Below, in pieces: positions 1-64,000 of a DNA stretch of 64,000 nt. A program made the position numbers and the translations under genes. Location: positions 124,001-188,000 of the forward strand of contig NZ_WWNE01000006.1 in assembly GCF_009909615.1 (NCBI RefSeq), given 5' to 3'. The DNA is from Acidiluteibacter ferrifornacis (GTDB taxonomy: Bacteria > Bacteroidota > Bacteroidia > Flavobacteriales_E > Vicingaceae). A model generated the notes under the pieces. That model did not search any database. It was not told the origin of the DNA and was given only the letters and a program-made list of their open reading frames with translations. Each line of letters starts with the position of its first letter. Within the stretch, counting starts at the first letter, position 1.

Positions 1-2672
1 AAGAACAAAGAGATCACCCCAACAATAAGCATAAAAGACGCAACATAAGCCATTACTGAGCCCAGTTGATAAGAGTATGGTTCAAATACCATCACTATTT
101 CACCCTGACCTTTAGGAATTTGAACTCCTCTTAACAAAAAGTCTACTTCGTGTATTTCTGTTTCATCTCCATTCACATAGGCCTTCCATCCCTTTTCATA
201 AAAAATTTCAGAAAATACAGCAAATTGCTCACTTGAAGCATTGTAAGTATACTTAAGCTTATTGGGTAAATAGGACTCGATTTGGATAAAATCTCCTGGG
301 TTTAAAGTATAGCTATTCTCTTTCAAATTAACAGAGTTAGTCGCCAATGCAATGCTTTTCAAATCATAATCTTTAAGTGCCAATATCACTGAATCTGAAT
401 TAGGTAACACTTTGACGCCTTTTACAAACCATGCATTACCATTCGCATATGGATTCTCAATAAGTACTTGACCTTGACCTTGATCAGAATTAGTTACTCC
501 AACTATGTACTTCGCGTTCAACATATTTACAACGTTCATTTGAGGCAAATAAGAGTTGGCCATCGCCTTTCCTCCTTGGGATATAGCCTGTTGCAGGGTA
601 TATTGCTCTTGACCTAGATGGAAATCAATTAATTCTTGATACTTCTTCATTTTTGCGCCGTGATAACCACCCAAAGTTTTATGGAAGTAAGCTGTTTGCG
701 CGTCTGCATCTAGTCTTGCCGATGTATTTAAAACTCTATAGTGAGTCTCCCTCATTAAGTTGCTAAACTTAATACCTTCTATGGTGCTGGGACTTAACCT
801 GCCATGAGTACTCCCCTCTTGCTTTGTTCTAGCAACATACTGGTCTTCTAATTCCTTTATTTTAGGACTTTTAGTTACTTCTCTTTTATAAATCTCATAG
901 TCTACTGGACCTGCTGCATATGGAGTGGCTAACTTTTCTTTTCTATCCCAAGCCAGAAACTCTCCTGTTTTAGACTTCTCATTATTTACATATCGTTTAT
1001 CATTTAACCACAAGTCTATTAGTACAAGACCAGTTAGCGACACAACAACTACCTTCCATTGGATTTTTTCTTTTAAAAATAATACCAATAACAACACAGC
1101 AACTACCAAGTATTTCAAACTACCAAAAGCACTTTTCTGAAAAACATCAACTCTATAATCTATTAAAGCATTACGAGAACCTTCTACAGTTTGTGGATTA
1201 ACTTGAGTACTCTGTTGGGTAAATTGTATTTCCTCGTTAGCAGAGGTAAAACTTAAAAAGTTTTCAGGAACAAGGGTAATAATCAAAAAGACAAATAGAA
1301 AGCCCCCAATGAATTTATATAACTTTCTCTGATTTGCAATAAATTCAGATTTTCGGCTAATAAGTTCATGTATAAATAAGGCTGCTAAGAAAGGAAATGC
1401 AAGTTCCACTAGAACCATAATAATTGTAACCGCTCTGAACTTATTGTACATTGGGAAGTAATCAATAAAAAGATCTGTAAACCACATAAAATTTTTACCC
1501 CATGCCAACATTATTGCCAAGATTGTGATTGCAAAGACTGGCCATTTTAATTTGTTTTTTACAAAAAACATAGCTAAAAAAGCTAATAAAAAAACAATTG
1601 CTCCAATATAAACCGAACCAGAAGTTCCAGGTTGATCTCCCCAATAAGTATTAATTATATTGCCATTATTCTGATATTCATTTACTAAATAATTGAAAAA
1701 TGTAGGATTCTCTGCCCTAAGCCTTTCTACCTCCTCTTGATTGCCGAGTACCGCTCCCGAACCGGGCCCTTTAGCATCGGGAATCAGTAATGAAAATGTT
1801 TCCTCCTTACCATAACTCCATCTTGTAATATAATCTCTATCTAATCCATTTTTGGCAATATCCTCTTGACCTGAATTCTTTGGAGATATTGTCAATTCTG
1901 ATTTCCCTCTTGTTGATACTTTGGAATATTCATATGTAGAAAATAAATTACCAAAGTTTGCCATCAAAGCAATAATTACAGCTGCTATGAGGTAAGAAGA
2001 TGTTTTAAAGAATTCCCTTAATCTTCCTTTCTTACTAAAATCTATTAAAAAGTAAATACCCAATGCAAGAATTAACAATCCCAGATAATAAGTAACTTGA
2101 AGGTGATTTACATAAATTTCCATAGCCATAGCAAAAGCTACTAGCAACGCTCCTACCAAAGGTTTCTTACGATAAGCTAAAATAAATCCACCTACCACAG
2201 GTGCCATATATGCAATAGCAAAAGCCTTCGAATTATGTCCTGCTTCAATAATTATAACAAAGTAGGAAGAAAAAGCAAATGCAATTGCACCAAAAATTGA
2301 AACCCATGGATTTAAGCCAATGCATAGCATCAGCACATAAAACCCGAACATGTATAAAAAGGTTACACTTATAGGAGGCGGCAAAATACTATTGATAGTA
2401 TCATTAATATAAACTAAAATATTTCCTGTATACCTCACCTTAGTAGTTTGATAGGCGGGCATACCCGCGAACATATTACCTTGCCATAAAGGTTCCTCTT
2501 CAAAAACTTCTTTATGAGAATTAATCTCGTGAGACATTCCTTTATGCTGAGAAATGTCACCTTGCTTCACCTGGTAACCTTGTAATGCAGGATAATAATA
2601 GACAACTGCTAAAAGTAAGAAAAGCCCTGTCGCTACAAGGTGTGGAATATACTTTTTGAAATCAATATTCAT
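1..2672 (-). CDS. YfhO-like multi-spanning membrane protein (3' end outside window)
   Basis: The minus frame is open from an ATG at 2672 to the window edge (890 codons, no stop), so the C-terminus is missing. The N-terminus MNIDFKKYIPHL is followed by many hydrophobic segments, a loop with LWQGNMFAGMPAYQ, a long extracytoplasmic region and a late segment reading VMVFEPYSYQLGS before a further membrane helix. This pattern matches the YfhO family, predicted GT-C-fold membrane glycosyltransferases; Bacillus YfhO acts in cell-wall polymer glycosylation, but the Bacteroidota members have no proven substrate. The ATG overlaps the stop of the DUF4834 gene by one base (TAATG), so it is probably the last gene of a carB-DUF4834-YfhO operon. 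Family assignment is from architecture and motifs. Confidence 0.8.
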   Translation of the reverse strand, partial: MNIDFKKYIPHLVATGLFLLLAVVYYYPALQGYQVKQGDISQHKGMSHEINSHKEVFEEEPLWQGNMFAGMPAYQTTKVRYTGNILVYINDTINSILPPPISVTFLYMFGFYVLMLCIGLNPWVSIFGAIAFAFSSYFVIIIEAGHNSKAFAIAYMAPVVGGFILAYRKKPLVGALLVAFAMAMEIYVNHLQVTYYLGLLILALGIYFLIDFSKKGRLREFFKTSSYLIAAVIIALMANFGNLFSTYEYSKVSTRGKSELTISPKNSGQEDIAKNGLDRDYITRWSYGKEETFSLLIPDAKGPGSGAVLGNQEEVERLRAENPTFFNYLVNEYQNNGNIINTYWGDQPGTSGSVYIGAIVFLLAFLAMFFVKNKLKWPVFAITILAIMLAWGKNFMWFTDLFIDYFPMYNKFRAVTIIMVLVELAFPFLAALFIHELISRKSEFIANQRKLYKFIGGFLFVFLIITLVPENFLSFTSANEEIQFTQQSTQVNPQTVEGSRNALIDYRVDVFQKSAFGSLKYLVVAVLLLVLFLKEKIQWKVVVVSLTGLVLIDLWLNDKRYVNNEKSKTGEFLAWDRKEKLATPYAAGPVDYEIYKREVTKSPKIKELEDQYVARTKQEGSTHGRLSPSTIEGIKFSNLMRETHYRVLNTSARLDADAQTAYFHKTLGGYHGAKMKKYQELIDFHLGQEQYTLQQAISQGGKAMANSYLPQMNVVNMLNAKYIVGVTNSDQGQGQVLIENPYANGNAWFVKGVKVLPNSDSVILALKDYDLKSIALATNSVNLKENSYTLNPGDFIQIESYLPNKLKYTYNASSEQFAVFSEIFYEKGWKAYVNGDETEIHEVDFLLRGVQIPKGQGEIVMVFEPYSYQLGSVMAYVASFMLIVGVISLF

Positions 2673-2974
2673 TATTTAATAGTTTTATCGTCAGGAAGTT
2701 CCTCATAATCTACATACTCTCCAAGGTTGTCCGTCTTTTTTTGGTAAGAAGGTTGAGATGTTATTTTCACCTCACCTTCTCTACTATTGTCGGATGGTTT
2801 TCCTTGATGGAATTGATTCCCAGTCTGGTTGTAAAACTTTTCTTGCTGTCTATCTATAAACCTTTTAAGTAAAAAAGGAAATAAATACTTCGCAAGAAAC
2901 TTTAGTCCATAATATACAGCTAAAATGACTAAAATAGTCTTTATAACATTGACCAAACCTGCTTCTTGAATCAT
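2672..2974 (-). CDS. DUF4834 family small membrane protein
   Basis: A 100-residue protein with one N-terminal membrane segment (about residues 8-38, containing IKTILVILAVYYGLKFL and YLFPFLLKRF) and a charged, cytoplasmic-looking tail. This arrangement is typical of DUF4834, a Bacteroidota family without known function. Its ATG overlaps the carB stop by one base and its stop overlaps the start of the YfhO-like gene by one base, so translation of the three genes is probably coupled. The tail (ITSQPSYQKKTDNLGEYVDYEELPDD) is polar and probably disordered. Confidence 0.75.
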   Translation of the reverse strand: MIQEAGLVNVIKTILVILAVYYGLKFLAKYLFPFLLKRFIDRQQEKFYNQTGNQFHQGKPSDNSREGEVKITSQPSYQKKTDNLGEYVDYEELPDDKTIK

Positions 2975-5790
2975 TATTTACTCAAATATAAGTTTCTTTC
3001 AGAATAAATCTCTCTAAAAAACTTATCCTTTAAATTAGGAATAAACCGAATTGCTTCCCCTGTTGACTTCATCTCTGGCCCAAGTTCTTTATTTACATTT
3101 GGGAATTTATCAAACGAAAATACAGGTATTTTAATGGCATATCCATCCAGTTTCGGAGTAAAATTAAAGTCTGTCACCTTAGCTCCTAACATCACTTTTG
3201 TAGCGTAATTTACGTATGGCTCATCATATGCTTTTGAGATAAATGGGACTGTTCTAGATGCACGCGGATTTGCCTCAATGATATAAACGACTTCATCCTT
3301 TATGGCAAACTGAATGTTAATTAACCCCTTAGTCTTTAAAGCAACTGCAATTTTTCGAGTGTGGTCATCAATTTGCTTTAACACATTCTCACTCAAATCA
3401 AACGTTGGTAATACAGCATAAGAATCCCCACTATGTATTCCTGCAGGCTCTATATGTTCCATTACACCAATTATATATACATTCTCTCCATCGCAAATAG
3501 CGTCAGCTTCAGCTTCGATTGCTCCCGAAAGAAAATGATCAAGAAGAATTTTATTGCCGGGTAAATCCTTCAAAATTTCAACCACATGTTGTTCTAACTC
3601 TTCTTGATTAATTACAATCTTCATTCCTTGACCACCGAGCACATAAGATGGCCTAACTAATAATGGAAATCCAATTTCTTTACTTAGCTCAACGGCTTCA
3701 TCCGCGGTACTAATGGAACCATACTTTGGGTATGGGATATCATTATCCTTTAAAAGGTCGGAAAACCGACCTCTATCTTCAGCTAGATCTAGGGCTTCAT
3801 AACTTGTACCAACGATCTTAATACCATAGCGATCTAATTTTTCAGCTAATTTCAAAGCAGTTTGACCACCAAGCTGCACAATTACACCCTCTGGGTTTTC
3901 GTGAAGAATAATATCATATATATGCTCCCAAAAAACTGGTTCAAAATATAATTTATCTGCTGTATCAAAGTCTGTAGAAACAGTTTCCGGGTTACAATTA
4001 ATCATTATTGTTTCATAGCCGGACTCCTTAGCTGCTAAAACACCATGAACGCAACAGTAGTCAAACTCAATCCCTTGCCCAATTCTATTAGGCCCACTCC
4101 CTAGTACTACAATTTTCTTCCTATCAGAGACCTTTGACTCATTTTCACCCTCAAACGTACTATAATAATACGGAGTTTTTGCCTCAAACTCTGCAGCACA
4201 CGTATCTACCATTTTGTAGACTCTCTTTATACCCATATCGTGGCGTTTAGAAAAAACTTCACTTTCCAAACACTTTAATAAATGAGCAATTTGACGATCT
4301 GCATATCCCTTTTGTTTGGCTTCTAAAAGCAAATCTTTAGGAAGTTCTGCCAGAGTATATTCACCAATTTTATTCTCTAGTGCAATCATCTCTTCAATTT
4401 GAGAAAGAAACCACTTATCTATTAACGTAGCACTGTAAACCCTTGACAAAGGAATTCCAAGCTTTATGGCATCATAAATATGAAACAGTCGATTCCAACT
4501 TGGATTTTTTAAGCTATGCATTATCTTTTCTTGATCTCTCAGCTCCTTTCCATCAGCACCCAATCCATTCCTCTTTATTTCTAATGACTGACAAGCTTTT
4601 TGTAAGGCTTCTTGAAATGATCTTCCAATACCCATTACTTCCCCAACAGACTTCATTTGCAATCCTAGTGTCTTTTCGGGGCTATCAAATTTGTCAAAGT
4701 TCCATCTCGGTATCTTTACTATAACATAATCCAGAGTTGGTTCAAATAGTGCTGATGTAGTTTTTGTTATCTGATTACTTAACTCATCAAGATGATATCC
4801 AATAGCTAATTTTGCAGCAATTTTTGCAATTGGATATCCAGTCGCCTTAGATGCTAGCGCAGAAGACCTAGAAACTCTTGGATTAATTTCAATCGCAATA
4901 ATGTCTTCTTTTTCATCATTACTAACAGCAAATTGAACATTACAACCACCAGCAAAATCTCCGATTGAACGCATCATGTGTATCGCCATATTCCTCATTT
5001 TCTGGAAAGTGGTATCTGAAAGCGTCATCGCGGGGGCTACGGTAATAGAGTCTCCAGTATGAATTCCCATCGGATCCATATTCTCCACTGAACAAATAAT
5101 CACAACATTATCATTCTTATCTCTAAGCAACTCTAATTCATACTCTTTCCATCCAAGAACTGCTTTATCTATTAGAACCTCATGAATTGGAGAAGCATGA
5201 AGTCCTCTCGTAAGTAACTTATCAAACTCTTCAGCGGTATGCACAAACGATGCTCCCGTCCCCCCCAAGGTATAGGATGGACGTATAACCAATGGGAAGC
5301 CAATCTCTTGAGCAAAATTCTTTCCTTCTAGAAAAGAATTAGCAATTTTTGATGGAGCAACAGGAACTCCGATTTCTATCATTAAATTCTTAAACTCATC
5401 TCTGTCTTCAGTAACATTAATAGCTGCAATATCTACACCTATCATTCGAATATTGTACTTTTCCCAAAGGCCGATTTCATCACACTTTATCGCTAAGTTT
5501 AGCGCAGTCTGCCCACCCATTGTTGGCAAAACAGCATCAATATCTGGATGCTTTACGAGAATATCCTCTATTGATTCGGGCTCTAGAGGCAGTAAAAATA
5601 CATTATCAGCAACTACCTTATCGGTCATAATTGTTGCCGGATTAGAGTTAATTAATGTAACTTCAATTCCTTCTTCTCTCAATGATCTAGATGCTTGTGA
5701 ACCCGAATAATCAAATTCACAGGCTTGCCCGATTACGATAGGACCACTTCCAATAATCAATACGTGCTTTATACTTTTATCCTTTGGCAT
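2974..5790 (-). CDS. carB: Carbamoyl-phosphate synthase large subunit, short form
   Basis: Makes carbamoyl phosphate from bicarbonate, ammonia (supplied by CarA) and two ATP for pyrimidine and arginine synthesis. The N-terminus carries the nucleotide-binding start HVLIIGSGPIVIGQACEFDYSG, and the second synthetase half begins with KIVVLGSGPNRIGQGIEFDY near residue 560; each half has an ATP-grasp core (for example EINPRVSRSSALASK and IEANPRASRTVPFISK). The protein ends at residue 938 after NLYLSK, about where the first three domains of the 1073-residue E. coli enzyme end. The C-terminal MGS-like allosteric domain is therefore absent, a form I recall from other Flavobacteriia. No carA is adjacent. 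The gene heads an operon with two membrane-protein genes. Confidence 0.97.
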   Translation of the reverse strand: MPKDKSIKHVLIIGSGPIVIGQACEFDYSGSQASRSLREEGIEVTLINSNPATIMTDKVVADNVFLLPLEPESIEDILVKHPDIDAVLPTMGGQTALNLAIKCDEIGLWEKYNIRMIGVDIAAINVTEDRDEFKNLMIEIGVPVAPSKIANSFLEGKNFAQEIGFPLVIRPSYTLGGTGASFVHTAEEFDKLLTRGLHASPIHEVLIDKAVLGWKEYELELLRDKNDNVVIICSVENMDPMGIHTGDSITVAPAMTLSDTTFQKMRNMAIHMMRSIGDFAGGCNVQFAVSNDEKEDIIAIEINPRVSRSSALASKATGYPIAKIAAKLAIGYHLDELSNQITKTTSALFEPTLDYVIVKIPRWNFDKFDSPEKTLGLQMKSVGEVMGIGRSFQEALQKACQSLEIKRNGLGADGKELRDQEKIMHSLKNPSWNRLFHIYDAIKLGIPLSRVYSATLIDKWFLSQIEEMIALENKIGEYTLAELPKDLLLEAKQKGYADRQIAHLLKCLESEVFSKRHDMGIKRVYKMVDTCAAEFEAKTPYYYSTFEGENESKVSDRKKIVVLGSGPNRIGQGIEFDYCCVHGVLAAKESGYETIMINCNPETVSTDFDTADKLYFEPVFWEHIYDIILHENPEGVIVQLGGQTALKLAEKLDRYGIKIVGTSYEALDLAEDRGRFSDLLKDNDIPYPKYGSISTADEAVELSKEIGFPLLVRPSYVLGGQGMKIVINQEELEQHVVEILKDLPGNKILLDHFLSGAIEAEADAICDGENVYIIGVMEHIEPAGIHSGDSYAVLPTFDLSENVLKQIDDHTRKIAVALKTKGLINIQFAIKDEVVYIIEANPRASRTVPFISKAYDEPYVNYATKVMLGAKVTDFNFTPKLDGYAIKIPVFSFDKFPNVNKELGPEMKSTGEAIRFIPNLKDKFFREIYSERNLYLSK

Positions 5791-5851
5791 TACTTTTTTG
5801 TTTACTTAAAATTAGCATGATTAATTAGTTTGCAAAACTACTATTTATAGA

Positions 5852-5879
5852 CAAACTTATTGATTCAATTTATTAACAA
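5852..5879 (-). promoter_or_regulatory. Candidate carB promoter (TTG-N17-TAAGTTTG)
   Basis: On the minus strand a TTG (5879-5877) is followed after 17 bases by TAAGTTTG (5859-5852). This fits the TTG-N17-23-TAnnTTTG promoter pattern described for Flavobacterium. The predicted start would leave a leader of about 55 nt before the carB ATG. A second -7-like box, TAGTTTTG, lies at 5840-5833 but has no well-spaced TTG. Confidence 0.4.
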
Positions 5880-5887
5880 GAAGACAT

Positions 5888-5916
5888 AAAAAAAGCGGAA
5901 CAAAATGTCCCGCTTT
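5888..5916 (-). terminator. Rho-independent terminator of the T9SS propeller gene
   Basis: Inverted repeat AAAGCGG (5892-5898) / CCGCTTT (5910-5916), followed on the minus strand by seven T (complement of 5888-5894). It lies 17 bp beyond the stop of the gene ending at 5933 and upstream of the carB promoter, so it insulates carB from read-through. Confidence 0.8.
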
Positions 5917-5932
5917 AAAAATGTCAATCTGA

Positions 5933-8872
5933 CTATTTAGCTACAATAAATTTAGCTGTTTTGGTTTCCGATGCACTTCTTAATGACAAGAAGTAAGAAC
6001 CATTACTTAAGTTATCAAGCTGTAGAAGTACTTTCTGAGTACCTTTTGGCATATTACCTAGTTGCTTTGTCTGAATCACACGACCAGACAAATCATAAAT
6101 TGTCAATGTAATATTTTCAGATTTCCCCGTAACAAATTCTATTGTAGATGTTGAAACAACAGGATTTGGATACATCTTCACTTTAGACTCAAAAGTAATA
6201 TTAGAAGTTTCTCCTATATTCCTTACACTTACAAATTTATCCGATTTAAAGATACCTCTACCGTGGCTACCTGCATAAATCATTCCTGAATTAGACGCAT
6301 ATTGATATCCGAAAATTTGTTGTTGTACTTCATAAACAGGAACTCTAGCCAATCCACTATTTTCTTCTGTCCAAACAACATCGCTTGCATTGCTTGTGAA
6401 AGCATTTTCTGTGGCGTAAACACCGAATTCAGTTCCAATAACAACATTATTATTATTTACTTTATCAATCACAGCAGAATAAACTGGGAATTTATTCAGT
6501 CCTGCACCTTGAATTGATTCAAAAGAAGTTGCGGGATCTCCTGCAGTAGTAGCAAAAGTTGTTCTGAAAACATAGGCTTGATTACCATAATTACCGCATG
6601 TAACTATTACATTATCTGCATTATTTGGATCAACAGCGATTCCTGTTACAGCTCTTCCAGAAAATCGACCAAACCTTTTACACTTTATTAAATCTGCCGT
6701 ATTTCCAAAAGCATAATTCTTTGCAGACCATGCTGCATTCAAACCAGACACTCTGTATAAATCTCCTGCTGATGTACCAGCATAAATTATATCTCCATCT
6801 CTTGAAACTGCCATTGATATTATAGTCCCGTCAAATGCGTCAGGCTTTGAAGTTGGCCCTGCAATTCTGTACCATAAAATCTCTGTACTAGCAATGCTCT
6901 TCAATGCGTCTCTTGTAATGTGCAAACTTGAAGAGCTTCCTGATACTGCCGCGTTAGCAAGAATAGCCATTGATTGGTAGCGATCTACAATACCATTAAA
7001 AGTTACCTGAATTCCAGGAGGCAAACTATCTACAATTGTATCTGCTACTTTTTCTACAGCATGTTTAATCAATCTACCTCTTGTTTGACTTGGCAATAAA
7101 ATTGTATCTCCGTATTTATATACTTTATCAGTTGTTACAGTAAGATCTAAAGTGTCTCTCGAATTAACATCATTAAAAGTTTCCCATAATTTAAATGAGG
7201 TATAGAAAGGACCACAACCGGCAGTACCAATTGTTGGAGAACATCTACCTGACAAATCAGTATTATAAAAGTTTCCTCCATTCACATTAAGGTCTGTCAC
7301 ATTATCTGCAAGACCTGTCATTTTTAAAACCTTTCCATAATATAGAGACGCAAAGCCAACCTCAGGAACTAGCGCAGACAATTCACTATCGAATCCATCT
7401 CCTCCTCTAATTTCAATCCCTGATTTACCTTCATTAAGATTGAAGCCAACCATTATTGAACCGTTATCTTGAGTTCCACCTAGAACTTTACCTGTTGGTC
7501 CTACTCCAATATCATAAAACTGAGTTACATTATAACCTCTATTCAAAGAAGTAAACTGAGGCACATTGGCGGTTAAATTTGAAGATCTGTAAATACCCCC
7601 ATCGGTACCCACTAAAGCTTCTGTTCCACTTGTAAAAAGAATCCTATGAATATCAGAATGTACATAAAAAGGATTTCCTACAGAACCAAAGTTATAAGCA
7701 ACTTGAGCCCATGAACCAGTAAACGCATCATTTGCGGACTGTTTCCACTCCCATAAAGTTACACCTCCAACTAAAATGTGACCAGGGTCAGTAGTTGATA
7801 CAGCAATAGCATTGTCGTATCCACCTTGACATTGCTGAGAGCTACAAAACGGATCAAAAGATGAAGTTCCTCCAGGCCCGATTACTGTCCAATTCAAACC
7901 TCCATCTATTGATTTTAATATACCTGAAAGCCTACTTATTGTTGCAGACGCATAAATTACATTTGGATCTGATGGCGCCACAGCAATTTCAGTTCTTGAT
8001 GATTGGATAGGTAGTGGAGAGTTTACAAATGTTCCTACATCTCCATTAGGAGATAAATAAATATCCGGTCCAAATGCTGCTATAACTTTACCGTTTGATG
8101 CAACATCAACATCCTGACAAGTTCTTGTTACAGAAGGAATAGCCTCTTTCCATGTAGCCCCTGCGTCATCAGACATCATTAATCCATCCACTTGAGCGAC
8201 ATAAATTCGATTTGAATTATTTGGATCAACAGCCAAATGATTCACACCTGACCACCTAATCCCTCTACTGTTGGAAGCTAAAGGACCTGCCAATTGAACT
8301 ACCTGCCCATTGCCAGTCATTTTAAAAACACCTTCACCAATCATTTCAGAACCCAACCCTTTAGAATTTCCAGTACCATCGAACAAAGGACCTGTTCCGA
8401 AATAAATAGTCCCATCAGGTGCTTGAGCTAAATCTGCAATAGCCATATTATCTAAAGCATTATTATATGACTTCCATGAAACGCCTCTATTCTCAGAAAT
8501 CCATAAACCGCCTGAAACAGCTCCTGCAATATATCTATTTGGATTTTGATTATCAACGATTAAAGCTCTAGTTCTACCTCCAACGTTATCAGGGCCCATC
8601 TCTTGCCAGCTAATATTCGCAACCTTTGCAGAATAATTGGCTTCTAGCTCTTTTCTTATTTTTAAAACCTCTGATACAGGAATCTCACCCGTTTCAACGT
8701 CAGCTCTAAGCATTTTGTAATACTCTGCCATACCTTTTGCTAGTGGAGCAGAAGAAGAAAGCGTCGTATTTTTAGGAAAATAAGCCTGGTCTTGATTAGA
8801 TAACATTAGATTGGTACCGAAAACGATACCTCCAAGTGCTACTAATCCAATGGTAAACTTTTTGACTTTCAT
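5933..8872 (-). CDS. Secreted Asp-box beta-propeller protein with T9SS type A sorting domain
   Basis: A 979-residue exported protein. The frame extends upstream to an ATG at 8914, but the ATG at 8872 gives a clean signal peptide (MKVKKFTIGLVALGGIVFG), so I chose it. The body contains sortilin/BNR-type Asp-box repeats (SENRGVSWK, SDDAGATWK, SIDGGLNWT) and repeated VDPNNxNxIY blades, interrupted by an insert with cysteines. The last about 80 residues (VKMYPNPVVSTSTIEF, IYDLSGRVIQTKQL, LSNGSYFLSL, AKFIVAK) are a type A T9SS sorting domain, cleaved on transport to the cell surface or medium. The substrate is unknown; such propellers are usually adhesive or polymer-binding. It is a distant paralogue of the gene at 24259. 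Confidence 0.9.
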   Translation of the reverse strand: MKVKKFTIGLVALGGIVFGTNLMLSNQDQAYFPKNTTLSSSAPLAKGMAEYYKMLRADVETGEIPVSEVLKIRKELEANYSAKVANISWQEMGPDNVGGRTRALIVDNQNPNRYIAGAVSGGLWISENRGVSWKSYNNALDNMAIADLAQAPDGTIYFGTGPLFDGTGNSKGLGSEMIGEGVFKMTGNGQVVQLAGPLASNSRGIRWSGVNHLAVDPNNSNRIYVAQVDGLMMSDDAGATWKEAIPSVTRTCQDVDVASNGKVIAAFGPDIYLSPNGDVGTFVNSPLPIQSSRTEIAVAPSDPNVIYASATISRLSGILKSIDGGLNWTVIGPGGTSSFDPFCSSQQCQGGYDNAIAVSTTDPGHILVGGVTLWEWKQSANDAFTGSWAQVAYNFGSVGNPFYVHSDIHRILFTSGTEALVGTDGGIYRSSNLTANVPQFTSLNRGYNVTQFYDIGVGPTGKVLGGTQDNGSIMVGFNLNEGKSGIEIRGGDGFDSELSALVPEVGFASLYYGKVLKMTGLADNVTDLNVNGGNFYNTDLSGRCSPTIGTAGCGPFYTSFKLWETFNDVNSRDTLDLTVTTDKVYKYGDTILLPSQTRGRLIKHAVEKVADTIVDSLPPGIQVTFNGIVDRYQSMAILANAAVSGSSSSLHITRDALKSIASTEILWYRIAGPTSKPDAFDGTIISMAVSRDGDIIYAGTSAGDLYRVSGLNAAWSAKNYAFGNTADLIKCKRFGRFSGRAVTGIAVDPNNADNVIVTCGNYGNQAYVFRTTFATTAGDPATSFESIQGAGLNKFPVYSAVIDKVNNNNVVIGTEFGVYATENAFTSNASDVVWTEENSGLARVPVYEVQQQIFGYQYASNSGMIYAGSHGRGIFKSDKFVSVRNIGETSNITFESKVKMYPNPVVSTSTIEFVTGKSENITLTIYDLSGRVIQTKQLGNMPKGTQKVLLQLDNLSNGSYFLSLRSASETKTAKFIVAK

Positions 8873-9007
8873 ATTATTAATTCTTTTTAAATAAAAACTA
8901 CAGAAAACAGCCACAAGATAAGTAAATTTAAAATAAACTTCCTATTCTTTGAACTATTTTACTCTTTAAAATTTTAGACAGTTAAAACAAGTAAAACGCT
9001 GCTTTGT

Positions 9008-9766
9008 TCACTCATTTTTCTTAACACCATATAGCAAATTGATGGAAAGACTCAGAAAAAATTGTTGATTCTCTGAGTAAGCCATAATAGGAATTTTTCT
9101 TGCAAAGACATCAGCCGCCAATCCCACCTCAATGGCTTTCAAAACATCCTTATCATTGGCATACTCGAAGTTTAAACCCAATTTAGCATGTATACCTGGC
9201 TCCAACTTCAATTTATCAATTCCTTGCAAAAAGGAGGCTCTACCATATATATTACTTTGATCATAGATTTCTTTTGTAGCTCTTTCGGTTGAAAAATCAT
9301 CATAAGGAACACTTCCACCTCTATTCCCGGAATTAATTCCTAATATTAAATATACAGGTTTTAAAAAGGCTATGGTAGGACCAACCAATGCGGTATAATT
9401 TATTGATACACCACTAAGGCTTTGCTTAGAATACAAAGACTTATGATAGCCAATGGATGGACGCAGGAATGCTAAATTATTTAATTTGCCAAACACGTAT
9501 CCTTTTGCATCCTCATAATAATAATGGTAAACTTTTACCTCTCTGTGATTTTTCCAACTCACAAAATCTACTTGATAAAGCCTCTGTGTAAAACCCGTTA
9601 AAAATTTACCATATCTAAAATTAGCTCCAAAACCATTTGTATGAATAATTACCCCACCTGCAATTTCAGTATTATACTTAACAACCGTCTCCTCAAAAAT
9701 AGTTTCTTGGGCTAGTAGTGTATCTAGGTTGATTAGAATAAAAAAAATAATGATGGCTTTTTTCAT
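9008..9766 (-). CDS. Exported protein of unknown function, possibly outer-membrane
   Basis: 252 residues with a signal peptide (MKKAIIIFFILINLDTLLAQ). The mature part is rich in aromatic residues and alternating polar/apolar stretches (GGVIIHTNGFGANFRYGKFLTG, SLSINLLYGVKKNE at the end), which suggests a small beta-barrel or beta-rich periplasmic protein. Similar proteins are frequent in Bacteroidota, but I cannot name a family. It is a stand-alone minus gene between the propeller gene and the bacilliredoxin pair, with 272 bp of non-coding sequence upstream in which I see no gene. Confidence 0.75.
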   Translation of the reverse strand: MKKAIIIFFILINLDTLLAQETIFEETVVKYNTEIAGGVIIHTNGFGANFRYGKFLTGFTQRLYQVDFVSWKNHREVKVYHYYYEDAKGYVFGKLNNLAFLRPSIGYHKSLYSKQSLSGVSINYTALVGPTIAFLKPVYLILGINSGNRGGSVPYDDFSTERATKEIYDQSNIYGRASFLQGIDKLKLEPGIHAKLGLNFEYANDKDVLKAIEVGLAADVFARKIPIMAYSENQQFFLSLSINLLYGVKKNE

Positions 9767-10038
9767 AATTCAGAACAAAAATAACAATTAAATGAATAAT
9801 TTCCTGAGCAGCACGCATAATAGCCAAAACACCCTCTGACTTCTATCTGGTATACTACTTTTAATAACAAATAATCATTAGCTCAGTTTGCTTAATTGCA
9901 AAACACTATTAAAATTAAATCTCCGTTGATTATTTTAACTTAATCAGTCACCACATAAAAGGCGCGCAATTATTAAAAAAAAGAAGGCTTTTATGGATTG
10001 TAAGAAAGATACGAAAAAGAGAATTTCAAACTTGAAGT

Positions 10039-10380
10039 TTATTTCAAAACCAGTTCATTTAAGATAGTTTGCGGAGATATTGAATTATGTGATGCAGTAT
10101 AAACTGCCTCTCCATTTTTAACTACTATAATTTGTGGGCTTTCATGGACTACTGAAAACTCTTCAGCTATTTGATTTGAAATGGAACGGTGCTGAATTAA
10201 ATCTAGATAAAAAATCTGACTAATAGGAATTTCAGAAAGCCAATTTCTTTCTAGTCTACTTTTAGCCATCGAACTGATGGAACACCTAGTACTGTGCTTA
10301 AAGATTAAGAATAGATTCCCAGAAGTATCATTTTTGATCGAAGTTATGGCTTCAGGAGAGTCTATTACAGTCCAGTCCAT
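10039..10380 (-). CDS. ytxJ: YtxJ-like bacilliredoxin / monothiol thioredoxin-fold protein
   Basis: 113 residues with a thioredoxin-like fold. The N-terminal core contains LIFKHSTRCSISSMAKSR, the signature of the YtxJ family (named for bacillithiol systems), with one reactive cysteine in a C-S-I-S motif where Bacillus YtxJ has C-P-I-S. Family members are thought to remove bacillithiol from proteins, and many Bacteroidota make bacillithiol; no bacillithiol synthesis gene is visible here. It has no signal peptide, so it acts in the cytoplasm. Its start lies 2 bp after the stop of the small lipoprotein gene, so the two are probably co-transcribed. Confidence 0.82.
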   Translation of the reverse strand: MDWTVIDSPEAITSIKNDTSGNLFLIFKHSTRCSISSMAKSRLERNWLSEIPISQIFYLDLIQHRSISNQIAEEFSVVHESPQIIVVKNGEAVYTASHNSISPQTILNELVLK

Positions 10381-10382
10381 TA

Positions 10383-10508
10383 TTAGGATGGCGAATTTGA
10401 TTTAGAAATCTCAACTTTACTGTAGGCAGCACATTTATGAGATGACTTACATGAAAATAAAACTACCGCTAAAACAATAAAAGAAAATACTAAAGCTAAC
10501 TTTTTCAT
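10383..10508 (-). CDS. 41-residue lipoprotein
   Basis: A short complete frame from an ATG at 10508 to a TAA at 10383-10385. The first 19 residues (MKKLALVFSFIVLAVVLFS) are a lipoprotein signal ending in the lipobox LFSC, with the lipidated cysteine at position 20. The mature peptide is only 22 residues (CKSSHKCAAYSKVEISKSNS plus two), with one further cysteine. Support for a real gene: ideal signal structure, 2-bp spacing to ytxJ downstream, and a candidate promoter directly upstream. Small lipoproteins with a K-C-A/P-A-Y segment occur in other Bacteroidota as I recall them, but the function is unknown. Confidence 0.75.
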   Translation of the reverse strand: MKKLALVFSFIVLAVVLFSCKSSHKCAAYSKVEISKSNSPS

Positions 10509-10534
10509 ATTTGAAATATTTGCAAATTATTTTA

Positions 10535-10561
10535 CAAATGTATGAATTTGGATACTAACAA
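10535..10561 (-). promoter_or_regulatory. Candidate promoter of the small lipoprotein-ytxJ pair
   Basis: On the minus strand TTG (10561-10559) and TACATTTG (10542-10535) are separated by 16 bases, one base shorter than the 17-23 range given for Flavobacterium. The predicted transcript start is about 20 nt before the lipoprotein ATG at 10508. Confidence 0.35.
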
Positions 10562-10613
10562 TATTAATTATTTGTTATTTTATAAACATACTTAACAACA
10601 CAATTGGATTTTT

Positions 10614-11276
10614 ATGCGGCTAAAAGAAAAAGAGTGGAAAAAATGGCTTAATGTGGAATTTGAAAAAGAATACTACTTATCATTAAGTCAATTTTTAGAA
10701 CAAGAATACTCTAACAAAACTATTTATCCCCCAAGAGAAAAAATTTTTGCAGCTTTAGATAATACTCCTCCAGATGAAATAAAAGTAGTAATCATTGGTC
10801 AGGACCCATACCATCAGAAGAATCAAGCAAATGGACTAGCATTTAGTGTGGAAAATGACGTACCATTACCTCCGAGTTTAAAAAACATTTTTCAAGAGCT
10901 CAAAATGGATGTTGGGGTTATTAATTACAAATCAGACCTTTTAAGTTGGGCTAAACAAGGGGTATTATTATTAAATACCGTCTTAACTGTTGAAGAGGGA
11001 AAAGCAGATGCGCATAAAAACAAAGGTTGGGAAAAATTCACCGATGCCATTATTAAACAGATAAGTGAAAATAGAAAGGGCATTATTTTTCTGCTTTGGG
11101 GGAGCAAGGCCATCAAGAAAAAAAACTTAATCGATTCGGATGTGCATTACATTTTGGAGGCTCCTCATCCTTCACCACTATCATCTTATCGTGGTTTCTT
11201 CGGATGCAAGCATTTCTCAAAGTCAAATAATATTTTGAAAAAAATGGGAAAAAAGCCCATAAATTGGCAAACCTAA
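10614..11276 (+). CDS. ung: Uracil-DNA glycosylase, family 1
   Basis: Excises uracil from DNA as the first step of base-excision repair. The 220-residue length matches the family. The catalytic water-activating loop GQDPYH lies at residues 62-67 (Asp64), the uracil-binding strand LLLNTVLTV is in the middle, and the minor-groove intercalation loop HPSPLS lies near residue 185. The start MRLKEKEWKKWL is the only ATG that keeps the N-terminal helix. The next gene begins one base after the stop. Confidence 0.97.
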   Translation: MRLKEKEWKKWLNVEFEKEYYLSLSQFLEQEYSNKTIYPPREKIFAALDNTPPDEIKVVIIGQDPYHQKNQANGLAFSVENDVPLPPSLKNIFQELKMDVGVINYKSDLLSWAKQGVLLLNTVLTVEEGKADAHKNKGWEKFTDAIIKQISENRKGIIFLLWGSKAIKKKNLIDSDVHYILEAPHPSPLSSYRGFFGCKHFSKSNNILKKMGKKPINWQT

Positions 11277-11277
11277 A

Positions 11278-13020
11278 TTGAACCATAATTTGAAACAATT
11301 TTTTTTCTTCCTCTTTCTGGCTTTTTCTTCCACCTCTATTGGTCAGAAAGTATCGATTCAATTTATAAGCACTGTCGATATTGATGAGCGCATACAGCTT
11401 CCAAAAGTTGCTAAAGACTCTATTGGAGTGCTAAAAATTAGCCAACAACTAATCGATCAATACAGAGAAAATTCTTACTTAACAGCATCAATTGATAGTA
11501 TAATTTTTAGAACCAAAGACAATGCTATCGTTTTCTTTTATGTTGGTGACCAATTCAATTGGAGCCAATTAGGCAAAGGAAACATTAGTGATGAAGCATT
11601 AAGTAAGGTTAACTTTCGTGAAAATATTTATTTTAACCGACCATTCAGAGGCAACGAAACCAGCTTATTTCTGGAAGGCTTACTTGAGTATTATGAAAAC
11701 AATGGATACCCCTTTGCACAAGTCAATCTTATTGTTAAAGAAATAGAAGAAGAAGGACTAATCGCGGACCTAAATGTCATGAAAGGCCCCGAATACAAAA
11801 TTGATAGCATTATTATTAATGGTGATTCCAAGGTTGGTGAACGATATTTATACAATTACATCGGCTTGAAGCCAGGAGGCCTATACAATGAATCTTTAAT
11901 CAATGATATAGGTAACCGACTGGATGAAATCCCATTTTTGAGTCAAACCCAGCCGTATGAAGTACAGTTTTTTGAAGATCAATCAAAGGTAATTCTTTAC
12001 TTAAAAAAGAAACCCGCGAGTAGGTTTGATGGAATCCTTGGGGTATTGACTAACGAAGAGACAGGAAAAATAGACCTCACAGGGAATATCGAATTAAACC
12101 TTAAAAATGCAATTGGAAAAGGTGAAGCATTTGATTTAGAATGGAGAAAATTAATTGGAGAAACCCAAAATTTAAAAATCCATTTGAATTATCCATTTTT
12201 ATTCAACACACCTTTCGGGATAGACGCAGGTTTTGAACTATATAAAAGAGACACTTTGTTTCTTGACGTCTCCTTTAAACTTGGTTTACAATATGTTTTC
12301 AAAGGATATGATTATTTACAGGTCTTCCTAAAAAACAACTCCTCTAGACGATTGGGATCAACTTCAACCTCCTCTACCCCAATACTTGATTTACCACCTT
12401 ATGCGGATTACCAATCCGTATTATATGGGATTGAATACAACAAAGAAAAATTAAATTATAGGTACAATCCTCAAAAAGGTTATCAATTAAATATCAATAC
12501 GTCGACAGGGAAAAAAAACATTCAACCGATTGTTTCCTTACAAGAAAGTAATCCGGCAGTTTACGCTGACATTCCTTTAAAAAGCAATCTATTTCAAGGG
12601 AAAGTAGAAGCTAGCTATTATATACCAATAGCAAAAAGAAGTGTCATCAAATTAAGAAACCAAATGGCTTTTTTATACAATGAAGCTCTATTTGATAACG
12701 AACTTTTTCGAATTGGAGGTATTAAAACCATACGTGGCTTTGATGAAGAGTCTATATTTGCCTCAAGTTATATTATTGGAACCCTAGAATATCGCTTTAT
12801 TCTTGACAAGAATTCAAGTATATATGCTTTTTCTGATGGAGGATATTATGAAAAAACTAATTCTACTATTAATGACACGCCAATTGGATTTGGAGTAGGT
12901 ATGAACTTTCAAACAGGAGCAGGAATTTTTTCGATTAATTATGCAGTGGGTAAACAATTTGACAATCCTATCGACTTTAGAGCCTCTAAAATACATTTCG
13001 GTTTTGTTAATTTTTTCTAA
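11278..13020 (+). CDS. Omp85/BamA-TamA-like outer-membrane protein
   Basis: 580 residues. A signal peptide (FFFFLFLAFSSTSIGQ) is followed by a periplasmic region with at least one POTRA-like segment (YKIDSIIINGDSKVGERYLYNYIGL, about residues 175-200) and a C-terminal beta-barrel ending in aromatic FVNFF. The barrel has GGIKTIRGFDEES, matching the conserved RGF/Y lid-lock loop of Omp85 proteins. It is shorter than BamA, so a TamA-like or accessory role in outer-membrane protein insertion or export is more likely than the core assembly factor. No ATG is available: translation starts at TTG 11278 or at TTG 11290. The gene begins one base after ung. Confidence 0.85.
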   Translation: MNHNLKQFFFFLFLAFSSTSIGQKVSIQFISTVDIDERIQLPKVAKDSIGVLKISQQLIDQYRENSYLTASIDSIIFRTKDNAIVFFYVGDQFNWSQLGKGNISDEALSKVNFRENIYFNRPFRGNETSLFLEGLLEYYENNGYPFAQVNLIVKEIEEEGLIADLNVMKGPEYKIDSIIINGDSKVGERYLYNYIGLKPGGLYNESLINDIGNRLDEIPFLSQTQPYEVQFFEDQSKVILYLKKKPASRFDGILGVLTNEETGKIDLTGNIELNLKNAIGKGEAFDLEWRKLIGETQNLKIHLNYPFLFNTPFGIDAGFELYKRDTLFLDVSFKLGLQYVFKGYDYLQVFLKNNSSRRLGSTSTSSTPILDLPPYADYQSVLYGIEYNKEKLNYRYNPQKGYQLNINTSTGKKNIQPIVSLQESNPAVYADIPLKSNLFQGKVEASYYIPIAKRSVIKLRNQMAFLYNEALFDNELFRIGGIKTIRGFDEESIFASSYIIGTLEYRFILDKNSSIYAFSDGGYYEKTNSTINDTPIGFGVGMNFQTGAGIFSINYAVGKQFDNPIDFRASKIHFGFVNFF

Positions 13021-13050
13021 TCCAATTACATTTGTTTAAAAACTCAGTAT

Positions 13051-13659
13051 TTGAAACCAACACATTACATAATAATTTTAATTCTAGCATTTTTTGTTTT
13101 CAGCTCTCCATTGAATGCGGGTGGCATAGCTTCTTTTATTGATGATTACATCAACATTAAATACCAACAATCCTTTGACTCTTATATCTTTGTATCTATC
13201 AAACGTCAAAAACTTTTCTACATTAAAAATGGAAATGTAGAAAAAGTATTTCTCATTTCTACGGCAAAAAAGGGTATTGGTCAAGAAATTCATAGTCAGC
13301 AAACCCCAGAAGGGCTGCATGTAATCAAACATATGATAGGCCAAAATCTTCCTAAAAATGCGATATTTAAAGAACGTGTTTTTAATGGAGAAATAGCTGA
13401 AATCTATACCGACAAAACAGATATTAATGAAGACTTTGTAACAAGCAGAATCATGTGGTTAGAAGGTCAGGAAGAAGGAATAAACAAAGGAGGTAACGTG
13501 GACTCATATAAAAGGTATATATACATTCATGGTACTCCCGAAGAAGGGTTAATTGGAAAGCCAGCTAGCCATGGTTGTGTAAGAATGAAAAACAAGGAAG
13601 TCATAGAATTATTTGACTTGGTTCAAGTTAACACCCCGGTTTTAATCTTAAATTACTAA
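13051..13659 (+). CDS. L,D-transpeptidase (YkuD domain)
   Basis: A 202-residue exported enzyme with signal peptide (HYIIILILAFFVFSSPLNAG). The YkuD catalytic motif is complete: IHGTPEEGL with His160, then ASHGCVRM with His174 and the nucleophile Cys176. Such enzymes cross-link peptidoglycan stem peptides or attach proteins to the wall. An unusual start is required: the frame opens with TTG at 13051, and no ATG precedes the signal peptide. It lies between the Omp85-like gene and rmuC, spaced 30 bp and 10 bp. Confidence 0.9.
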   Translation: MKPTHYIIILILAFFVFSSPLNAGGIASFIDDYINIKYQQSFDSYIFVSIKRQKLFYIKNGNVEKVFLISTAKKGIGQEIHSQQTPEGLHVIKHMIGQNLPKNAIFKERVFNGEIAEIYTDKTDINEDFVTSRIMWLEGQEEGINKGGNVDSYKRYIYIHGTPEEGLIGKPASHGCVRMKNKEVIELFDLVQVNTPVLILNY

Positions 13660-13669
13660 TCGTATTCTG

Positions 13670-14968
13670 ATGGAAGTTTTTATATTCTCTATCATATCTG
13701 TTTTTATGGGAATAGCTTTAGGCATTTTAATTGTTAAAAAGCTAATGCCCATTGCTGAAAAAAGTGAAGCCTATTTACGATTAGAGACGGAATACAAATC
13801 ATTATCCAAACAATTCCAAGAACTGAAATCAGAACGAGATCAGTTAAAAAATGAAAATATTGAACTGATTACCATCAAAAGCACTTTGCATGAACAAAAC
13901 CGACAACTCACTAACAACCAAGAAAAACAAAAAGAAGAATTAGAGAAAATAAGCACTCGATTTCATAATGAATTTGAATTGCTAGCAAATAAAATTCTAT
14001 CAAAAAACACTAAAGAATTTTCTGAGACCCATCATTTAAAATTGGCTGAAATATTAAATCCTCTTCAAACAAAAATTAAGAATTTTGAAGAATCCATTGA
14101 GAAGAAGTATATAGATGATACAAAGGAAAGAGCAGGACTTAAACAAGAGTTAAAGCAGCTACTTTTATTGAATGAAACATTAAGGGACGAAGCAAATAAT
14201 TTAACAAATGCACTTAAGGGTGAATCAAAAACTCAAGGAAATTGGGGAGAACTAGTCTTAGAAAGAATTTTAGAGAACTCAGGACTTCAAAAAGGAGAAG
14301 AATACGACACTCAATTTAGTGGTAAAAGTGAGGAAGGAAGGCGCCTTCAACCCGATATAATCATTAGACTCCCGGAAAACAAACATTTGATCATCGACTC
14401 GAAGGTTTCACTTACAGCCTACGAACGTTTTTCGAATTCAACTGATATACTAATAAAGGCTAACGAGTTAAAATCTCATATTGGTTCTATAAAAACACAC
14501 ATCAAACAACTTTCTGAAAAACACTACCAAAATCTGAACCATATAAATACTCCTGATTTTGTAATGCTATTCATTCCCATAGAAAGTTCGTTCGGCATTG
14601 CCATTCGAGAAGACAAAGAATTATTTCAATATGCGTGGGACAAAAAAATTGTTATTGTTTCTCCCTCTACACTATTGGCCACCCTTAGAACTATTGCTTC
14701 TGTTTGGAAATATGAAAAGCAGAATAACAATGCAATGGAAATTGCCAAAAAAGCCGGCCAATTATATGACAAATTTGTAGGCTTTCTAGATGATTTAGAA
14801 AAGCTAGGAAGGAATATGGATCAATCTAAATCGAACTATGATCAATTGATGAATAAAATTAGCTTAGGAAATGGTAATTTAGTCAAACGAACCCAAGAGC
14901 TAAAGAAGCTAGGAATAAAACCTTCGAAAGAAATTCCCAAAAACTTTTTAGAAACCAATGAAGACTAA
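13670..14968 (+). CDS. rmuC: RmuC family DNA recombination protein
   Basis: 432 residues. An N-terminal membrane anchor (FIFSIISVFMGIALGILIV) leads to a long coiled coil (about residues 30-190) and then the RmuC core with GNWGELVLERILENSGL, GRRLQPDIIIRLPENKHLIIDSKVSL and VMLFIPIESSF. The PDxxI...DSK arrangement is the PD-(D/E)xK-like nuclease core assigned to this family. In E. coli RmuC limits rearrangements between short inverted repeats. The 3' end overlaps the GWxTD gene by 11 bp. Confidence 0.95.
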   Translation: MEVFIFSIISVFMGIALGILIVKKLMPIAEKSEAYLRLETEYKSLSKQFQELKSERDQLKNENIELITIKSTLHEQNRQLTNNQEKQKEELEKISTRFHNEFELLANKILSKNTKEFSETHHLKLAEILNPLQTKIKNFEESIEKKYIDDTKERAGLKQELKQLLLLNETLRDEANNLTNALKGESKTQGNWGELVLERILENSGLQKGEEYDTQFSGKSEEGRRLQPDIIIRLPENKHLIIDSKVSLTAYERFSNSTDILIKANELKSHIGSIKTHIKQLSEKHYQNLNHINTPDFVMLFIPIESSFGIAIREDKELFQYAWDKKIVIVSPSTLLATLRTIASVWKYEKQNNNAMEIAKKAGQLYDKFVGFLDDLEKLGRNMDQSKSNYDQLMNKISLGNGNLVKRTQELKKLGIKPSKEIPKNFLETNED

Positions 14969-16220
14969 CAATCAACTACTTTCTCTACTTCTATTAGCTG
15001 TTGTTACATGGAGTTGTAGTTCCTCGCAGAATACATCCAATGTTAATTTTGCATATATGTATGACCCTGACCCAGCCATAATACGACCCAATTTCAAAAT
15101 TTTCCATTTAAATGAAAAAGAATCTAACTTTTACTTTGGAATAGAATCTTCAGAAATACTATACAGCAAAATTGAAAAAGATACCCTTTCTGAGGCCAAT
15201 TTAAAAATCAGGTATAAGCTGTTTGAGCAATCAGACCTTTCTACCATTTTAGACAGCACGACATATTATATGAAAGATACAGTCTCCAAAAAAATTGAAA
15301 AAACACTGTATGGAAATTTCACTATCCCCGTCGATGCCAATAAAAAGTATTTCCTAGAAATACGAATACGTGATGTAAATCGAGATTTGAATACCATAGA
15401 GTTTTTCTCCTTTGTAAAATATCAACAAGTAGACGAGGGGAATTTTATGCTAATAGACTCTAATAATCTTCCTATTCTAAATAGTATCGTTTATCCTAAT
15501 CAACAGGTTAAAATTGTAAAAAGTCCATGGATATCAAATGGAGAATATAAAATAGAACAATACATCCAACCTTTTGATTTACCACCTCCACCATTTGCAG
15601 ATAAAGGGTTGTCATACGCTCTACCTAATTCATCTGATTATATACAATCCATCTTTTTAAAAGACACAACGACATATAGTTTTAACAGCAAAGGACTATA
15701 TACTATTCATGGTGATAGTTTAAATCAGTTGTACAGCATTTTATGCATGCATGAAGGATTCCCTCAATTAAAAAGAGTTGAATATTTAATTGAGCCTACC
15801 CGATATATCTCTACCCAAACAGAATTTGATAAAATAAAAGAAGCAGTAGATAAAAAAGATGCGGTTGACAACTTTTGGCTATCAATATCTAACGATTTCA
15901 ATAGAGCAAAACAGATTTTGGGAGAATATTACAAGCGTGTTGAAAGTGCCAATCGATATTTTACAGATGTTCAAGATGGATGGCGTACTGATAGAGGTTT
16001 AATCTATCTTATTTATGGCACTCCCTCGACAATATACAAAGGATACAATTACGAAAACTGGGTATATGGAGAAGAAACAAATATGCTATCATTAACTTTT
16101 AAATTTAGAAGATTAAATAGCCCATTATCCAAAAATACATACATTTTAGAACGGAGTCAAAGCTTCAAAAGCGCCTGGTATAGAGCCGTTGACAATTGGA
16201 GACAAGGACGAGTATATTAA
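14958..16220 (+). CDS. GWxTD domain lipoprotein
   Basis: 420 residues. The N-terminus is a lipoprotein signal (LLSLLLLAVVTWSC, Cys20). The C-terminal third contains DGWRTDRGLIYLIYGTPSTIY, the GWxTD motif that names the domain, preceded by FNRAKQILGEYYKRVESAN. GWxTD proteins are widespread in Bacteroidota; they are cell-envelope proteins of unknown function. The start overlaps rmuC by 11 bp and rlmB starts 4 bp after the stop, so this is the middle of a tightly packed operon. Confidence 0.9.
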   Translation: MKTNNQLLSLLLLAVVTWSCSSSQNTSNVNFAYMYDPDPAIIRPNFKIFHLNEKESNFYFGIESSEILYSKIEKDTLSEANLKIRYKLFEQSDLSTILDSTTYYMKDTVSKKIEKTLYGNFTIPVDANKKYFLEIRIRDVNRDLNTIEFFSFVKYQQVDEGNFMLIDSNNLPILNSIVYPNQQVKIVKSPWISNGEYKIEQYIQPFDLPPPPFADKGLSYALPNSSDYIQSIFLKDTTTYSFNSKGLYTIHGDSLNQLYSILCMHEGFPQLKRVEYLIEPTRYISTQTEFDKIKEAVDKKDAVDNFWLSISNDFNRAKQILGEYYKRVESANRYFTDVQDGWRTDRGLIYLIYGTPSTIYKGYNYENWVYGEETNMLSLTFKFRRLNSPLSKNTYILERSQSFKSAWYRAVDNWRQGRVY

Positions 16221-16224
16221 TATC

Positions 16225-16977
16225 ATGAGAGATAACGAAAAGAAGAAACCTAACGAACTATTTTTTGGTATTCGGGCAGTAATTGAAGCCATTAGAGCAG
16301 GCAAGGATGTTGAAAAAGTATTGGTTCAACAAGATTTAAGAGGTCCACTATTAACCGAATTAAGGAAGACCATCAAGCAATATGGTATTCCTAGTCAAAA
16401 TGTGCCTGAAAATCGATTAAAATACATTGATGGTAATCATCAGGGAGTAATAGCTTACTTATCTCCGATTGAATTTTATGATATTGATGATTTATTAGCC
16501 AGCATTTACGAAAAAGGAGAAAACCCATTCTTACTGATCGCTGATCGAATAAATGATGTGAGAAATTTTGGAGCAATATGTCGGTCAGCTGAATGTGCAG
16601 GAGTACATGCTATAATAATTCCTGCTAAAGGTTCAGCAGAAATAACCGCAGATGCAGTCAAAACCTCAGCAGGTGCACTGATGCGAATTCCCGTCTGTCG
16701 TGTTAAAAGCCTTCCTGCTCTAGCCGAGAACCTAAAGAACTCAGGAATTCAATTAATAAGCTGTACAGAAAAAACAGATCAATTGATGACTACGGCCAAT
16801 CTAAAAGGACCAATGGCTATAATTGTAGGGAATGAAGAAGTAGGCATCTCTTCCACTCTTTTGAACTTATCAGATCAACGTGTGAAGATTCCATTGAAAG
16901 GTGAGATTGGTTCACTGAATGTATCTGTAGCAGCAGGAATTATTATATTTGAAGCTTTGCGTCAAAGAGATGTATGA
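16225..16977 (+). CDS. rlmB: 23S rRNA (guanosine-2'-O)-methyltransferase RlmB
   Basis: A 250-residue SPOUT methyltransferase that methylates the 2'-O of a guanosine in 23S rRNA (G2251 in E. coli) using SAM. The N-terminal L30-like substrate-binding domain has LFFGIRAVIEAIRAGKDVEKVLV; the SPOUT motifs are DRINDVRNFGAICRSAE, IIVGNEEVGIS and GSLNVSVAAGIIIFEALRQR. An upstream ATG at 16189 lies inside the GWxTD gene; I chose 16225 because the conserved domain begins a few residues later and the spacing to the upstream stop is 4 bp. The stop overlaps the next ATG (ATGA). Confidence 0.95.
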   Translation: MRDNEKKKPNELFFGIRAVIEAIRAGKDVEKVLVQQDLRGPLLTELRKTIKQYGIPSQNVPENRLKYIDGNHQGVIAYLSPIEFYDIDDLLASIYEKGENPFLLIADRINDVRNFGAICRSAECAGVHAIIIPAKGSAEITADAVKTSAGALMRIPVCRVKSLPALAENLKNSGIQLISCTEKTDQLMTTANLKGPMAIIVGNEEVGISSTLLNLSDQRVKIPLKGEIGSLNVSVAAGIIIFEALRQRDV

Positions 16978-18881
16978 CAATAAATGAAAAATCAAGAGTT
17001 CAATTTTTTCTATGGGCAATCCTGCTAATTGGTATTGCTCTTAGATTTTATCAATTAGACGATTGGAGCCTCACCAATGATGAGCTTAGTGCAATATTTC
17101 GCACTAAATATGACTCCGTATTTGATTTATTAAAAAGCTACCTCTCCCAACCAGATGGACATCCCCCTTTGGTTCAACTTTTTATATACTATTGGACCAC
17201 TATTATTGGACCCAACCAAACCTTACTTAGGCTTCCATTTATCATTTTGGGAATAGTCTGTATTCCGTTAAGCTATAGGGTATTCCGAATGTGGTTTTCT
17301 GATATCACTGCTGTATATGTTGCCGCAGGAATCGGCTTATTGCAATATCCAATTTTATACTCTCAGTTAGCAAGACCATATAGTATAGGACTACTTTTCA
17401 TGCTTTTATATACCTATTATTGGACAAAACTAGTATTTCTAAATCGCTATAACCTAAAAACTTATATTCTATATATTATTATCGGAATATGTTCACTATA
17501 CATTCATTACTTCTTAACGCTAAACATTCTTATTCTTGGAGTTCTAGGTTTCTTTTTAATTAAAAAATACCGTAGAAAAACATACCTTATTTTAAATGCC
17601 ATCGTTGGATTAGCATTCTTACCCTATATCAAAATTTTTCTAATACAATTGAGTGTTGGTGGAGTGGGCAATTGGCTTCCAAAGCCTGAGAATGACTTTT
17701 TTCTTACCTACTTGTATTATTGCTTCAATAGCAATTGGGTTATCATTGTCTTTCTTCTGGCAATGATACTCTCGGGTATCCTATCATTTCAAAATAAGTT
17801 CAATAAAAACAATTGGATATTATTGGCTCTAATTTTTCTACCATATATCATTGGACATCTATACTCCGCCAAAATCAACCCAGTAATTCAATATTCCACT
17901 TTATTGTTTAGTTTCCCTTTTTTATTAGCCTTTATATTCTCATTCATCGAAGACAAAACTTTCAAGGGACTCTATGGAATCACTTTAATTGTATTTATAG
18001 GGTTGACTACACTTACATCGTTCAAAACTTGGGAGCAATATCATCTTCACCCTTTTGGTGATTTCAAAGGTGCTGCTAACCATCTTCACAATTGGGCGCA
18101 AGAATTGCCGAATGAAAAAACAGACTTATTGATAAATACTACTCATTTAAATTATTACAAGTATTATTTAGATCAATTAGATTGCCGGCATACCTTCCTA
18201 AAGACTTCTGTCACCTCAGAAAAAGATTTAGGAGAGTTAAGTAAATACTTCTCTAAACAAAAAAAAGAACATCTAATTTTCTCTTGGTCTGCTGCAAACA
18301 ACTACTACGAATTGAAGGAACTCATCCGTTATTATTTTCCAAAAATTCATCGTTTAAAAGGCAATTATAATTATGAAGTTATTCATTTTGTTAAGGGAGA
18401 GCCACAACCTAAAACAGTGGATTATGAAATTGGGTTTGAGTCTCCTTCTAACTTTTGGAACTTCGATCCGAATAGCTTAGATTCTTCAGAATTTCGATCA
18501 AGCAAACATGCTCTTTTAGTCAATGTAAAGCAAGAATATCCGGTATCCCTTAAAGATATAGAATCTGAAAATTTTCACCCTAAAGAAGCCAATGTAATTA
18601 CATTTCTTGTACACTTTAAATCCAATCAACCTGTAGAACCCATCTTGGCAATTTCTGTTGATAATGAATTAGGTAATCAATTATGGAGAGGAATTTCATT
18701 AAAAGAATTCAATAATGTAGGTGAATGGTCTGTAGGATTAGTTTCTATTTATTTAGAACAACCAATGGCGCCAAATGATAAAATAAAGGCTTATGTTTGG
18801 AACAAGAATAAAGAAACTTTTTGGCTGGACGACCTCTCATTTTATGCACATACTGACAGCAAATATTATCTAAAAAAATAG
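16974..18881 (+). CDS. GT39-like membrane glycosyltransferase
   Basis: 635 residues. The N-terminal helix is followed by ALRFYQLDDWSLTNDELSA, with the Asp-Glu pair in the first loop typical of GT-C enzymes using lipid-phosphate sugar donors, and by DGHPPLVQLFIYYWT, typical of the GT39/PMT_2 group. About ten membrane helices fill residues 10-350; the C-terminal 280 residues are soluble and end in a beta-rich stretch (LWRGISLKEF, YVWNKNKETFWLDDLSFY). Acceptor and donor are unknown. Its ATG overlaps the rlmB stop by 4 bp. The product is distantly similar in layout to the gene at 57933. Confidence 0.8.
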   Translation: MTINEKSRVQFFLWAILLIGIALRFYQLDDWSLTNDELSAIFRTKYDSVFDLLKSYLSQPDGHPPLVQLFIYYWTTIIGPNQTLLRLPFIILGIVCIPLSYRVFRMWFSDITAVYVAAGIGLLQYPILYSQLARPYSIGLLFMLLYTYYWTKLVFLNRYNLKTYILYIIIGICSLYIHYFLTLNILILGVLGFFLIKKYRRKTYLILNAIVGLAFLPYIKIFLIQLSVGGVGNWLPKPENDFFLTYLYYCFNSNWVIIVFLLAMILSGILSFQNKFNKNNWILLALIFLPYIIGHLYSAKINPVIQYSTLLFSFPFLLAFIFSFIEDKTFKGLYGITLIVFIGLTTLTSFKTWEQYHLHPFGDFKGAANHLHNWAQELPNEKTDLLINTTHLNYYKYYLDQLDCRHTFLKTSVTSEKDLGELSKYFSKQKKEHLIFSWSAANNYYELKELIRYYFPKIHRLKGNYNYEVIHFVKGEPQPKTVDYEIGFESPSNFWNFDPNSLDSSEFRSSKHALLVNVKQEYPVSLKDIESENFHPKEANVITFLVHFKSNQPVEPILAISVDNELGNQLWRGISLKEFNNVGEWSVGLVSIYLEQPMAPNDKIKAYVWNKNKETFWLDDLSFYAHTDSKYYLKK

Positions 18882-18884
18882 CCC

Positions 18885-20117
18885 TTGCTTTATTATTTCC
18901 TTAAATATACGATGCGGTTTTCGTTGTTCGTTTTTTACAAACGAATCATTAGAAACGGATTTGAAAATATCCCCAATAATCAGCCGAGTATCTTTGCTTG
19001 CACTCATCCAAACTCGTTTTTAGATGCCATTATCATTGGTGCTTATAGTCCAAGAAAACTCTACTTTTTAGCCCGTTCAGATGTATTTAACACTCCTTTT
19101 AAAATGTGGTTGTTGTCTAAAATGAATCTAATTCCAATTTATCGATTACAAGAAGGAAGTGAAAATCTTCATAAAAACGAAGACACATTCGCTAAATGTT
19201 TTGAGATTATGAAAAAAGGCGGATCTATACTTATTTTCTCAGAAGGAATCAGTATTACCGACAAAATAGTGCGACCGCTAAAAAAAGGAACAGCTCGAAT
19301 TGCTTTTGGTGCCGAATCATACAATAACTTCTCTTTGGATCTGCAGATTATTCCAATGAGTTTAAATTATACTTATCCCTCTAAATTTCGAACTGAAGTA
19401 ATTATAGGTGTTCAGCCACCAATTGCGCTTAAAAATTATAAAGCAATATATGAAGCCTCTCAGGTAAAAGCCATTCGTCAATTCAATAGTGAGCTATTTG
19501 AAGGCATAAAAGCAGCTAGTATTATCGTTGAGCCGGATAAAGAGAAGATCTATGAAATCATTGCCCCTCTATTTAGAACCCAACTCGTCGATCAATCAAA
19601 AAGACTTGAAGAAGAACAAAATTGGTCTGAACTGGCGGATTTAGAAAAAACTATCCAAATCGCAAAAAGCTATAAATACAGCAAAAATGAAGAAATCTCT
19701 GAAGCGGCAATAGAATATGGACAACCAAATCTTTTATTTTTGGGTCTCATTCAATTGCTATACGGATTAACCTACGTAGTAGGATTTTTACCAAATGCTA
19801 TTCCTTTTGTGATCGCACAGAAGGTAACTGATAAAAAGGTGCGATTGATTGAGTTTTACGCATCAGTAAGATTATGCCTATCAGTAATACTCTATTTAGT
19901 TTACCTTCCATTAGTAAGTTACCTGCTCGGCTCTCTACTGAACCTCAACTTGATAATGGTTTCCGGCCTACTAATCCTGACAGGGTTGGGATATGTAATT
20001 GTGAGGGATCATTACAGATTAATAAAACAAGCTACTCTATTTTACTCTTCTGAAAAGCTAGATAAAGTGATTGATTTAAGAAATCAATTATTAGCTATTA
20101 GGAATAAAGTGATTTAA
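18885..20117 (+). CDS. PlsC-like glycerol acyltransferase family protein
   Basis: 410 residues. The acyltransferase core is N-terminal: ACTHPNSFLDAIIIGA carries the catalytic His and Asp, and GGSILIFSEGISITDK is the FxEG substrate-binding block. The C-terminal part has several membrane helices (about residues 285-375), an extension common in Bacteroidota members. It probably acylates lysophosphatidate or a related lipid at the inner membrane. The start is TTG at 18885, 3 bp after the glycosyltransferase stop; ATG 18912 would also keep the core. The 3' end overlaps the convergent VOC gene by 4 bp. Confidence 0.82.
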   Translation: MLYYFLKYTMRFSLFVFYKRIIRNGFENIPNNQPSIFACTHPNSFLDAIIIGAYSPRKLYFLARSDVFNTPFKMWLLSKMNLIPIYRLQEGSENLHKNEDTFAKCFEIMKKGGSILIFSEGISITDKIVRPLKKGTARIAFGAESYNNFSLDLQIIPMSLNYTYPSKFRTEVIIGVQPPIALKNYKAIYEASQVKAIRQFNSELFEGIKAASIIVEPDKEKIYEIIAPLFRTQLVDQSKRLEEEQNWSELADLEKTIQIAKSYKYSKNEEISEAAIEYGQPNLLFLGLIQLLYGLTYVVGFLPNAIPFVIAQKVTDKKVRLIEFYASVRLCLSVILYLVYLPLVSYLLGSLLNLNLIMVSGLLILTGLGYVIVRDHYRLIKQATLFYSSEKLDKVIDLRNQLLAIRNKVI

Positions 20118-21181
20118 TCTTTAACTCGATTAAATCGCAACGCTTTAATCATCCACGTTGGTAAACTTTTCTCAGGATTTCGATTTTTTAGGTTCAAATA
20201 CCAACCCATCTTTTTCATAATTGGAATTTTGTGAGTTTCCACAAATTCAATAAGTGTACCATCTGGATCAGCAATATACGAAAAGTGACCTGCAGCTTCT
20301 CCCATATCAAAACTGTTCTGACTATCTACAGTAAATGGAAAACCTTTACTTTCACATTCATTTCTCAATGAATCCATATGTTTAATATCAAAACAAATGT
20401 GAATAAAACCTAGGTCTCCCCAGAATCTATTTTTATAAATTTGAGCCCCCTTTTCGTCAATCAACTCAACTAATTCTATAGTAGTCGGTCCTAACAACTT
20501 ACTGAAACTACCTTTTCGCATAGAGGCATGCTTCAACTTTATTCTTCTTGCCTTCCTTGCTCCACCACTTAGGCTATTAAAGTCTTCAAAAACACCTGTC
20601 TCATCATAAACCACTTCATCATATTCTAAAATATCTCGATAAACCTTCAATGAGTCTTCAATATTTGAAACACCAATTATAGCTCCACTTGCACCACCTG
20701 TTGCATAATTATTTCGATCAAACCAACCGTCAGCTTCTTCCATCTGGAAAATATTTCCATATAAATCCTTTACGAAAAAGTGCTTCTTCCCTGCAGGATC
20801 TTTCATGACTTCTGAGAGCACCTCCAATTGATCTTTTTTATATCTCTTATGCAAGGCATCCACATTAACCACTTTCATTTTTGCAGCATAAATTCCATGA
20901 TCTCCAAATTTGATTTCAAAATTTGCTGGTTCAGGCATGCGAGAAGTAAACTGCCAAATTTCAAAGCCACCACCACCTTGCATATTTATTGCAAGCACAG
21001 CGTTTCGTTTATGCACTTCATTACCAGTATAATTGATCATCAACTTTGCTTCCGCTTCTTCTTGAAAAATAGGCACATCCATCCCAAAATTTTTGCGATA
21101 CCATGCCCAGGCTTGGTGCACATTTGGTACTCCAATTCCGATCTGCTGAATTCCGCTAATAATTTTACTCTTTCCTTCCAA
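20114..21181 (-). CDS. Two-module VOC (glyoxalase/dioxygenase superfamily) protein
   Basis: 355 residues with two VOC modules: IQQIGIGVPNVHQAWAWYRKNFG at residues 10-35 and ASGAIIGVSNIEDSLKVYRDIL near 165. Module 2 ends with DPDGTLIEFVETH and has LGFIHICFDIKHMDSL. Several canonical metal positions look replaced: the first His of each module is Gln or absent, and the first-module Glu position reads GNIFQ. So it may bind another ligand or use an unusual site. The 12-bp gap to the SDR gene upstream suggests an operon (glycosyltransferase, SDR, VOC). The substrate is unknown. Confidence 0.78.
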   Translation of the reverse strand: MEGKSKIISGIQQIGIGVPNVHQAWAWYRKNFGMDVPIFQEEAEAKLMINYTGNEVHKRNAVLAINMQGGGGFEIWQFTSRMPEPANFEIKFGDHGIYAAKMKVVNVDALHKRYKKDQLEVLSEVMKDPAGKKHFFVKDLYGNIFQMEEADGWFDRNNYATGGASGAIIGVSNIEDSLKVYRDILEYDEVVYDETGVFEDFNSLSGGARKARRIKLKHASMRKGSFSKLLGPTTIELVELIDEKGAQIYKNRFWGDLGFIHICFDIKHMDSLRNECESKGFPFTVDSQNSFDMGEAAGHFSYIADPDGTLIEFVETHKIPIMKKMGWYLNLKNRNPEKSLPTWMIKALRFNRVKD

Positions 21182-21192
21182 AATGATATGAA

Positions 21193-21996
21193 TTAAACTG
21201 GTTTTATATTTTTTGCAATTTTAAAGAAAATTGACGGGGTATACCGTCGAATTGCTAAAAGTAATAGTTCTCTCTTTCCAACAAAAATTTCTATTCGCTT
21301 TTTTTCTAACCCCCTTACAATTTTTTTTGCACAGTCAGATACGTCCATGCCGTTTTGTAATCCTTCATCCATTTTCTGATGAGAATTTCCACTTCCATCT
21401 ATAGCATGCTTGGATATTTCTGTTTGAATTCTACCCGGATAAACAATACTTACGTCTATTCCATTATTATTTTCCTCCAGATAAAGGGTTTCCAAATATC
21501 CCTTTAAGGCATGCTTTGATGCAGAGTATGAAGAACGAAGTGGAAACCCAAACTTACCCACTATACTGCTAACACCCACAATATGTCCTTTTTGGCGTTT
21601 AATCATCCCAGGTAATACTAATCCAGTTAATTCTACAGCACCTAAATAATTTACTTGCATCAATTGTTGATGCACAGGAAGAATTGTATCACGAACTAAC
21701 CCTCTTTGGCTCATTCCTCCATTATTTATTAAAACATCTACTTCAATAGCCTTCGATTCTATCGTTTGAAATGCGTGTTGTATACTTTCTGAATTTGCTA
21801 AATCTAATACCTGCACGAGCACTTCAACTCCATGACGTTCGCATTCATGGGCTACAACATTTAGTTCCTTTTCCTTACGAGAAGATATAATTAAATTGCT
21901 CCCCTTCTTGGCGAATTCCAACGTCAGCGCTCTTCCGATGCCGGAGGAAGCTCCCGTAATCCATATCCATTTATTTCTAAACGTTTGACGACTCAT
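21193..21996 (-). CDS. SDR family NAD(P)-dependent oxidoreductase
   Basis: 267 residues. The Rossmann cofactor motif WITGASSGIGRAL is at residues 12-24, NNGGMSQ is the structural NNAG variant, and VGVSSIVGKFGFPLRSSYSASKHALKGY contains the catalytic Ser, Tyr and Lys. A longer frame begins at 22086 inside the glycosyltransferase gene; I chose the ATG at 21996 because the Rossmann strand starts eight residues later and the extra 30 residues do not look like protein. The C-terminal region (RYTPSIFFKIAKNIK) may contact the membrane, as in the DHRS7-like group. The substrate is unknown. Confidence 0.88.
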   Translation of the reverse strand: MSRQTFRNKWIWITGASSGIGRALTLEFAKKGSNLIISSRKEKELNVVAHECERHGVEVLVQVLDLANSESIQHAFQTIESKAIEVDVLINNGGMSQRGLVRDTILPVHQQLMQVNYLGAVELTGLVLPGMIKRQKGHIVGVSSIVGKFGFPLRSSYSASKHALKGYLETLYLEENNNGIDVSIVYPGRIQTEISKHAIDGSGNSHQKMDEGLQNGMDVSDCAKKIVRGLEKKRIEIFVGKRELLLLAIRRYTPSIFFKIAKNIKPV

Positions 21997-22027
21997 GAGC
22001 AATATTTGATAGTTTTGTAGATTATAT

Positions 22028-22717
22028 TCAACTTCTAAGGTATTTTTTATAAGTTTCCACCATCTTATCCTGAGAAACTCCTGCAAAAAACATCATAAAT
22101 ACGACAAAGTTGATCAAATTGACGCGAAAGTAACTGTTTTTATCGTATTTCCTTGTTGAAATCAAACAGCTGTTTGACATGATTTTTAATTTCCCTGTTT
22201 TCTGAGCCCGCTGAAGCCATTCATACTCTTCCATTATCTGCATAGACTCATCATACCCTTTGGTTTTCTTAAAAAAATCAGTCATTACAAAAAGTGACTG
22301 GTCTCCTCCTCTGCACATGATAAAATTAAACCTCGTGAAAAAAGCATTCATTCTCATTCTCCAATTTGGTTGATCAAAACGACTCTGATAACAGCCGAAT
22401 TGAAACCCTTCCTTGATCGAGTTCTCAATATCCTCTATATAGCAAGAAGGAGGTAAAGTATCTGCATGCACAAAATAAAGCACATCCCCAGATGCCCAAC
22501 TTACCCCTTCATTCATTTGAATAGCTCTCGAAGATTTCATTATTTTTTTAACAATGGCACCCTTTAACTTAGCCTGAGCAACAGTATCATCTGTGCTACC
22601 ACCATCAACTACAATAACTTCTTGTAACCTTTCATCTCTATGCATAAAAAGGTATTCCACTAAATTTCCGATCCTCGCTCCCTCGTTTAATGTCGGTATT
22701 ATGACACTCAATTTCAT
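22028..22717 (-). CDS. TIGR04283-type family 2 glycosyltransferase
   Basis: 229 residues. It starts MKLSVIIPTLNEGARIGNLVEYL, followed by VIVVDGGSTDDTV (GT-A nucleotide-sugar site), GDVLYFVHADTLPP (metal site) and CRGGDQSLFV in the acceptor region. Length and motifs match the TIGR04283 subfamily, which databases label as arsenosugar-biosynthesis glycosyltransferases because they occur with ArsM/ArsS; this gene's own substrate is unproven. It is divergent from the DUF547 and rhodanese genes, a neighbourhood that supports the subfamily assignment. No ArsM or ArsS gene is within the window. Confidence 0.82.
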   Translation of the reverse strand: MKLSVIIPTLNEGARIGNLVEYLFMHRDERLQEVIVVDGGSTDDTVAQAKLKGAIVKKIMKSSRAIQMNEGVSWASGDVLYFVHADTLPPSCYIEDIENSIKEGFQFGCYQSRFDQPNWRMRMNAFFTRFNFIMCRGGDQSLFVMTDFFKKTKGYDESMQIMEEYEWLQRAQKTGKLKIMSNSCLISTRKYDKNSYFRVNLINFVVFMMFFAGVSQDKMVETYKKYLRS

Positions 22718-22829
22718 TCCAATTCTATTTACAATTCATATACATACCTTTGATAAAGGAATAACATCCTTATCTAAACGATCTACGTAGTTATTCAAAC
22801 GAAAGTAGACAAATATTAAAATTCATACA

Positions 22830-23636
22830 ATGAGGCTCAAAATAACCTTAATTTCTTTATTATCGATATTAATCTCATGTCATTCAGAGATAAATGCAAA
22901 GAATAATAAGCGAGACATAGATGTTGATTTAAATACAGAAATTAATTACATCGAACTATCAGCCAAGCTGTTAGAAAACTTAATCCAAAACAACGAAACG
23001 ACAAGTATTCAAGCTCAATTGGCTACAGTAACTGTAGAAGATTTATCTAATCAATTGACCAATGACACTAAAAAAAAGGTGTTTTGGATAAATGTATATA
23101 ATGCTCACATTCAGATAATTTTAAAAGAAAACCCTAATTTATATGAAGATAGAGGAGCCTTTTTTAAAAAGAAACAAATTACAATAGCTGGAGAAATTCT
23201 TAGTTTTGATGATATTGAACATGGGATTATAAGAAGTTCAACCATTAAACTGTCCTGGGGACTTTTAAAAAATCCATTTGTAGGTCAATATGAACGTACT
23301 TTCCGAACCAATGAAACCGATCCTAGGATACATTTTGCACTCAACTGCGGTGCTAAAAGCTGCCCTTTGGTTGCAGTTTATCAAGTTGATAACTTTGAAG
23401 ATAAAATAGATGCAGTCGCTAAAAAATTCCTCTTGAAAGAAACTTCCTATAAAGATGACTTGAATCAAGTATTGGTCACGCCATTGTTTAGTTGGTTTAG
23501 AGGTGACTTCGGAGGTAAGAGCGGGGTAATCCAATTCCTAAAGAGTTATTCCCTTATACCATCGGAATCCAACCCTGAATTAGTATTTTTAGATTATGAT
23601 TGGACGTTAAGTTTAGGAAATTATTATGCTGAATAA
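22830..23636 (+). CDS. DUF547 lipoprotein
   Basis: 268 residues, with a lipobox after LISLLSILISC (Cys17). The DUF547 core is recognisable from KKVFWINVYNAHIQIIL, DDIEHGIIR and HFALNCGAKSCPLVAVY; the conserved His and Cys residues suggest a papain-like or transglutaminase-like fold, but no activity is established. The 3' end overlaps the rhodanese gene by 11 bp, so the two are translationally coupled. The gene is divergent from the TIGR04283-type glycosyltransferase across 112 bp. Confidence 0.88.
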   Translation: MRLKITLISLLSILISCHSEINAKNNKRDIDVDLNTEINYIELSAKLLENLIQNNETTSIQAQLATVTVEDLSNQLTNDTKKKVFWINVYNAHIQIILKENPNLYEDRGAFFKKKQITIAGEILSFDDIEHGIIRSSTIKLSWGLLKNPFVGQYERTFRTNETDPRIHFALNCGAKSCPLVAVYQVDNFEDKIDAVAKKFLLKETSYKDDLNQVLVTPLFSWFRGDFGGKSGVIQFLKSYSLIPSESNPELVFLDYDWTLSLGNYYAE

Positions 23637-24129
23637 AGTTGCTTTGTTAATTTTAGGTATTATGTCATTTTTAAATTCTTTTTCACAAGTAGAAAGCACG
23701 TCTTACAGTCTAATGCTGAAGGCTCTAATTAAGGAAAGTATACCAATAGTTGCAGTAGCAGATTTGGATCAAAAGCAAATTCAATCAACTACGTTTATTG
23801 ATTCTAGAGAGAAAGTAGAGTTCGATGTTTCTCATATCAAAGGTGCCACATGGGTAGGATATGATGATTTTGACATGGCAAAAATGGACGACATTAGTAA
23901 AAATGAACCAATTATAATATACTGCTCTGTTGGTTACCGCAGCGAAAAAATCGGCGAAAAACTGCTCCAAGCTGGCTACACGAATGTATCTAACCTGTAT
24001 GGCGGAATATTTGAATGGGTAAATCAAGGAAAGCCTATAGTCGATTTAAGTGGAGATCCTACCACAAAGATTCATGGATATAGCAAAACATGGGGGATTT
24101 GGCTATCCAAGGGAGAAAAGGTGTACTAA
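23626..24129 (+). CDS. Exported rhodanese-like protein
   Basis: 167 residues with a signal peptide (MLNKVALLILGIMSFLNSFSQ), so it works in the periplasm. The single rhodanese domain has FIDSREKVEFDVSHIKGA and the active-site loop CSVGYRS with Cys100, a full CxxGxR sulfurtransferase loop. The partner is unknown. It overlaps the DUF547 gene by 11 bp; the pairing suggests the two act together. A weak CCTAAAA/TTTTAGG hairpin (24200-24221) without a T tract follows. Confidence 0.9.
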   Translation: MLNKVALLILGIMSFLNSFSQVESTSYSLMLKALIKESIPIVAVADLDQKQIQSTTFIDSREKVEFDVSHIKGATWVGYDDFDMAKMDDISKNEPIIIYCSVGYRSEKIGEKLLQAGYTNVSNLYGGIFEWVNQGKPIVDLSGDPTTKIHGYSKTWGIWLSKGEKVY

Positions 24130-24258
24130 AACCTAGAAAAAGATTCTTCGAAAATTCATAAGATAGTTCTATAAGTCATTCAACTTACCTTTTAATTTAC
24201 CTAAAAAGAAGTAATTTTAGGCAACTGTAGTTCCATTTTTTATAACAACTCTCTCATT

Positions 24259-27200
24259 ATGATAAAGAAAACGCTTTTATCAGCTCTCTCAATGCTGATA
24301 ATTTACACTATTTCTGCCCAAGAATTTGTAAAAATGATGCAGGAAGAATCTAGAAATTTTTATGAGATTCAATCCGCATTCGAATCTTTCTATGAAGGTA
24401 AGCCCTATGAAAAAGGGAAAGGCTATAAACAGTTCAAACGATGGGAATGGTTTATGGAGCAAAGAGTGCATCCTACTGGAGAGCGCTTTTCATCCACTGC
24501 TGCTTGGAATAATTTCATGAGTTACAAAAAGGAACATCAAGCTGCTTTTACTGCTGAGAAATCTGCAGGATGGGTTGCTTTAGGCTTAAATGATTTTATT
24601 AATCTCAGCTATAGTCCAGGACAAGGAAGAGTAAATGTAATTGCTGTAGATCCCTTCAATCCAAATATAATTTATGTAGGTGTACCTGCTGGAGGACTTT
24701 GGAAAAGTATAGATGGAGGAAACACTTGGAATGTCCTAACCGATCATTTGCCCGTTTTAGGTGTATCAGGTATAGGAATCGATCCAAACAATTCCAATAT
24801 CATCTACATTGCAACTGGAGATGGAGATGGTAGCGACACTTATAGTATTGGTGTTTTAAAGTCTACCGATGGAGGAAGTACTTTTGCACCCACAGGAATG
24901 GTGCACACCATTTCTCAAAGTATACGCCCGACAAAAATTTTAATGCACCCAACCAATTCGAAAAAACATTGGGTAAGTTCTAGTAATGGATTGTTTATTA
25001 CAGAAGACGCAGGAGCGAGTTACACAAGGGTTCAAACAGGATTTATCCGAGATATAGAAATGCACCCTACCGATACCAACATCATTTATGCCTGTAGCAA
25101 TGAATTTTTTAAGTCCACAAATGGTGGGTTTAACTTCACCAAGATTACGATGGGTCTTCCTTCTGCTGCCGCAGTCAACAGAATGTCTATAGCGGTTTCT
25201 ATCGATAATCCTTCTTTAGTTTATGGGCTATATGGTGATGCTTCAGATGCTTCTTATTATGGTTTATATCGATCATCCGATTTAGGAACGTCGTTTACTC
25301 AAATGAGTAATTCACCCAATATTTTGAGCAGTTCCAATGATGGAATGGGCTCTGGTGGTCAAAGCTGGTATGACCTAGCACTTGCTGTTTCTCCAGACAA
25401 TGCTAATGAGGTATTTGTTGGCGGAGTTAATGTTTGGAAATCTTTAGATTCTGGACGCACATTCAACATCATCGCTCACTGGGCATTACCTAACAATATT
25501 GGATATACGCATGCTGATATCCATACATTAGATTTCTACAACGGTAAATTATACTGCGGTTCTGATGGAGGAATTTATGAATCCATAGATAAAGGCGCTA
25601 CATGGGTTGATAAATCAAGAACATTAGAAATTTCTCAGTTTTATCGACTTGGAGGTTCTGAGATCGATCCCACCAAAATTGTAGGTGGAACTCAAGACAA
25701 TGGTTGTTTTAGAGGTTCAACCCTATCCAAAACTTGGACACATGTATTTGGAGCTGACGGCATGGAGTGCGCCATTCACCCTACAAATTCCAATATTTTA
25801 TTTACTTCCTCTCAAAATGGAGGCTTAAGAAGATCGACCGATAATGGAAATTCATTTACCGGAATAGCAGGAACCATTAGAAATTCAGAATCTGGGGCTT
25901 GGTTAACTCCCTATGCCTTGGATCCCAATAACAGCGATCGAATTGTAGCAGGATTTGAAAACATTTGGCTTTCAAACAATCTTGGAAGTAATTGGACCAA
26001 AATCTCAAATTTTCCCGGCGGGCCTACTTTCAGATCTATTGCTATTGCAAAGTCGAATAGTAATGTGATTTATGCAGGAACTCAAAACTCCATTTTTAGA
26101 ACTACCAACTTAGGTAGTAATTGGACAGATGTTACTGGAAACTTATCTAATCAGTCCAAAACTTATATAGAAGTAGATCATCAAAATACCAACAATGTAT
26201 GGGTGACGGTTTCAGGGTTTAACGCCTCTGAAAAAGTGTACTACTCAAATAGTGGTGGTAGCAACTGGTCAAACATCACCTATAATCTACCGAATCTGCC
26301 AGTCAATTGCATTGAACGAGATGAAAGAAATGGGGTTCTTTATGTAGGAACTGACGTTGGTGTATACTACTTAAAACCATACACTACTGAATGGCTACCA
26401 TATATGACTGGGCTTCCAAATGTGATAGTGAATGAATTAGAAATGAATTATGCAACTAACAAACTCAGAGCTGCCACCTATGGTAGAGGGATTTGGGAGT
26501 CTGATCCATTTCAATATCCAACGAATCAACCGGTATCCAGGTTCAATTCTACAAAGCGAATTAATTGTCCAAATGTAGTAGTTCAGTTTAATGACCAATC
26601 GGTGAATACTGTTACCAGCTATCAATGGCAATTTCCCGGTGGAACGCCGTCCACTTCTACCGCTGCAAATCCAACTGTAACTTACGCCAATACAGGAAGC
26701 TATGATGTTACTTTGATTGTAAGTGATGGCACCAATAGCGACACCTCTAAAGCAATAAATTACATTGAAATACAGACTCCAAACTTGGAGCAATCCCCAT
26801 TTTCAGAAGATTTCGAATTGGTTACTTTTCCGAGAAATCCTTCGCCAAAATTTACAATAATTAATGAAGATGGAGATAATTCATGGGAGCACGGATTCAA
26901 TATTCCCGCACTAACTTACACCTTAAGTATCAATAATTTCACTACGACTTCTGCTGGCAAAAAGGACATTTTAGAATTCCCTGCAATCAATTTAGATACG
27001 ATAAGCTATCCAGTTTTATTTTTAGATCGAGCCTACAGCAGTAGAACAATGACTGATTCTGATACACTGAACTTCTACTATAGTATCGATTGTGGAAACA
27101 CGAAAGTGAAGTTTGCATCATTCTATGGTGCAGCATTGAGAACAGTTACTCCAACACAATCCGAATACTCCCCAGGTAGCAGTTCGGATTTTCAGACTTT

Positions 27201-27585
27201 ATATGCACATATATATGGAGCAGAAAACCAACCGATAGTTAATTTATACTTAGAGAATGTATCAGGATTTGGAAATAAACTTTTCATAGATAACATTTTA
27301 GTCAAAGCTGTGATATCAGACATTTCAGAGATTAACTCTACCGGTCAATCATTTAGTGTTTATCCTAATCCTACTACAGCAGAAATTCAAATCAATTGGA
27401 AAGATTATTCCGAAACTCCGACTATTGAAATATTTGATTACCAAGGAAAGCTTGTGAAAACGATAAAGTCAAACAAACTTACGGGCAACGTCCAATATAA
27501 CTTTGATGGACTAAGTAAAGGTCTGTATTTAGTAAAATTATCTACCTCTACAAGTGAAAAAACATCTAGAGTAATTTTAAAATAA
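24259..27585 (+). CDS. Secreted Vps10/BNR propeller protein with PKD and T9SS type A sorting domain
   Basis: 1108 residues with a signal peptide (MIKKTLLSALSMLIIYTISAQ). Residues about 95-750 hold at least ten Asp-box repeats (SIDGGNTWN, STDGGSTF, SLDSGRTFN, SIDKGATWV, STDNGNSF, SNNLGSNWT and others), the sortilin/BNR beta-propeller pattern. A PKD domain follows (VVVQFNDQSVNTVTSYQWQF, NTGSYDVTLIVSDG, near residue 790), then a jelly-roll-like segment, and the last about 80 residues (SVYPNPTTAEIQINW, IFDYQGKLVKTI, LSKGLYLVKLS) are a type A T9SS sorting domain. It is probably surface-exposed or released; the ligand is unknown. It shares layout with the gene at 5933 but is not a recent copy. Confidence 0.92.
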   Translation: MIKKTLLSALSMLIIYTISAQEFVKMMQEESRNFYEIQSAFESFYEGKPYEKGKGYKQFKRWEWFMEQRVHPTGERFSSTAAWNNFMSYKKEHQAAFTAEKSAGWVALGLNDFINLSYSPGQGRVNVIAVDPFNPNIIYVGVPAGGLWKSIDGGNTWNVLTDHLPVLGVSGIGIDPNNSNIIYIATGDGDGSDTYSIGVLKSTDGGSTFAPTGMVHTISQSIRPTKILMHPTNSKKHWVSSSNGLFITEDAGASYTRVQTGFIRDIEMHPTDTNIIYACSNEFFKSTNGGFNFTKITMGLPSAAAVNRMSIAVSIDNPSLVYGLYGDASDASYYGLYRSSDLGTSFTQMSNSPNILSSSNDGMGSGGQSWYDLALAVSPDNANEVFVGGVNVWKSLDSGRTFNIIAHWALPNNIGYTHADIHTLDFYNGKLYCGSDGGIYESIDKGATWVDKSRTLEISQFYRLGGSEIDPTKIVGGTQDNGCFRGSTLSKTWTHVFGADGMECAIHPTNSNILFTSSQNGGLRRSTDNGNSFTGIAGTIRNSESGAWLTPYALDPNNSDRIVAGFENIWLSNNLGSNWTKISNFPGGPTFRSIAIAKSNSNVIYAGTQNSIFRTTNLGSNWTDVTGNLSNQSKTYIEVDHQNTNNVWVTVSGFNASEKVYYSNSGGSNWSNITYNLPNLPVNCIERDERNGVLYVGTDVGVYYLKPYTTEWLPYMTGLPNVIVNELEMNYATNKLRAATYGRGIWESDPFQYPTNQPVSRFNSTKRINCPNVVVQFNDQSVNTVTSYQWQFPGGTPSTSTAANPTVTYANTGSYDVTLIVSDGTNSDTSKAINYIEIQTPNLEQSPFSEDFELVTFPRNPSPKFTIINEDGDNSWEHGFNIPALTYTLSINNFTTTSAGKKDILEFPAINLDTISYPVLFLDRAYSSRTMTDSDTLNFYYSIDCGNTKVKFASFYGAALRTVTPTQSEYSPGSSSDFQTLYAHIYGAENQPIVNLYLENVSGFGNKLFIDNILVKAVISDISEINSTGQSFSVYPNPTTAEIQINWKDYSETPTIEIFDYQGKLVKTIKSNKLTGNVQYNFDGLSKGLYLVKLSTSTSEKTSRVILK

Positions 27586-27603
27586 TCCATAAGTATTTTA
27601 AAC

Positions 27604-27648
27604 CGCTTGAAGAATGAGCCAACCGTTCGTCTTCAAGCGTTTTTTTTA
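27604..27648 (+). terminator. Rho-independent terminator after the T9SS propeller gene
   Basis: A 10-bp perfect stem CGCTTGAAGA (27604-27613) / TCTTCAAGCG (27630-27639) is followed by a run of nine T (27640-27648). It lies 18 bp after the stop at 27585. Confidence 0.92.
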
Positions 27649-27709
27649 TCACACTTATTGGTGTAATTTAGTCGATCGAAAAATTAATTATTTATAAATA
27701 GAAAGTACA

Positions 27710-29950
27710 ATGAAGAAGATTGCATTAGTTTTTATTGCAGCATTGTTTTTACTAGGAGTTCCTAAAGTAAAAGCAGATGAGGGGATGTGGTTGCCGATGT
27801 TTGTCAAGCGACTGAATTATGTAGACATGCAAAAACAAGGTTTACAATTAACTCCAGAAGAAATTTACAGTGTAAATAACTCAAGTTTAAAGGATGCAAT
27901 TGTGCGTTTAGGTGGAGGTTTTTGTACAGGAGAAATCATCTCTGACAAAGGTTTGATGTTGACCAATCACCACTGTGGTTTTGGTGTTATTCAGGAAAAT
28001 AGTACCAAAGAAAACAATTACCTGAGAGATGGTTTTTGGGCAAAAGAAAATAAGGATGAAATTCCTGCTGGTTTCAGCGTGTCATTCCTCGTAAAAATGG
28101 ACGATGTTACTAAAGACATTATTCCATTCTTAGGTGTTGAACTAACTGAAGCACAAAGAACAGCTAAGGCGGATTCTATCATCAAGGTTCTTGAAGAAAA
28201 AGCTGGAACTGACAATGAATATGATATTCAAATTAAAAGTTTTTACAATGGCAATGAATACTACCTATTTGTATATGAGACTTTTGGTGATGTTAGATTT
28301 GTAGGTGCTCCTCCATCATCTATTGGAAAATATGGTGGTGATACAGATAACTGGATGTGGCCTCGTCATACTGGAGACTTTACTCTTTTTAGAGTTTATG
28401 CAGATGCAGACAATAAACCGACTAAAGAGTATAAAGAGGACAATAGGCCTTATACTCCTAAACATTCATTACCTGTAAACATCGCGGATAGAAGAGCTGG
28501 AGATTATTCTATGATTTTTGGATACCCAGGAAGTACTGATCGTTACTTAAGTTCTTACGGAGTTGAAATGGCTGTAAATATTCAGCAACCTTCTATCGTA
28601 AAGCTAAGAAGACAAGTATTAGATATATACGAAGCTGAAATGGCAAAAGATGAGCAAACATACATCAACTATGCTGATAAGCAAGCTTCTGTAGCAAACT
28701 ATTGGAAATATTTCCAAGGCCAGACTGCTGGTTTGAAAAGATTGAAAATCTACGATAAGAAAAAAGCAGAAGAAGATGCATTTGAAGCTTGGATTGCTAA
28801 GGATTCTAAAAAGGCAGAGGAATATAAAAATGTTATCAGCAACTATGATCAAGGTTACCAAGAACTTTCAAAAATCATTTTGAAAAGCACCTACGATATT
28901 GAAGCGATATACAGAATCGAAGCAGTTTCTTTCGCATGGAGAAGTAGAGGTTTATTAGGAGCCCTTTCTAGTGATGACGAAGAGAAGAAAGCGAAAGCTG
29001 TTGAATCTTTTAAAGCCACTGCGGAAAAGCAATTCAAAGAATATTCTTACGCTATCGATAAGCAGGTCTTTGCAGCTATGGTAAAAGCTTATGCTACTGA
29101 TATTCCTGCAGATCAGCAGCCAAAAATGTTCAAAGACTTAGTTGCAAAGTTCAAAGGTGACTATGCGAAGATGGCAGATAAAATCTATAGTAAGTCTATC
29201 TATACTTCTAAAGAAAGAATGATGAAGTTTTTGGACAAACCTAAAGCTTCCACTATCGAAAAAGATCCATTGTATCAATTGGCTAAAACAATCATCTTAG
29301 AAGATTATGTTCAGACTTTAGGAGCTCAGAAAAAAGAGATCAACGAAAAGTTAGACAATGCAGGTCGTTTATATTTGAAAGGAATTCGTGAAATGAATCC
29401 AAACCATGCATATGCACCTGATGCGAACAGCACTATGCGTGTAACTTATGGTTCTGTGAAAGATTATTACCCAAGAGATGCTGTATACTATAACTATTAT
29501 ACGACAATCGAAGGTATCATGGAGAAAGAAGATCCAAAGAATCCTGAGTTTGTTGTTCCAGCTAAATTGAAGGAACTGTACAAAGCAAAAGACTATGGTC
29601 AATATGCTAACAGTAAAGGTGAAATGATCGTTAACTTTATTTCTAACAATGACATTACTGGTGGTAACTCAGGTTCTCCGGTAATCAACGGTAGAGGTGA
29701 ATTAATAGGTACTGCATTTGATGGAAACTGGGAAGCAATGAGTGGTGATATCGCATTTGAAACAGAATTACAGCGTACTATTTCTGTAGACATTAGATAC
29801 ACTTTATTCATTATCGACAAGTATGCAGGAGCGAAACACTTAATTGATGAAATGAAAATCATCAGAGAATTAAGCCCTAATACTACTGTTGAAGTTCCTG
29901 TTAAGGAAGAAGTAAAAGAAGAAAAAGCTAAAGAGACTAAGAAAAAATAG
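27710..29950 (+). CDS. S46 family dipeptidyl-peptidase, DPP7-like
   Basis: 746 residues with a signal peptide (KKIALVFIAALFLLGVPKVKA), periplasmic. The S46 signature is complete: EGMWLPMF near the N-terminus, catalytic His in LTNHHCG (residues 84-90), GGDTDNWMWPRHTGDF with the Asp, and TGGNSGSPVI with the catalytic Ser. S46 enzymes remove dipeptides from peptide N-termini. Eighteen residues after the catalytic Ser the sequence reads FDGNW; glycine there (Gly673 in Porphyromonas DPP7) goes with preference for hydrophobic P1 residues. The C-terminus has a Lys/Glu-rich tail (VKEEVKEEKAKETKKK). The paralogue at 37497 has Arg at the same position. Confidence 0.93.
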   Translation: MKKIALVFIAALFLLGVPKVKADEGMWLPMFVKRLNYVDMQKQGLQLTPEEIYSVNNSSLKDAIVRLGGGFCTGEIISDKGLMLTNHHCGFGVIQENSTKENNYLRDGFWAKENKDEIPAGFSVSFLVKMDDVTKDIIPFLGVELTEAQRTAKADSIIKVLEEKAGTDNEYDIQIKSFYNGNEYYLFVYETFGDVRFVGAPPSSIGKYGGDTDNWMWPRHTGDFTLFRVYADADNKPTKEYKEDNRPYTPKHSLPVNIADRRAGDYSMIFGYPGSTDRYLSSYGVEMAVNIQQPSIVKLRRQVLDIYEAEMAKDEQTYINYADKQASVANYWKYFQGQTAGLKRLKIYDKKKAEEDAFEAWIAKDSKKAEEYKNVISNYDQGYQELSKIILKSTYDIEAIYRIEAVSFAWRSRGLLGALSSDDEEKKAKAVESFKATAEKQFKEYSYAIDKQVFAAMVKAYATDIPADQQPKMFKDLVAKFKGDYAKMADKIYSKSIYTSKERMMKFLDKPKASTIEKDPLYQLAKTIILEDYVQTLGAQKKEINEKLDNAGRLYLKGIREMNPNHAYAPDANSTMRVTYGSVKDYYPRDAVYYNYYTTIEGIMEKEDPKNPEFVVPAKLKELYKAKDYGQYANSKGEMIVNFISNNDITGGNSGSPVINGRGELIGTAFDGNWEAMSGDIAFETELQRTISVDIRYTLFIIDKYAGAKHLIDEMKIIRELSPNTTVEVPVKEEVKEEKAKETKKK

Positions 29951-29970
29951 TCGTAACAGCATATAACTAG

Positions 29971-30005
29971 AAACGCCCATTTCGATAATCGAAATGGGCG
30001 TTTTT
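29971..30005. terminator. Bidirectional terminator between convergent genes
   Basis: A perfect 15-bp inverted repeat (29971-29985 and 29989-30003; core ACGCCCATTTCGA) with a 3-base loop, flanked by T on the plus strand (30001-30005) and by A at its left end (T on the minus strand). It sits between the DPP7-like gene (stop 29950) and the convergent GlmU-like gene (stop 30026), so it can serve both. Confidence 0.9.
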
Positions 30006-30025
30006 ATTTGAATAAAATCAAAATT

Positions 30026-31207
30026 CTAGAAATTGCGATACTTCGATGTTTCCTCAAAGATGTATTCCATTATCGATTTATCAGCTTCAGTAAATGGGAT
30101 ATTTCTACGCTCCATCATTTTCTCTGCTACCTCAAATGCCTTATTGGTTCGGAAGGTAATCCATTTGTCAGCTCCACCCCAAGCATAAGATGGAATGAAA
30201 TTTCTTGGAAATCCACCTCCATAAATATTTGCACTCACTCCTACCACTGTGGCGGTATTAAACATAGTATTGATTCCACTTTTAGAATGATCACCCATCA
30301 TTAATCCACAAAACTGTAAACCCGTATTTTTAAAGCCTCCTTTGGCATAATTCCAAATCTTTACCTCAGCGTAATTATTCTTCAGGTTTGAAACATTGGT
30401 GTCTGCACCTAAGTTGCACCATTCACCCAACACGGAATTTCCCAAAAAACCATCATGACCTTTATTTGAATAACCAAACATTACTGAATTACTTACCTCT
30501 CCTCCTGCTCTGCATTGAGGTCCAATAGTGGTGGCTCCATAAATTTTGGAAGCCATTTTTAGTTGAGCTCCTTCACACAAAGCCAATGCCCCTCGAACAA
30601 CTGAGCCTTCCATTATTTCTGCATTCTTCCCAATGTATATTGGACCGGTTGTCGAATTCAAAATTGCTCCTTGCACCTTTGCGCCTTCTTCAATAAACAA
30701 CTCTTGTCCAATATGTGTGTTTGTGTCTCCCAAAGGTTGAGAAGTCCTACCATCCGTCAATAATTCAAAGTCTCGTTTAATGGCGACATCATTCTTTGAA
30801 AAAATATCCCACACTTCATTGATTGAAATAATCTCCAAATCACAATTCACTTGATGAAAACCATGCACATCAAATGCACCTAACTCTACTTTTTGGGAAG
30901 ACCTGAACGCAATTATTTTTTCTTCATTCTGATGGTACAGCATTTCTCCTTCCTCCAAATCTTCAATGCAATGAAGCAACTCTGAAGAAGGGAAAACTCC
31001 ACCATTAATGTAACAATTGTCTGTTTCGTATTGCACCTTATACTTTACTTGCAAATAATCTGATGTCAAGAAAGAAATGTCTCCATTGAGATAATGTGCC
31101 CACTTTTCGGTAATGGTTAGAATTCCACACCTGATTTCTGAAACAGGTCGTGTATATGTAAAAGGGAGTAAATCAATCCTTCTATCATCGAATAAAATAT
31201 AATTCAT
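30026..31207 (-). CDS. GlmU-like putative sugar nucleotidyltransferase with left-handed beta-helix
   Basis: 393 residues. The N-terminus NYILFDDRRIDLLPFTYTRPVSEIRCGILT has the short TRPxSEIRxG start seen in a Bacteroidota group annotated GlmU-like. The C-terminal half is a hexapeptide beta-helix (GPIYIGKNAEIMEGSVVRG, IYGATTIGPQCRAGGEV, SNVMFGY-type repeats). The usual GlmU N-terminal signature LAAGxGTRM is absent, so the catalytic role is uncertain; a UDP-sugar pyrophosphorylase or acyltransferase-like function in cell-wall or surface sugar metabolism is only inferred from the family. It is monocistronic. Confidence 0.82.
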   Translation of the reverse strand: MNYILFDDRRIDLLPFTYTRPVSEIRCGILTITEKWAHYLNGDISFLTSDYLQVKYKVQYETDNCYINGGVFPSSELLHCIEDLEEGEMLYHQNEEKIIAFRSSQKVELGAFDVHGFHQVNCDLEIISINEVWDIFSKNDVAIKRDFELLTDGRTSQPLGDTNTHIGQELFIEEGAKVQGAILNSTTGPIYIGKNAEIMEGSVVRGALALCEGAQLKMASKIYGATTIGPQCRAGGEVSNSVMFGYSNKGHDGFLGNSVLGEWCNLGADTNVSNLKNNYAEVKIWNYAKGGFKNTGLQFCGLMMGDHSKSGINTMFNTATVVGVSANIYGGGFPRNFIPSYAWGGADKWITFRTNKAFEVAEKMMERRNIPFTEADKSIMEYIFEETSKYRNF

Positions 31208-31271
31208 CGGTATTTTATTTATCGTTAAACTGAAGGAAAGATAAGCGCAGTAGTTGAGTTTTACAAGAAAT

Positions 31272-31301
31272 AAAAAAGGCCTCTCGAAATCGAAAGGCCT
31301 T
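31272..31301 (-). terminator. Rho-independent terminator after the subtilase gene
   Basis: Stem AAGGCCT (31276-31282) / AGGCCTT (31295-31301), extended inside by TCG/CGA, with loop AAAT. The minus strand then reads a run of T (complement of 31272-31277). It lies 26 bp beyond the stop at 31327. Confidence 0.85.
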
Positions 31302-31326
31302 CCTATTATTGAATCTAAAATTTAAA

Positions 31327-34300
31327 TTACTGCACAATCAATTTTATATTCTTACGTGTGTTAGCAGTGTTTACTTGCAAGAAATAAATTCCTTTTTCCC
31401 AAGCACTCAAATCTAACTCCACTGTCGATTGATTCGCATTTTGTTGAATCACAACTTGTCCTTTGCTATCGAAAACAGTCATTTCCGCGGACTTCTCACT
31501 TCCTAAATTAACAGTAAATTGACCTTTACTTGGATTTGGGTAGACTTGAATTGCAGAAAGAGTGTACTCATTCAATCCAACAGCAGCTCCTGGATCCTCT
31601 ACTTCAAAATCATCTAATGCAATATCAGAAGTAAATCCTGAACCCGTGAACGCTCTAAATCTTACATTTACGATACTCCCATTGTAAGGAGTTAAATTGA
31701 TATTCGCTTGTCTCCATGAATTGCCTTGATTGAATTGTACAAAAGGAATCACATCTTCAATTAATTCTCCATCCACTAATAAATCAAAATGCAATTCACC
31801 CATAGTGGCTCCATTCATATGGTACCAAATAGACGCTTTAGGTGTAACACCACCGGACAAATCTATACATGGCGAATATAAATCAGCCGTTTGTTCAAAA
31901 CAACTGGACGTCTCTAGGTATAAATATTTACCGCTATTATTTCCTGTAGTATGGTCTGCCGTTGGGCCAGTATTATTGGATGGTGTAGTACCAGAATTGG
32001 TTCTAAAATCAAAGTCATCCCAAATGGTATTGGTTAAATTCAGCCATCCTTGAGACAATTGACAAACACCCTGCTCACAATTACTACTTGTTACACAATT
32101 AGAAAAACCATCGAAATTTTGGGTGTAAGGCGCGGTAATTGTTGTTGCATTCGCATACAACTGAAACCTTGAACTTACCGTGTCGTTATAGATATTTAAA
32201 TCAGAAGAATCTATGATTACCTCAATGGTATGAACTCCTGAATTTATATTCAAAGTGTTTGTAAATTCATACACCTTCACTTCAGATGGTAGAATTGTAT
32301 CTAAATAAACTTCTTTTGGAGATACAACTCCATTAAAACGATAAGATAAATTGAAATTCGTTTTGATGGATTGACCATTATTTCTGATTGCTACTTTCAC
32401 TTTAGTCGCTGTAGTATTTGAGCAATCAAACAGTGCATTTCCTCCTGGTGATAAGATTTTTTCAATGGCCAAATCATCACTTAATACACAGTTGGACACC
32501 CCCGCCGCTTTATAAACTGCAACTGTTCGCTTCCCTACTATATTATTCCCAATAGCTCTAATCGCTACCCAGGTTTCTCGATTCGATGGAAAAGTTACCA
32601 ATGCCGGAGAAGTAGTTACCGTTGTAATTGAATCCATGAACTTGTTTCCTAACACAAATACTTCGTAGGCAGTAGCACCTGCTACTGTATCAAAGTCTAT
32701 TGTAAATTCATTAGGACAAACAGCTGTTATCGCCAAATTATTGGGGCGGTCGATAATGTTAAAAGGTTGTTGAGAAACACCAGATACACCGTTTCGAGAC
32801 ACTCGGATTAAGGCCTGTCCAGTGGCAACATTCGGCGCGTTAAAGTATTGATACCTTCTACTAGCAGGAACACTTGTAGACAAGCTAGTCCAACTAGACC
32901 CTTTATTTAAAGAATATTCAACTGTAAAGTTTCCAGTGGTATCATAGGTATCCCAACGCACAATGTTGGAAGTTCCTGACTCTAAACTTTCCCCACCTGC
33001 AGGATAAGTAACGACTATTTCATCCATGATGAAAGAGTATACCAGTACATAAGCTTGAGGACCTTGTGGTATGGATGTTCCCTTTACGCTAATTTGCAAA
33101 CTGCCAGAAGCAGGATTATCAATTGAAATTTGTTCCATATTATTTTTAGAATCTACTCCATTCGTAGCGGGAGAATTTAAAGCAGCTGCATTTGGTGTGG
33201 AATTTAAAACATATGGTAGATAGTTCGGATTATTAACATCACTTCCAGTAATATCGAGGTTGTTCACTAAAGCTGAAGTAGTATTTACTGATGCTTCATA
33301 ATCGGTCCAATACACCATTACTTTAACTTGCTTTACTCCTGCAGGAATAACAATTGAATGAGAATTAGTATCCCCTTGTGAAATCGTATCCAATAAATAG
33401 GAGTTATCTTCAAATATTTCTAACGCTTTTCTCGCATTCAACCTTCCCCATCCAAAACTAAAGTCAGGACCTTTATTTCCTAAGTCATCGGCTGAATTTA
33501 GCATGGCTGCCTTCATTAATGATGAAGGAGGCAATTGTCCATTGTTCAATTCTTTATAGGCATGAACAAGGGCAGTGTATGCGCCGCTTGCACCTGGAGC
33601 CGCCATGGAAGTTCCTGTATTATTTACATAGTTATTATTTGGAAATACCGAAAATACATTGGTTCCGTTGGCACAAATGTCTGGCTTGATTCGACCATCG
33701 CTCGCAGGACCTCGACTGCTTGAGTTGGCCAATCCATCTGTTAAAGTCACATTCCCAATTGCCATTACGTTTTTTCCAGATTTAATCCCTCCTGTAATGT
33801 TTCCCCAACCAGATCCTGCACCATACCCACAATCAGAAGTTCCTGAATTGCCGGCAGAAAACACATGCATTATTGTATTCAATTGACGTACTTGCTGATC
33901 TGCAGTTTGAGCAAAAGCATTATAGCCTGCATTACACCCATTACCATAAGAAGTAGAAGTCACCACAATACCGGGGTTGGTAACTGATGTTGGTGAATTA
34001 TAAATCACATCCCACACATTGTATACTTTTAAATTGGCTCCCCAAGCCATTCCCTGAGCATCTGGATCTAAATTCCCGGCACCTATTGCAATCCCACAAA
34101 CGTGATCTCCATGCTCTCCTGTACTAGCTCCTGATACCGACTGATCTATTCTACCTTCAAAATCGATGTGAGGACCAATAGCACCATCATCACCAACTCC
34201 CATCCAAACACCTTCTCCATTATAAGAAATGCCATTAATGGTTTTATTCCCAATCCAATTCACTCGATGATTGGTTCTTCCAACCAAATCTTCTTTTACA

Positions 34301-34905
34301 GGCTCCGGATCAATCGGCTCCATATACTTCACCATTGGATGCCCAGCTATCGAGATGATATGCTTTGGATTTACTGCTATGGTAGTCAGGTTTGAATACG
34401 CATACTGCCTCAAAATATCTGCACCAAAATTTTGTAAGTAAGAAGTCCACTCCTCATTATTGAACTCTGAACTTGTTTGAACAACAACTTGTACCTTCTT
34501 CCCTAACTTCGAATGCTCGGGATAATTCTCTGTCGCCAAATCATGGTGCATTTTAAATTTAGGGGTAACCACATAAAGACCGTCAATGTTGAACTTTTTA
34601 GCAGTCTCTATAGCAGTATTCTCCGCCATTTTGACTAGAAATGTATTGTTGGTAATGAACCCTTCCACCTTTATTCCTGCAGCGTCCAATGCAGCCTTAT
34701 CAGCTTGAGTTGGAATACTAGTAAAATGAGCATAGAGGTAATAGGCCTCTTTGTACTTTGCTAATTCTAAATCTGACCAACTGATCTGCTCAATGTTGGG
34801 TTTAATTTTATAATCTGCCGATTTCAATTTTAAAAGCGTTTCTTGGCTATAACTTGAGAAATGCAAGGCCAAAAAACTAGCGACAACTAGTAAGTATGAT
34901 TTCAT
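31327..34905 (-). CDS. Secreted S8 subtilisin-like peptidase with T9SS type A sorting domain
   Basis: 1192 residues with a signal peptide (MKSYLLVVASFLALHFSSYSQ) and a propeptide-like region to about residue 200. The S8 triad is visible: Asp in MGVGDDGAIGPHIDFEG (239/240), His265 in GEHGDHVCGI, and Ser in NNTGTSMAAPGASGAY near residue 435. A P-type beta-sandwich region follows (QVKVMVYWTDYEA), then Ig/Fn3-like repeats, a segment suggesting a MAM/jelly-roll fold (near residue 960), and a C-terminal T9SS type A domain (IQVYPNPSKGQFTVNL, VFDSKGQVVIQQ, KGIYFLQV). It probably degrades proteins outside the cell, feeding the S46 dipeptidases encoded on either side. Confidence 0.95.
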   Translation of the reverse strand: MKSYLLVVASFLALHFSSYSQETLLKLKSADYKIKPNIEQISWSDLELAKYKEAYYLYAHFTSIPTQADKAALDAAGIKVEGFITNNTFLVKMAENTAIETAKKFNIDGLYVVTPKFKMHHDLATENYPEHSKLGKKVQVVVQTSSEFNNEEWTSYLQNFGADILRQYAYSNLTTIAVNPKHIISIAGHPMVKYMEPIDPEPVKEDLVGRTNHRVNWIGNKTINGISYNGEGVWMGVGDDGAIGPHIDFEGRIDQSVSGASTGEHGDHVCGIAIGAGNLDPDAQGMAWGANLKVYNVWDVIYNSPTSVTNPGIVVTSTSYGNGCNAGYNAFAQTADQQVRQLNTIMHVFSAGNSGTSDCGYGAGSGWGNITGGIKSGKNVMAIGNVTLTDGLANSSSRGPASDGRIKPDICANGTNVFSVFPNNNYVNNTGTSMAAPGASGAYTALVHAYKELNNGQLPPSSLMKAAMLNSADDLGNKGPDFSFGWGRLNARKALEIFEDNSYLLDTISQGDTNSHSIVIPAGVKQVKVMVYWTDYEASVNTTSALVNNLDITGSDVNNPNYLPYVLNSTPNAAALNSPATNGVDSKNNMEQISIDNPASGSLQISVKGTSIPQGPQAYVLVYSFIMDEIVVTYPAGGESLESGTSNIVRWDTYDTTGNFTVEYSLNKGSSWTSLSTSVPASRRYQYFNAPNVATGQALIRVSRNGVSGVSQQPFNIIDRPNNLAITAVCPNEFTIDFDTVAGATAYEVFVLGNKFMDSITTVTTSPALVTFPSNRETWVAIRAIGNNIVGKRTVAVYKAAGVSNCVLSDDLAIEKILSPGGNALFDCSNTTATKVKVAIRNNGQSIKTNFNLSYRFNGVVSPKEVYLDTILPSEVKVYEFTNTLNINSGVHTIEVIIDSSDLNIYNDTVSSRFQLYANATTITAPYTQNFDGFSNCVTSSNCEQGVCQLSQGWLNLTNTIWDDFDFRTNSGTTPSNNTGPTADHTTGNNSGKYLYLETSSCFEQTADLYSPCIDLSGGVTPKASIWYHMNGATMGELHFDLLVDGELIEDVIPFVQFNQGNSWRQANINLTPYNGSIVNVRFRAFTGSGFTSDIALDDFEVEDPGAAVGLNEYTLSAIQVYPNPSKGQFTVNLGSEKSAEMTVFDSKGQVVIQQNANQSTVELDLSAWEKGIYFLQVNTANTRKNIKLIVQ

Positions 34906-35095
34906 GGATGTAAATTAATTGTAAATTTTAGTCCATAAATTTAACGATTTATTAAGGTAGAATTTGTCTTATGGCTTACTTTATCGTAAGTGGAATTACT
35001 TAATTAAACAAGATTCAGAGGATTCTTGAATCCAAGGGGATTATAATTTAAATAAACTAGGATATGATTAAACAGGAATTTGAATAGTAATTGAA

Positions 35096-35136
35096 GCAGC
35101 GAAATGAATGTAAACCCTCCGAGAGTTAATCGCTGC
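35096..35136. repeat. Hairpin enclosing an imperfect palindrome
   Basis: GCAGCGA (35096-35102) pairs with TCGCTGC (35130-35136). Inside lies AACCCTCCGAGAGTT (35113-35127), itself close to palindromic (AACnCTCnGAGnGTT). The reverse complement of this 15-mer occurs at 37382-37396. It lies just after the stop of the type B gene but has no T tract, so it is not a standard terminator. Confidence 0.7.
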
Positions 35137-35146
35137 TAAAATATCC

Positions 35147-36940
35147 CTACCTCAACAAACTCAACGTCCCTTTATACGTTTCTCCATCGTGTTTGATGAT
35201 GTAGAAATAGACTCCGCTTGCGACGTTATTCCCGTACCATGACGGGCTGTTTTTCCATTGAGCCACTTCCATGCCCCATGCATTAAAAAGGGTAACTTCT
35301 ATTGGCAAACCTTTGGTATTGCCCAACTCCCAAGTGTCGTTGACTCCATCACCGTTTGGGGTGAAAATGTTGGGGATAATTAACACACAATGATTTACAT
35401 GTACTTCTATTTTACTTCGTTCTTCGGCGACACAATCATTAATCTCCGTTTCTAAATAATACACTTGGTTATTGGTGACTTTAAACGAATACTCAAATCC
35501 TTGAAAAAATGGATTGGTTGCTGTTGCGGAGTTGTACCAATTTAGGACAGAAAGTTTTTCTGCAAACTGCGGTACAATGGTTTGAGTGGTGTTTTGACAA
35601 AAAAGCATTACTGTGTCTTTTAATTTTGGAGGAATATTCTGAATAACTTTAAGAGTATCTGAAAACAAGCTATTGCAAACGCTCAACCGATAATACATTG
35701 GATTAGCACTAGGAATATGATTGGCAGAATCTCCTGCTGTTATGTTGTCCCAAATGGTTTGATTGCTGCTGTATTGCCACTGTGTTGAACCATTGGAATT
35801 GTTGCTGTACAAGTTCACGCTTTCTCCTTTACAAATGGTATCTGCTGAAATAGCAACAGAACCAACAGCATGATTGGGAACAATAGTAGTGTCCCATTGA
35901 TTGTTGGAGCTCACCTCATCTCGATTAAACGTTGCCGTTACGCTCAATTCATAATTAGCTCCTAAAGTTGTAAAATCTAACCCTTGAATTGGAATTTTTG
36001 CGGTACTACCTCCAAACAATGCTTCTGTAGGGATGGGATTGTAGCTATTGGAACTCACTTCTTGATTTATCGTTTGCACCACAAATCCGTTCCGTTTAAC
36101 AGTAGTAGTAATGCGCAAGGTATCTTGCGTAAAGTCCAACCATTCTTCCCCAGTATTGGTGTAGTTGATAGTAACATCTACAGGACTAGTGTAACAAAGC
36201 GCAGAATCCAACTGCACAGAAACAAGATTGCCATCATAGCTCAAAGGCAATGTTGCACAACTGCCTAAATAGAGGTTGTCTATAAAATAGTACGTGCCGT
36301 AATAACTGTCTTCGCTTTTGCTCCCTCCCACATAAAGTGTATCAATTGCTGTGGTGTCATTGAAATTACCCATGGTCAACACTTTTTCTCCACCTGCTGC
36401 TTTATAGGTATGGTTGTATACTGCCCATTTTTTGGTTTCAGTAATGTAGCTGGATTGAGAAACAATGATTTGAGGTGAATAAGGTAAATGAAAGTTAGAA
36501 GTAGAGGAAACCCTATTGTTGGACAAATAAATACCCAATTGATTGCGAGAAGCATATTGCATGGAATCCGGTAGGTTCACATGAATCCGAAAACAATAGA
36601 TAGAGTCCGTAATTAAGATTTGGTTTAAATCACATTGAATGTAATTTCTATTGGCTTTAATAAGTTTAAATAAATAATATATTTCAATTCCAATATACTT
36701 CGATCCTTTTTGAGGATATTGATAACCAAAAAGACTTTGTGGAACTGTCCAATATTGATCGTGAAATTCATTGTAATATTCAGGTTGGGTATTCAATCCG
36801 CCTGCTAATCGCCATTGATTAGGCAATGAGTAACCCCATCCTGTTTTTGAGGTATCCTCAAAAGAAAAATTAGGGATTAAATTTTGGGCGGTGCAAAGCA
36901 CCGCCCAAAACAAAATATTACTGGTTAAAAAGGTTTTCAA
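35147..36940 (-). CDS. Secreted protein with T9SS type B (gliding-motility-associated) sorting domain
   Basis: 597 residues. The signal peptide (KTFLTSNILFWAVLCTAQ) leads to a jelly-roll-like N-terminal domain (LIPNFSFEDTSKTGWGY, a carbohydrate-binding-like start), then CARDB/Ig-like regions (near 245-360 and 360-430). The C-terminus is a type B sorting domain: IPNIFTPNGDGVNDTWEL, VTLFNAWGMEVAQW, GVYFYIIKHDGETYKGTLSLLR. Such proteins are surface-anchored or secreted by T9SS. There is no ATG: the frame starts with TTG at 36940, immediately after the TAA of the remnant T9SS gene upstream, so the two were once probably an operon. The ligand is unknown. Confidence 0.9.
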   Translation of the reverse strand: MKTFLTSNILFWAVLCTAQNLIPNFSFEDTSKTGWGYSLPNQWRLAGGLNTQPEYYNEFHDQYWTVPQSLFGYQYPQKGSKYIGIEIYYLFKLIKANRNYIQCDLNQILITDSIYCFRIHVNLPDSMQYASRNQLGIYLSNNRVSSTSNFHLPYSPQIIVSQSSYITETKKWAVYNHTYKAAGGEKVLTMGNFNDTTAIDTLYVGGSKSEDSYYGTYYFIDNLYLGSCATLPLSYDGNLVSVQLDSALCYTSPVDVTINYTNTGEEWLDFTQDTLRITTTVKRNGFVVQTINQEVSSNSYNPIPTEALFGGSTAKIPIQGLDFTTLGANYELSVTATFNRDEVSSNNQWDTTIVPNHAVGSVAISADTICKGESVNLYSNNSNGSTQWQYSSNQTIWDNITAGDSANHIPSANPMYYRLSVCNSLFSDTLKVIQNIPPKLKDTVMLFCQNTTQTIVPQFAEKLSVLNWYNSATATNPFFQGFEYSFKVTNNQVYYLETEINDCVAEERSKIEVHVNHCVLIIPNIFTPNGDGVNDTWELGNTKGLPIEVTLFNAWGMEVAQWKNSPSWYGNNVASGVYFYIIKHDGETYKGTLSLLR

Positions 36941-37129
36941 TTATTCAATGATTAGTTTACCGCTTTCAACAGCAGCATCGTTAGAAACAATACGATAAAA
37001 ATAGATCCCCGGTTGCACGGCATTTATTTTTAATTGATGCGTATTGGTTGCAGTTAGTCGTTTAACTAACTGCTGCTTGCCCAATACATCGTACAACTCA
37101 AAAGTAACGTTTTCTTGATTGAATTGACT
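36941..37129 (-). pseudogene. Remnant of a T9SS type A protein gene (C-terminal domain only)
   Basis: The minus strand encodes 62 residues from just after a TGA (37132-37130) to a TAA at 36941-36943, with no start codon. The translation contains NVTFELYDVLGKQQLVKRL, AVQPGIYFYRIVSNDAA and SGKLIIE, the central and final strands of a type A sorting domain; the usual YPNP start and the whole mature protein are missing. Upstream, similarity stops at about 37130 where the hairpin-rich element begins. I infer a deletion or insertion that removed the body of a secreted-protein gene. Confidence 0.8.
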
Positions 37130-37143
37130 TCATCCTTGTGTTC

Positions 37144-37313
37144 TTTTGGCTTGACCCAAAATGAACCAAAAAGTCAAGTCTCTGAGTTTCCTTCTGCTGA
37201 TTCCTTCCTAAAGTCTAAGACCTTCGCCGGATCTCCTCAATTCTTCGGAGCTAGACGAACTTTCTAAGACTTTAGTTCAAAATCCTTGAAGAATCCTCTA
37301 GGACAACTTCAAG
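37144..37313. repeat. Hairpin-rich non-coding element
   Basis: Consecutive inverted repeats: TTTTGG (37144-37149) / CCAAAA (37156-37161) interleaved with CTTGAC (37150-37155) / GTCAAG (37173-37178); a 13-bp arm at 37208-37220 pairing with 37263-37275 with one mismatch (CTAAAGTC/GACTTTAG); and CTTGAAG (37285-37291) / CTTCAAG (37307-37313) with inner TCCT/AGGA. No coding frame covers it. The segment TTGACCCAAAATGAACCAAA resembles an interspersed element I recall from other Bacteroidota genomes, but there is no second copy in this window. From 37314 to the DPP11 terminator I see only the 15-mer at 37382. Confidence 0.6.
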
Positions 37314-37381
37314 ATGGAGATTTGATAAAAATAGAGACTATATTGTACGTGGCTTAAAGTTAGCATCTTAATTCCAATGCG

Positions 37382-37396
37382 AACTCTCGGAGGGTT
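37382..37396. repeat. Inverted copy of the 15-bp imperfect palindrome
   Basis: AACTCTCGGAGGGTT is the exact reverse complement of 35113-35127. The two copies bracket about 2.3 kb holding the type B gene, the T9SS remnant and the hairpin-rich element. No transposase lies between them. Confidence 0.65.
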
Positions 37397-37441
37397 AGTA
37401 TTTAATAGTTTACTTGCTTCCCCAGACGTTCATCTTCAAAC

Positions 37442-37476
37442 AAAAAGAGCCTTCCAATAAAATTAGAAGGCTCTTT
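37442..37476 (-). terminator. Rho-independent terminator after the DPP11-like gene
   Basis: An 11-bp perfect stem AAAGAGCCTTC (37444-37454) / GAAGGCTCTTT (37466-37476), with a T run on the minus strand (complement of 37442-37446). It lies 20 bp beyond the stop at 37497. Confidence 0.9.
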
Positions 37477-37496
37477 CAAAAAGTATTTGTATATTT

Positions 37497-39644
37497 TTAT
37501 TTCACCAATTCCATTTCTTCAATTAATCTTGTTGCGCCAGCATATTTGTCTACCACCCATAAAATGTAGCGTGCATCTACAGCTATGTTTCTACACTGAT
37601 CTGGGTCGTACATGATGTCACTCATGGTTCCTTCCCAGTTCCTATCGAAATTCAATCCAATAAGTTCGCCATTGGCATTCAAAACAGGAGAACCTGAATT
37701 TCCACCTGTAGTATGGTTAGAGGCAATAAAACAAACGTGTAATTCTCCATCTTCCGCATAATCACCAAACTCTTTGTTATTGATCAAGTCAATCATATCT
37801 GCAGGCAACACAAAATCCTTATTCGCTGGGTCGTATTTTTCTAAAATACCTGTAGCCGTTGTAAAATAATTATATTTCACAGCATCTCTTGGCTCATAAG
37901 TATCCACTTGCCCGTATGCTAATCGCAATGTAGAATTCGCATCAGGATAATAGGTCCCAGGCAATAATTCTCTCATCCCCTTCACGTAGATTTTACTCCA
38001 TTTGTCGATCTCATCATTTAAGCGGTTGTACTCAGGACTAATCTTGTTCAGGTAGTTGCTCCATAAACTTTCTGCTACTAAAAATGCAGGATCCTTCAAC
38101 AACTTCTTAGCTGCACTTTTATCATAGCTATTCAACAATGCCATTACTTCTTCTTTACTATCAAAAATGGTTTTTTTATACACCATGTCTGTAAATGCAG
38201 TAAAGTTTCCTTTGTATTTTCCATTGATTTGATTGAACACATCAGGCATAAAGCTTTTAGGCGCTTCATTAGCATATTTGTACATCAACTGATTGAACAA
38301 TTCTTTGTCCAATTGTTTATCGTAATCTTTATAAAAACGCTCTACTGTTTTCTTCAATCCATCAATGTGGGCTTGATCAAATGTTTTCCCAGCCGATAAG
38401 TCAGTAATGTCTTTTCTGAATGTTCTGGCTATGGATACAATGTCTAATCCGCGATATGCAATCTCAATAAAGTAATCCCGAGCCAAAGCTAAGTCTTGCA
38501 ATTGATCGTATAGTTTTTTCAACTCAGGCAAAGCCATTTCATATTCTTTATTGTCGCCTTTCATGGCTGCAATTTGAAAAGCTTTCTCTTGTTCTTGTTT
38601 CACTTCTACTGCATTCAATCGATCTAAACCTCTATTCTCTCCTATCCATTTTTTCCAGTAATTACTTACTCTAGCATATTTGGCAGAATACTTAATTCTC
38701 ACCTCATCGCTCTGACGCATATTGCGATCCATAATGTCCAATATAGCTCTTCGAATATCTATCATTGCAGGATTTTCTATGTTTCGAATCTGATCTACCG
38801 CATAAGAAGTCAAATATTGCTGTGTTCTACCTGGGAAACCGTACACCATCGTAAAATCTCCTTTTTGAACGCCTTTAGTAGAAACTTTCAAGGCTCTGGG
38901 TGCTTCATAAGGCACATTATCTTCACTGTATTCAGCAGGCTCATTATCTTTTCCGGCATAAATTCTAAACATGGAGAAATCGCCAGTGTGACGAGGCCAC
39001 ATCCAGTTGTCTTCATCGCCACCAAATTTACCAATGCTTGAAGGAGGTGCTCCTACCAATCGAATATCTTTATATGTTTTGGTGATGTACATATAGTATT
39101 CATTGCCATAAAAAAATGGCTTGATCACTGCATCGTATATCGTTCCATCTGTAGCTTCTTCCCCTATTCTTTTGATGTTCTTTTTGATTTGACGTTCTCT
39201 TTCTTCATCGGTCAATTCTACACCGACACTGTCTAACACTTTTGCTGTTACATCTTCCATTCTTACAATGAAAGTAGCTGTCAAGCCTGGATTTTTCAGT
39301 TCGTCTTTCAATTCTTTGGCCCAATATCCATTAGTTAAGTAATCATTCTCCACTGAAGAATGAAATTGAATTTGACCGTATCCACAGTGGTGATTCGTCA
39401 AAATCAACCCTTGATCGGAGATAATTTCACCAGTACAAAAACCGCCGAATGAAATAACAGCATCTTTTAAACTAGAATTATTTACGTTATAGATGTCTTC
39501 AGCTGAAAGCTTTAAACCCATAGTTTGCATATCACTTTCATTCAAACTTTTTAAGAGGAGTGGCAACCACATGCCCTCTTTGGCTATATTTACGGTATTG
39601 AGCACTAAAAGTGCGGTCAAAAAAGTGGCTAACTTTTTAATCAT
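37497..39644 (-). CDS. S46 family dipeptidyl-peptidase, DPP11-like
   Basis: 715 residues with a signal peptide (MIKKLATFLTALLVLNTVNIA). Catalytic segments: LTNHHCGYGQIQ (His), GGDEDNWMWPRHTGDF (Asp) and TGGNSGSPVL (Ser). Eighteen residues after the Ser the sequence reads FDRNWEG; arginine at this position (Arg673 in Porphyromonas DPP11) gives preference for Asp or Glu at P1. The pair of S46 enzymes here would therefore cover hydrophobic and acidic P1 peptides and act on periplasmic oligopeptides. It is monocistronic with its own terminator. The specificity is inferred from one residue plus family knowledge. Confidence 0.93.
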   Translation of the reverse strand: MIKKLATFLTALLVLNTVNIAKEGMWLPLLLKSLNESDMQTMGLKLSAEDIYNVNNSSLKDAVISFGGFCTGEIISDQGLILTNHHCGYGQIQFHSSVENDYLTNGYWAKELKDELKNPGLTATFIVRMEDVTAKVLDSVGVELTDEERERQIKKNIKRIGEEATDGTIYDAVIKPFFYGNEYYMYITKTYKDIRLVGAPPSSIGKFGGDEDNWMWPRHTGDFSMFRIYAGKDNEPAEYSEDNVPYEAPRALKVSTKGVQKGDFTMVYGFPGRTQQYLTSYAVDQIRNIENPAMIDIRRAILDIMDRNMRQSDEVRIKYSAKYARVSNYWKKWIGENRGLDRLNAVEVKQEQEKAFQIAAMKGDNKEYEMALPELKKLYDQLQDLALARDYFIEIAYRGLDIVSIARTFRKDITDLSAGKTFDQAHIDGLKKTVERFYKDYDKQLDKELFNQLMYKYANEAPKSFMPDVFNQINGKYKGNFTAFTDMVYKKTIFDSKEEVMALLNSYDKSAAKKLLKDPAFLVAESLWSNYLNKISPEYNRLNDEIDKWSKIYVKGMRELLPGTYYPDANSTLRLAYGQVDTYEPRDAVKYNYFTTATGILEKYDPANKDFVLPADMIDLINNKEFGDYAEDGELHVCFIASNHTTGGNSGSPVLNANGELIGLNFDRNWEGTMSDIMYDPDQCRNIAVDARYILWVVDKYAGATRLIEEMELVK

Positions 39645-39765
39645 GCTTAAATTTGTTAAAGATTAGTTCTTGAATTAAACGACTAAAATAGTCATTGCTG
39701 CTAATCTTTGAAAAGAAACTCAAGCAAAAAGCTGCTTTTATAGAAATAATTAGAAAAACAATCAG

Positions 39766-40170
39766 ATGACAGCATCCGAACAAAACATTGAAATCAATCG
39801 ATTACAGAAAGAAATAGAGAAATACATTGCTTTAAAACAAAGCAACATTATTTTTGACTTTCACAACCACAACGACAAAATAGTGCTAGATGTGGTAACC
39901 GTAAATCCTAGACACCACCAATCGTTTTTATTCCACAGCACTGAGGGTTCTACAAAGGTAGAAGCATTAACAAAAATGCTAAACTATATTAAAGAATATA
40001 AAGACAAAGAAAGTTCTTACACCATTCAATGGTCATTAAAAGACAAACAAGAATTGCACACTTCTTATTTTATGGCCAACAACATTATGATGGCAATTGA
40101 GAAGTGCTTCTATGGAAATGACCCTAGCTCAATGGTCATTTTTAGTGTGGTATTGAATCCGATTACATAA
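39766..40170 (+). CDS. Uncharacterised cytoplasmic protein
   Basis: 134 residues, no signal peptide or membrane segment. The N-terminus (NIEINRLQKEIEKYIALKQSN) is helical; the middle contains NPRHHQSFLFHSTEGSTKVEALTK and a region of mixed beta character (YTIQWSLKDKQELHTSYF). I do not recognise a domain. It ends 2 bp before the HFDIDG gene, so the two are probably one operon. Codon use looks like that of its neighbours. Confidence 0.75.
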   Translation: MTASEQNIEINRLQKEIEKYIALKQSNIIFDFHNHNDKIVLDVVTVNPRHHQSFLFHSTEGSTKVEALTKMLNYIKEYKDKESSYTIQWSLKDKQELHTSYFMANNIMMAIEKCFYGNDPSSMVIFSVVLNPIT

Positions 40171-40172
40171 AG

Positions 40173-41222
40173 ATGATTGAAAAAACATTTGTTCCTTTTC
40201 ATGAGATTGGGAACCAAGAAGTCATTATTGTAGATGGTTTACACCCTCGAGGTTTAATCCTTTCACATTGGAAAGGAGGAAATATCCATGCTGAAATTAC
40301 AGATGATACCTCAGGTGGCATTGTGCTAAACGCCATTGAAAAAAATTTTACAGGTATTGACAACCCATTCATTTCTGCCACTCATTTTGACATTGACGGA
40401 TTCGTAGGTGTTTGGGCATTATTTGAGCCTCAACTTGCTATGCAATACAAATCCGTATTGCACCAAATGGCGGTTATAGGAGATTTTAGAGAATTAAACC
40501 TCACCAAGGATGGAGCCGATCATGCCTTAAAGCTGGTTTGCTACATCAATGCTGTAGAGAAAGAGAAATTCTACGTTCCTTTTGGCGAAGCTGATGAAAT
40601 CAAATTGTGTGTGGAGAAGTTTAACTATTTCATTCCAACGTTTAAGGAAGTTTTATTGAATACAGATAGTTATAAAGCCATTTGGGAGAAAGAATACGAT
40701 CAAGCTAAAGCCGATTATTACAAAATTGATTCTGGAGAATATCCAGTCAACAATTATCCTGAGATTGGATTACAATGCATTCATGCCAAAGCACCCATGC
40801 ATTATTATGGATTGTTTTCAAAAAGTGAAGGATCTGACATTGTCATGAGTATTTATCCAGATAATAAATACGAAGTAGAATACAAATACACGACTTGGGT
40901 AGACATTACAAGCCGCCCTACTTTGCCGCGTATTTCATTGAAACCACTTTTAAAACAACTCAACCTCTTGGAAAAAAGTCAATACACTTGGCATGCTGAT
41001 GGAATATCAGACACTGGTCCAATTTTACGATTGGAAAATGATAATTTATCCAAAGCAGAACGATATGCCAATCCTACAGAAAGAGCAATTTATCCTTCGA
41101 GTATTGATTCATATATTTTTGAGCGATTAATCACTGACTTTTTTAAGTTTGCTTACCGCAATATCACTCCAAAGAAAAGTTGGACATGGAAAGAAGTGAG
41201 AGCAATTGATATAGCCATATAA
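40173..41222 (+). CDS. Uncharacterised protein with HFDIDG motif (possibly DUF6687)
   Basis: 349 residues, cytoplasmic. The N-terminal part has VDGLHPRGLILSHWKGG, then TDDTSGGIVLNAIEKN and ISATHFDIDGFVGVWALF (near residue 70). The H-x-D-x-D-G sequence resembles the first metal-binding motif of DHH phosphoesterases, but the later DHH motifs are not obvious. The C-terminal half has SRPTLPRISLKPLL and WHADGISDTGPILRL. I believe this is the family now called DUF6687, with moderate certainty. It is directly downstream of the 134-residue unknown and upstream of an MscS-like channel. Confidence 0.72.
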   Translation: MIEKTFVPFHEIGNQEVIIVDGLHPRGLILSHWKGGNIHAEITDDTSGGIVLNAIEKNFTGIDNPFISATHFDIDGFVGVWALFEPQLAMQYKSVLHQMAVIGDFRELNLTKDGADHALKLVCYINAVEKEKFYVPFGEADEIKLCVEKFNYFIPTFKEVLLNTDSYKAIWEKEYDQAKADYYKIDSGEYPVNNYPEIGLQCIHAKAPMHYYGLFSKSEGSDIVMSIYPDNKYEVEYKYTTWVDITSRPTLPRISLKPLLKQLNLLEKSQYTWHADGISDTGPILRLENDNLSKAERYANPTERAIYPSSIDSYIFERLITDFFKFAYRNITPKKSWTWKEVRAIDIAI

Positions 41223-41296
41223 ATTCTGTCACTAAATATATTGCGGATTCGTTTTTTAATTGAATTAGAAATTAAACTGTTGAAATATCCATCACG

Positions 41297-42412
41297 ATGA
41301 GTCATTTTTTTGAACAATATAAAGACCAAATCTACACTGGAATCATTATTATTCTTTCTGTAGTTATACTGCAAGTTGCTACTAAAATCCTATACAATTG
41401 GCTCATAAAAAAGGAACAAAAAAGATTTCCTGGGGAAGATCCCAACACCCTCACTCTAGTTAAAAGGATTTTGAATGCGCTATGGATAGTACTGGGTATC
41501 ATCGCATTTAGTTTTTTATTTGCCGAGCGAGATAAGTATGATGTTTTAATGGACAACTTTAAGTTAGTGCTATACTTGGGCTTCCTCGCTATAGCTACTA
41601 TCGTTGTGGCTGCGACCACCAACATGTGGTTTAAACGAAGTATCCAACGAAAGATAATTGCCGGAGAAGACCCGACAAGTTATAAATTTCTAAGGTATGT
41701 AGTAGTGTTTAGCATCTACTTTATAGGTGCTCTTTTCGGATTATTAGCATTCCCTTCATTAAGAGGAGTAGCTCAAACGGCCTTAGGAGGAGCCGGAGTT
41801 GTTGCGATTATTGCGGGTGTAGCATCTCAAGAAGCATTGGCCAACTTAGTAGGTGGAATTTTCATCATCTCTTTCAAGCCATTCAGAATAGGAGACATTA
41901 TAAAAGTAACGGACACCATGGTAGGAACGGTTACTGACATTACCCTAAGGCATACGGTGATTAGAAATTTTGAAAATAAAATGATAGTTATTCCTAACGC
42001 AATGATTAATAAAGAGAAGCTAATCAACTATGATTTAGGAGAATCTAAATGTTGCGAACGGATAGAAATTGGTATTTCCTATGATAGCGATATTGATTTA
42101 GCCAAAAAAATAATGCAGGAAGAATGTGAAAACCATCCATCCATATTGGATAACCGAACCGAGGTAGAAAAAGAACAGCAATTGCCAATTGTAAAAACTG
42201 CTGTCATCAGTCTTGCAGACTCCGCAGTAGTCATTCGAGCATGGGCTTGGAGCAGCGACTTTTCTACTGCTTTTGAACTTCGAAACAGTGTTTTGGAAAG
42301 CATTAAGAAGCGCTTTGATAAAGAAGGAATAGAGATCCCTTTCCCTCACCGCACCATAGTTATGAAAAAGGAAAAATTAAGTGCAATAGAAAATGTAAAA
42401 TCAAACCATTAA
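41297..42412 (+). CDS. MscS family mechanosensitive channel
   Basis: 371 residues. Three to four membrane helices occupy residues 10-165; the pore helix region contains GVAQTALGGAGVVAIIAGVASQEALANLVGG, followed by the conserved beta domain start FKPFRIGDIIKVTDTMVGTVTDI and IVIPNAMINKEKLINY. The C-terminal alpha/beta domain ends with GIEIPFPHRTIVM. It releases solutes during hypo-osmotic shock. The ATG at 41297 lies 74 bp after the upstream gene; the serine-peptidase gene begins 25 bp downstream. Confidence 0.93.
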   Translation: MSHFFEQYKDQIYTGIIIILSVVILQVATKILYNWLIKKEQKRFPGEDPNTLTLVKRILNALWIVLGIIAFSFLFAERDKYDVLMDNFKLVLYLGFLAIATIVVAATTNMWFKRSIQRKIIAGEDPTSYKFLRYVVVFSIYFIGALFGLLAFPSLRGVAQTALGGAGVVAIIAGVASQEALANLVGGIFIISFKPFRIGDIIKVTDTMVGTVTDITLRHTVIRNFENKMIVIPNAMINKEKLINYDLGESKCCERIEIGISYDSDIDLAKKIMQEECENHPSILDNRTEVEKEQQLPIVKTAVISLADSAVVIRAWAWSSDFSTAFELRNSVLESIKKRFDKEGIEIPFPHRTIVMKKEKLSAIENVKSNH

Positions 42413-42437
42413 TTTAAGTTTATTTTTAGCTCTCAAA

Positions 42438-43733
42438 ATGAATGCACAAATGAAAAATATAGCCATAGCATGTTTATTATTATTGTCAGCCACATTAACG
42501 GCGCAAGATTTTAATATAGAAGAACAGCTGTATAACTTACCAGATGTTATTTTCAAAAAGATAAATACTCCTCTTGGGTATGAGGCGGCTTATGAGCTAA
42601 GAATAAAACAGCAAATTGATCACCAAGACCCTAAGAAAGGGTACTTCTATCAACGCGCCTATCTTAGTCACAGAGGGTTTAACCGACCAACCACAATGGT
42701 AACTCAAGGGTACACTAGCAACAGCAACCGAATCTCAGAAGTAGCCGAATTAATAAAGTCCAATCAAATTGATGTTGAGCACCGTTTCTTTGGAGAAAGT
42801 GTTCCAGATTCAATAGAATATCAATATTTAACACTGGAGCAAGCTACTGCTGATTTACACCACATCAATGAGATATTTAGAAAAATTTACCCGAACAAAT
42901 GGGTGAGCACAGGAATCAGTAAAGGTGGGCAAACCTCCATTTTCTACCGTTACTTTTACCCTGAAGATGTGGATGTAAGTATTCCTTATGTCGCTCCTTT
43001 AAACGCAAGTTTGGAAGATGAGCGCATCTATACTTTTTTGGACACTGTTGGAACTAATGAATGTAGAGCCAAAATAAAAGCACTACAAACCAGATTACTG
43101 AAAGAAAGAGAATCAGTTTTACCTCTTTTACGCTGGTATTCATATGGAGCTCAATTGCATTTCAACTATCTGACTTTCGAAGAAGCTTTTGAGTATGCAG
43201 TATTGGAATATTCCTTTAGCTTTTGGCAATGGGGAAATGATTGCAATGATATACCGAGTAAGAATGCTTCATTAGAAGAAGTACTCTACCATTTTGTTAC
43301 TGTTTCGGGAGTTGATTTTTTCGCAGATCAAAGTATGGAAGATTTTGCTTCACATTACTACCAAGCAGGGAGCCAAATGGGGTACTATGGCTACAATATC
43401 AGTGATTTTAAACCCCTTTTAAAAGCTTTACCAACGGACAAAAACCCATCTGCAGTGTTTATGCCTAATAAAATGAAAGTACCTTTTAACAACTCCACGC
43501 CTAAAAAAGCCGCTGAATGGGCTAAAAAGCATGGTAATAAAATGATTTACATTAATGGAAACTCTGACACATGGTCAGCAACAGCCATTCGACCCAATGA
43601 CAATGTGGATGCGATTTGGTTTTTTCTAGATGGAAAAGACCATAGAGATGCACGAATAAAAAACATGAATAATAGCGAAAGGGTTAAATTAGTCAACAAC
43701 TTGGAACGATGGTTGGATATGGAGATTGAGTAA
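42438..43733 (+). CDS. Exported S28/S37-type serine aminopeptidase
   Basis: 431 residues with a signal peptide (MKNIAIACLLLLSATLTAQ; the ATG at 42450 is an alternative start). An alpha/beta-hydrolase core has VEHRFFGESVPDS, the nucleophile elbow GISKGGQTSIFYRYFYP (Ser near residue 157), and a late GNSDTWSATAI with Asp and DGKDHRDAR with His. The EHRFFG and elbow motifs match the related S28 and S37 families of tripeptidyl/prolyl aminopeptidases; I cannot decide between them. It fits the peptide-scavenging theme of the S8 and S46 enzymes. Confidence 0.83.
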   Translation: MNAQMKNIAIACLLLLSATLTAQDFNIEEQLYNLPDVIFKKINTPLGYEAAYELRIKQQIDHQDPKKGYFYQRAYLSHRGFNRPTTMVTQGYTSNSNRISEVAELIKSNQIDVEHRFFGESVPDSIEYQYLTLEQATADLHHINEIFRKIYPNKWVSTGISKGGQTSIFYRYFYPEDVDVSIPYVAPLNASLEDERIYTFLDTVGTNECRAKIKALQTRLLKERESVLPLLRWYSYGAQLHFNYLTFEEAFEYAVLEYSFSFWQWGNDCNDIPSKNASLEEVLYHFVTVSGVDFFADQSMEDFASHYYQAGSQMGYYGYNISDFKPLLKALPTDKNPSAVFMPNKMKVPFNNSTPKKAAEWAKKHGNKMIYINGNSDTWSATAIRPNDNVDAIWFFLDGKDHRDARIKNMNNSERVKLVNNLERWLDMEIE

Positions 43734-43741
43734 ATCTAATC

Positions 43742-43776
43742 TATACTTTGAAACAAAAAACGTTTCAAACTGTATA
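43742..43776. other. Intergenic hairpin
   Basis: TTTGAAAC (43747-43754) / GTTTCAAA (43762-43769), extended by TATAC (43742-43746) / GTATA (43772-43776) with a two-base bulge. There is no T tract, so it is a weak terminator at best. It lies between the serine peptidase stop and the DUF2254 gene. Confidence 0.5.
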
Positions 43777-43795
43777 AAATCTAAACCAGCTCAAA

Positions 43796-45004
43796 ATGAT
43801 GGATGCAATAAAAAATTGGCTACAAAATAGTTATCAGATCGTAATCCATAGTATCGCTTTTTATCCAGTTTTAATAGGGTTCTTATTTCTAGCGATTTCT
43901 ATCGGAATGATTTCATTCGATTATTCCGCTGTAGGTAAAGATTTAAAATCAACTTATGAGTTTTTAAGTATTAAGGACGCTGAGACGGCGAGAAGTATTT
44001 TGTCGGCCATAGCAGGAGGAATAATTTCCCTAACTGTATTTAGTTTCTCTATGGTAATGATTGTTTTGAATCAAGCAGCATCTAGTCTAAGCAATAGGGT
44101 GTTGGATAATTTAATAGGCAACCGACAACAACAGTATATTTTAGGGATTTATATTGGAACTATCGTCTATGCATTCTTTATTCTGACCGCCATTAGAGAT
44201 GCGGAAAATTCACTCAGTATTCCGTCTATCAGTACCTACTTTGCTATTCTACTGACCGTTTTTGACATTTTCCTTTTCATCTATTTCTTGCATTACATTA
44301 CCCAATCTGTCAAGTTTGATGTGATTGTTTCTAGGATTTATCAGGAAACTAAAAATTCAATTATTAAAAATAGTGTAGAAAAGAAAGAAAATGTGACCTT
44401 TCAAATGCCTGATGAAAAATTTGAGATAAAAGCACTTCAAAGCGGTGTTTTTGAAGGATTCAACATCACCAAGATCCGCAAATTCTGCAAAGAAAATGAC
44501 CTAATGATTGAAAGCATTCATTTAAAAGGTTCATTTGTGCTTACTGGCACTCCAATCATTTACACTTCAAAACCTTTAAGCGACAGCCAAATAAAACAGC
44601 TACATGATTATATCTTCTTGGTGAATCGCGAATCCATTGAAGAAAATTTTACCTTTGGAATTCGTCAACTACGAGAAATTGCTGTTAAAGCATTAAGCCC
44701 TGGAATCAATGACCCTGGCACAGCCAATGAAAGTTTAAAAGCTATTTTTCAATTGTTCGATCTTTATTTAGAATCAGAACTTCATTTTTTGATTGTTGAC
44801 GACCTAAACAACCCAATTGTCCGATTACGCCCGATAGAGATCGAACAATTATTTAATGAAAACATTTTGACCATTTGGGATTATGGGAAGTCTGATCGCA
44901 GTATACAGTATCAATTAAATGTTTTGATAACTCAACTACAGCGGAAGTACCCAAAATTAGTTTTCGAGCAGTTTTTAATAGCAATGAAAAAAGTGAATCA
45001 CTAA
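43796..45004 (+). CDS. DUF2254 family membrane protein
   Basis: 402 residues with four membrane helices in the first 180 residues. GGIISLTVFSFSMVMIVLNQAASSLSNRVL and the C-terminal REIAVKALSPGINDPGTA are DUF2254 signatures. Function unknown; some databases compare it with transport or lipid-related membrane proteins without experimental proof. It is 25 bp upstream of uvrB on the same strand, so it may share its transcript. Confidence 0.92.
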   Translation: MMDAIKNWLQNSYQIVIHSIAFYPVLIGFLFLAISIGMISFDYSAVGKDLKSTYEFLSIKDAETARSILSAIAGGIISLTVFSFSMVMIVLNQAASSLSNRVLDNLIGNRQQQYILGIYIGTIVYAFFILTAIRDAENSLSIPSISTYFAILLTVFDIFLFIYFLHYITQSVKFDVIVSRIYQETKNSIIKNSVEKKENVTFQMPDEKFEIKALQSGVFEGFNITKIRKFCKENDLMIESIHLKGSFVLTGTPIIYTSKPLSDSQIKQLHDYIFLVNRESIEENFTFGIRQLREIAVKALSPGINDPGTANESLKAIFQLFDLYLESELHFLIVDDLNNPIVRLRPIEIEQLFNENILTIWDYGKSDRSIQYQLNVLITQLQRKYPKLVFEQFLIAMKKVNH

Positions 45005-45029
45005 TTTTTATAGATTCAGAAACAACAGT

Positions 45030-47051
45030 ATGAAACTAAAAATTGAAGCTCCATTTAAACCAACCGGAGACCAACCTGAAGCCATTAGGCAATTGGTGGA
45101 AGGTGTAAACAGCGGAGATTATGCTCAAACGCTTTTGGGCGTTACAGGCTCTGGTAAAACGTTTACAGTGGCTAATGTCATTGAACAAACTCAACGTCCA
45201 ACTTTAATCTTAAGCCACAACAAAACTTTGGCCGCTCAACTGTATGCAGAGTTTAAAGAGTTTTTTCCAAACAATGCCGTCGAATATTTTGTTTCCTATT
45301 ACGATTATTACCAGCCTGAAGCTTATTTGCCTGTTTCTGATACTTATATAGAAAAGGATTTATCCATCAACGATGAGATTGAAAAACTGCGGTTAAGTAC
45401 AACCTCTTCTCTATTGTCAGGAAGAAGAGATGTCATTGTGATCAGTTCAGTTTCCTGTATTTATGGAATTTCTAATCCAGCCGACTTTAAACAAAATGTA
45501 ACACACATCGATGTGGGACAAGTCATCAGTAGGAATAAATTATTGCACCAATTTGTCAATGCGCTGTATTCCCGAACTACTGCAGATTTTGAACGTGGCA
45601 ATTTTAGAGTCATTGGTGACGTGGTAGATATTTTTCCAGCTTATGCCGACATTGCTTATAAGATTACTTTTTGGGGCGATGAAATTGAAGAAATTACATC
45701 CTTCAATCCTGTTAGTGGAGCTACGATCGAAAATTTCGAGCACTTGTCAATATACCCTGCAAATATTTTTGTGACCACTAAGGACAGAATGACACAATCC
45801 ATTTTCCAGATTCAGGACGATATGGTGAAGCAGGTGGAGTATTTTAAATCCATTGGAAAACATTTAGAAGCCAAAAGAATTGAAGACCGAGTAACCTATG
45901 ATTTAGAGATGATGCGGGAATTAGGTTACTGCTCGGGAATCGAAAATTATTCGAGATACTTTGATGATAGAGCTCCAGGCACTCGTCCGTTTTGTTTAAT
46001 GGATTACTTTCCAGATGATTATTTATTAGTAGTGGATGAGAGTCATGTAACTGTTTCACAAATCAGCGCTATGTATGGTGGAGATAGAAGCCGAAAAGTA
46101 AATCTGGTAGAATACGGTTTCAGATTGCCTGCCGCAATAGACAACCGTCCATTGAAGTTTGCCGAATGGGAAGGATTACGCAACCAAACCATCTATGTGA
46201 GTGCAACTCCTGCAGAATATGAGCTAAAAGAATCCGAAGGCATCGTGGTGGAGCAATTGATTCGCCCGACTGGATTGTTAGACCCCATTATAGAAGTGCG
46301 TCCAAGTTTGAATCAAGTGGATGATTTGATGGAGGAAATTGTGAGCCGTTCTGAAAAAGGTGAGCGAACGCTTGTGACCACGTTGACAAAACGAATGGCG
46401 GAAGAATTGACGAAATATTTTGCGGAAGCAGGTATTCGTTGTCGATACATTCATTCGGATGTTGACACTTTAGAGCGTGTTGAAATTCTACATGAATTGA
46501 GAACAGGCGTATTTGATGCCTTAATTGGTGTTAACCTGTTGAGAGAAGGATTGGATTTACCTGAAGTATCGTTGGTGGCTATTTTAGATGCCGATAAAGA
46601 AGGTTTTTTACGATCCAATCGATCCTTGACTCAAACGGCTGGAAGAGCAGCAAGAAATATAAATGGTCGTGTTATTTTTTATGCTGATACTATCACCAAG
46701 TCCATGCAAAAAACGATGGATGAAACCGAAAGAAGACGTGAGAAGCAAATTGCATACAACACTGAACATGGCTTAACACCTCAAGCTCTGAACAAAAAAC
46801 AACGTGGCACTATTGGTAAGTCTAATAGTACGATTGAAAAGGAGTCCAATGAATATGAGCTTCAAGAGCGGAGAGCTATTGCGGCCGATCCGGTGGTAAA
46901 ATACATGGATGAAAAGCAATTGAGACGTGCGATTACACGCATCAAAAAAGACATGGAAATTGCTGCCAAAGAGCTCGACTTTATGGAGGCTGCTAGGTTA
47001 CGAGATGAAATGTATGAAATGGAGAAGTTGTTAGCGAAGAAAATTTCTTAA
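45030..47051 (+). CDS. uvrB: Excinuclease ABC subunit B
   Basis: 673 residues, the usual length. UvrB verifies damage and positions UvrC in nucleotide excision repair. Walker A GVTGSGKTFTVAN is at residues 37-49, the damage-probing beta-hairpin YYDYYQPEAYLP follows, then DESHVTVSQ (Walker B), the helicase motifs LREGLDLPEVSLVAILDADKEG and QTAGRAARNINGRVI, and a C-terminal UVR motif (MEAARLRDEMYEMEKLL) that binds UvrA or UvrC. Downstream is the 138-bp repeat array. Confidence 0.98.
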   Translation: MKLKIEAPFKPTGDQPEAIRQLVEGVNSGDYAQTLLGVTGSGKTFTVANVIEQTQRPTLILSHNKTLAAQLYAEFKEFFPNNAVEYFVSYYDYYQPEAYLPVSDTYIEKDLSINDEIEKLRLSTTSSLLSGRRDVIVISSVSCIYGISNPADFKQNVTHIDVGQVISRNKLLHQFVNALYSRTTADFERGNFRVIGDVVDIFPAYADIAYKITFWGDEIEEITSFNPVSGATIENFEHLSIYPANIFVTTKDRMTQSIFQIQDDMVKQVEYFKSIGKHLEAKRIEDRVTYDLEMMRELGYCSGIENYSRYFDDRAPGTRPFCLMDYFPDDYLLVVDESHVTVSQISAMYGGDRSRKVNLVEYGFRLPAAIDNRPLKFAEWEGLRNQTIYVSATPAEYELKESEGIVVEQLIRPTGLLDPIIEVRPSLNQVDDLMEEIVSRSEKGERTLVTTLTKRMAEELTKYFAEAGIRCRYIHSDVDTLERVEILHELRTGVFDALIGVNLLREGLDLPEVSLVAILDADKEGFLRSNRSLTQTAGRAARNINGRVIFYADTITKSMQKTMDETERRREKQIAYNTEHGLTPQALNKKQRGTIGKSNSTIEKESNEYELQERRAIAADPVVKYMDEKQLRRAITRIKKDMEIAAKELDFMEAARLRDEMYEMEKLLAKKIS

Positions 47052-47072
47052 TTGTTAATACTGACAATAGAA

Positions 47073-47950
47073 TCAAATCCTTCCGAGCTAAGCGAATCCT
47101 TGGCGTTCTTTGTGGTTAACAATAAAGGCAAATAAAAATTAACCGCTAAGTTCTCAAAGGGAAATCCACAAAGATCACAAAGAAAAAAAATATAAAGTTC
47201 ATTGAAGTCAAACTCTTTGCGACCTCAGCGAATCCTTGGCGTTCTTTGTGGTAAAAAAAGATTAATAAAAATTTAAACACAAAGATCACAAAGACAAACC
47301 CACAAAGGTCACTAAGAGTATAAAAGAAAATATAACTTACATAACTAAAAACAAATCCTTCCGACCTCAGCGAAACCTTGGCGTGCTTTGCGGTTAAACA
47401 ATAAGAGCAAAAAAAGATTTAACCGCTAAGTCCTCAAAGGGAAATCCACAAAGATCACAAAGAAAAAAAATATAAAGTTCATTGAAGTCAAACTCTTTGC
47501 GACCTCAGCGAATCCTTGGCGTTCTTTGTGGTTAACAATAAAGGCAAATAAAAATTAACCGCTAAGTCCTCAGAGAAAAACCCACAAAGATCAAAAAGAA
47601 AAAAAATAAAAAGTTCATTGAAGTCAAACTCTTTGCGACCTCAGCGAATCCTTGGCGTTCTTTGCGGTTAAACAATAAAGGCAAATAAAAATTAACCGCT
47701 AAGTCCTCAAAGACAAACACACAAAGATCACAAAGAAAAAAAATATAAAGTTCATTGAAGTCGATCTCTTTGCGACCTCAGCGAATCCTTTGCGTTCTTT
47801 GTGGTAAAAAAAGATTAATAAAAATTTAAACACAAAGATCACAAAGACAAACCCACAAAGGTCACTAAGAGTATAAAAGAAAATATAACTTACATAACTA
47901 AAAACAAATCCTTCCGACCTCAGCGAAACCTTGGCGTGCTTTGCGGTTAA
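47073..47950. repeat. Non-coding tandem array, seven units of about 138 bp
   Basis: The core GCGAATCCTTGGCG (or close variants) recurs at 47092, 47228, 47370, 47508, 47644, 47781 and 47923, spacings 136-142 bp. Two unit types occur: one has TTCATTGAAGTCAAACTCTT before the core, the other CAAATCCTTCCGACCTCAGC. Positions 47239-47397 appear identical to 47792-47950, offset 553 bp, a four-unit higher-order duplication. Units contain short inverted repeats (GCGGTTAA/TTAACCGC, CTTTGTGG/CCACAAAG) able to fold on either strand. It fills the gap between the convergent uvrB and dinB genes. Frames here are low-complexity and not credible proteins; nothing else is visible in 47052-47993. Confidence 0.93.
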
Positions 47951-47993
47951 TAGAATTGAATTCGTTAAAAAATACAATTCAAATAATTAACCA

Positions 47994-49082
47994 TTATTCT
48001 TCGTATTCAAATCGCAACTGTATTCCGTAACGAACTTCTTCTTTTTCTAGATTCGAAAGTGAAATACCCAACAATCGAATCGGCTTTTCGGGAATTTCTG
48101 GAGTGCGCAATAATTCCACTGCAAGTGCCCAAATGTGATTGAAGCTAGAAATGTAACTTCCAACTGTTTTAGATCGAGTTTGAATGGTGAAGTCATCATA
48201 TTTTAATTTTAAACTTACTGTTTTTCCAGCATTCTTGGCTTTTTTAGTTCGATTCGCCACGGTCTGACAAATGGGTTGCAATGCTTTTAATAACTCTTGC
48301 TCGGTTTCTAAATCATTCTCAAAAGTATTTTCCGCTCCAATTGACTTTCTAACCCGATTCGGCTGAACTTCTCTTTCATCAATTCCACGAGCAATTCGAT
48401 AATAATGTAATCCTGCTTTACCAAAATTCCTGTGCAGCCACTCGCTGGATTTACTCTTTAAATCAGCTCCATTAAACACGCCAAACTTTTTCATTTTCTC
48501 AGCCGTTACTTTACCGATCCCATGAAATTTTTCAATCTTTAATTGTTCGATAAAAGCTTGCCCTTCTTCTGGTAGAATTACACTCATGCCGTCGGGCTTA
48601 TTAATATCCGAAGCAGTCTTTGCTAAAAACTTATTGTAGCTCACTCCTGCGGAAGCAGTCAGTCCAGTTGCAGCCAAAATATCAGCTCGAATATTCATTG
48701 CAATTTTCATCGCTGAAACGATGTTTTTCTTATTCTCTGTGACATCTAAATATGCTTCGTCCAACGATAATGGCTCTACCAAATCAGTGTAATTCTTAAA
48801 GATTTCCATAATTTGAAGAGACACTTCTTTGTATCGTTCAAAGCGTGGCTTTACGAAAATCAAATTGGGACATCGTCGGGCCGCCATAATAGAGGCCAAA
48901 GCGGAATGTACCCCAAACTGACGGGCTTCGTAGCTTGCCGCAGCCACCACTCCTCGTTCTCTTGAACCTCCAACAGCAACTGGCTTCCCCTTCAACTCAG
49001 GATTGTCCAATTGTTCCACAGAAGCATAAAATGCATCCATGTCAATATGAATTATCTTCCGCGTATTTTCCGAATCAGTCAA
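47994..49082 (-). CDS. dinB: DNA polymerase IV (Y family)
   Basis: 362 residues. This translesion polymerase carries the Y-family motifs: IIHIDMDAFYASVEQ with the metal ligand Asp14, RERGVVAAASYEAR, SLDEAYLDVT with Asp108 and Glu109, and the helix-hairpin-helix region KFHGIGKVTAEKMKKFGV. A little-finger domain follows. The gene converges on uvrB across the repeat array and overlaps the MutS-like gene by 8 bp (start at 49082, upstream stop at 49075), so translation is coupled. I see no obvious SOS box upstream. Confidence 0.97.
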   Translation of the reverse strand: MTDSENTRKIIHIDMDAFYASVEQLDNPELKGKPVAVGGSRERGVVAAASYEARQFGVHSALASIMAARRCPNLIFVKPRFERYKEVSLQIMEIFKNYTDLVEPLSLDEAYLDVTENKKNIVSAMKIAMNIRADILAATGLTASAGVSYNKFLAKTASDINKPDGMSVILPEEGQAFIEQLKIEKFHGIGKVTAEKMKKFGVFNGADLKSKSSEWLHRNFGKAGLHYYRIARGIDEREVQPNRVRKSIGAENTFENDLETEQELLKALQPICQTVANRTKKAKNAGKTVSLKLKYDDFTIQTRSKTVGSYISSFNHIWALAVELLRTPEIPEKPIRLLGISLSNLEKEEVRYGIQLRFEYEE

Positions 49083-50844
49083 TTAAATTCATTTTTTTCA
49101 ACAGAAAGGTAGCATTCATATTTTGGCATATCCCCTTCTTTAAAGTGTAGTCAAAGTGTAAATCATCACCTTTCATGTCCACTTCAAAAGCATAATTTTG
49201 GATGTTTTTCGGGTAAACCAAATTCAATTCACACAAGGATAAGTCATGAGTAGCAATAATCCCCGATAACGGATAACGCAATAGTTTTTTCAAAAATTCT
49301 GCTGAACCAGTGGCCTTATCTCTTGAGTTGGTTCCTTTTAAAATCTCATCAAGAATTGCAAACGTCGGTTGACCCTTTTCTAATAAATCTACCAACTGCT
49401 TCAAACGTTTTAATTCAGCAAAAAAGTAAGACTCATTATCATTTAAGGAATCTTCTGTTTTCATACTCGAAAAGAGTGCAACAGGAGTATACTTCAAAAT
49501 GCCAGGCAAATTCACTCCAAGTGTGCCCATCACCATGCTCACTCCTATTGTCCTCAAGAAAGTACTTTTCCCAGCCATATTCGCACCAGTCACAATATCA
49601 ATTTGATTCCATCCATCAATCAATAAACTATTAGGCACTCTAACACTTGGCTTCAACATCGGATGCGAGAGCATTTCTGCCTCGTAAAAAAACTCTTCTT
49701 GCTTTACATATTTTGGAAAATGATTTTCAGGATTATTAAACACATAATTCCCCAATGATATTCGTGCATCTATCTCATAAATAGCCGACAACCAGTTATG
49801 TAGGCTTTCTCCATAAACAGCTTGCCAATTGGAAAAACGCAATAAACATCGAACATCCCACAACAAAAAGGCATTCAATATGATACCCATTATCATGTTA
49901 TTCCTGTTATCAAAGGCATTCAAAATCGACTTCAATTGATTTAAAGCTTCAGATGCAGGAGTTTTTCCTTTTAATTTGCCTTGTGCTTCCTGATTTAACT
50001 TTTCATCGAAACGTTCTTCTTCAATTAACTTAATATAGGCGGTGTATGAAGATACATCCCTCAATAAGTCTTCAGCTAATTTTGCGACCTCTGTTGTCTT
50101 CTTTAAAAAAGTGCCAGTAAACAATAATGCCGCAATTAGGGAATAGGTTAAATAATTTACGCCAATACCATCAAAAATATATCCCAACGTAACTCCAAAT
50201 ACCATTATTGGGATCACATAGTAAAGTGCTTTATAAAATCGATTTGAAAAAACCTGAATTGCAGGAAACGCTATTGATTCTTTATTCGAAACATTGCGCT
50301 TATTAGCCCTAAACTGATGTTGCCATTCGGTTTTATCAGCCAATTCCTTCACTGCTAATTGTCTTTGATTTAAGACATCCACATTCAATTCTAGTTGTAA
50401 TAGTTCATTTGCCAATTTTCTCGCCCCTCCTTTTGTAACCGTCCTATTGAGCAATTGAAATATTGAACCACGACCTAATATTCCAAAATCTGCAGCATAT
50501 TGATGATTCATTTCTGAAAATTCAATCCCGTTTTCATTAGACGAGAAGTCGTATTCTAGCGCAGACAATTCATTTTCTTGGATAGCAATTAAATGTTGTA
50601 CTTGATCGATTTCATCATTCAATTGCCCTGCTCGTTTCACAGCTATTGCAAAAACAATAAGTGGAACTATAAAACCAAACATTGCCAATAGGGCGTCTTC
50701 GAAAAACAAATAAAGCAACAAAAAAGCTGAAGCAAAACTTAATACTCTTATAACTGTTATTATCCTTGAACGATTTCGCAACTGTGTAAGTTCAGATTCA
50801 AACTGATTTTTTCGGTGATTGTAAAAGGTCGATAGTGAATTCAT
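49075..50844 (-). CDS. Membrane-anchored MutS-like ATPase
   Basis: 589 residues. Two hydrophobic hairpins are visible, at about residues 29-68 (VIRVLSFASAFLLLYLFF, LLAMFGFIVPLIVFAIAV) and in the region 205-245 (LYYVIPIMVFGVTLGYIF, YLTYSLIAALLFTGTFL). The C-terminal third is a MutS domain V ATPase: DIVTGANMAGKSTFLRTIG (Walker A, about 418-427), TFAILDEILKGTNSRDKATG (Walker B and signature, about 493-510) and GIIATHDLSLC. The mismatch-recognition domain I of MutS is absent. This membrane form is known from Bacteroidota annotations, but its role is unknown. It is the upstream partner of dinB, overlapping by 8 bp. Confidence 0.88.
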   Translation of the reverse strand: MNSLSTFYNHRKNQFESELTQLRNRSRIITVIRVLSFASAFLLLYLFFEDALLAMFGFIVPLIVFAIAVKRAGQLNDEIDQVQHLIAIQENELSALEYDFSSNENGIEFSEMNHQYAADFGILGRGSIFQLLNRTVTKGGARKLANELLQLELNVDVLNQRQLAVKELADKTEWQHQFRANKRNVSNKESIAFPAIQVFSNRFYKALYYVIPIMVFGVTLGYIFDGIGVNYLTYSLIAALLFTGTFLKKTTEVAKLAEDLLRDVSSYTAYIKLIEEERFDEKLNQEAQGKLKGKTPASEALNQLKSILNAFDNRNNMIMGIILNAFLLWDVRCLLRFSNWQAVYGESLHNWLSAIYEIDARISLGNYVFNNPENHFPKYVKQEEFFYEAEMLSHPMLKPSVRVPNSLLIDGWNQIDIVTGANMAGKSTFLRTIGVSMVMGTLGVNLPGILKYTPVALFSSMKTEDSLNDNESYFFAELKRLKQLVDLLEKGQPTFAILDEILKGTNSRDKATGSAEFLKKLLRYPLSGIIATHDLSLCELNLVYPKNIQNYAFEVDMKGDDLHFDYTLKKGICQNMNATFLLKKMNLID

Positions 50845-50970
50845 AGGCTGTAAATTTCCTTCTTTTTATCGGAATTGGGTACATTTTGATTAGAATAACC
50901 AATTTAATTTTAAAATCAATTACCTAATTTTTAACATGTTGTAAAAAATTAACAATTTTTCAAAATATAT

Positions 50971-51004
50971 TTGTACCTACATTTAATGTATATACATATA
51001 TTTG
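50971..51004 (+). promoter_or_regulatory. Candidate YceI promoter (TTG-N23-TATATTTG)
   Basis: TTG (50971-50973) and TATATTTG (50997-51004) are 23 bases apart, at the upper limit of the 17-23 range for Flavobacterium promoters. The predicted start leaves about 20 nt before the ATG at 51031. A second TATATTTG lies at 50966-50973. Confidence 0.5.
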
Positions 51005-51030
51005 CATCATCAAATTTAAACTAAAGAAAA

Positions 51031-51624
51031 ATGAAAAAGATTGTATTATCAACTATGGCATTAGCCATCGCTGCATTAACTTTTGCGGGAAATGGAGAAA
51101 AAAACACGTATAAAGTAGACAACAAGTTATCCAACCTAGAGTGGACAGGTAAAAAAGTAACTGGTGAACACACTGGAACTATAGCTGTTAAAGAAGGTTC
51201 AATAGTAGTTGAAAACAATATGATCAAATCTGGAACTATTCAGTTTGACATGACAACAATTAACTGTACAGATTTAGAAGGCGAATACAAAGGCAAATTA
51301 GAAGGTCACTTGAAATCAGACGATTTCTTCAGTGTGGAAAAACACACTGCATCTACACTAAAAATTAAAAGTGTAAAGAAAATTGAGGGTCAAGATACTT
51401 ATGAGGTAAATGGCGATTTAACCATTAAAGGAATTACACATCCGACAACTTTTACAGCTGTTATCAAAATGGAAAACAACAAATTGGTTGCAATTGGAAC
51501 TGTAGATGTAAACAGAACTAAATATGATATCAAGTATGGTTCAGGACAATTCTTTGAGGGCCTAGGAGACAAAATGATCTATGATGACTTTACAGTAAAA
51601 TTCAAATTAGGAGCAAAAAGCTAA
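51031..51624 (+). CDS. YceI family exported protein
   Basis: 197 residues with a signal peptide (MKKIVLSTMALAIAALTFA). The YceI beta-barrel signature is present: TYKVDNKLSNLEWTGKKV, the middle segment LEGHLKSDDFFSVEKH, then GDLTIKGITHPTTFTAV and a C-terminal VDVNRTKYDIKYGSG. YceI proteins have a lipocalin-like fold that binds isoprenoid-type ligands; their physiological role here is unknown. It is monocistronic, with its own promoter and terminator. Confidence 0.95.
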   Translation: MKKIVLSTMALAIAALTFAGNGEKNTYKVDNKLSNLEWTGKKVTGEHTGTIAVKEGSIVVENNMIKSGTIQFDMTTINCTDLEGEYKGKLEGHLKSDDFFSVEKHTASTLKIKSVKKIEGQDTYEVNGDLTIKGITHPTTFTAVIKMENNKLVAIGTVDVNRTKYDIKYGSGQFFEGLGDKMIYDDFTVKFKLGAKS

Positions 51625-51654
51625 GACTTTTCATATAGGTTGATTTTAGGTTAC

Positions 51655-51690
51655 CCGCCGTTTCTTATGTTTAGAAGCGGCGGTTTTTTT
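51655..51690 (+). terminator. Rho-independent terminator after YceI
   Basis: CCGCCGTTTC (51655-51664) pairs with GAAGCGGCGG (51674-51683) with one wobble, followed by seven T (51684-51690). The T tract overlaps the last codon of the convergent NTF2-like gene by two bases. Confidence 0.9.
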
Positions 51691-52135
51691 ATGAAGAATG
51701 ATCACTTATTATCTTCCATTGTCCACCCATTCGTTTCCAAAGTAAACTGTAATGCCCTTCTAAGTTTCCCATAGAGCGTTCCAGATGCCACTTCCCAATT
51801 ACGCTGACATAATCTGTACTCAATTGCTCAATGTAGAGATTAGTAAAAGTAAGTTTCCCCATGTCCGCTGCGGTAGGATAGGATTTCTTATAATTCTCTA
51901 ATGTTTTTTGCCAACCGTAAGTCAGTCCTTTGCGTCCGATAAATTTCAATGAATCAGAATGCCAATAAGGTTCCATAAAGCATTCCAGATCTCCTGAAGA
52001 CCAACAAACCTCTTGCTTCTTCATAAGTTCATTAATGATATATTGGGTATCACTTTTTGATGGAGCACTGCAACCAATCGTAATTAAAATAATAACTCCA
52101 CTAATTAATCGGGAAATAGATAGGATATCTCTCAT
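51689..52135 (-). CDS. DUF4440/NTF2-like lipoprotein
   Basis: 148 residues. A lipobox (LITIGC, Cys22) follows the hydrophobic N-terminus. The mature part has an NTF2/SnoaL-like cone: NELMKKQEVCWSSGDLECFM, SDSLKFIGRKGLTYGWQKTL, VSVIGKWHLERSMGNLEGHYSLLWKR and GGQWKIISDHSS, as in DUF4440. These proteins bind small ligands or serve as unspecialised enzymes; nothing more specific is visible. The start lies 35 bp inside the upstream gene at 52101, and there is no later ATG that would keep the signal. Confidence 0.8.
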   Translation of the reverse strand: MRDILSISRLISGVIILITIGCSAPSKSDTQYIINELMKKQEVCWSSGDLECFMEPYWHSDSLKFIGRKGLTYGWQKTLENYKKSYPTAADMGKLTFTNLYIEQLSTDYVSVIGKWHLERSMGNLEGHYSLLWKRMGGQWKIISDHSS

Positions 52136-52688
52136 TATACTTTCTTAAAAAAATGAATAAACGTTCTTCCTTTTTACCTTTATATTTTTTGTATTCATTC
52201 CATAAAGAAGGATCTTTTTGAAAAATCGGCTCTGCATTCTTCGCAGAAAAAGTAAATACCTTACCATTATCAAAATTTAGTAAGAATTGAACAAGTGTCT
52301 GGCTTTCCATTGGAGATTGAAACCCATACGGATCAATTCTATAACTAATTGTTTTAACATAAGCCGCGAAATGGGAGAAAGCCCCAATAGTAATTAACCG
52401 ATTAAAATCACCTTCAGCAGAAATATAAATCCCTCTACCAGTAGAATACCCCCAAACTCTATCGGGGTTTAATGGAAAATACTCTTTCAATGAATCATCA
52501 TAAATTAAAATGGATTCTCCTTTTCTTTGCAATCCTTGAGTGATACTCGGTTGATTATTTTTAAATTCATCAAACGTTAAATAAACTCCTTGATTAAATT
52601 CAAAAGTGGGTTGATAAATGACCTCATCCAATTGAGCAAAACCTCGAAAAGACAAAAAAAATAAAAACAAAACTATCGATGTTCTCAT
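52101..52688 (-). CDS. Exported protein of unknown function
   Basis: 195 residues with a signal peptide (MRTSIVLFLFFLSFRGFA). The mature protein begins QLDEVIYQPTFEFNQGVYLTFDEFKNNQ and has GYSTGRGIYISAEGDFNRLITIG in the middle and a C-terminal RLFIFLRKYNERYPIYFP. I recognise no named domain, although similar proteins are common in Bacteroidota. The ATG overlaps the tex stop by 4 bp, and the gene overlaps the NTF2-like lipoprotein gene by 35 bp, giving a three-gene operon. Confidence 0.78.
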   Translation of the reverse strand: MRTSIVLFLFFLSFRGFAQLDEVIYQPTFEFNQGVYLTFDEFKNNQPSITQGLQRKGESILIYDDSLKEYFPLNPDRVWGYSTGRGIYISAEGDFNRLITIGAFSHFAAYVKTISYRIDPYGFQSPMESQTLVQFLLNFDNGKVFTFSAKNAEPIFQKDPSLWNEYKKYKGKKEERLFIFLRKYNERYPIYFPIN

Positions 52689-54814
52689 ACTTCCTTCATA
52701 CTTAGTTGAATTCTTTTTCTTGACTCATCTACTTCAAGTACTTTCACTTTCACAGTCTGTTGAAGGTTAACCACTTCATTAGGATTAGCGACAAAATGAT
52801 TGGCTAAATGAGATATATGCACCAAACCGTCCTGCTTCACACCAACGTCAACAAAAGCACCAAAGTTGGTAATATTGGTAACGATTCCTGGTAACACCAT
52901 CCCAACCTCCAAGTCTGAGATTTTACTGACATTTTTATCAAATTCAAATAATTTAATTCCCTTTCGTGGATCTCTTGCCGGTTTTTTCAACTCCTCCTTT
53001 AAATCATTCAATGTCGGCATACCAATTTCGGTAGTAATAAATTTTTGAAAGTCTATTTGATCAATTGCTTTCTCATTCCTAACTAACTCATCTACAGAAA
53101 CACCAACAGACTTGGCCATCCTTTTGACTAAATCATAACGCTCTGGGTGAACCGCAGAATTGTCCAAAGGATTATCCCCATCTATAATTCGTAAAAAACC
53201 TGCCGACTGTTCATATGATTTTGCTCCCATACCTTTCACTTTCAGTAATTCTTTCCTATTTGTAAAAGATCCATTATCAGTTCGATAATCCACAATGCGT
53301 TGAGCCAATTGCGGGCCTAAACCAGATATATATTGCAATAGGTGTTGAGAAGCAGAGTTGACATTCACTCCCACCCTATTTACAGCACTTTCCACAACTC
53401 TATCCAACGATTGTTTGAGTAATTTTTGATCAACATCGTGCTGGTATTGACCTACACCTATAGATTTGGCATCAATTTTCACTAATTCAGCTAAAGGATC
53501 CATCAACCTCCTTCCAATCGAAATTGCACCTCTAACAGTCACATCATATTGAGGAAATTCTTCTCTAGCTATTTTTGATGCGGAATAAATTGAAGCCCCA
53601 TTTTCATTTACTACATAGACTTCAACGGCCTCGTTGAATCGCATCTTTTGAATAAAACGCTCTGTTTCTCTTCCTGCTGTTCCGTTTCCAATTGCTATGG
53701 CTTCAATTTTATATCGACTTACAATGGTATTGATTTTTTTAGCTGCCATCGCACTTTCGTTTTGCGGAGGATGCGGATAAATCGTTTCGTTGTAAACAAT
53801 GTCACCTAAATCATTTAGACAAACCACTTTACAGCCAGTCCTAAAACCAGGATCTATGGCCAATACATTCTTTTGTCCCAATGGTGGCGCCAACAATAAC
53901 TGTTTTAAATTCTTTGCAAAAACATCAATAGCTTCCAAATCCGACTTTTCCTTATACGCTTTTTTGAATTCTGTTTCTATTGAAGAACTGATCAATCGTT
54001 TGTAACTGTCTTTCGCAGCAATTTGCAGCTGCTCTTTTAATTCTCGATTATTGGTTTTAATAAAAGCTTGCTCAATTTTGGTCAATGCTTTCTCTTCCTC
54101 TATAGAAATCTTTACTCTTAAAAATCCTTCGCTTTCTCCACGAGAAATTGCTAAAAATCGATGTGAGGGAATTCGCTTCAACGGCTCTTCCCATTTAAAA
54201 TAATCTTTAAACTTCTCTCCCTCAACTTCTTTACCTTTTATCAGTTTTGAAGAAATAATCGCTCCTTTTTCAAACATCCAACGGATATTACGACGGATAT
54301 ACTCATTCTCGTTTAGCCATTCCGCTATTATATCTCTTGCGCCTGAAAGTGCTTCTTCTATTGTCTGAACTTTATCATTTAGAAATCTTTCAGAAGTTTC
54401 CTCTAATGAATTAAGATTTTGAGCCATCATCATTTTGGCTAACGGTTCCAATCCTTTGTCTTTTGCCACAGACCCTTTGGTTGTGCGCTTTTGCTTATAT
54501 GGAAGATAAATATCCTCCAGCTCAGTTAAATCAGTACAGTTTACAATTTTTTCTCTTAACTGGTCTGTTAACTGTTCTTGTTCAGCAATGGCTTTTAATA
54601 TAGCTGATTTTCTTTTCTCCAACTCTTCATAACGACTTTTTTCATTTTGAATATTTTCAATCTCAACTTCATCTAAATTTCCTGACCACTCCTTTCTATA
54701 CCTGGCAATAAATGGAATTGTAGATCCCTCCTCCAATAATTGAACAGTCGACTGAACTGAATCCTTTGGTAAACCCGTCTTTTGAACAATATAGGTTATT
54801 AAATTAATTTCCAT
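52685..54814 (-). CDS. tex: Tex family RNA-binding transcription accessory protein
   Basis: 709 residues. Domain order matches Tex: N-terminal Tex_N helices (STIPFIARYRKEWSGNLDEVEIENI), a YqgF-like RNase H fold with VLAIDPGFRTGCKVVCL (near residue 320), tandem helix-hairpin-helix with QYISGLGPQLAQRIVDYR, and a C-terminal S1 RNA-binding domain (GMVLPGIVTNITNFGAFVDVG, KQDGLVHISHLANHF). It affects transcription and RNA handling; the exact bacterial role is unsettled. The gene heads an operon with two envelope-protein genes, which looks incidental. Confidence 0.97.
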   Translation of the reverse strand: MEINLITYIVQKTGLPKDSVQSTVQLLEEGSTIPFIARYRKEWSGNLDEVEIENIQNEKSRYEELEKRKSAILKAIAEQEQLTDQLREKIVNCTDLTELEDIYLPYKQKRTTKGSVAKDKGLEPLAKMMMAQNLNSLEETSERFLNDKVQTIEEALSGARDIIAEWLNENEYIRRNIRWMFEKGAIISSKLIKGKEVEGEKFKDYFKWEEPLKRIPSHRFLAISRGESEGFLRVKISIEEEKALTKIEQAFIKTNNRELKEQLQIAAKDSYKRLISSSIETEFKKAYKEKSDLEAIDVFAKNLKQLLLAPPLGQKNVLAIDPGFRTGCKVVCLNDLGDIVYNETIYPHPPQNESAMAAKKINTIVSRYKIEAIAIGNGTAGRETERFIQKMRFNEAVEVYVVNENGASIYSASKIAREEFPQYDVTVRGAISIGRRLMDPLAELVKIDAKSIGVGQYQHDVDQKLLKQSLDRVVESAVNRVGVNVNSASQHLLQYISGLGPQLAQRIVDYRTDNGSFTNRKELLKVKGMGAKSYEQSAGFLRIIDGDNPLDNSAVHPERYDLVKRMAKSVGVSVDELVRNEKAIDQIDFQKFITTEIGMPTLNDLKEELKKPARDPRKGIKLFEFDKNVSKISDLEVGMVLPGIVTNITNFGAFVDVGVKQDGLVHISHLANHFVANPNEVVNLQQTVKVKVLEVDESRKRIQLSMKEV

Positions 54815-54917
54815 TTAAATAGAACTTTTAAGTTTCGTTTACGTAGAATATTTGAACAAGAGTGCTAATTTAATGGTTTAAAATCTACACTACAGCATCT
54901 TTTCAAAACTCATTCAT

Positions 54918-55418
54918 ATGAAGAAAATATATTCTCTAGCACTTTTAATCGGCCTTTTCTTAAGTTTAAGTTCTTGTGCACAAGACGCTCACCAGTTAGA
55001 AGATCAAAATAATCAAGAAATTAAACTTAAGCCAGTTTTAACCAAAGCAGAATACAAAAAATTACTATCACCTGAAGTCTATAACATCGCTATAGAAGAA
55101 GGCACCGAACGCCCATTTACAGGAAAGTATAATAATTTTAAGGCCGATGGTATTTTTACTTGTGCCTTATGCGGAAACCCACTATTTGATTCTAGAACTA
55201 AATTTAAATCAGGAACAGGTTGGCCGAGCTTTTATGACGTTTACTCTAATGAGAGTATCGAAGAGTCCGTAGACAAAAGCCTAGGTATTATAAGATCTGA
55301 AGTTGAATGCTCTAGATGTAAAGCTCACCTTGGTCATGTTTTTGACGATGGACCAGACCCAACTGGATTAAGGTACTGTATTAACTCCCTAGTTCTAGAC
55401 TTTGTCCCAAGAAAATAA
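54918..55418 (+). CDS. msrB: Lipoprotein methionine-R-sulfoxide reductase B
   Basis: 166 residues with a lipobox (SLSSC, Cys20), so it repairs oxidised methionines in the envelope. Zinc-site CxxC pairs are C82/C85 and C131/C134 ([21 protein letters not shown]). The catalytic Cys154 is in RYCINSLVL. The position where many MsrB enzymes have the resolving cysteine reads SGTGWPSF, with Thr, so recycling must use another thiol or the protein may rely on a partner. The C-terminus FVPRK is short. It is a separate transcription unit, divergent from tex. Confidence 0.95.
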
Positions 55419-55490
55419 AAAACAACTACACTACATTCCCTTAACGACTGCTTAATAACTACCAATTATTAAGAAAACTCTTAACCCATC

Positions 55491-57347
55491 ATGATTAAAA
55501 AAATTAGCATCCTCCTAACTGTTCTTCTAGTTTCTATAAACGTAATCGCTCAAAGAGTCAATGCATTTGCTAGAGCAACATCCATTTCAGGTACTACATT
55601 CAATGTAGCCAACGTTGAAGAAAATGACGATTCATTTGAAATCGGTGAACGAATCATTGTCATGCAAATGCAAGATAACGTCATCGGTAGCAATACTAAC
55701 AATAACTCATCTTTCGGAAATCTAAACAATATTCAGTCTGCAGGTTTGTATGAAATCCGAACCATTTCGGGGATTACTGAATCTAGTGGAACTCCCATTT
55801 CAATCACCGTATCCACTTCGCTTACTAACACTTACAACACTGGAACAAATTCAAGAGTTCAATTAATCTCTTTCCCCACTTTAGGAAGTCCTGATTATAC
55901 AACCACTGCAAATATGACCACTAGAAATTGGAATGGGAATATCGGTGGAGTTAGCGCATTCGAAGTTTTAGGAACTTTTACCTTAGCTCACAATATCAAT
56001 GCAGATAACAGTGGGTTTAGAGGTGGAGCTAGAGATGATAATAATGCAGGAAATTGCGACAACACCACATACCGCTCAGCTGCTTCAGGTGCATTCGCTG
56101 GAAAAGGAGAAGGTATTTATTTAAACACTAATACTACTTATGAAGAAGGTAAAGGTAAAATTCTTAATGGTGGCGGCGGCGGAAACGAACACAACGGCGG
56201 TGGCGGTGGCGGCGGAAACTACTCAGCAGGAGGCAATGGTGGAAGAGGATGGAACTGTACCGCACCTAATTCTGCAGGTGGATTAGGCGGAATTGGACTT
56301 AGTGCACATATCGGAGCATCTAGAATCTTTATGGGAGGCGGCGGTGGTGGTGGTGAAGGAAATAACGCCGTTGCAACTGATGGTGGAAGAGGTGGTGGAA
56401 TTATTATCATTCGTGCTAATGAAATCGTAACCACAGGAAGCTGCGGTCAACGTACAATAAGCGCAAATGGTCAAAATTCGAGTAATGCCGGAAATGATGG
56501 AGCCGGTGGTGCTGGGGCAGGTGGATCTATAGTGATTCAAGTGAATTCTTGGAATATTGCCGCTACTTGTGAGGTTCTCGTTAGAGCAAATGGTGGAAAT
56601 GGTGGAATTTCAAATACCGGCAATGCTCATGGTGGCGGAGGTGGTGGTGGCCAAGGTACAGTGATTTATTCCATAACCCAACCAACAACAAACACTACAA
56701 CTCAGACACAAAACGGAAATGGAGGCTGCGATAATAATTCTTCTCCATGTAATAGCACTACCTCTGGCGGTGGAACTGGCGCTAGCGATACTGGCATTAT
56801 AGATGAAGCAGCGACTGGACCATTACCAATTCAATTGGATTATTTCAATGCAATAAAAAAAGTAAATAGCGTATTACTTGAATGGAAGACCTTTACTGAG
56901 ATCAATAATGATTTTTTCACTGTAGAAAGATCAATAGATGGAAAAAACTGGGAGACTTTAATTACTGAAAAAGGTCAAGGAAACTCAACCACGGAAAGAT
57001 ACTATTCAAAAATTGACTGGAGTCCATATAATGGAACCTCTTATTATCGATTAAGACAAACCGACTTTAATGGTAAGTCTACAACCCACGGGATGCAAGC
57101 TATTAATAGAGAAAAAAGTAGTGTAGTTAGAATTTATCCTAATCCTGCTAAGAATGAAATAATAATTGAAATAGATCAGCATGAAGCACTAATCAATATT
57201 AAAGATTTGTTCGGTAATTTAATTTATTATGGTTCTCAAAATGGTGTATCCAATAGCATTGATATTTCACATTTAAAACCGGGAGTCTACATCGTAGAGG
57301 TGAATCAGAAAAACAATAGTACAATAAGAAGATTAGTGAAAGAGTAA
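55491..57347 (+). CDS. Secreted glycine-rich protein with T9SS type A sorting domain
   Basis: 618 residues with a signal peptide (IKKISILLTVLLVSINVIAQ). Residues 30-160 form a beta-rich domain (ATSISGTTFNVANVE, IGERIIVMQMQDN). Residues about 180-430 are glycine-rich with runs of up to six Gly (NGGGGGNEHNGGGG, GGGGGGEGNN, HGGGGGGGQG), encoded by GGC/GGT/GGA runs. The C-terminus (LDYFNAIKKVNSVLLEW, Fn3-like, then VRIYPNPAKNEIIIEI, IKDLFGNLIYYG, LKPGVYIVEV) is a type A T9SS domain. It is probably a surface or matrix protein; function unknown. Confidence 0.9.
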   Translation: MIKKISILLTVLLVSINVIAQRVNAFARATSISGTTFNVANVEENDDSFEIGERIIVMQMQDNVIGSNTNNNSSFGNLNNIQSAGLYEIRTISGITESSGTPISITVSTSLTNTYNTGTNSRVQLISFPTLGSPDYTTTANMTTRNWNGNIGGVSAFEVLGTFTLAHNINADNSGFRGGARDDNNAGNCDNTTYRSAASGAFAGKGEGIYLNTNTTYEEGKGKILNGGGGGNEHNGGGGGGGNYSAGGNGGRGWNCTAPNSAGGLGGIGLSAHIGASRIFMGGGGGGGEGNNAVATDGGRGGGIIIIRANEIVTTGSCGQRTISANGQNSSNAGNDGAGGAGAGGSIVIQVNSWNIAATCEVLVRANGGNGGISNTGNAHGGGGGGGQGTVIYSITQPTTNTTTQTQNGNGGCDNNSSPCNSTTSGGGTGASDTGIIDEAATGPLPIQLDYFNAIKKVNSVLLEWKTFTEINNDFFTVERSIDGKNWETLITEKGQGNSTTERYYSKIDWSPYNGTSYYRLRQTDFNGKSTTHGMQAINREKSSVVRIYPNPAKNEIIIEIDQHEALINIKDLFGNLIYYGSQNGVSNSIDISHLKPGVYIVEVNQKNNSTIRRLVKE

Positions 57348-57932
57348 CTACTCCAAAACTTCAACCACAAAATCAGGTAAGTTAGGAGCACTAGCATTGT
57401 TATTTTTTATACTTCCATCAGGTCTTATTATCACAAACTTTGGAAGATTTGAAACAATAATATTTTCAGTTTGAGATAGCTCAACTGATTCTAAAGTAAA
57501 CCACATGATGGAATTTCTATAGCTATCTCCTACCCAATAGTGATTATTAGATAAAGGTAATGTATCGCTATAGGTAAACCAATCATCTAAATTATGGTCT
57601 ACGGATATTTTTATAAACACCAATGAATCATTTGCCAAAGTTTTACTGATGGAATCAAAAGAATGAATCAAATTTACAGCCGGTTTCGACCAAGTTGACC
57701 ATACATTAATGACTACTGTTTTTCCATAAAATTCTGCAAAATCGATATCATCAGCGTCTAAGTTTATCATTCTGAAAGGCAATAGAAATTCTCCGTTTAA
57801 TGCTTGTTGCATCATCCCAACCTTCTTTTCATTATTGGATGAGAATCCACTTCCATTTTGAGCTAATAACCAAGGAGTAGAAAATAAAATAAAAAAGACT
57901 GAAACAATTATTTTCATCAATGACACTGGCAT
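57348..57932 (-). CDS. Thioredoxin-fold (TlpA-like) exported protein lacking both active-site cysteines
   Basis: 194 residues with a signal peptide (MKIIVSVFFILFSTPWLLAQ). The fold follows TlpA/AhpC-TSA: EFLLPFRMINLDADDIDFAEFYG, then KTVVINVWSTWSKPAVNLIH, then VFIKISVDHNLDDW and LPKFVIIRPDGSI with cis-Pro. The usual W-C-x-x-C reads W81-S82-K83-P84-A85, so both cysteines are gone (Ser and Ala) while the surrounding strand and helix are kept. Such a protein cannot exchange thiols and may be a binding or scaffold protein. The start could be 57917 (second Met) instead of 57932, where it abuts the stop of the upstream membrane gene. Confidence 0.88.
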   Translation of the reverse strand: MPVSLMKIIVSVFFILFSTPWLLAQNGSGFSSNNEKKVGMMQQALNGEFLLPFRMINLDADDIDFAEFYGKTVVINVWSTWSKPAVNLIHSFDSISKTLANDSLVFIKISVDHNLDDWFTYSDTLPLSNNHYWVGDSYRNSIMWFTLESVELSQTENIIVSNLPKFVIIRPDGSIKNNNASAPNLPDFVVEVLE

Positions 57933-59711
57933 TTATATTTCATTTTGGTAGAGATTTCTACTTGTTGTATGACCAATAATTTCATATACTTCTGTTTTGA
58001 TATTACCACTGATTGTATCCTCTCGAGGGTTAAATATATAAGTTTTCAAGATAGCTGAAGAAGGAAATTCATTAATTGTGTATACAAAGTCAAACTTTAT
58101 CGATTTGTCAGGTGCTATTTTTGCAGAAGTCAACGGCCCCACTCCTCCATAGCTATATACTTCATGAGTTACAGAATCTTCTACTGAGAAAATAATTTGA
58201 TGCGTCTTTTCGATGTTCATATTTGTAAAACTACCTATACATCTTACGAAGATTGGGCTCTGCCTCAAAGTGGGAGTCAAATCATAAAACATATTGTTTC
58301 CATCAAATTGTAAGGTATACTCTTTTATTTTTCGTCTAGGCAAAAACTTATTTCTTTCAAAAAGAGTTAATTGAGAAATTGAATCTACATGAAGTTCATG
58401 ATACTTCTCTCGAATATTAGGTCTTAACTCCTCTAACTGAATAATGTAATCTAATAACGTATCTTCTTCCGATCGAGCTAGTTGAAACGCACGAATAGGA
58501 TATCCATTCCTTTTAGATAATTCATCGTCCAACTGCCAAAATCTCGCTCCCGTTGCCGGAGGAGTTCCGTTGACTTCATCAGGGACTAAGCTTAATAGTT
58601 CTTCATCAAAATGTTCATAATAATAAATCTTTGTATGAGTAAAATTAAAATTCACCACGAAAAAGAATAATGTAATTCCAAACACCGGAATATATAAGAA
58701 TCGCCAAGAATATTGATCAATTATAAAAGTTAAACTCCCAAAAAATAGAAACACAAAATATGCGGCAGCTCTATTTTCAGGATAAAATATTCCAAAAATT
58801 AGATTTTGCATTAAAACACCGAGGACTCCTACAATTAGGAAAGTTTGAAATATATTTTTACTCGAAAATGGATTCCTCTCATTTAAAATTGAAAACAATA
58901 GCTGAGTGCAAATTGCCAAAAATACCAAGGTTAATGCACCATCTATCCAACTGCTTCCAGTATGCCACATTAGTTCTGTTAATGAGTGAATGGTTGTGAC
59001 ATAAAAATCAGAATCTGCTCCTAAATATAGCTTACCTACTTTCTGTAAATGAAAAGAGTACATTATTGCAAGAGCAATGGGCAACAAGGAAAAAAGGATA
59101 AATCCCACTCCCCATTTTTGATTTCTGCGAATACTAAACACAAGTAGAATGAGGATGCCAAACAAGGCTAAAGGCAATAAAGATAAATTAGAATAAATGG
59201 CAAAAACCCATCCTAATAAAGCCAATCCAATATTTCGTGTTTTTTTCTCTTCAAAATAATAGGTCGTTTGTAGTAAAGCAAAAGTCATGAATGAAAATGA
59301 TAAACCATACCCCCTTGCTATACTAAAAAACTCCAGAAAAAAGCTGGTTAAACAGATACTTAAAATAAGAAATAAAGTACTCCATTTCGATTTTAAATAT
59401 TTCCCAAACCCTGCCAATGAATAATAAAATAAAGGAAATGCGAAGATGCTTGGTAGCCTGAATACCCAAATAGATTCTGAATTAAAAATTCTATAAAAAA
59501 GTCCGCCTAAAAAACTTAATAAAAAATGGTTATTTGCGTCTACATATCCTGTAAAAGGCAAAAAATTCCAATCAATCATGTACCCATTTTTAGTCATGAT
59601 TTCATCATTGACATAAAAAACAAGAACTGCTCTTAATATTACATAGATGAAGAGTAAGACAAAAATTGAATGAACAGCGAAACGATCAATTATATTTTTT
59701 TGCTTCTCCAT
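57933..59711 (-). CDS. GT-C-like multi-spanning membrane protein
   Basis: 592 residues. About ten membrane helices fill residues 15-350. The first loop has VFYVNDEIMTKNGYMID with Asp-Glu, and TGYVDANNHFLLSFLGGLFYRIF follows, a layout like lipid-linked-sugar GT-C glycosyltransferases. ESIWVFRLPSIFAFPLFYY and ARGYGLSFSFMTFAL are further family-like segments. The C-terminal 240 residues are soluble and beta-rich. Donor and acceptor are unknown. It resembles the layout of the gene at 16974, but I see no close identity. It shares an operon with the Cys-less thioredoxin gene, directly abutting it. Confidence 0.75.
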   Translation of the reverse strand: MEKQKNIIDRFAVHSIFVLLFIYVILRAVLVFYVNDEIMTKNGYMIDWNFLPFTGYVDANNHFLLSFLGGLFYRIFNSESIWVFRLPSIFAFPLFYYSLAGFGKYLKSKWSTLFLILSICLTSFFLEFFSIARGYGLSFSFMTFALLQTTYYFEEKKTRNIGLALLGWVFAIYSNLSLLPLALFGILILLVFSIRRNQKWGVGFILFSLLPIALAIMYSFHLQKVGKLYLGADSDFYVTTIHSLTELMWHTGSSWIDGALTLVFLAICTQLLFSILNERNPFSSKNIFQTFLIVGVLGVLMQNLIFGIFYPENRAAAYFVFLFFGSLTFIIDQYSWRFLYIPVFGITLFFFVVNFNFTHTKIYYYEHFDEELLSLVPDEVNGTPPATGARFWQLDDELSKRNGYPIRAFQLARSEEDTLLDYIIQLEELRPNIREKYHELHVDSISQLTLFERNKFLPRRKIKEYTLQFDGNNMFYDLTPTLRQSPIFVRCIGSFTNMNIEKTHQIIFSVEDSVTHEVYSYGGVGPLTSAKIAPDKSIKFDFVYTINEFPSSAILKTYIFNPREDTISGNIKTEVYEIIGHTTSRNLYQNEI

Positions 59712-59750
59712 TCTATCGGACTTACTTTTTATTACTTTTCATTTCGACAG

Positions 59751-61319
59751 CTACTTTACCTTTAAAAAATTCAAATGATAAAAGTGAAAGTCAGGGTTAG
59801 GTAGGTCTATAGTAAATCCTTTAACCATCCCTTCTTTAACATCAAATTTAACATAGCCTTCCGGTAGGAATCCATCTTTAAACTTGATTTGGAAAACATC
59901 TCCTTCCCAAGGCAACATTTCACTGTTGAACAATTGTTTGGCAGGAACTAGAGTAAGTTTAAGGCTCTTTTTCTCAAAAGTTACAATGGCTTTACCATAC
60001 ATTTTATCTTCATAAGTACCTGCATATTGTTCTAAATTTAAAGATGGTTTTAATTTCTTGTTTCTTGCTTCAATTTTCTCTAGCCTTTCCTTCTCTAATC
60101 TTTCCTCATATCGTTTAGAAAAACCCAAATACAAATCAGCCCAATCCTTCGCATCTTTCGTTTCTAAAAATTCATCCAATATTTTATACATCAAAGCTGC
60201 TGGTAGAGAAGATTCGTCATTTGTTAAAATCACAAAACCTAAATTCTCTTCAGGAACAAATCCTATTTTAGAGATAAATCCTGGTAATCCACCACCGTGA
60301 TGAGCAACCTTTTTACCTTGGTAATCGAACAAGAACCAACCTAATCCATAACCTTTAAAGTGAATACCGTTTGACTCTTCAAAACTAGAAACTGACTGTG
60401 GAGTTTGCAACGAAAGGATGTGCCGTACCGTTTTTGATTTCAATAAAGTATCCCCGTTAAAAATCCCATTATTAATCCACATTTTCAACCAATTACTTAA
60501 ATCCATCACACTAGAATTTAAAGCAGCAGCGCCACCCGAATTATCGTAATTCAAAAACAAAGATGCCGTTCCTTTCACATGGGGAATCGCTAAATTATCT
60601 GCTTTAGTAAACTGATTGGTGGATGTTTTAGAAGTGGTCATTTGTAAAGGCCCGAAGAATCGAGTCTCAATAAATTTGTCCCAACTCATACCACTCACTT
60701 TGGCTACTACTTCTCCTGCAACAATAAACATGATGTTGTTGTACCCGTATTCTTTTCTGAAAGATGTTTTGTTTGGCAACTTGGAGATTCTACTCATGAT
60801 TTCTGCACGAGAATAGTCCGTACCGTACCACAATAAATCTCCGTCGAAAGTATTATAACCAGAACGGTGAGCTAGCAAATCTTCAACTGTAAAATTTTGA
60901 GTCGCATAATCATCATACAATTTAAAGGAGGGCAATATATCCACCACTTTATCGTCCCATTTCAATTTGCCTTCGTCAACTAACATTCCAATCGCTGCAG
61001 CGGTAAACGCTTTACTCAAAGATGCAATCCCGAAAACAGCATTCACATCCATTGGAGTGTTGGTTTCTTTATTTTTCAAACCATAAGCATTTTGAAAAAC
61101 AATTTGCTGATCTTTTACAATCGCTACTGTCATACCTGCAATACCGTAATTTTTAAATGCCTCTCTAATGTAGGCATCCAATTCAGCATATTCACCCTTT
61201 ACAACCTGACTCGGGTTTCTATCGATAGGCGCATCTTCTACTCTTTCTCTTGCAACTTGTGCTACCGAAACAACACTTAAAAAACTAAATACTAGCGCAA
61301 TACTTATTTTCTTTATCAT
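59751..61319 (-). CDS. Serine beta-lactamase-like hydrolase (class C type)
   Basis: 522 residues with a signal peptide (MIKKISIALVFSFLSVVSVAQ). The penicillin-binding/class C fold is clear: FGIASLSKAFTAAAIGML has the SxxK motif (Ser100, Lys103), FRKEYGYNNIMF supplies YxN, and VAHHGGGLPG supplies the HxG block. The C-terminal about 100 residues (LNLEQYAGTYEDKMYGKA) are a DUF3471-like domain. These enzymes are usually esterases or D-amino-peptidases of the periplasm, not necessarily antibiotic-resistance enzymes. It is 11 bp downstream of the vWA-like gene. Confidence 0.93.
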   Translation of the reverse strand: MIKKISIALVFSFLSVVSVAQVARERVEDAPIDRNPSQVVKGEYAELDAYIREAFKNYGIAGMTVAIVKDQQIVFQNAYGLKNKETNTPMDVNAVFGIASLSKAFTAAAIGMLVDEGKLKWDDKVVDILPSFKLYDDYATQNFTVEDLLAHRSGYNTFDGDLLWYGTDYSRAEIMSRISKLPNKTSFRKEYGYNNIMFIVAGEVVAKVSGMSWDKFIETRFFGPLQMTTSKTSTNQFTKADNLAIPHVKGTASLFLNYDNSGGAAALNSSVMDLSNWLKMWINNGIFNGDTLLKSKTVRHILSLQTPQSVSSFEESNGIHFKGYGLGWFLFDYQGKKVAHHGGGLPGFISKIGFVPEENLGFVILTNDESSLPAALMYKILDEFLETKDAKDWADLYLGFSKRYEERLEKERLEKIEARNKKLKPSLNLEQYAGTYEDKMYGKAIVTFEKKSLKLTLVPAKQLFNSEMLPWEGDVFQIKFKDGFLPEGYVKFDVKEGMVKGFTIDLPNPDFHFYHLNFLKVK

Positions 61320-61330
61320 TTTATTTATGT

Positions 61331-63415
61331 TTAATACGATCCATTTCTCTTTCTAACTAACCACTCTAAGGCGAGTAAACCTAAAATTAAAAAGAAAATC
61401 CATTTTAAATTTATCAACTCTGAGAGTTTTATCTGTGAGTAGGAAACTGATGTAATATCTTCCCTCGAATCTAGCTCATTCATTATTTCTTCCATTTGAT
61501 TCGGAAAATACACGGTGCCACCACCCTGACGACTCAATTCTTGCATTAATCCAAAATTAGCTTGCAGATTATTCCCCTCAACATCAATCGGCAATACAGA
61601 CAAAGTACCAGTTTCTTTTAATGCCTTTCCCGCATAATTTACAGTGGCGATATAACTATATTCCCCAACTTCTAGCTTACCTGCATTTAAATAATACTTT
61701 TGGTTAGTGGGGCTATAACTAAATGGATATTCTCGGCCGTCTTGATTCTTTAGGACAATGCTTACCTCAGCATCGTTGACCAATTCATAACTTTCATTAT
61801 ACAATTCTGCATCAAAAACAACATCTTCGTTGGCCAAAAAGTCATTTTTAGTAGTCACCCTAAACAGACTTTTATCTACTTTCAATGACAAATATTGAAC
61901 TGTCTTTCCCAACAATTCTTGAAAATTAGCCGTTGTCTGATTTCGTTCATAATCTGACAAACTCCATCTCCACAAACCTTCACCCAAAATAAAGCCCCAT
62001 TTCTGACTTTCATCTTGAATAAAAAACCACAACGGTGTTTGAGTTTCTACTTTAGAAATCTTTTGATTGAGTAGTGTAAACGATGGTTTCGTAATAACCA
62101 CATTACCAAAAGGAGCAGCTAAAGGTGGGAAATATGATAATTGCTTCCCTGTAGACTCTTCTATTTTGAATAGTGGAAATGTTGGATTCAACACACCTGT
62201 CACTTCATTGGTTTGTTTTCCTCTAGACTCTATGGTAACGCCTAACTTCAGCTCGTTGACCAAAGCAGTTGAAGTCTGATTACTAATAACGAACAAAGCA
62301 GACTTATTATTCAGCTCTGATTTAATTCGAGCCGACTGAGCTGCGCTGTTTGGAATCCCATGATAAATAATCAAATTATATGGTGCTGAGTTTCCTTTAA
62401 AATTAGATATCAACTGCACATCGACTTCGTAATTTTGATTGAGCTCAACGTTTCGTTTGATGGCTGCCACATCAGGGTGTGGAGCATTGGCCAAGATCAA
62501 AATCTTTTCCTTTCCATCTAGTACATCAATATAGATCGATTTACTATTGTTCACCGTGCTCATTTCTCCTGCAACTTCGGATAATGTAACCGTATACTTT
62601 TGCAGACCTACGGCCGTAGCTTCAAGTAAAATTGGCAACTCTTTGAAATAGTCTGCTGTTTTTATAGTCAACACATCGGAGAATACTACTTTTCCATTGT
62701 GTGAAACGTTTAATGTCGTTTTAGAGCCGTTTAACTTTTGTGCGTTTACCGCAACCGATATTGGAAATTGGTTTCCTTTAAAAGCAATTTTATTGGCAAC
62801 AACTTTACTTAGCAATAGGTCTTTATTGATGCTCGTATCTCCTAGAATTACAGAATAAATCGGGAAATTAAAATTAGACGAAACAAACAATGGATTTGAC
62901 CCCGTATTGTAGATACCATCGGAAGCCAATATTAATGCGCCTACATTTCTATTGCTATAGCGATTTTCAATGTCATCGATAACCTTGGAAATATCGGTTT
63001 GTGGTGCAGTGTAATCAATGGTTCCACCCTCTTCCAATTCATTGCCAAAGGTGTAGGCTTTTACTTCATAATTTTCACTCAACTGCTTTTTTAACTCTTC
63101 AAGTTGAGCTAAATAGTCGGTCTTGTAAAAACTAGAATCTTTATTTAATAATATACTTTGAGAGTTATCTTGCGCAAAAAGCACAATTGGTGGCTCCACT
63201 TCTCGCTCCAAATGTTTGATGTAAGGAGACAACAGTAAAAAAGCCAACACAGATACCGCTACAAAACGAAGTGCGGCCAATCCCTTCACTTGCCATCCGA
63301 CAAATTCACTATGTTTCTTATTGTTCCAATACAGAATAAAAGCATAAATACCCCCTAAGGTCAAGCAAAAAAGAATAAACCAAAGGGGGTATTTTGTAAT
63401 GATAGAAAAATCCAC
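61331..63415 (-). CDS. Membrane protein with vWA-like extracytoplasmic region
   Basis: 694 residues. Two N-terminal helices (LWFILFCLTLGGIYAFILYW and LAALRFVAVSVLAFLLLS) and one C-terminal helix (WIFFLILGLLALEWLV) anchor a large periplasmic region. The region starts IVLFAQDNSQSI, a degenerate vWA metal-site strand, and continues VGALILASDGIYNTGSNPLF, the second vWA motif; a PILLEATAVG region and an Fn3-like segment (DAELYNESYELVNDAEVSIVL) follow. The layout resembles BatA/BatB-like Bacteroidota proteins without the MoxR partner. Function unknown. Confidence 0.82.
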   Translation of the reverse strand: MDFSIITKYPLWFILFCLTLGGIYAFILYWNNKKHSEFVGWQVKGLAALRFVAVSVLAFLLLSPYIKHLEREVEPPIVLFAQDNSQSILLNKDSSFYKTDYLAQLEELKKQLSENYEVKAYTFGNELEEGGTIDYTAPQTDISKVIDDIENRYSNRNVGALILASDGIYNTGSNPLFVSSNFNFPIYSVILGDTSINKDLLLSKVVANKIAFKGNQFPISVAVNAQKLNGSKTTLNVSHNGKVVFSDVLTIKTADYFKELPILLEATAVGLQKYTVTLSEVAGEMSTVNNSKSIYIDVLDGKEKILILANAPHPDVAAIKRNVELNQNYEVDVQLISNFKGNSAPYNLIIYHGIPNSAAQSARIKSELNNKSALFVISNQTSTALVNELKLGVTIESRGKQTNEVTGVLNPTFPLFKIEESTGKQLSYFPPLAAPFGNVVITKPSFTLLNQKISKVETQTPLWFFIQDESQKWGFILGEGLWRWSLSDYERNQTTANFQELLGKTVQYLSLKVDKSLFRVTTKNDFLANEDVVFDAELYNESYELVNDAEVSIVLKNQDGREYPFSYSPTNQKYYLNAGKLEVGEYSYIATVNYAGKALKETGTLSVLPIDVEGNNLQANFGLMQELSRQGGGTVYFPNQMEEIMNELDSREDITSVSYSQIKLSELINLKWIFFLILGLLALEWLVRKRNGSY

Positions 63416-63439
63416 TATAAGATCTTATTTAGGTGCTTA

Positions 63440-64000
63440 TTAAGTCAGCATTGCGCCACATACATTGATGGTTTGCCCAGAAACGTATGCAGATAAATCA
63501 GACGCCAAGAACAAACAAACGTTGGCTACATCTTCAGTTTCACCCGGACGACCCAACGGAATACCTTTTAACCAACCTTGCATCACATCTTCTCCTAATT
63601 CTGCTGTCATTTCTGTAGCGATGAATCCTGGAGCAATGGCATTGCATCGGATATTTCTAGAACCCAACTCTTTCGCGATAGATTTAGTGAATCCAATAAT
63701 TCCTGCTTTAGAAGCGGCATAGTTCGATTGTCCTGCATTTCCATTTACTCCAACTACTGAACTCATGTTGATAATAGAGCCAGAACGTTGTTTCAACATG
63801 GTGCGCTGAACATGCTTTGTAATATTGAATACTGATTTTAAATTCACATCGATTACTTGCTGGAAGTTCTCTTCAGACATTCTCATCAACAAACCATCAC
63901 GTGTAATTCCTGCGTTGTTCACCACGATATCAATCGTTCCAAATTCTGCAACGACATCATTGATCAATTTTTCTGCTTGTGCATAATCTGCAGCATCAGA
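63440..64000 (-). CDS. fabG: 3-oxoacyl-ACP reductase FabG (5' end outside window)
   Basis: The minus frame is open from the right edge to the stop at 63440, so the N-terminal Rossmann motif is missing. The visible part starts in SDAADYAQAEKLINDVV and contains IDIVVNNAGITRDGLLMRM, the catalytic INMSSVVGVNGNAGQSNYAASKAG with Ser, Tyr and Lys, and RCNAIAPGFIATEMTAELGE, followed by SAYVSGQTINVCGAML. These are typical of FabG, the NADPH-dependent reductase of fatty-acid elongation. An internal TTG at 63967 is in frame but is not the true start. The vWA-like gene begins 24 bp downstream. Confidence 0.95.
   Translation of the reverse strand, partial: SDAADYAQAEKLINDVVAEFGTIDIVVNNAGITRDGLLMRMSEENFQQVIDVNLKSVFNITKHVQRTMLKQRSGSIINMSSVVGVNGNAGQSNYAASKAGIIGFTKSIAKELGSRNIRCNAIAPGFIATEMTAELGEDVMQGWLKGIPLGRPGETEDVANVCLFLASDLSAYVSGQTINVCGAMLT

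Follow-up and report, generated by a model that had tools for sequence, protein, structure and literature searches.

An eroded T9SS gene beside one copy of a gene-free structured repeat of Bacteroidota

The best-known small interspersed repeats are those of Proteobacteria and streptococci. Among related elements, MITEs are short, non-coding, multicopy and moved in trans, and the non-autonomous derivatives of IS200/IS605 have ends that are set by a folded single-strand structure. For Bacteroidota, parts of PMC6006769 describe RAYT subclass 2.6, whose genes are flanked by atypical structures that have copies elsewhere in the genome and that lack the GTAG/GTGG foot.

The locus studied here lies in a window of 64,000 nucleotides, the whole stretch of DNA that was analysed (G000:C19:124001-188000), from Acidiluteibacter ferrifornacis (G000, the home genome; 3.52 Mb, 22 contigs). 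Two things meet in it: the old loss of a gene from a duplicating array, and a single copy of a structured repeat that carries no gene and occurs across Bacteroidota. We propose, with a probability of roughly 0.6, that positions 37139-37307 are one copy of a non-autonomous structured mobile repeat found across Bacteroidota, and that deletions in the array shaped the locus.

The type A remnant and the history of the locus

We identified the final ~58 residues of a T9SS type A sorting domain at 36941-37129 on the minus strand, ending in a stop codon at 36941-36943. The remnant matches TIGR04183 (40.7 bits, cut-off 23) and PF18962, yet the domain is incomplete (profile positions 17-71 of 72) and its frame contains no usable start, in agreement with a preliminary description that had called it an eroded T9SS gene. 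Homology to the type A domain stops just short of the repeat. The TAA of the remnant abuts the TTG start of a 597-aa T9SS type B gene (35147-36940, minus strand; TIGR04131 and CHU_C matches), a contact that had also been recognized correctly.

The type B gene has three full-length paralogues in the home genome (75, 76 and 49% identity). The same genome encodes an intact 327-aa paralogue ending in a type A domain, and the coding start of this gene contains a run of nine G, a possible slippage tract (L003 near 1300, minus strand). A type A remnant directly precedes the 75% and 76% type B paralogues and the 327-aa gene, the three cases examined. In a genome of the same genus (G001), an intact 320-aa gene, its type A domain complete, lies directly before a type B homologue; the two frames meet at the stop, and the type B homologue carries one in-frame TAA. 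Type A genes of this kind form tandem arrays in several relatives. Because of the intact pair in G001 and these arrays, gene order supports the earlier proposal that an upstream type A partner of the type B gene was lost here.

Within the type B gene, the part that encodes the signal peptide contains a perfect 13-bp hairpin (36882-36910, minus strand). A protein motif retrieved 33 homologous starts. In 17 of them the fold is 2 or more standard deviations better than in synonymous recodings, through hairpins that differ in stem sequence and occupy the same codons; in 12 control stretches, taken from four other genes for secreted or exported proteins in the window, the strongest value is -1.9. 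This hairpin, possibly a translational or recombination signal, is separate from the repeat finding.

The junction between remnant and repeat is common to the window and to C19:99 kb, C19:237 kb and C19:239 kb. Since it recurs at these three other home loci, the gene was truncated before the array was duplicated. At both C19:99 kb and C19:237 kb the repeat adjoins a type B gene at its 3' end. These two copies share with the window a spacer (37308-37331), the blastn match ending at 37331 in each. Insertion had been suggested as the origin of the remnant. The element is real, but a simple interruption does not fit, as the N-terminal part of the type A gene was not found on the far side of the repeat and the junction is present at the three other loci. 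The locus was probably made by insertion plus deletion and not by a fresh insertion.

Alternatively, plain deletion may have made the remnant, with the repeat as an unrelated bystander at the breakpoint. Deletions struck this region repeatedly. At the syntenic site in G001, which has ~190 bases between a peptidase stop and the type B start and no repeat, the remnant is reduced to at most four codons, and of the type B gene only the two ends are left. At C20:190626 the remnant is shorter and has no match nearby to R1, our model of the repeat. Both sites favor plain deletion, but the presence of a junction within ~10 bases of the repeat end at four home loci makes a bystander repeat distinctly unlikely. 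As this alternative concerns the remnant only, it can coexist with the mobile-repeat reading.

We infer from these comparisons that the spacers of the ancestral array already held remnant and repeat, and that a deletion upstream of the repeat came later at this locus. In this scenario, deletions would have removed gene bodies from an ancestral tandem array of genes for secreted proteins, and an old event would have joined the end of a type A gene to the repeat. The resulting junction would have been duplicated together with the array, and a later deletion would have removed the unit upstream of the repeat, 37331 marking the deletion point.

The preliminary description also considered the region to be bracketed by a 15-mer, which is indeed present as exact inverted copies at 35113-35127 (plus strand) and 37382-37396 (minus strand). 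The bracket itself is not supported. Neither copy coincides with an end of the element, and chance alone yields an expected 0.45 comparable pairs per window (40 shuffles); an equally GC-rich pair was found in 0 of 40 further shuffles, with a GC filter chosen after seeing the pair. With no further exact copy in the genome, and a single one with a mismatch, we rejected the 15-mer as an element end and judge both copies to lie outside the element.

Extent, distribution and fold of the repeat

The repeat copy occupies 37139-37307 on the plus strand (169 bp, TGTTC...GGACAAC), as delimited by alignment ends and by R1, which was built from ten home copies and scores 182.3 bits here (G000:C19:161139-161307). 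It is ~90% identical to the copies at C19:237 kb and C19:99 kb. The hairpin-rich element previously placed after the break in homology is confirmed as such, and homology ends just before it, but it starts at 37139 rather than 37130 and ends at ~37307. When 13 home copies were aligned with their flanks, homology began sharply at TGTTC and ended near GGNC, and the ends coincide with those of the predicted fold. The flanks are unrelated, except for array copies and copies that share a duplicated sorting-domain end. R1 has 20 matches in the home genome at E<1e-4, of which ten are the training copies. The expected multiple genomic copies with the same ends were thus found, which supports the earlier idea of a small non-autonomous element.

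Copies of the family are about 170-205 bp long and carry no gene. R1 matches were detected in 47 of 60 genomes (relatives, with the home genome included; E<=1), up to 46 in G030 being the maximum, and in 48 of 296 genomes of the phylum at E<=1e-5, with nine candidates per genome scored. Four single-contig genomes of the genus of G057, G150 among them, have 9-15 matches each (E<=0.01). The exact 42-base head pattern occurs in 43 stretches from a collection of ~85,000 species genomes. Every one belongs to a record that bears the name of a Bacteroidota lineage, and we take these genera to belong to this phylum; Chryseobacterium accounts for the majority. Viral contigs gave no exact match to the head pattern, and plasmids gave a head match of 39 bases only, in three Parabacteroides records. 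A literature search by topic and by the letters of the repeat, with most subscription journals outside its scope, found no description of it.

Some copies occur in larger arrangements. Eight matches in one orientation lie inside 4 kb at G150:C1:1823082-1826969, with similar clusters in G271, G313 and G079. At L009:1453-1776, L155:2047-2343 and L156:2030-2390 the repeat core is nested within a larger unit, which ends in inverted TTGTYCRAT...ATCGGACAA in L155 and L156 and shows one such end in L009. The core copies have no terminal inverted repeats, and inverted ends are confined to the larger unit in these three compared copies.

Where three consecutive hairpins had been described, we find instead one 5' pseudoknot and one long imperfect hairpin. 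The pseudoknot head (37139-37178, plus strand) consists of stem 1, TGTTCTTTTGG / CCAAAATGAACC, and stem 2, TTGAC / GTCAA, with compensatory changes in both; as the loop of stem 1 takes part in stem 2, the head is an H-type pseudoknot. The long imperfect hairpin that closes the repeat (37178-37304, plus strand) is a predicted fold with covariation. For ten copies, RNAalifold predicted 45 pairs, of which 21 show double-sided compensation. When the pseudoknot is added (50 pairs, ten copies), 92.4% of cells pair, compared with 80.7% in shuffles, and none of 500 shuffles reaches 92.4%; sliding the partners by 1-3 columns lowers pairing to at most 56%. In an alignment of 42 copies from many genomes, fitted to the model, double-sided changes affect 40 of the 45 pairs (405 such cells versus 129 in shuffles).

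A test that depends less on the model used pattern-free positions in 72 distinct pattern-found heads. The top pair of stem 1 is Watson-Crick in 69 of 72 (TA 30, CG 20, GC 15, AT 4) and the inner pair of stem 2 in 67 (AT 49, TA 12, CG 6). More distant heads have stem 2 changed to CTTGGC/GCCAAG. Wobble cells (G-T 66, A-C 40) favor the head-first strand only modestly, and the count therefore does not separate RNA from single-strand DNA.

Genomic placement and the search for a partner enzyme

The repeat is almost exclusively intergenic, with an ORF of at least 100 aa overlapped by more than 60 bp in only 3 of 56 copies examined. Orthologous sites without the repeat exist in G001, and in the fabI neighborhood (gene name assigned by eye) it is present in 3 of 15 loci and absent from 12. 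Because copies are almost only intergenic and are missing from some orthologous sites, we conclude that the family spreads, and the sharp ends, the dispersed copies and the empty sites speak for mobility. No target-site duplication was found, the filled and empty fabI sites being too diverged for a clean comparison. Several copies multiplied merely by duplication of their surroundings. Eleven of the 20 home copies adjoin sorting-domain genes or fragments (recognized by eye, except for the window remnant); they form about four related groups, and plain duplication therefore explains part of the spread. One locus, L008:1130-1672, is a broken chimera of two sorting-domain ends, in which the 3' half of a domain plus the downstream repeat matches L012 and is joined out of frame to another domain, which suggests recombination inside sorting-domain coding ends.

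We considered whether the repeat, instead of being a mobile parasite, may be a multicopy non-coding RNA or RNA-regulatory family with a cellular function that duplication has spread. The covariation of both pseudoknot stems is typical of RNA, and a T-G pair in the outer stem is kept in 10 of 10 home copies. However, among 52 copies with both neighbors visible, 18 lie between convergent genes, 5 between divergent genes, 18 in co-directional pairs opposite to the repeat and 11 in pairs co-directional with it. These mixed orientations argue against a role as leader or terminator, which would keep to a single gene strand, and they fit no cis element. In addition, upstream flanks differ, so that no common promoter is evident, Rfam gave no gathering match in 20 loci (and none within the repeat at E<=1), and the repeat is present or absent at orthologous sites. 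An RNA family is unlikely.

On average, coding around the repeat lies mostly on the other strand (mean 0.375 on the same strand, p 0.004), although the 50 copies used were hand-chosen and non-independent. Its orientation relative to GC skew is not significant (p 0.19), and relative to the chromosome arm it is mixed in single-contig genomes, where a dnaA-like start was seen by eye in 2 of 8 contigs (G141, G400).

Same-orientation clusters, such as six copies in G471 and nine in G271, raise the idea of an integron-like (attC-like) recombination site between exchangeable genes, and attC sites do act as folded single strands. The genes between copies, however, resemble ordinary polysaccharide and housekeeping genes, no recombinase or integrase was recognized by eye at seven loci, and the L332 cluster holds both orientations. 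We regard an attC-like role as extremely improbable.

The atypical structures described for RAYT subclass 2.6 in parts of PMC6006769, together with the three PF01797 genes of the home genome, could indicate that the repeat is a REP of this subclass. R1 lies near only 1 of 15 RAYT loci (G030:C86, 1.2 kb away), and most of nine compared RAYT flanks have short GC-rich palindromes of their own. G020 has 16 repeat matches and no PF01797 match. It is therefore very unlikely that the repeat is such a REP. At L190-L197 (G000, G001, G010, G030), the flanking GC-rich palindromes are ~25 bp long, for example around CGGACTGCAAGTCCG and GCGCGATTGTATCGCG, and are likely the REPs of this RAYT subclass.

A further 26 PF01797 loci showed no significant R1 match (best E 0.15), and RAYT and IS200-type TnpA were rejected as partners, as no link connects R1 with PF01797 loci. 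Reverse transcriptase (PF00078) is present in 6 of 25 genomes searched and absent from G000, G020 and G030; all three bear the repeat, and this candidate was also rejected. When 568 neighboring ORFs were clustered, no recurring mobile-element protein was recognized among the 40 clusters listed.

We suggest that the repeat may move as a folded single strand, either DNA or RNA, and that this strand would be recognized by a putative enzyme supplied from elsewhere. The fold would then persist because copies that do not fold are not copied. In its strongest form, the family might be a selfish nucleic acid found throughout Bacteroidota, an element without genes that propagates by means of its own folded pseudoknot-hairpin and is mobilized by a putative enzyme not yet recognized. 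This version is speculative and quite unlikely, but if true, the family would amount to a SINE counterpart in bacteria or to a minimal transposon recognized by structure.

Comparison with known repeat families

One conserved pseudoknot fold across the phylum, many copies and known filled and empty sites make the movement of gene-free repeats directly testable. The repeat also explains part of the unannotated intergenic DNA in these genomes. It may perhaps underlie assembly breaks, as one home copy (C19:515390) lies near a contig end and adjoins a run of N.

Like MITEs, the repeat is short, non-coding and multicopy and, if mobile, would be moved in trans; unlike them, its core has no terminal inverted repeats. 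No target duplication was found at the diverged filled and empty sites compared. Ends defined by the fold and insertion without obvious duplication resemble non-autonomous IS200/IS605 derivatives, but no ends are shared at the 26 PF01797 loci. With the REPs of RAYT subclass 2.6, as far as parts of PMC6006769 describe them, it has in common that it is structured, repeated, strand-asymmetric and found in Bacteroidota. It differs from them in lying away from RAYT genes, in having no GTAG-type foot (it begins TGTTC) and in being much longer, at 169 bp.

ERIC sequences, or enterobacterial intergenic repeat units, are likewise gene-free, one to two hundred bp long, imperfectly palindromic, intergenic and dispersed. 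The repeat described here is itself dispersed, intergenic and an imperfect palindrome over its full length, but ERIC belongs to another phylum, and the likeness proposed here is one of behavior. ERIC is not known to have a pseudoknot head. Since the repeat departs from RAYT-associated REPs, MITEs and IS200 derivatives in the features tested, we file it as a new variant among structured interspersed repeats, best read as ERIC/REP-like in behavior rather than as a demonstrated member of either family.
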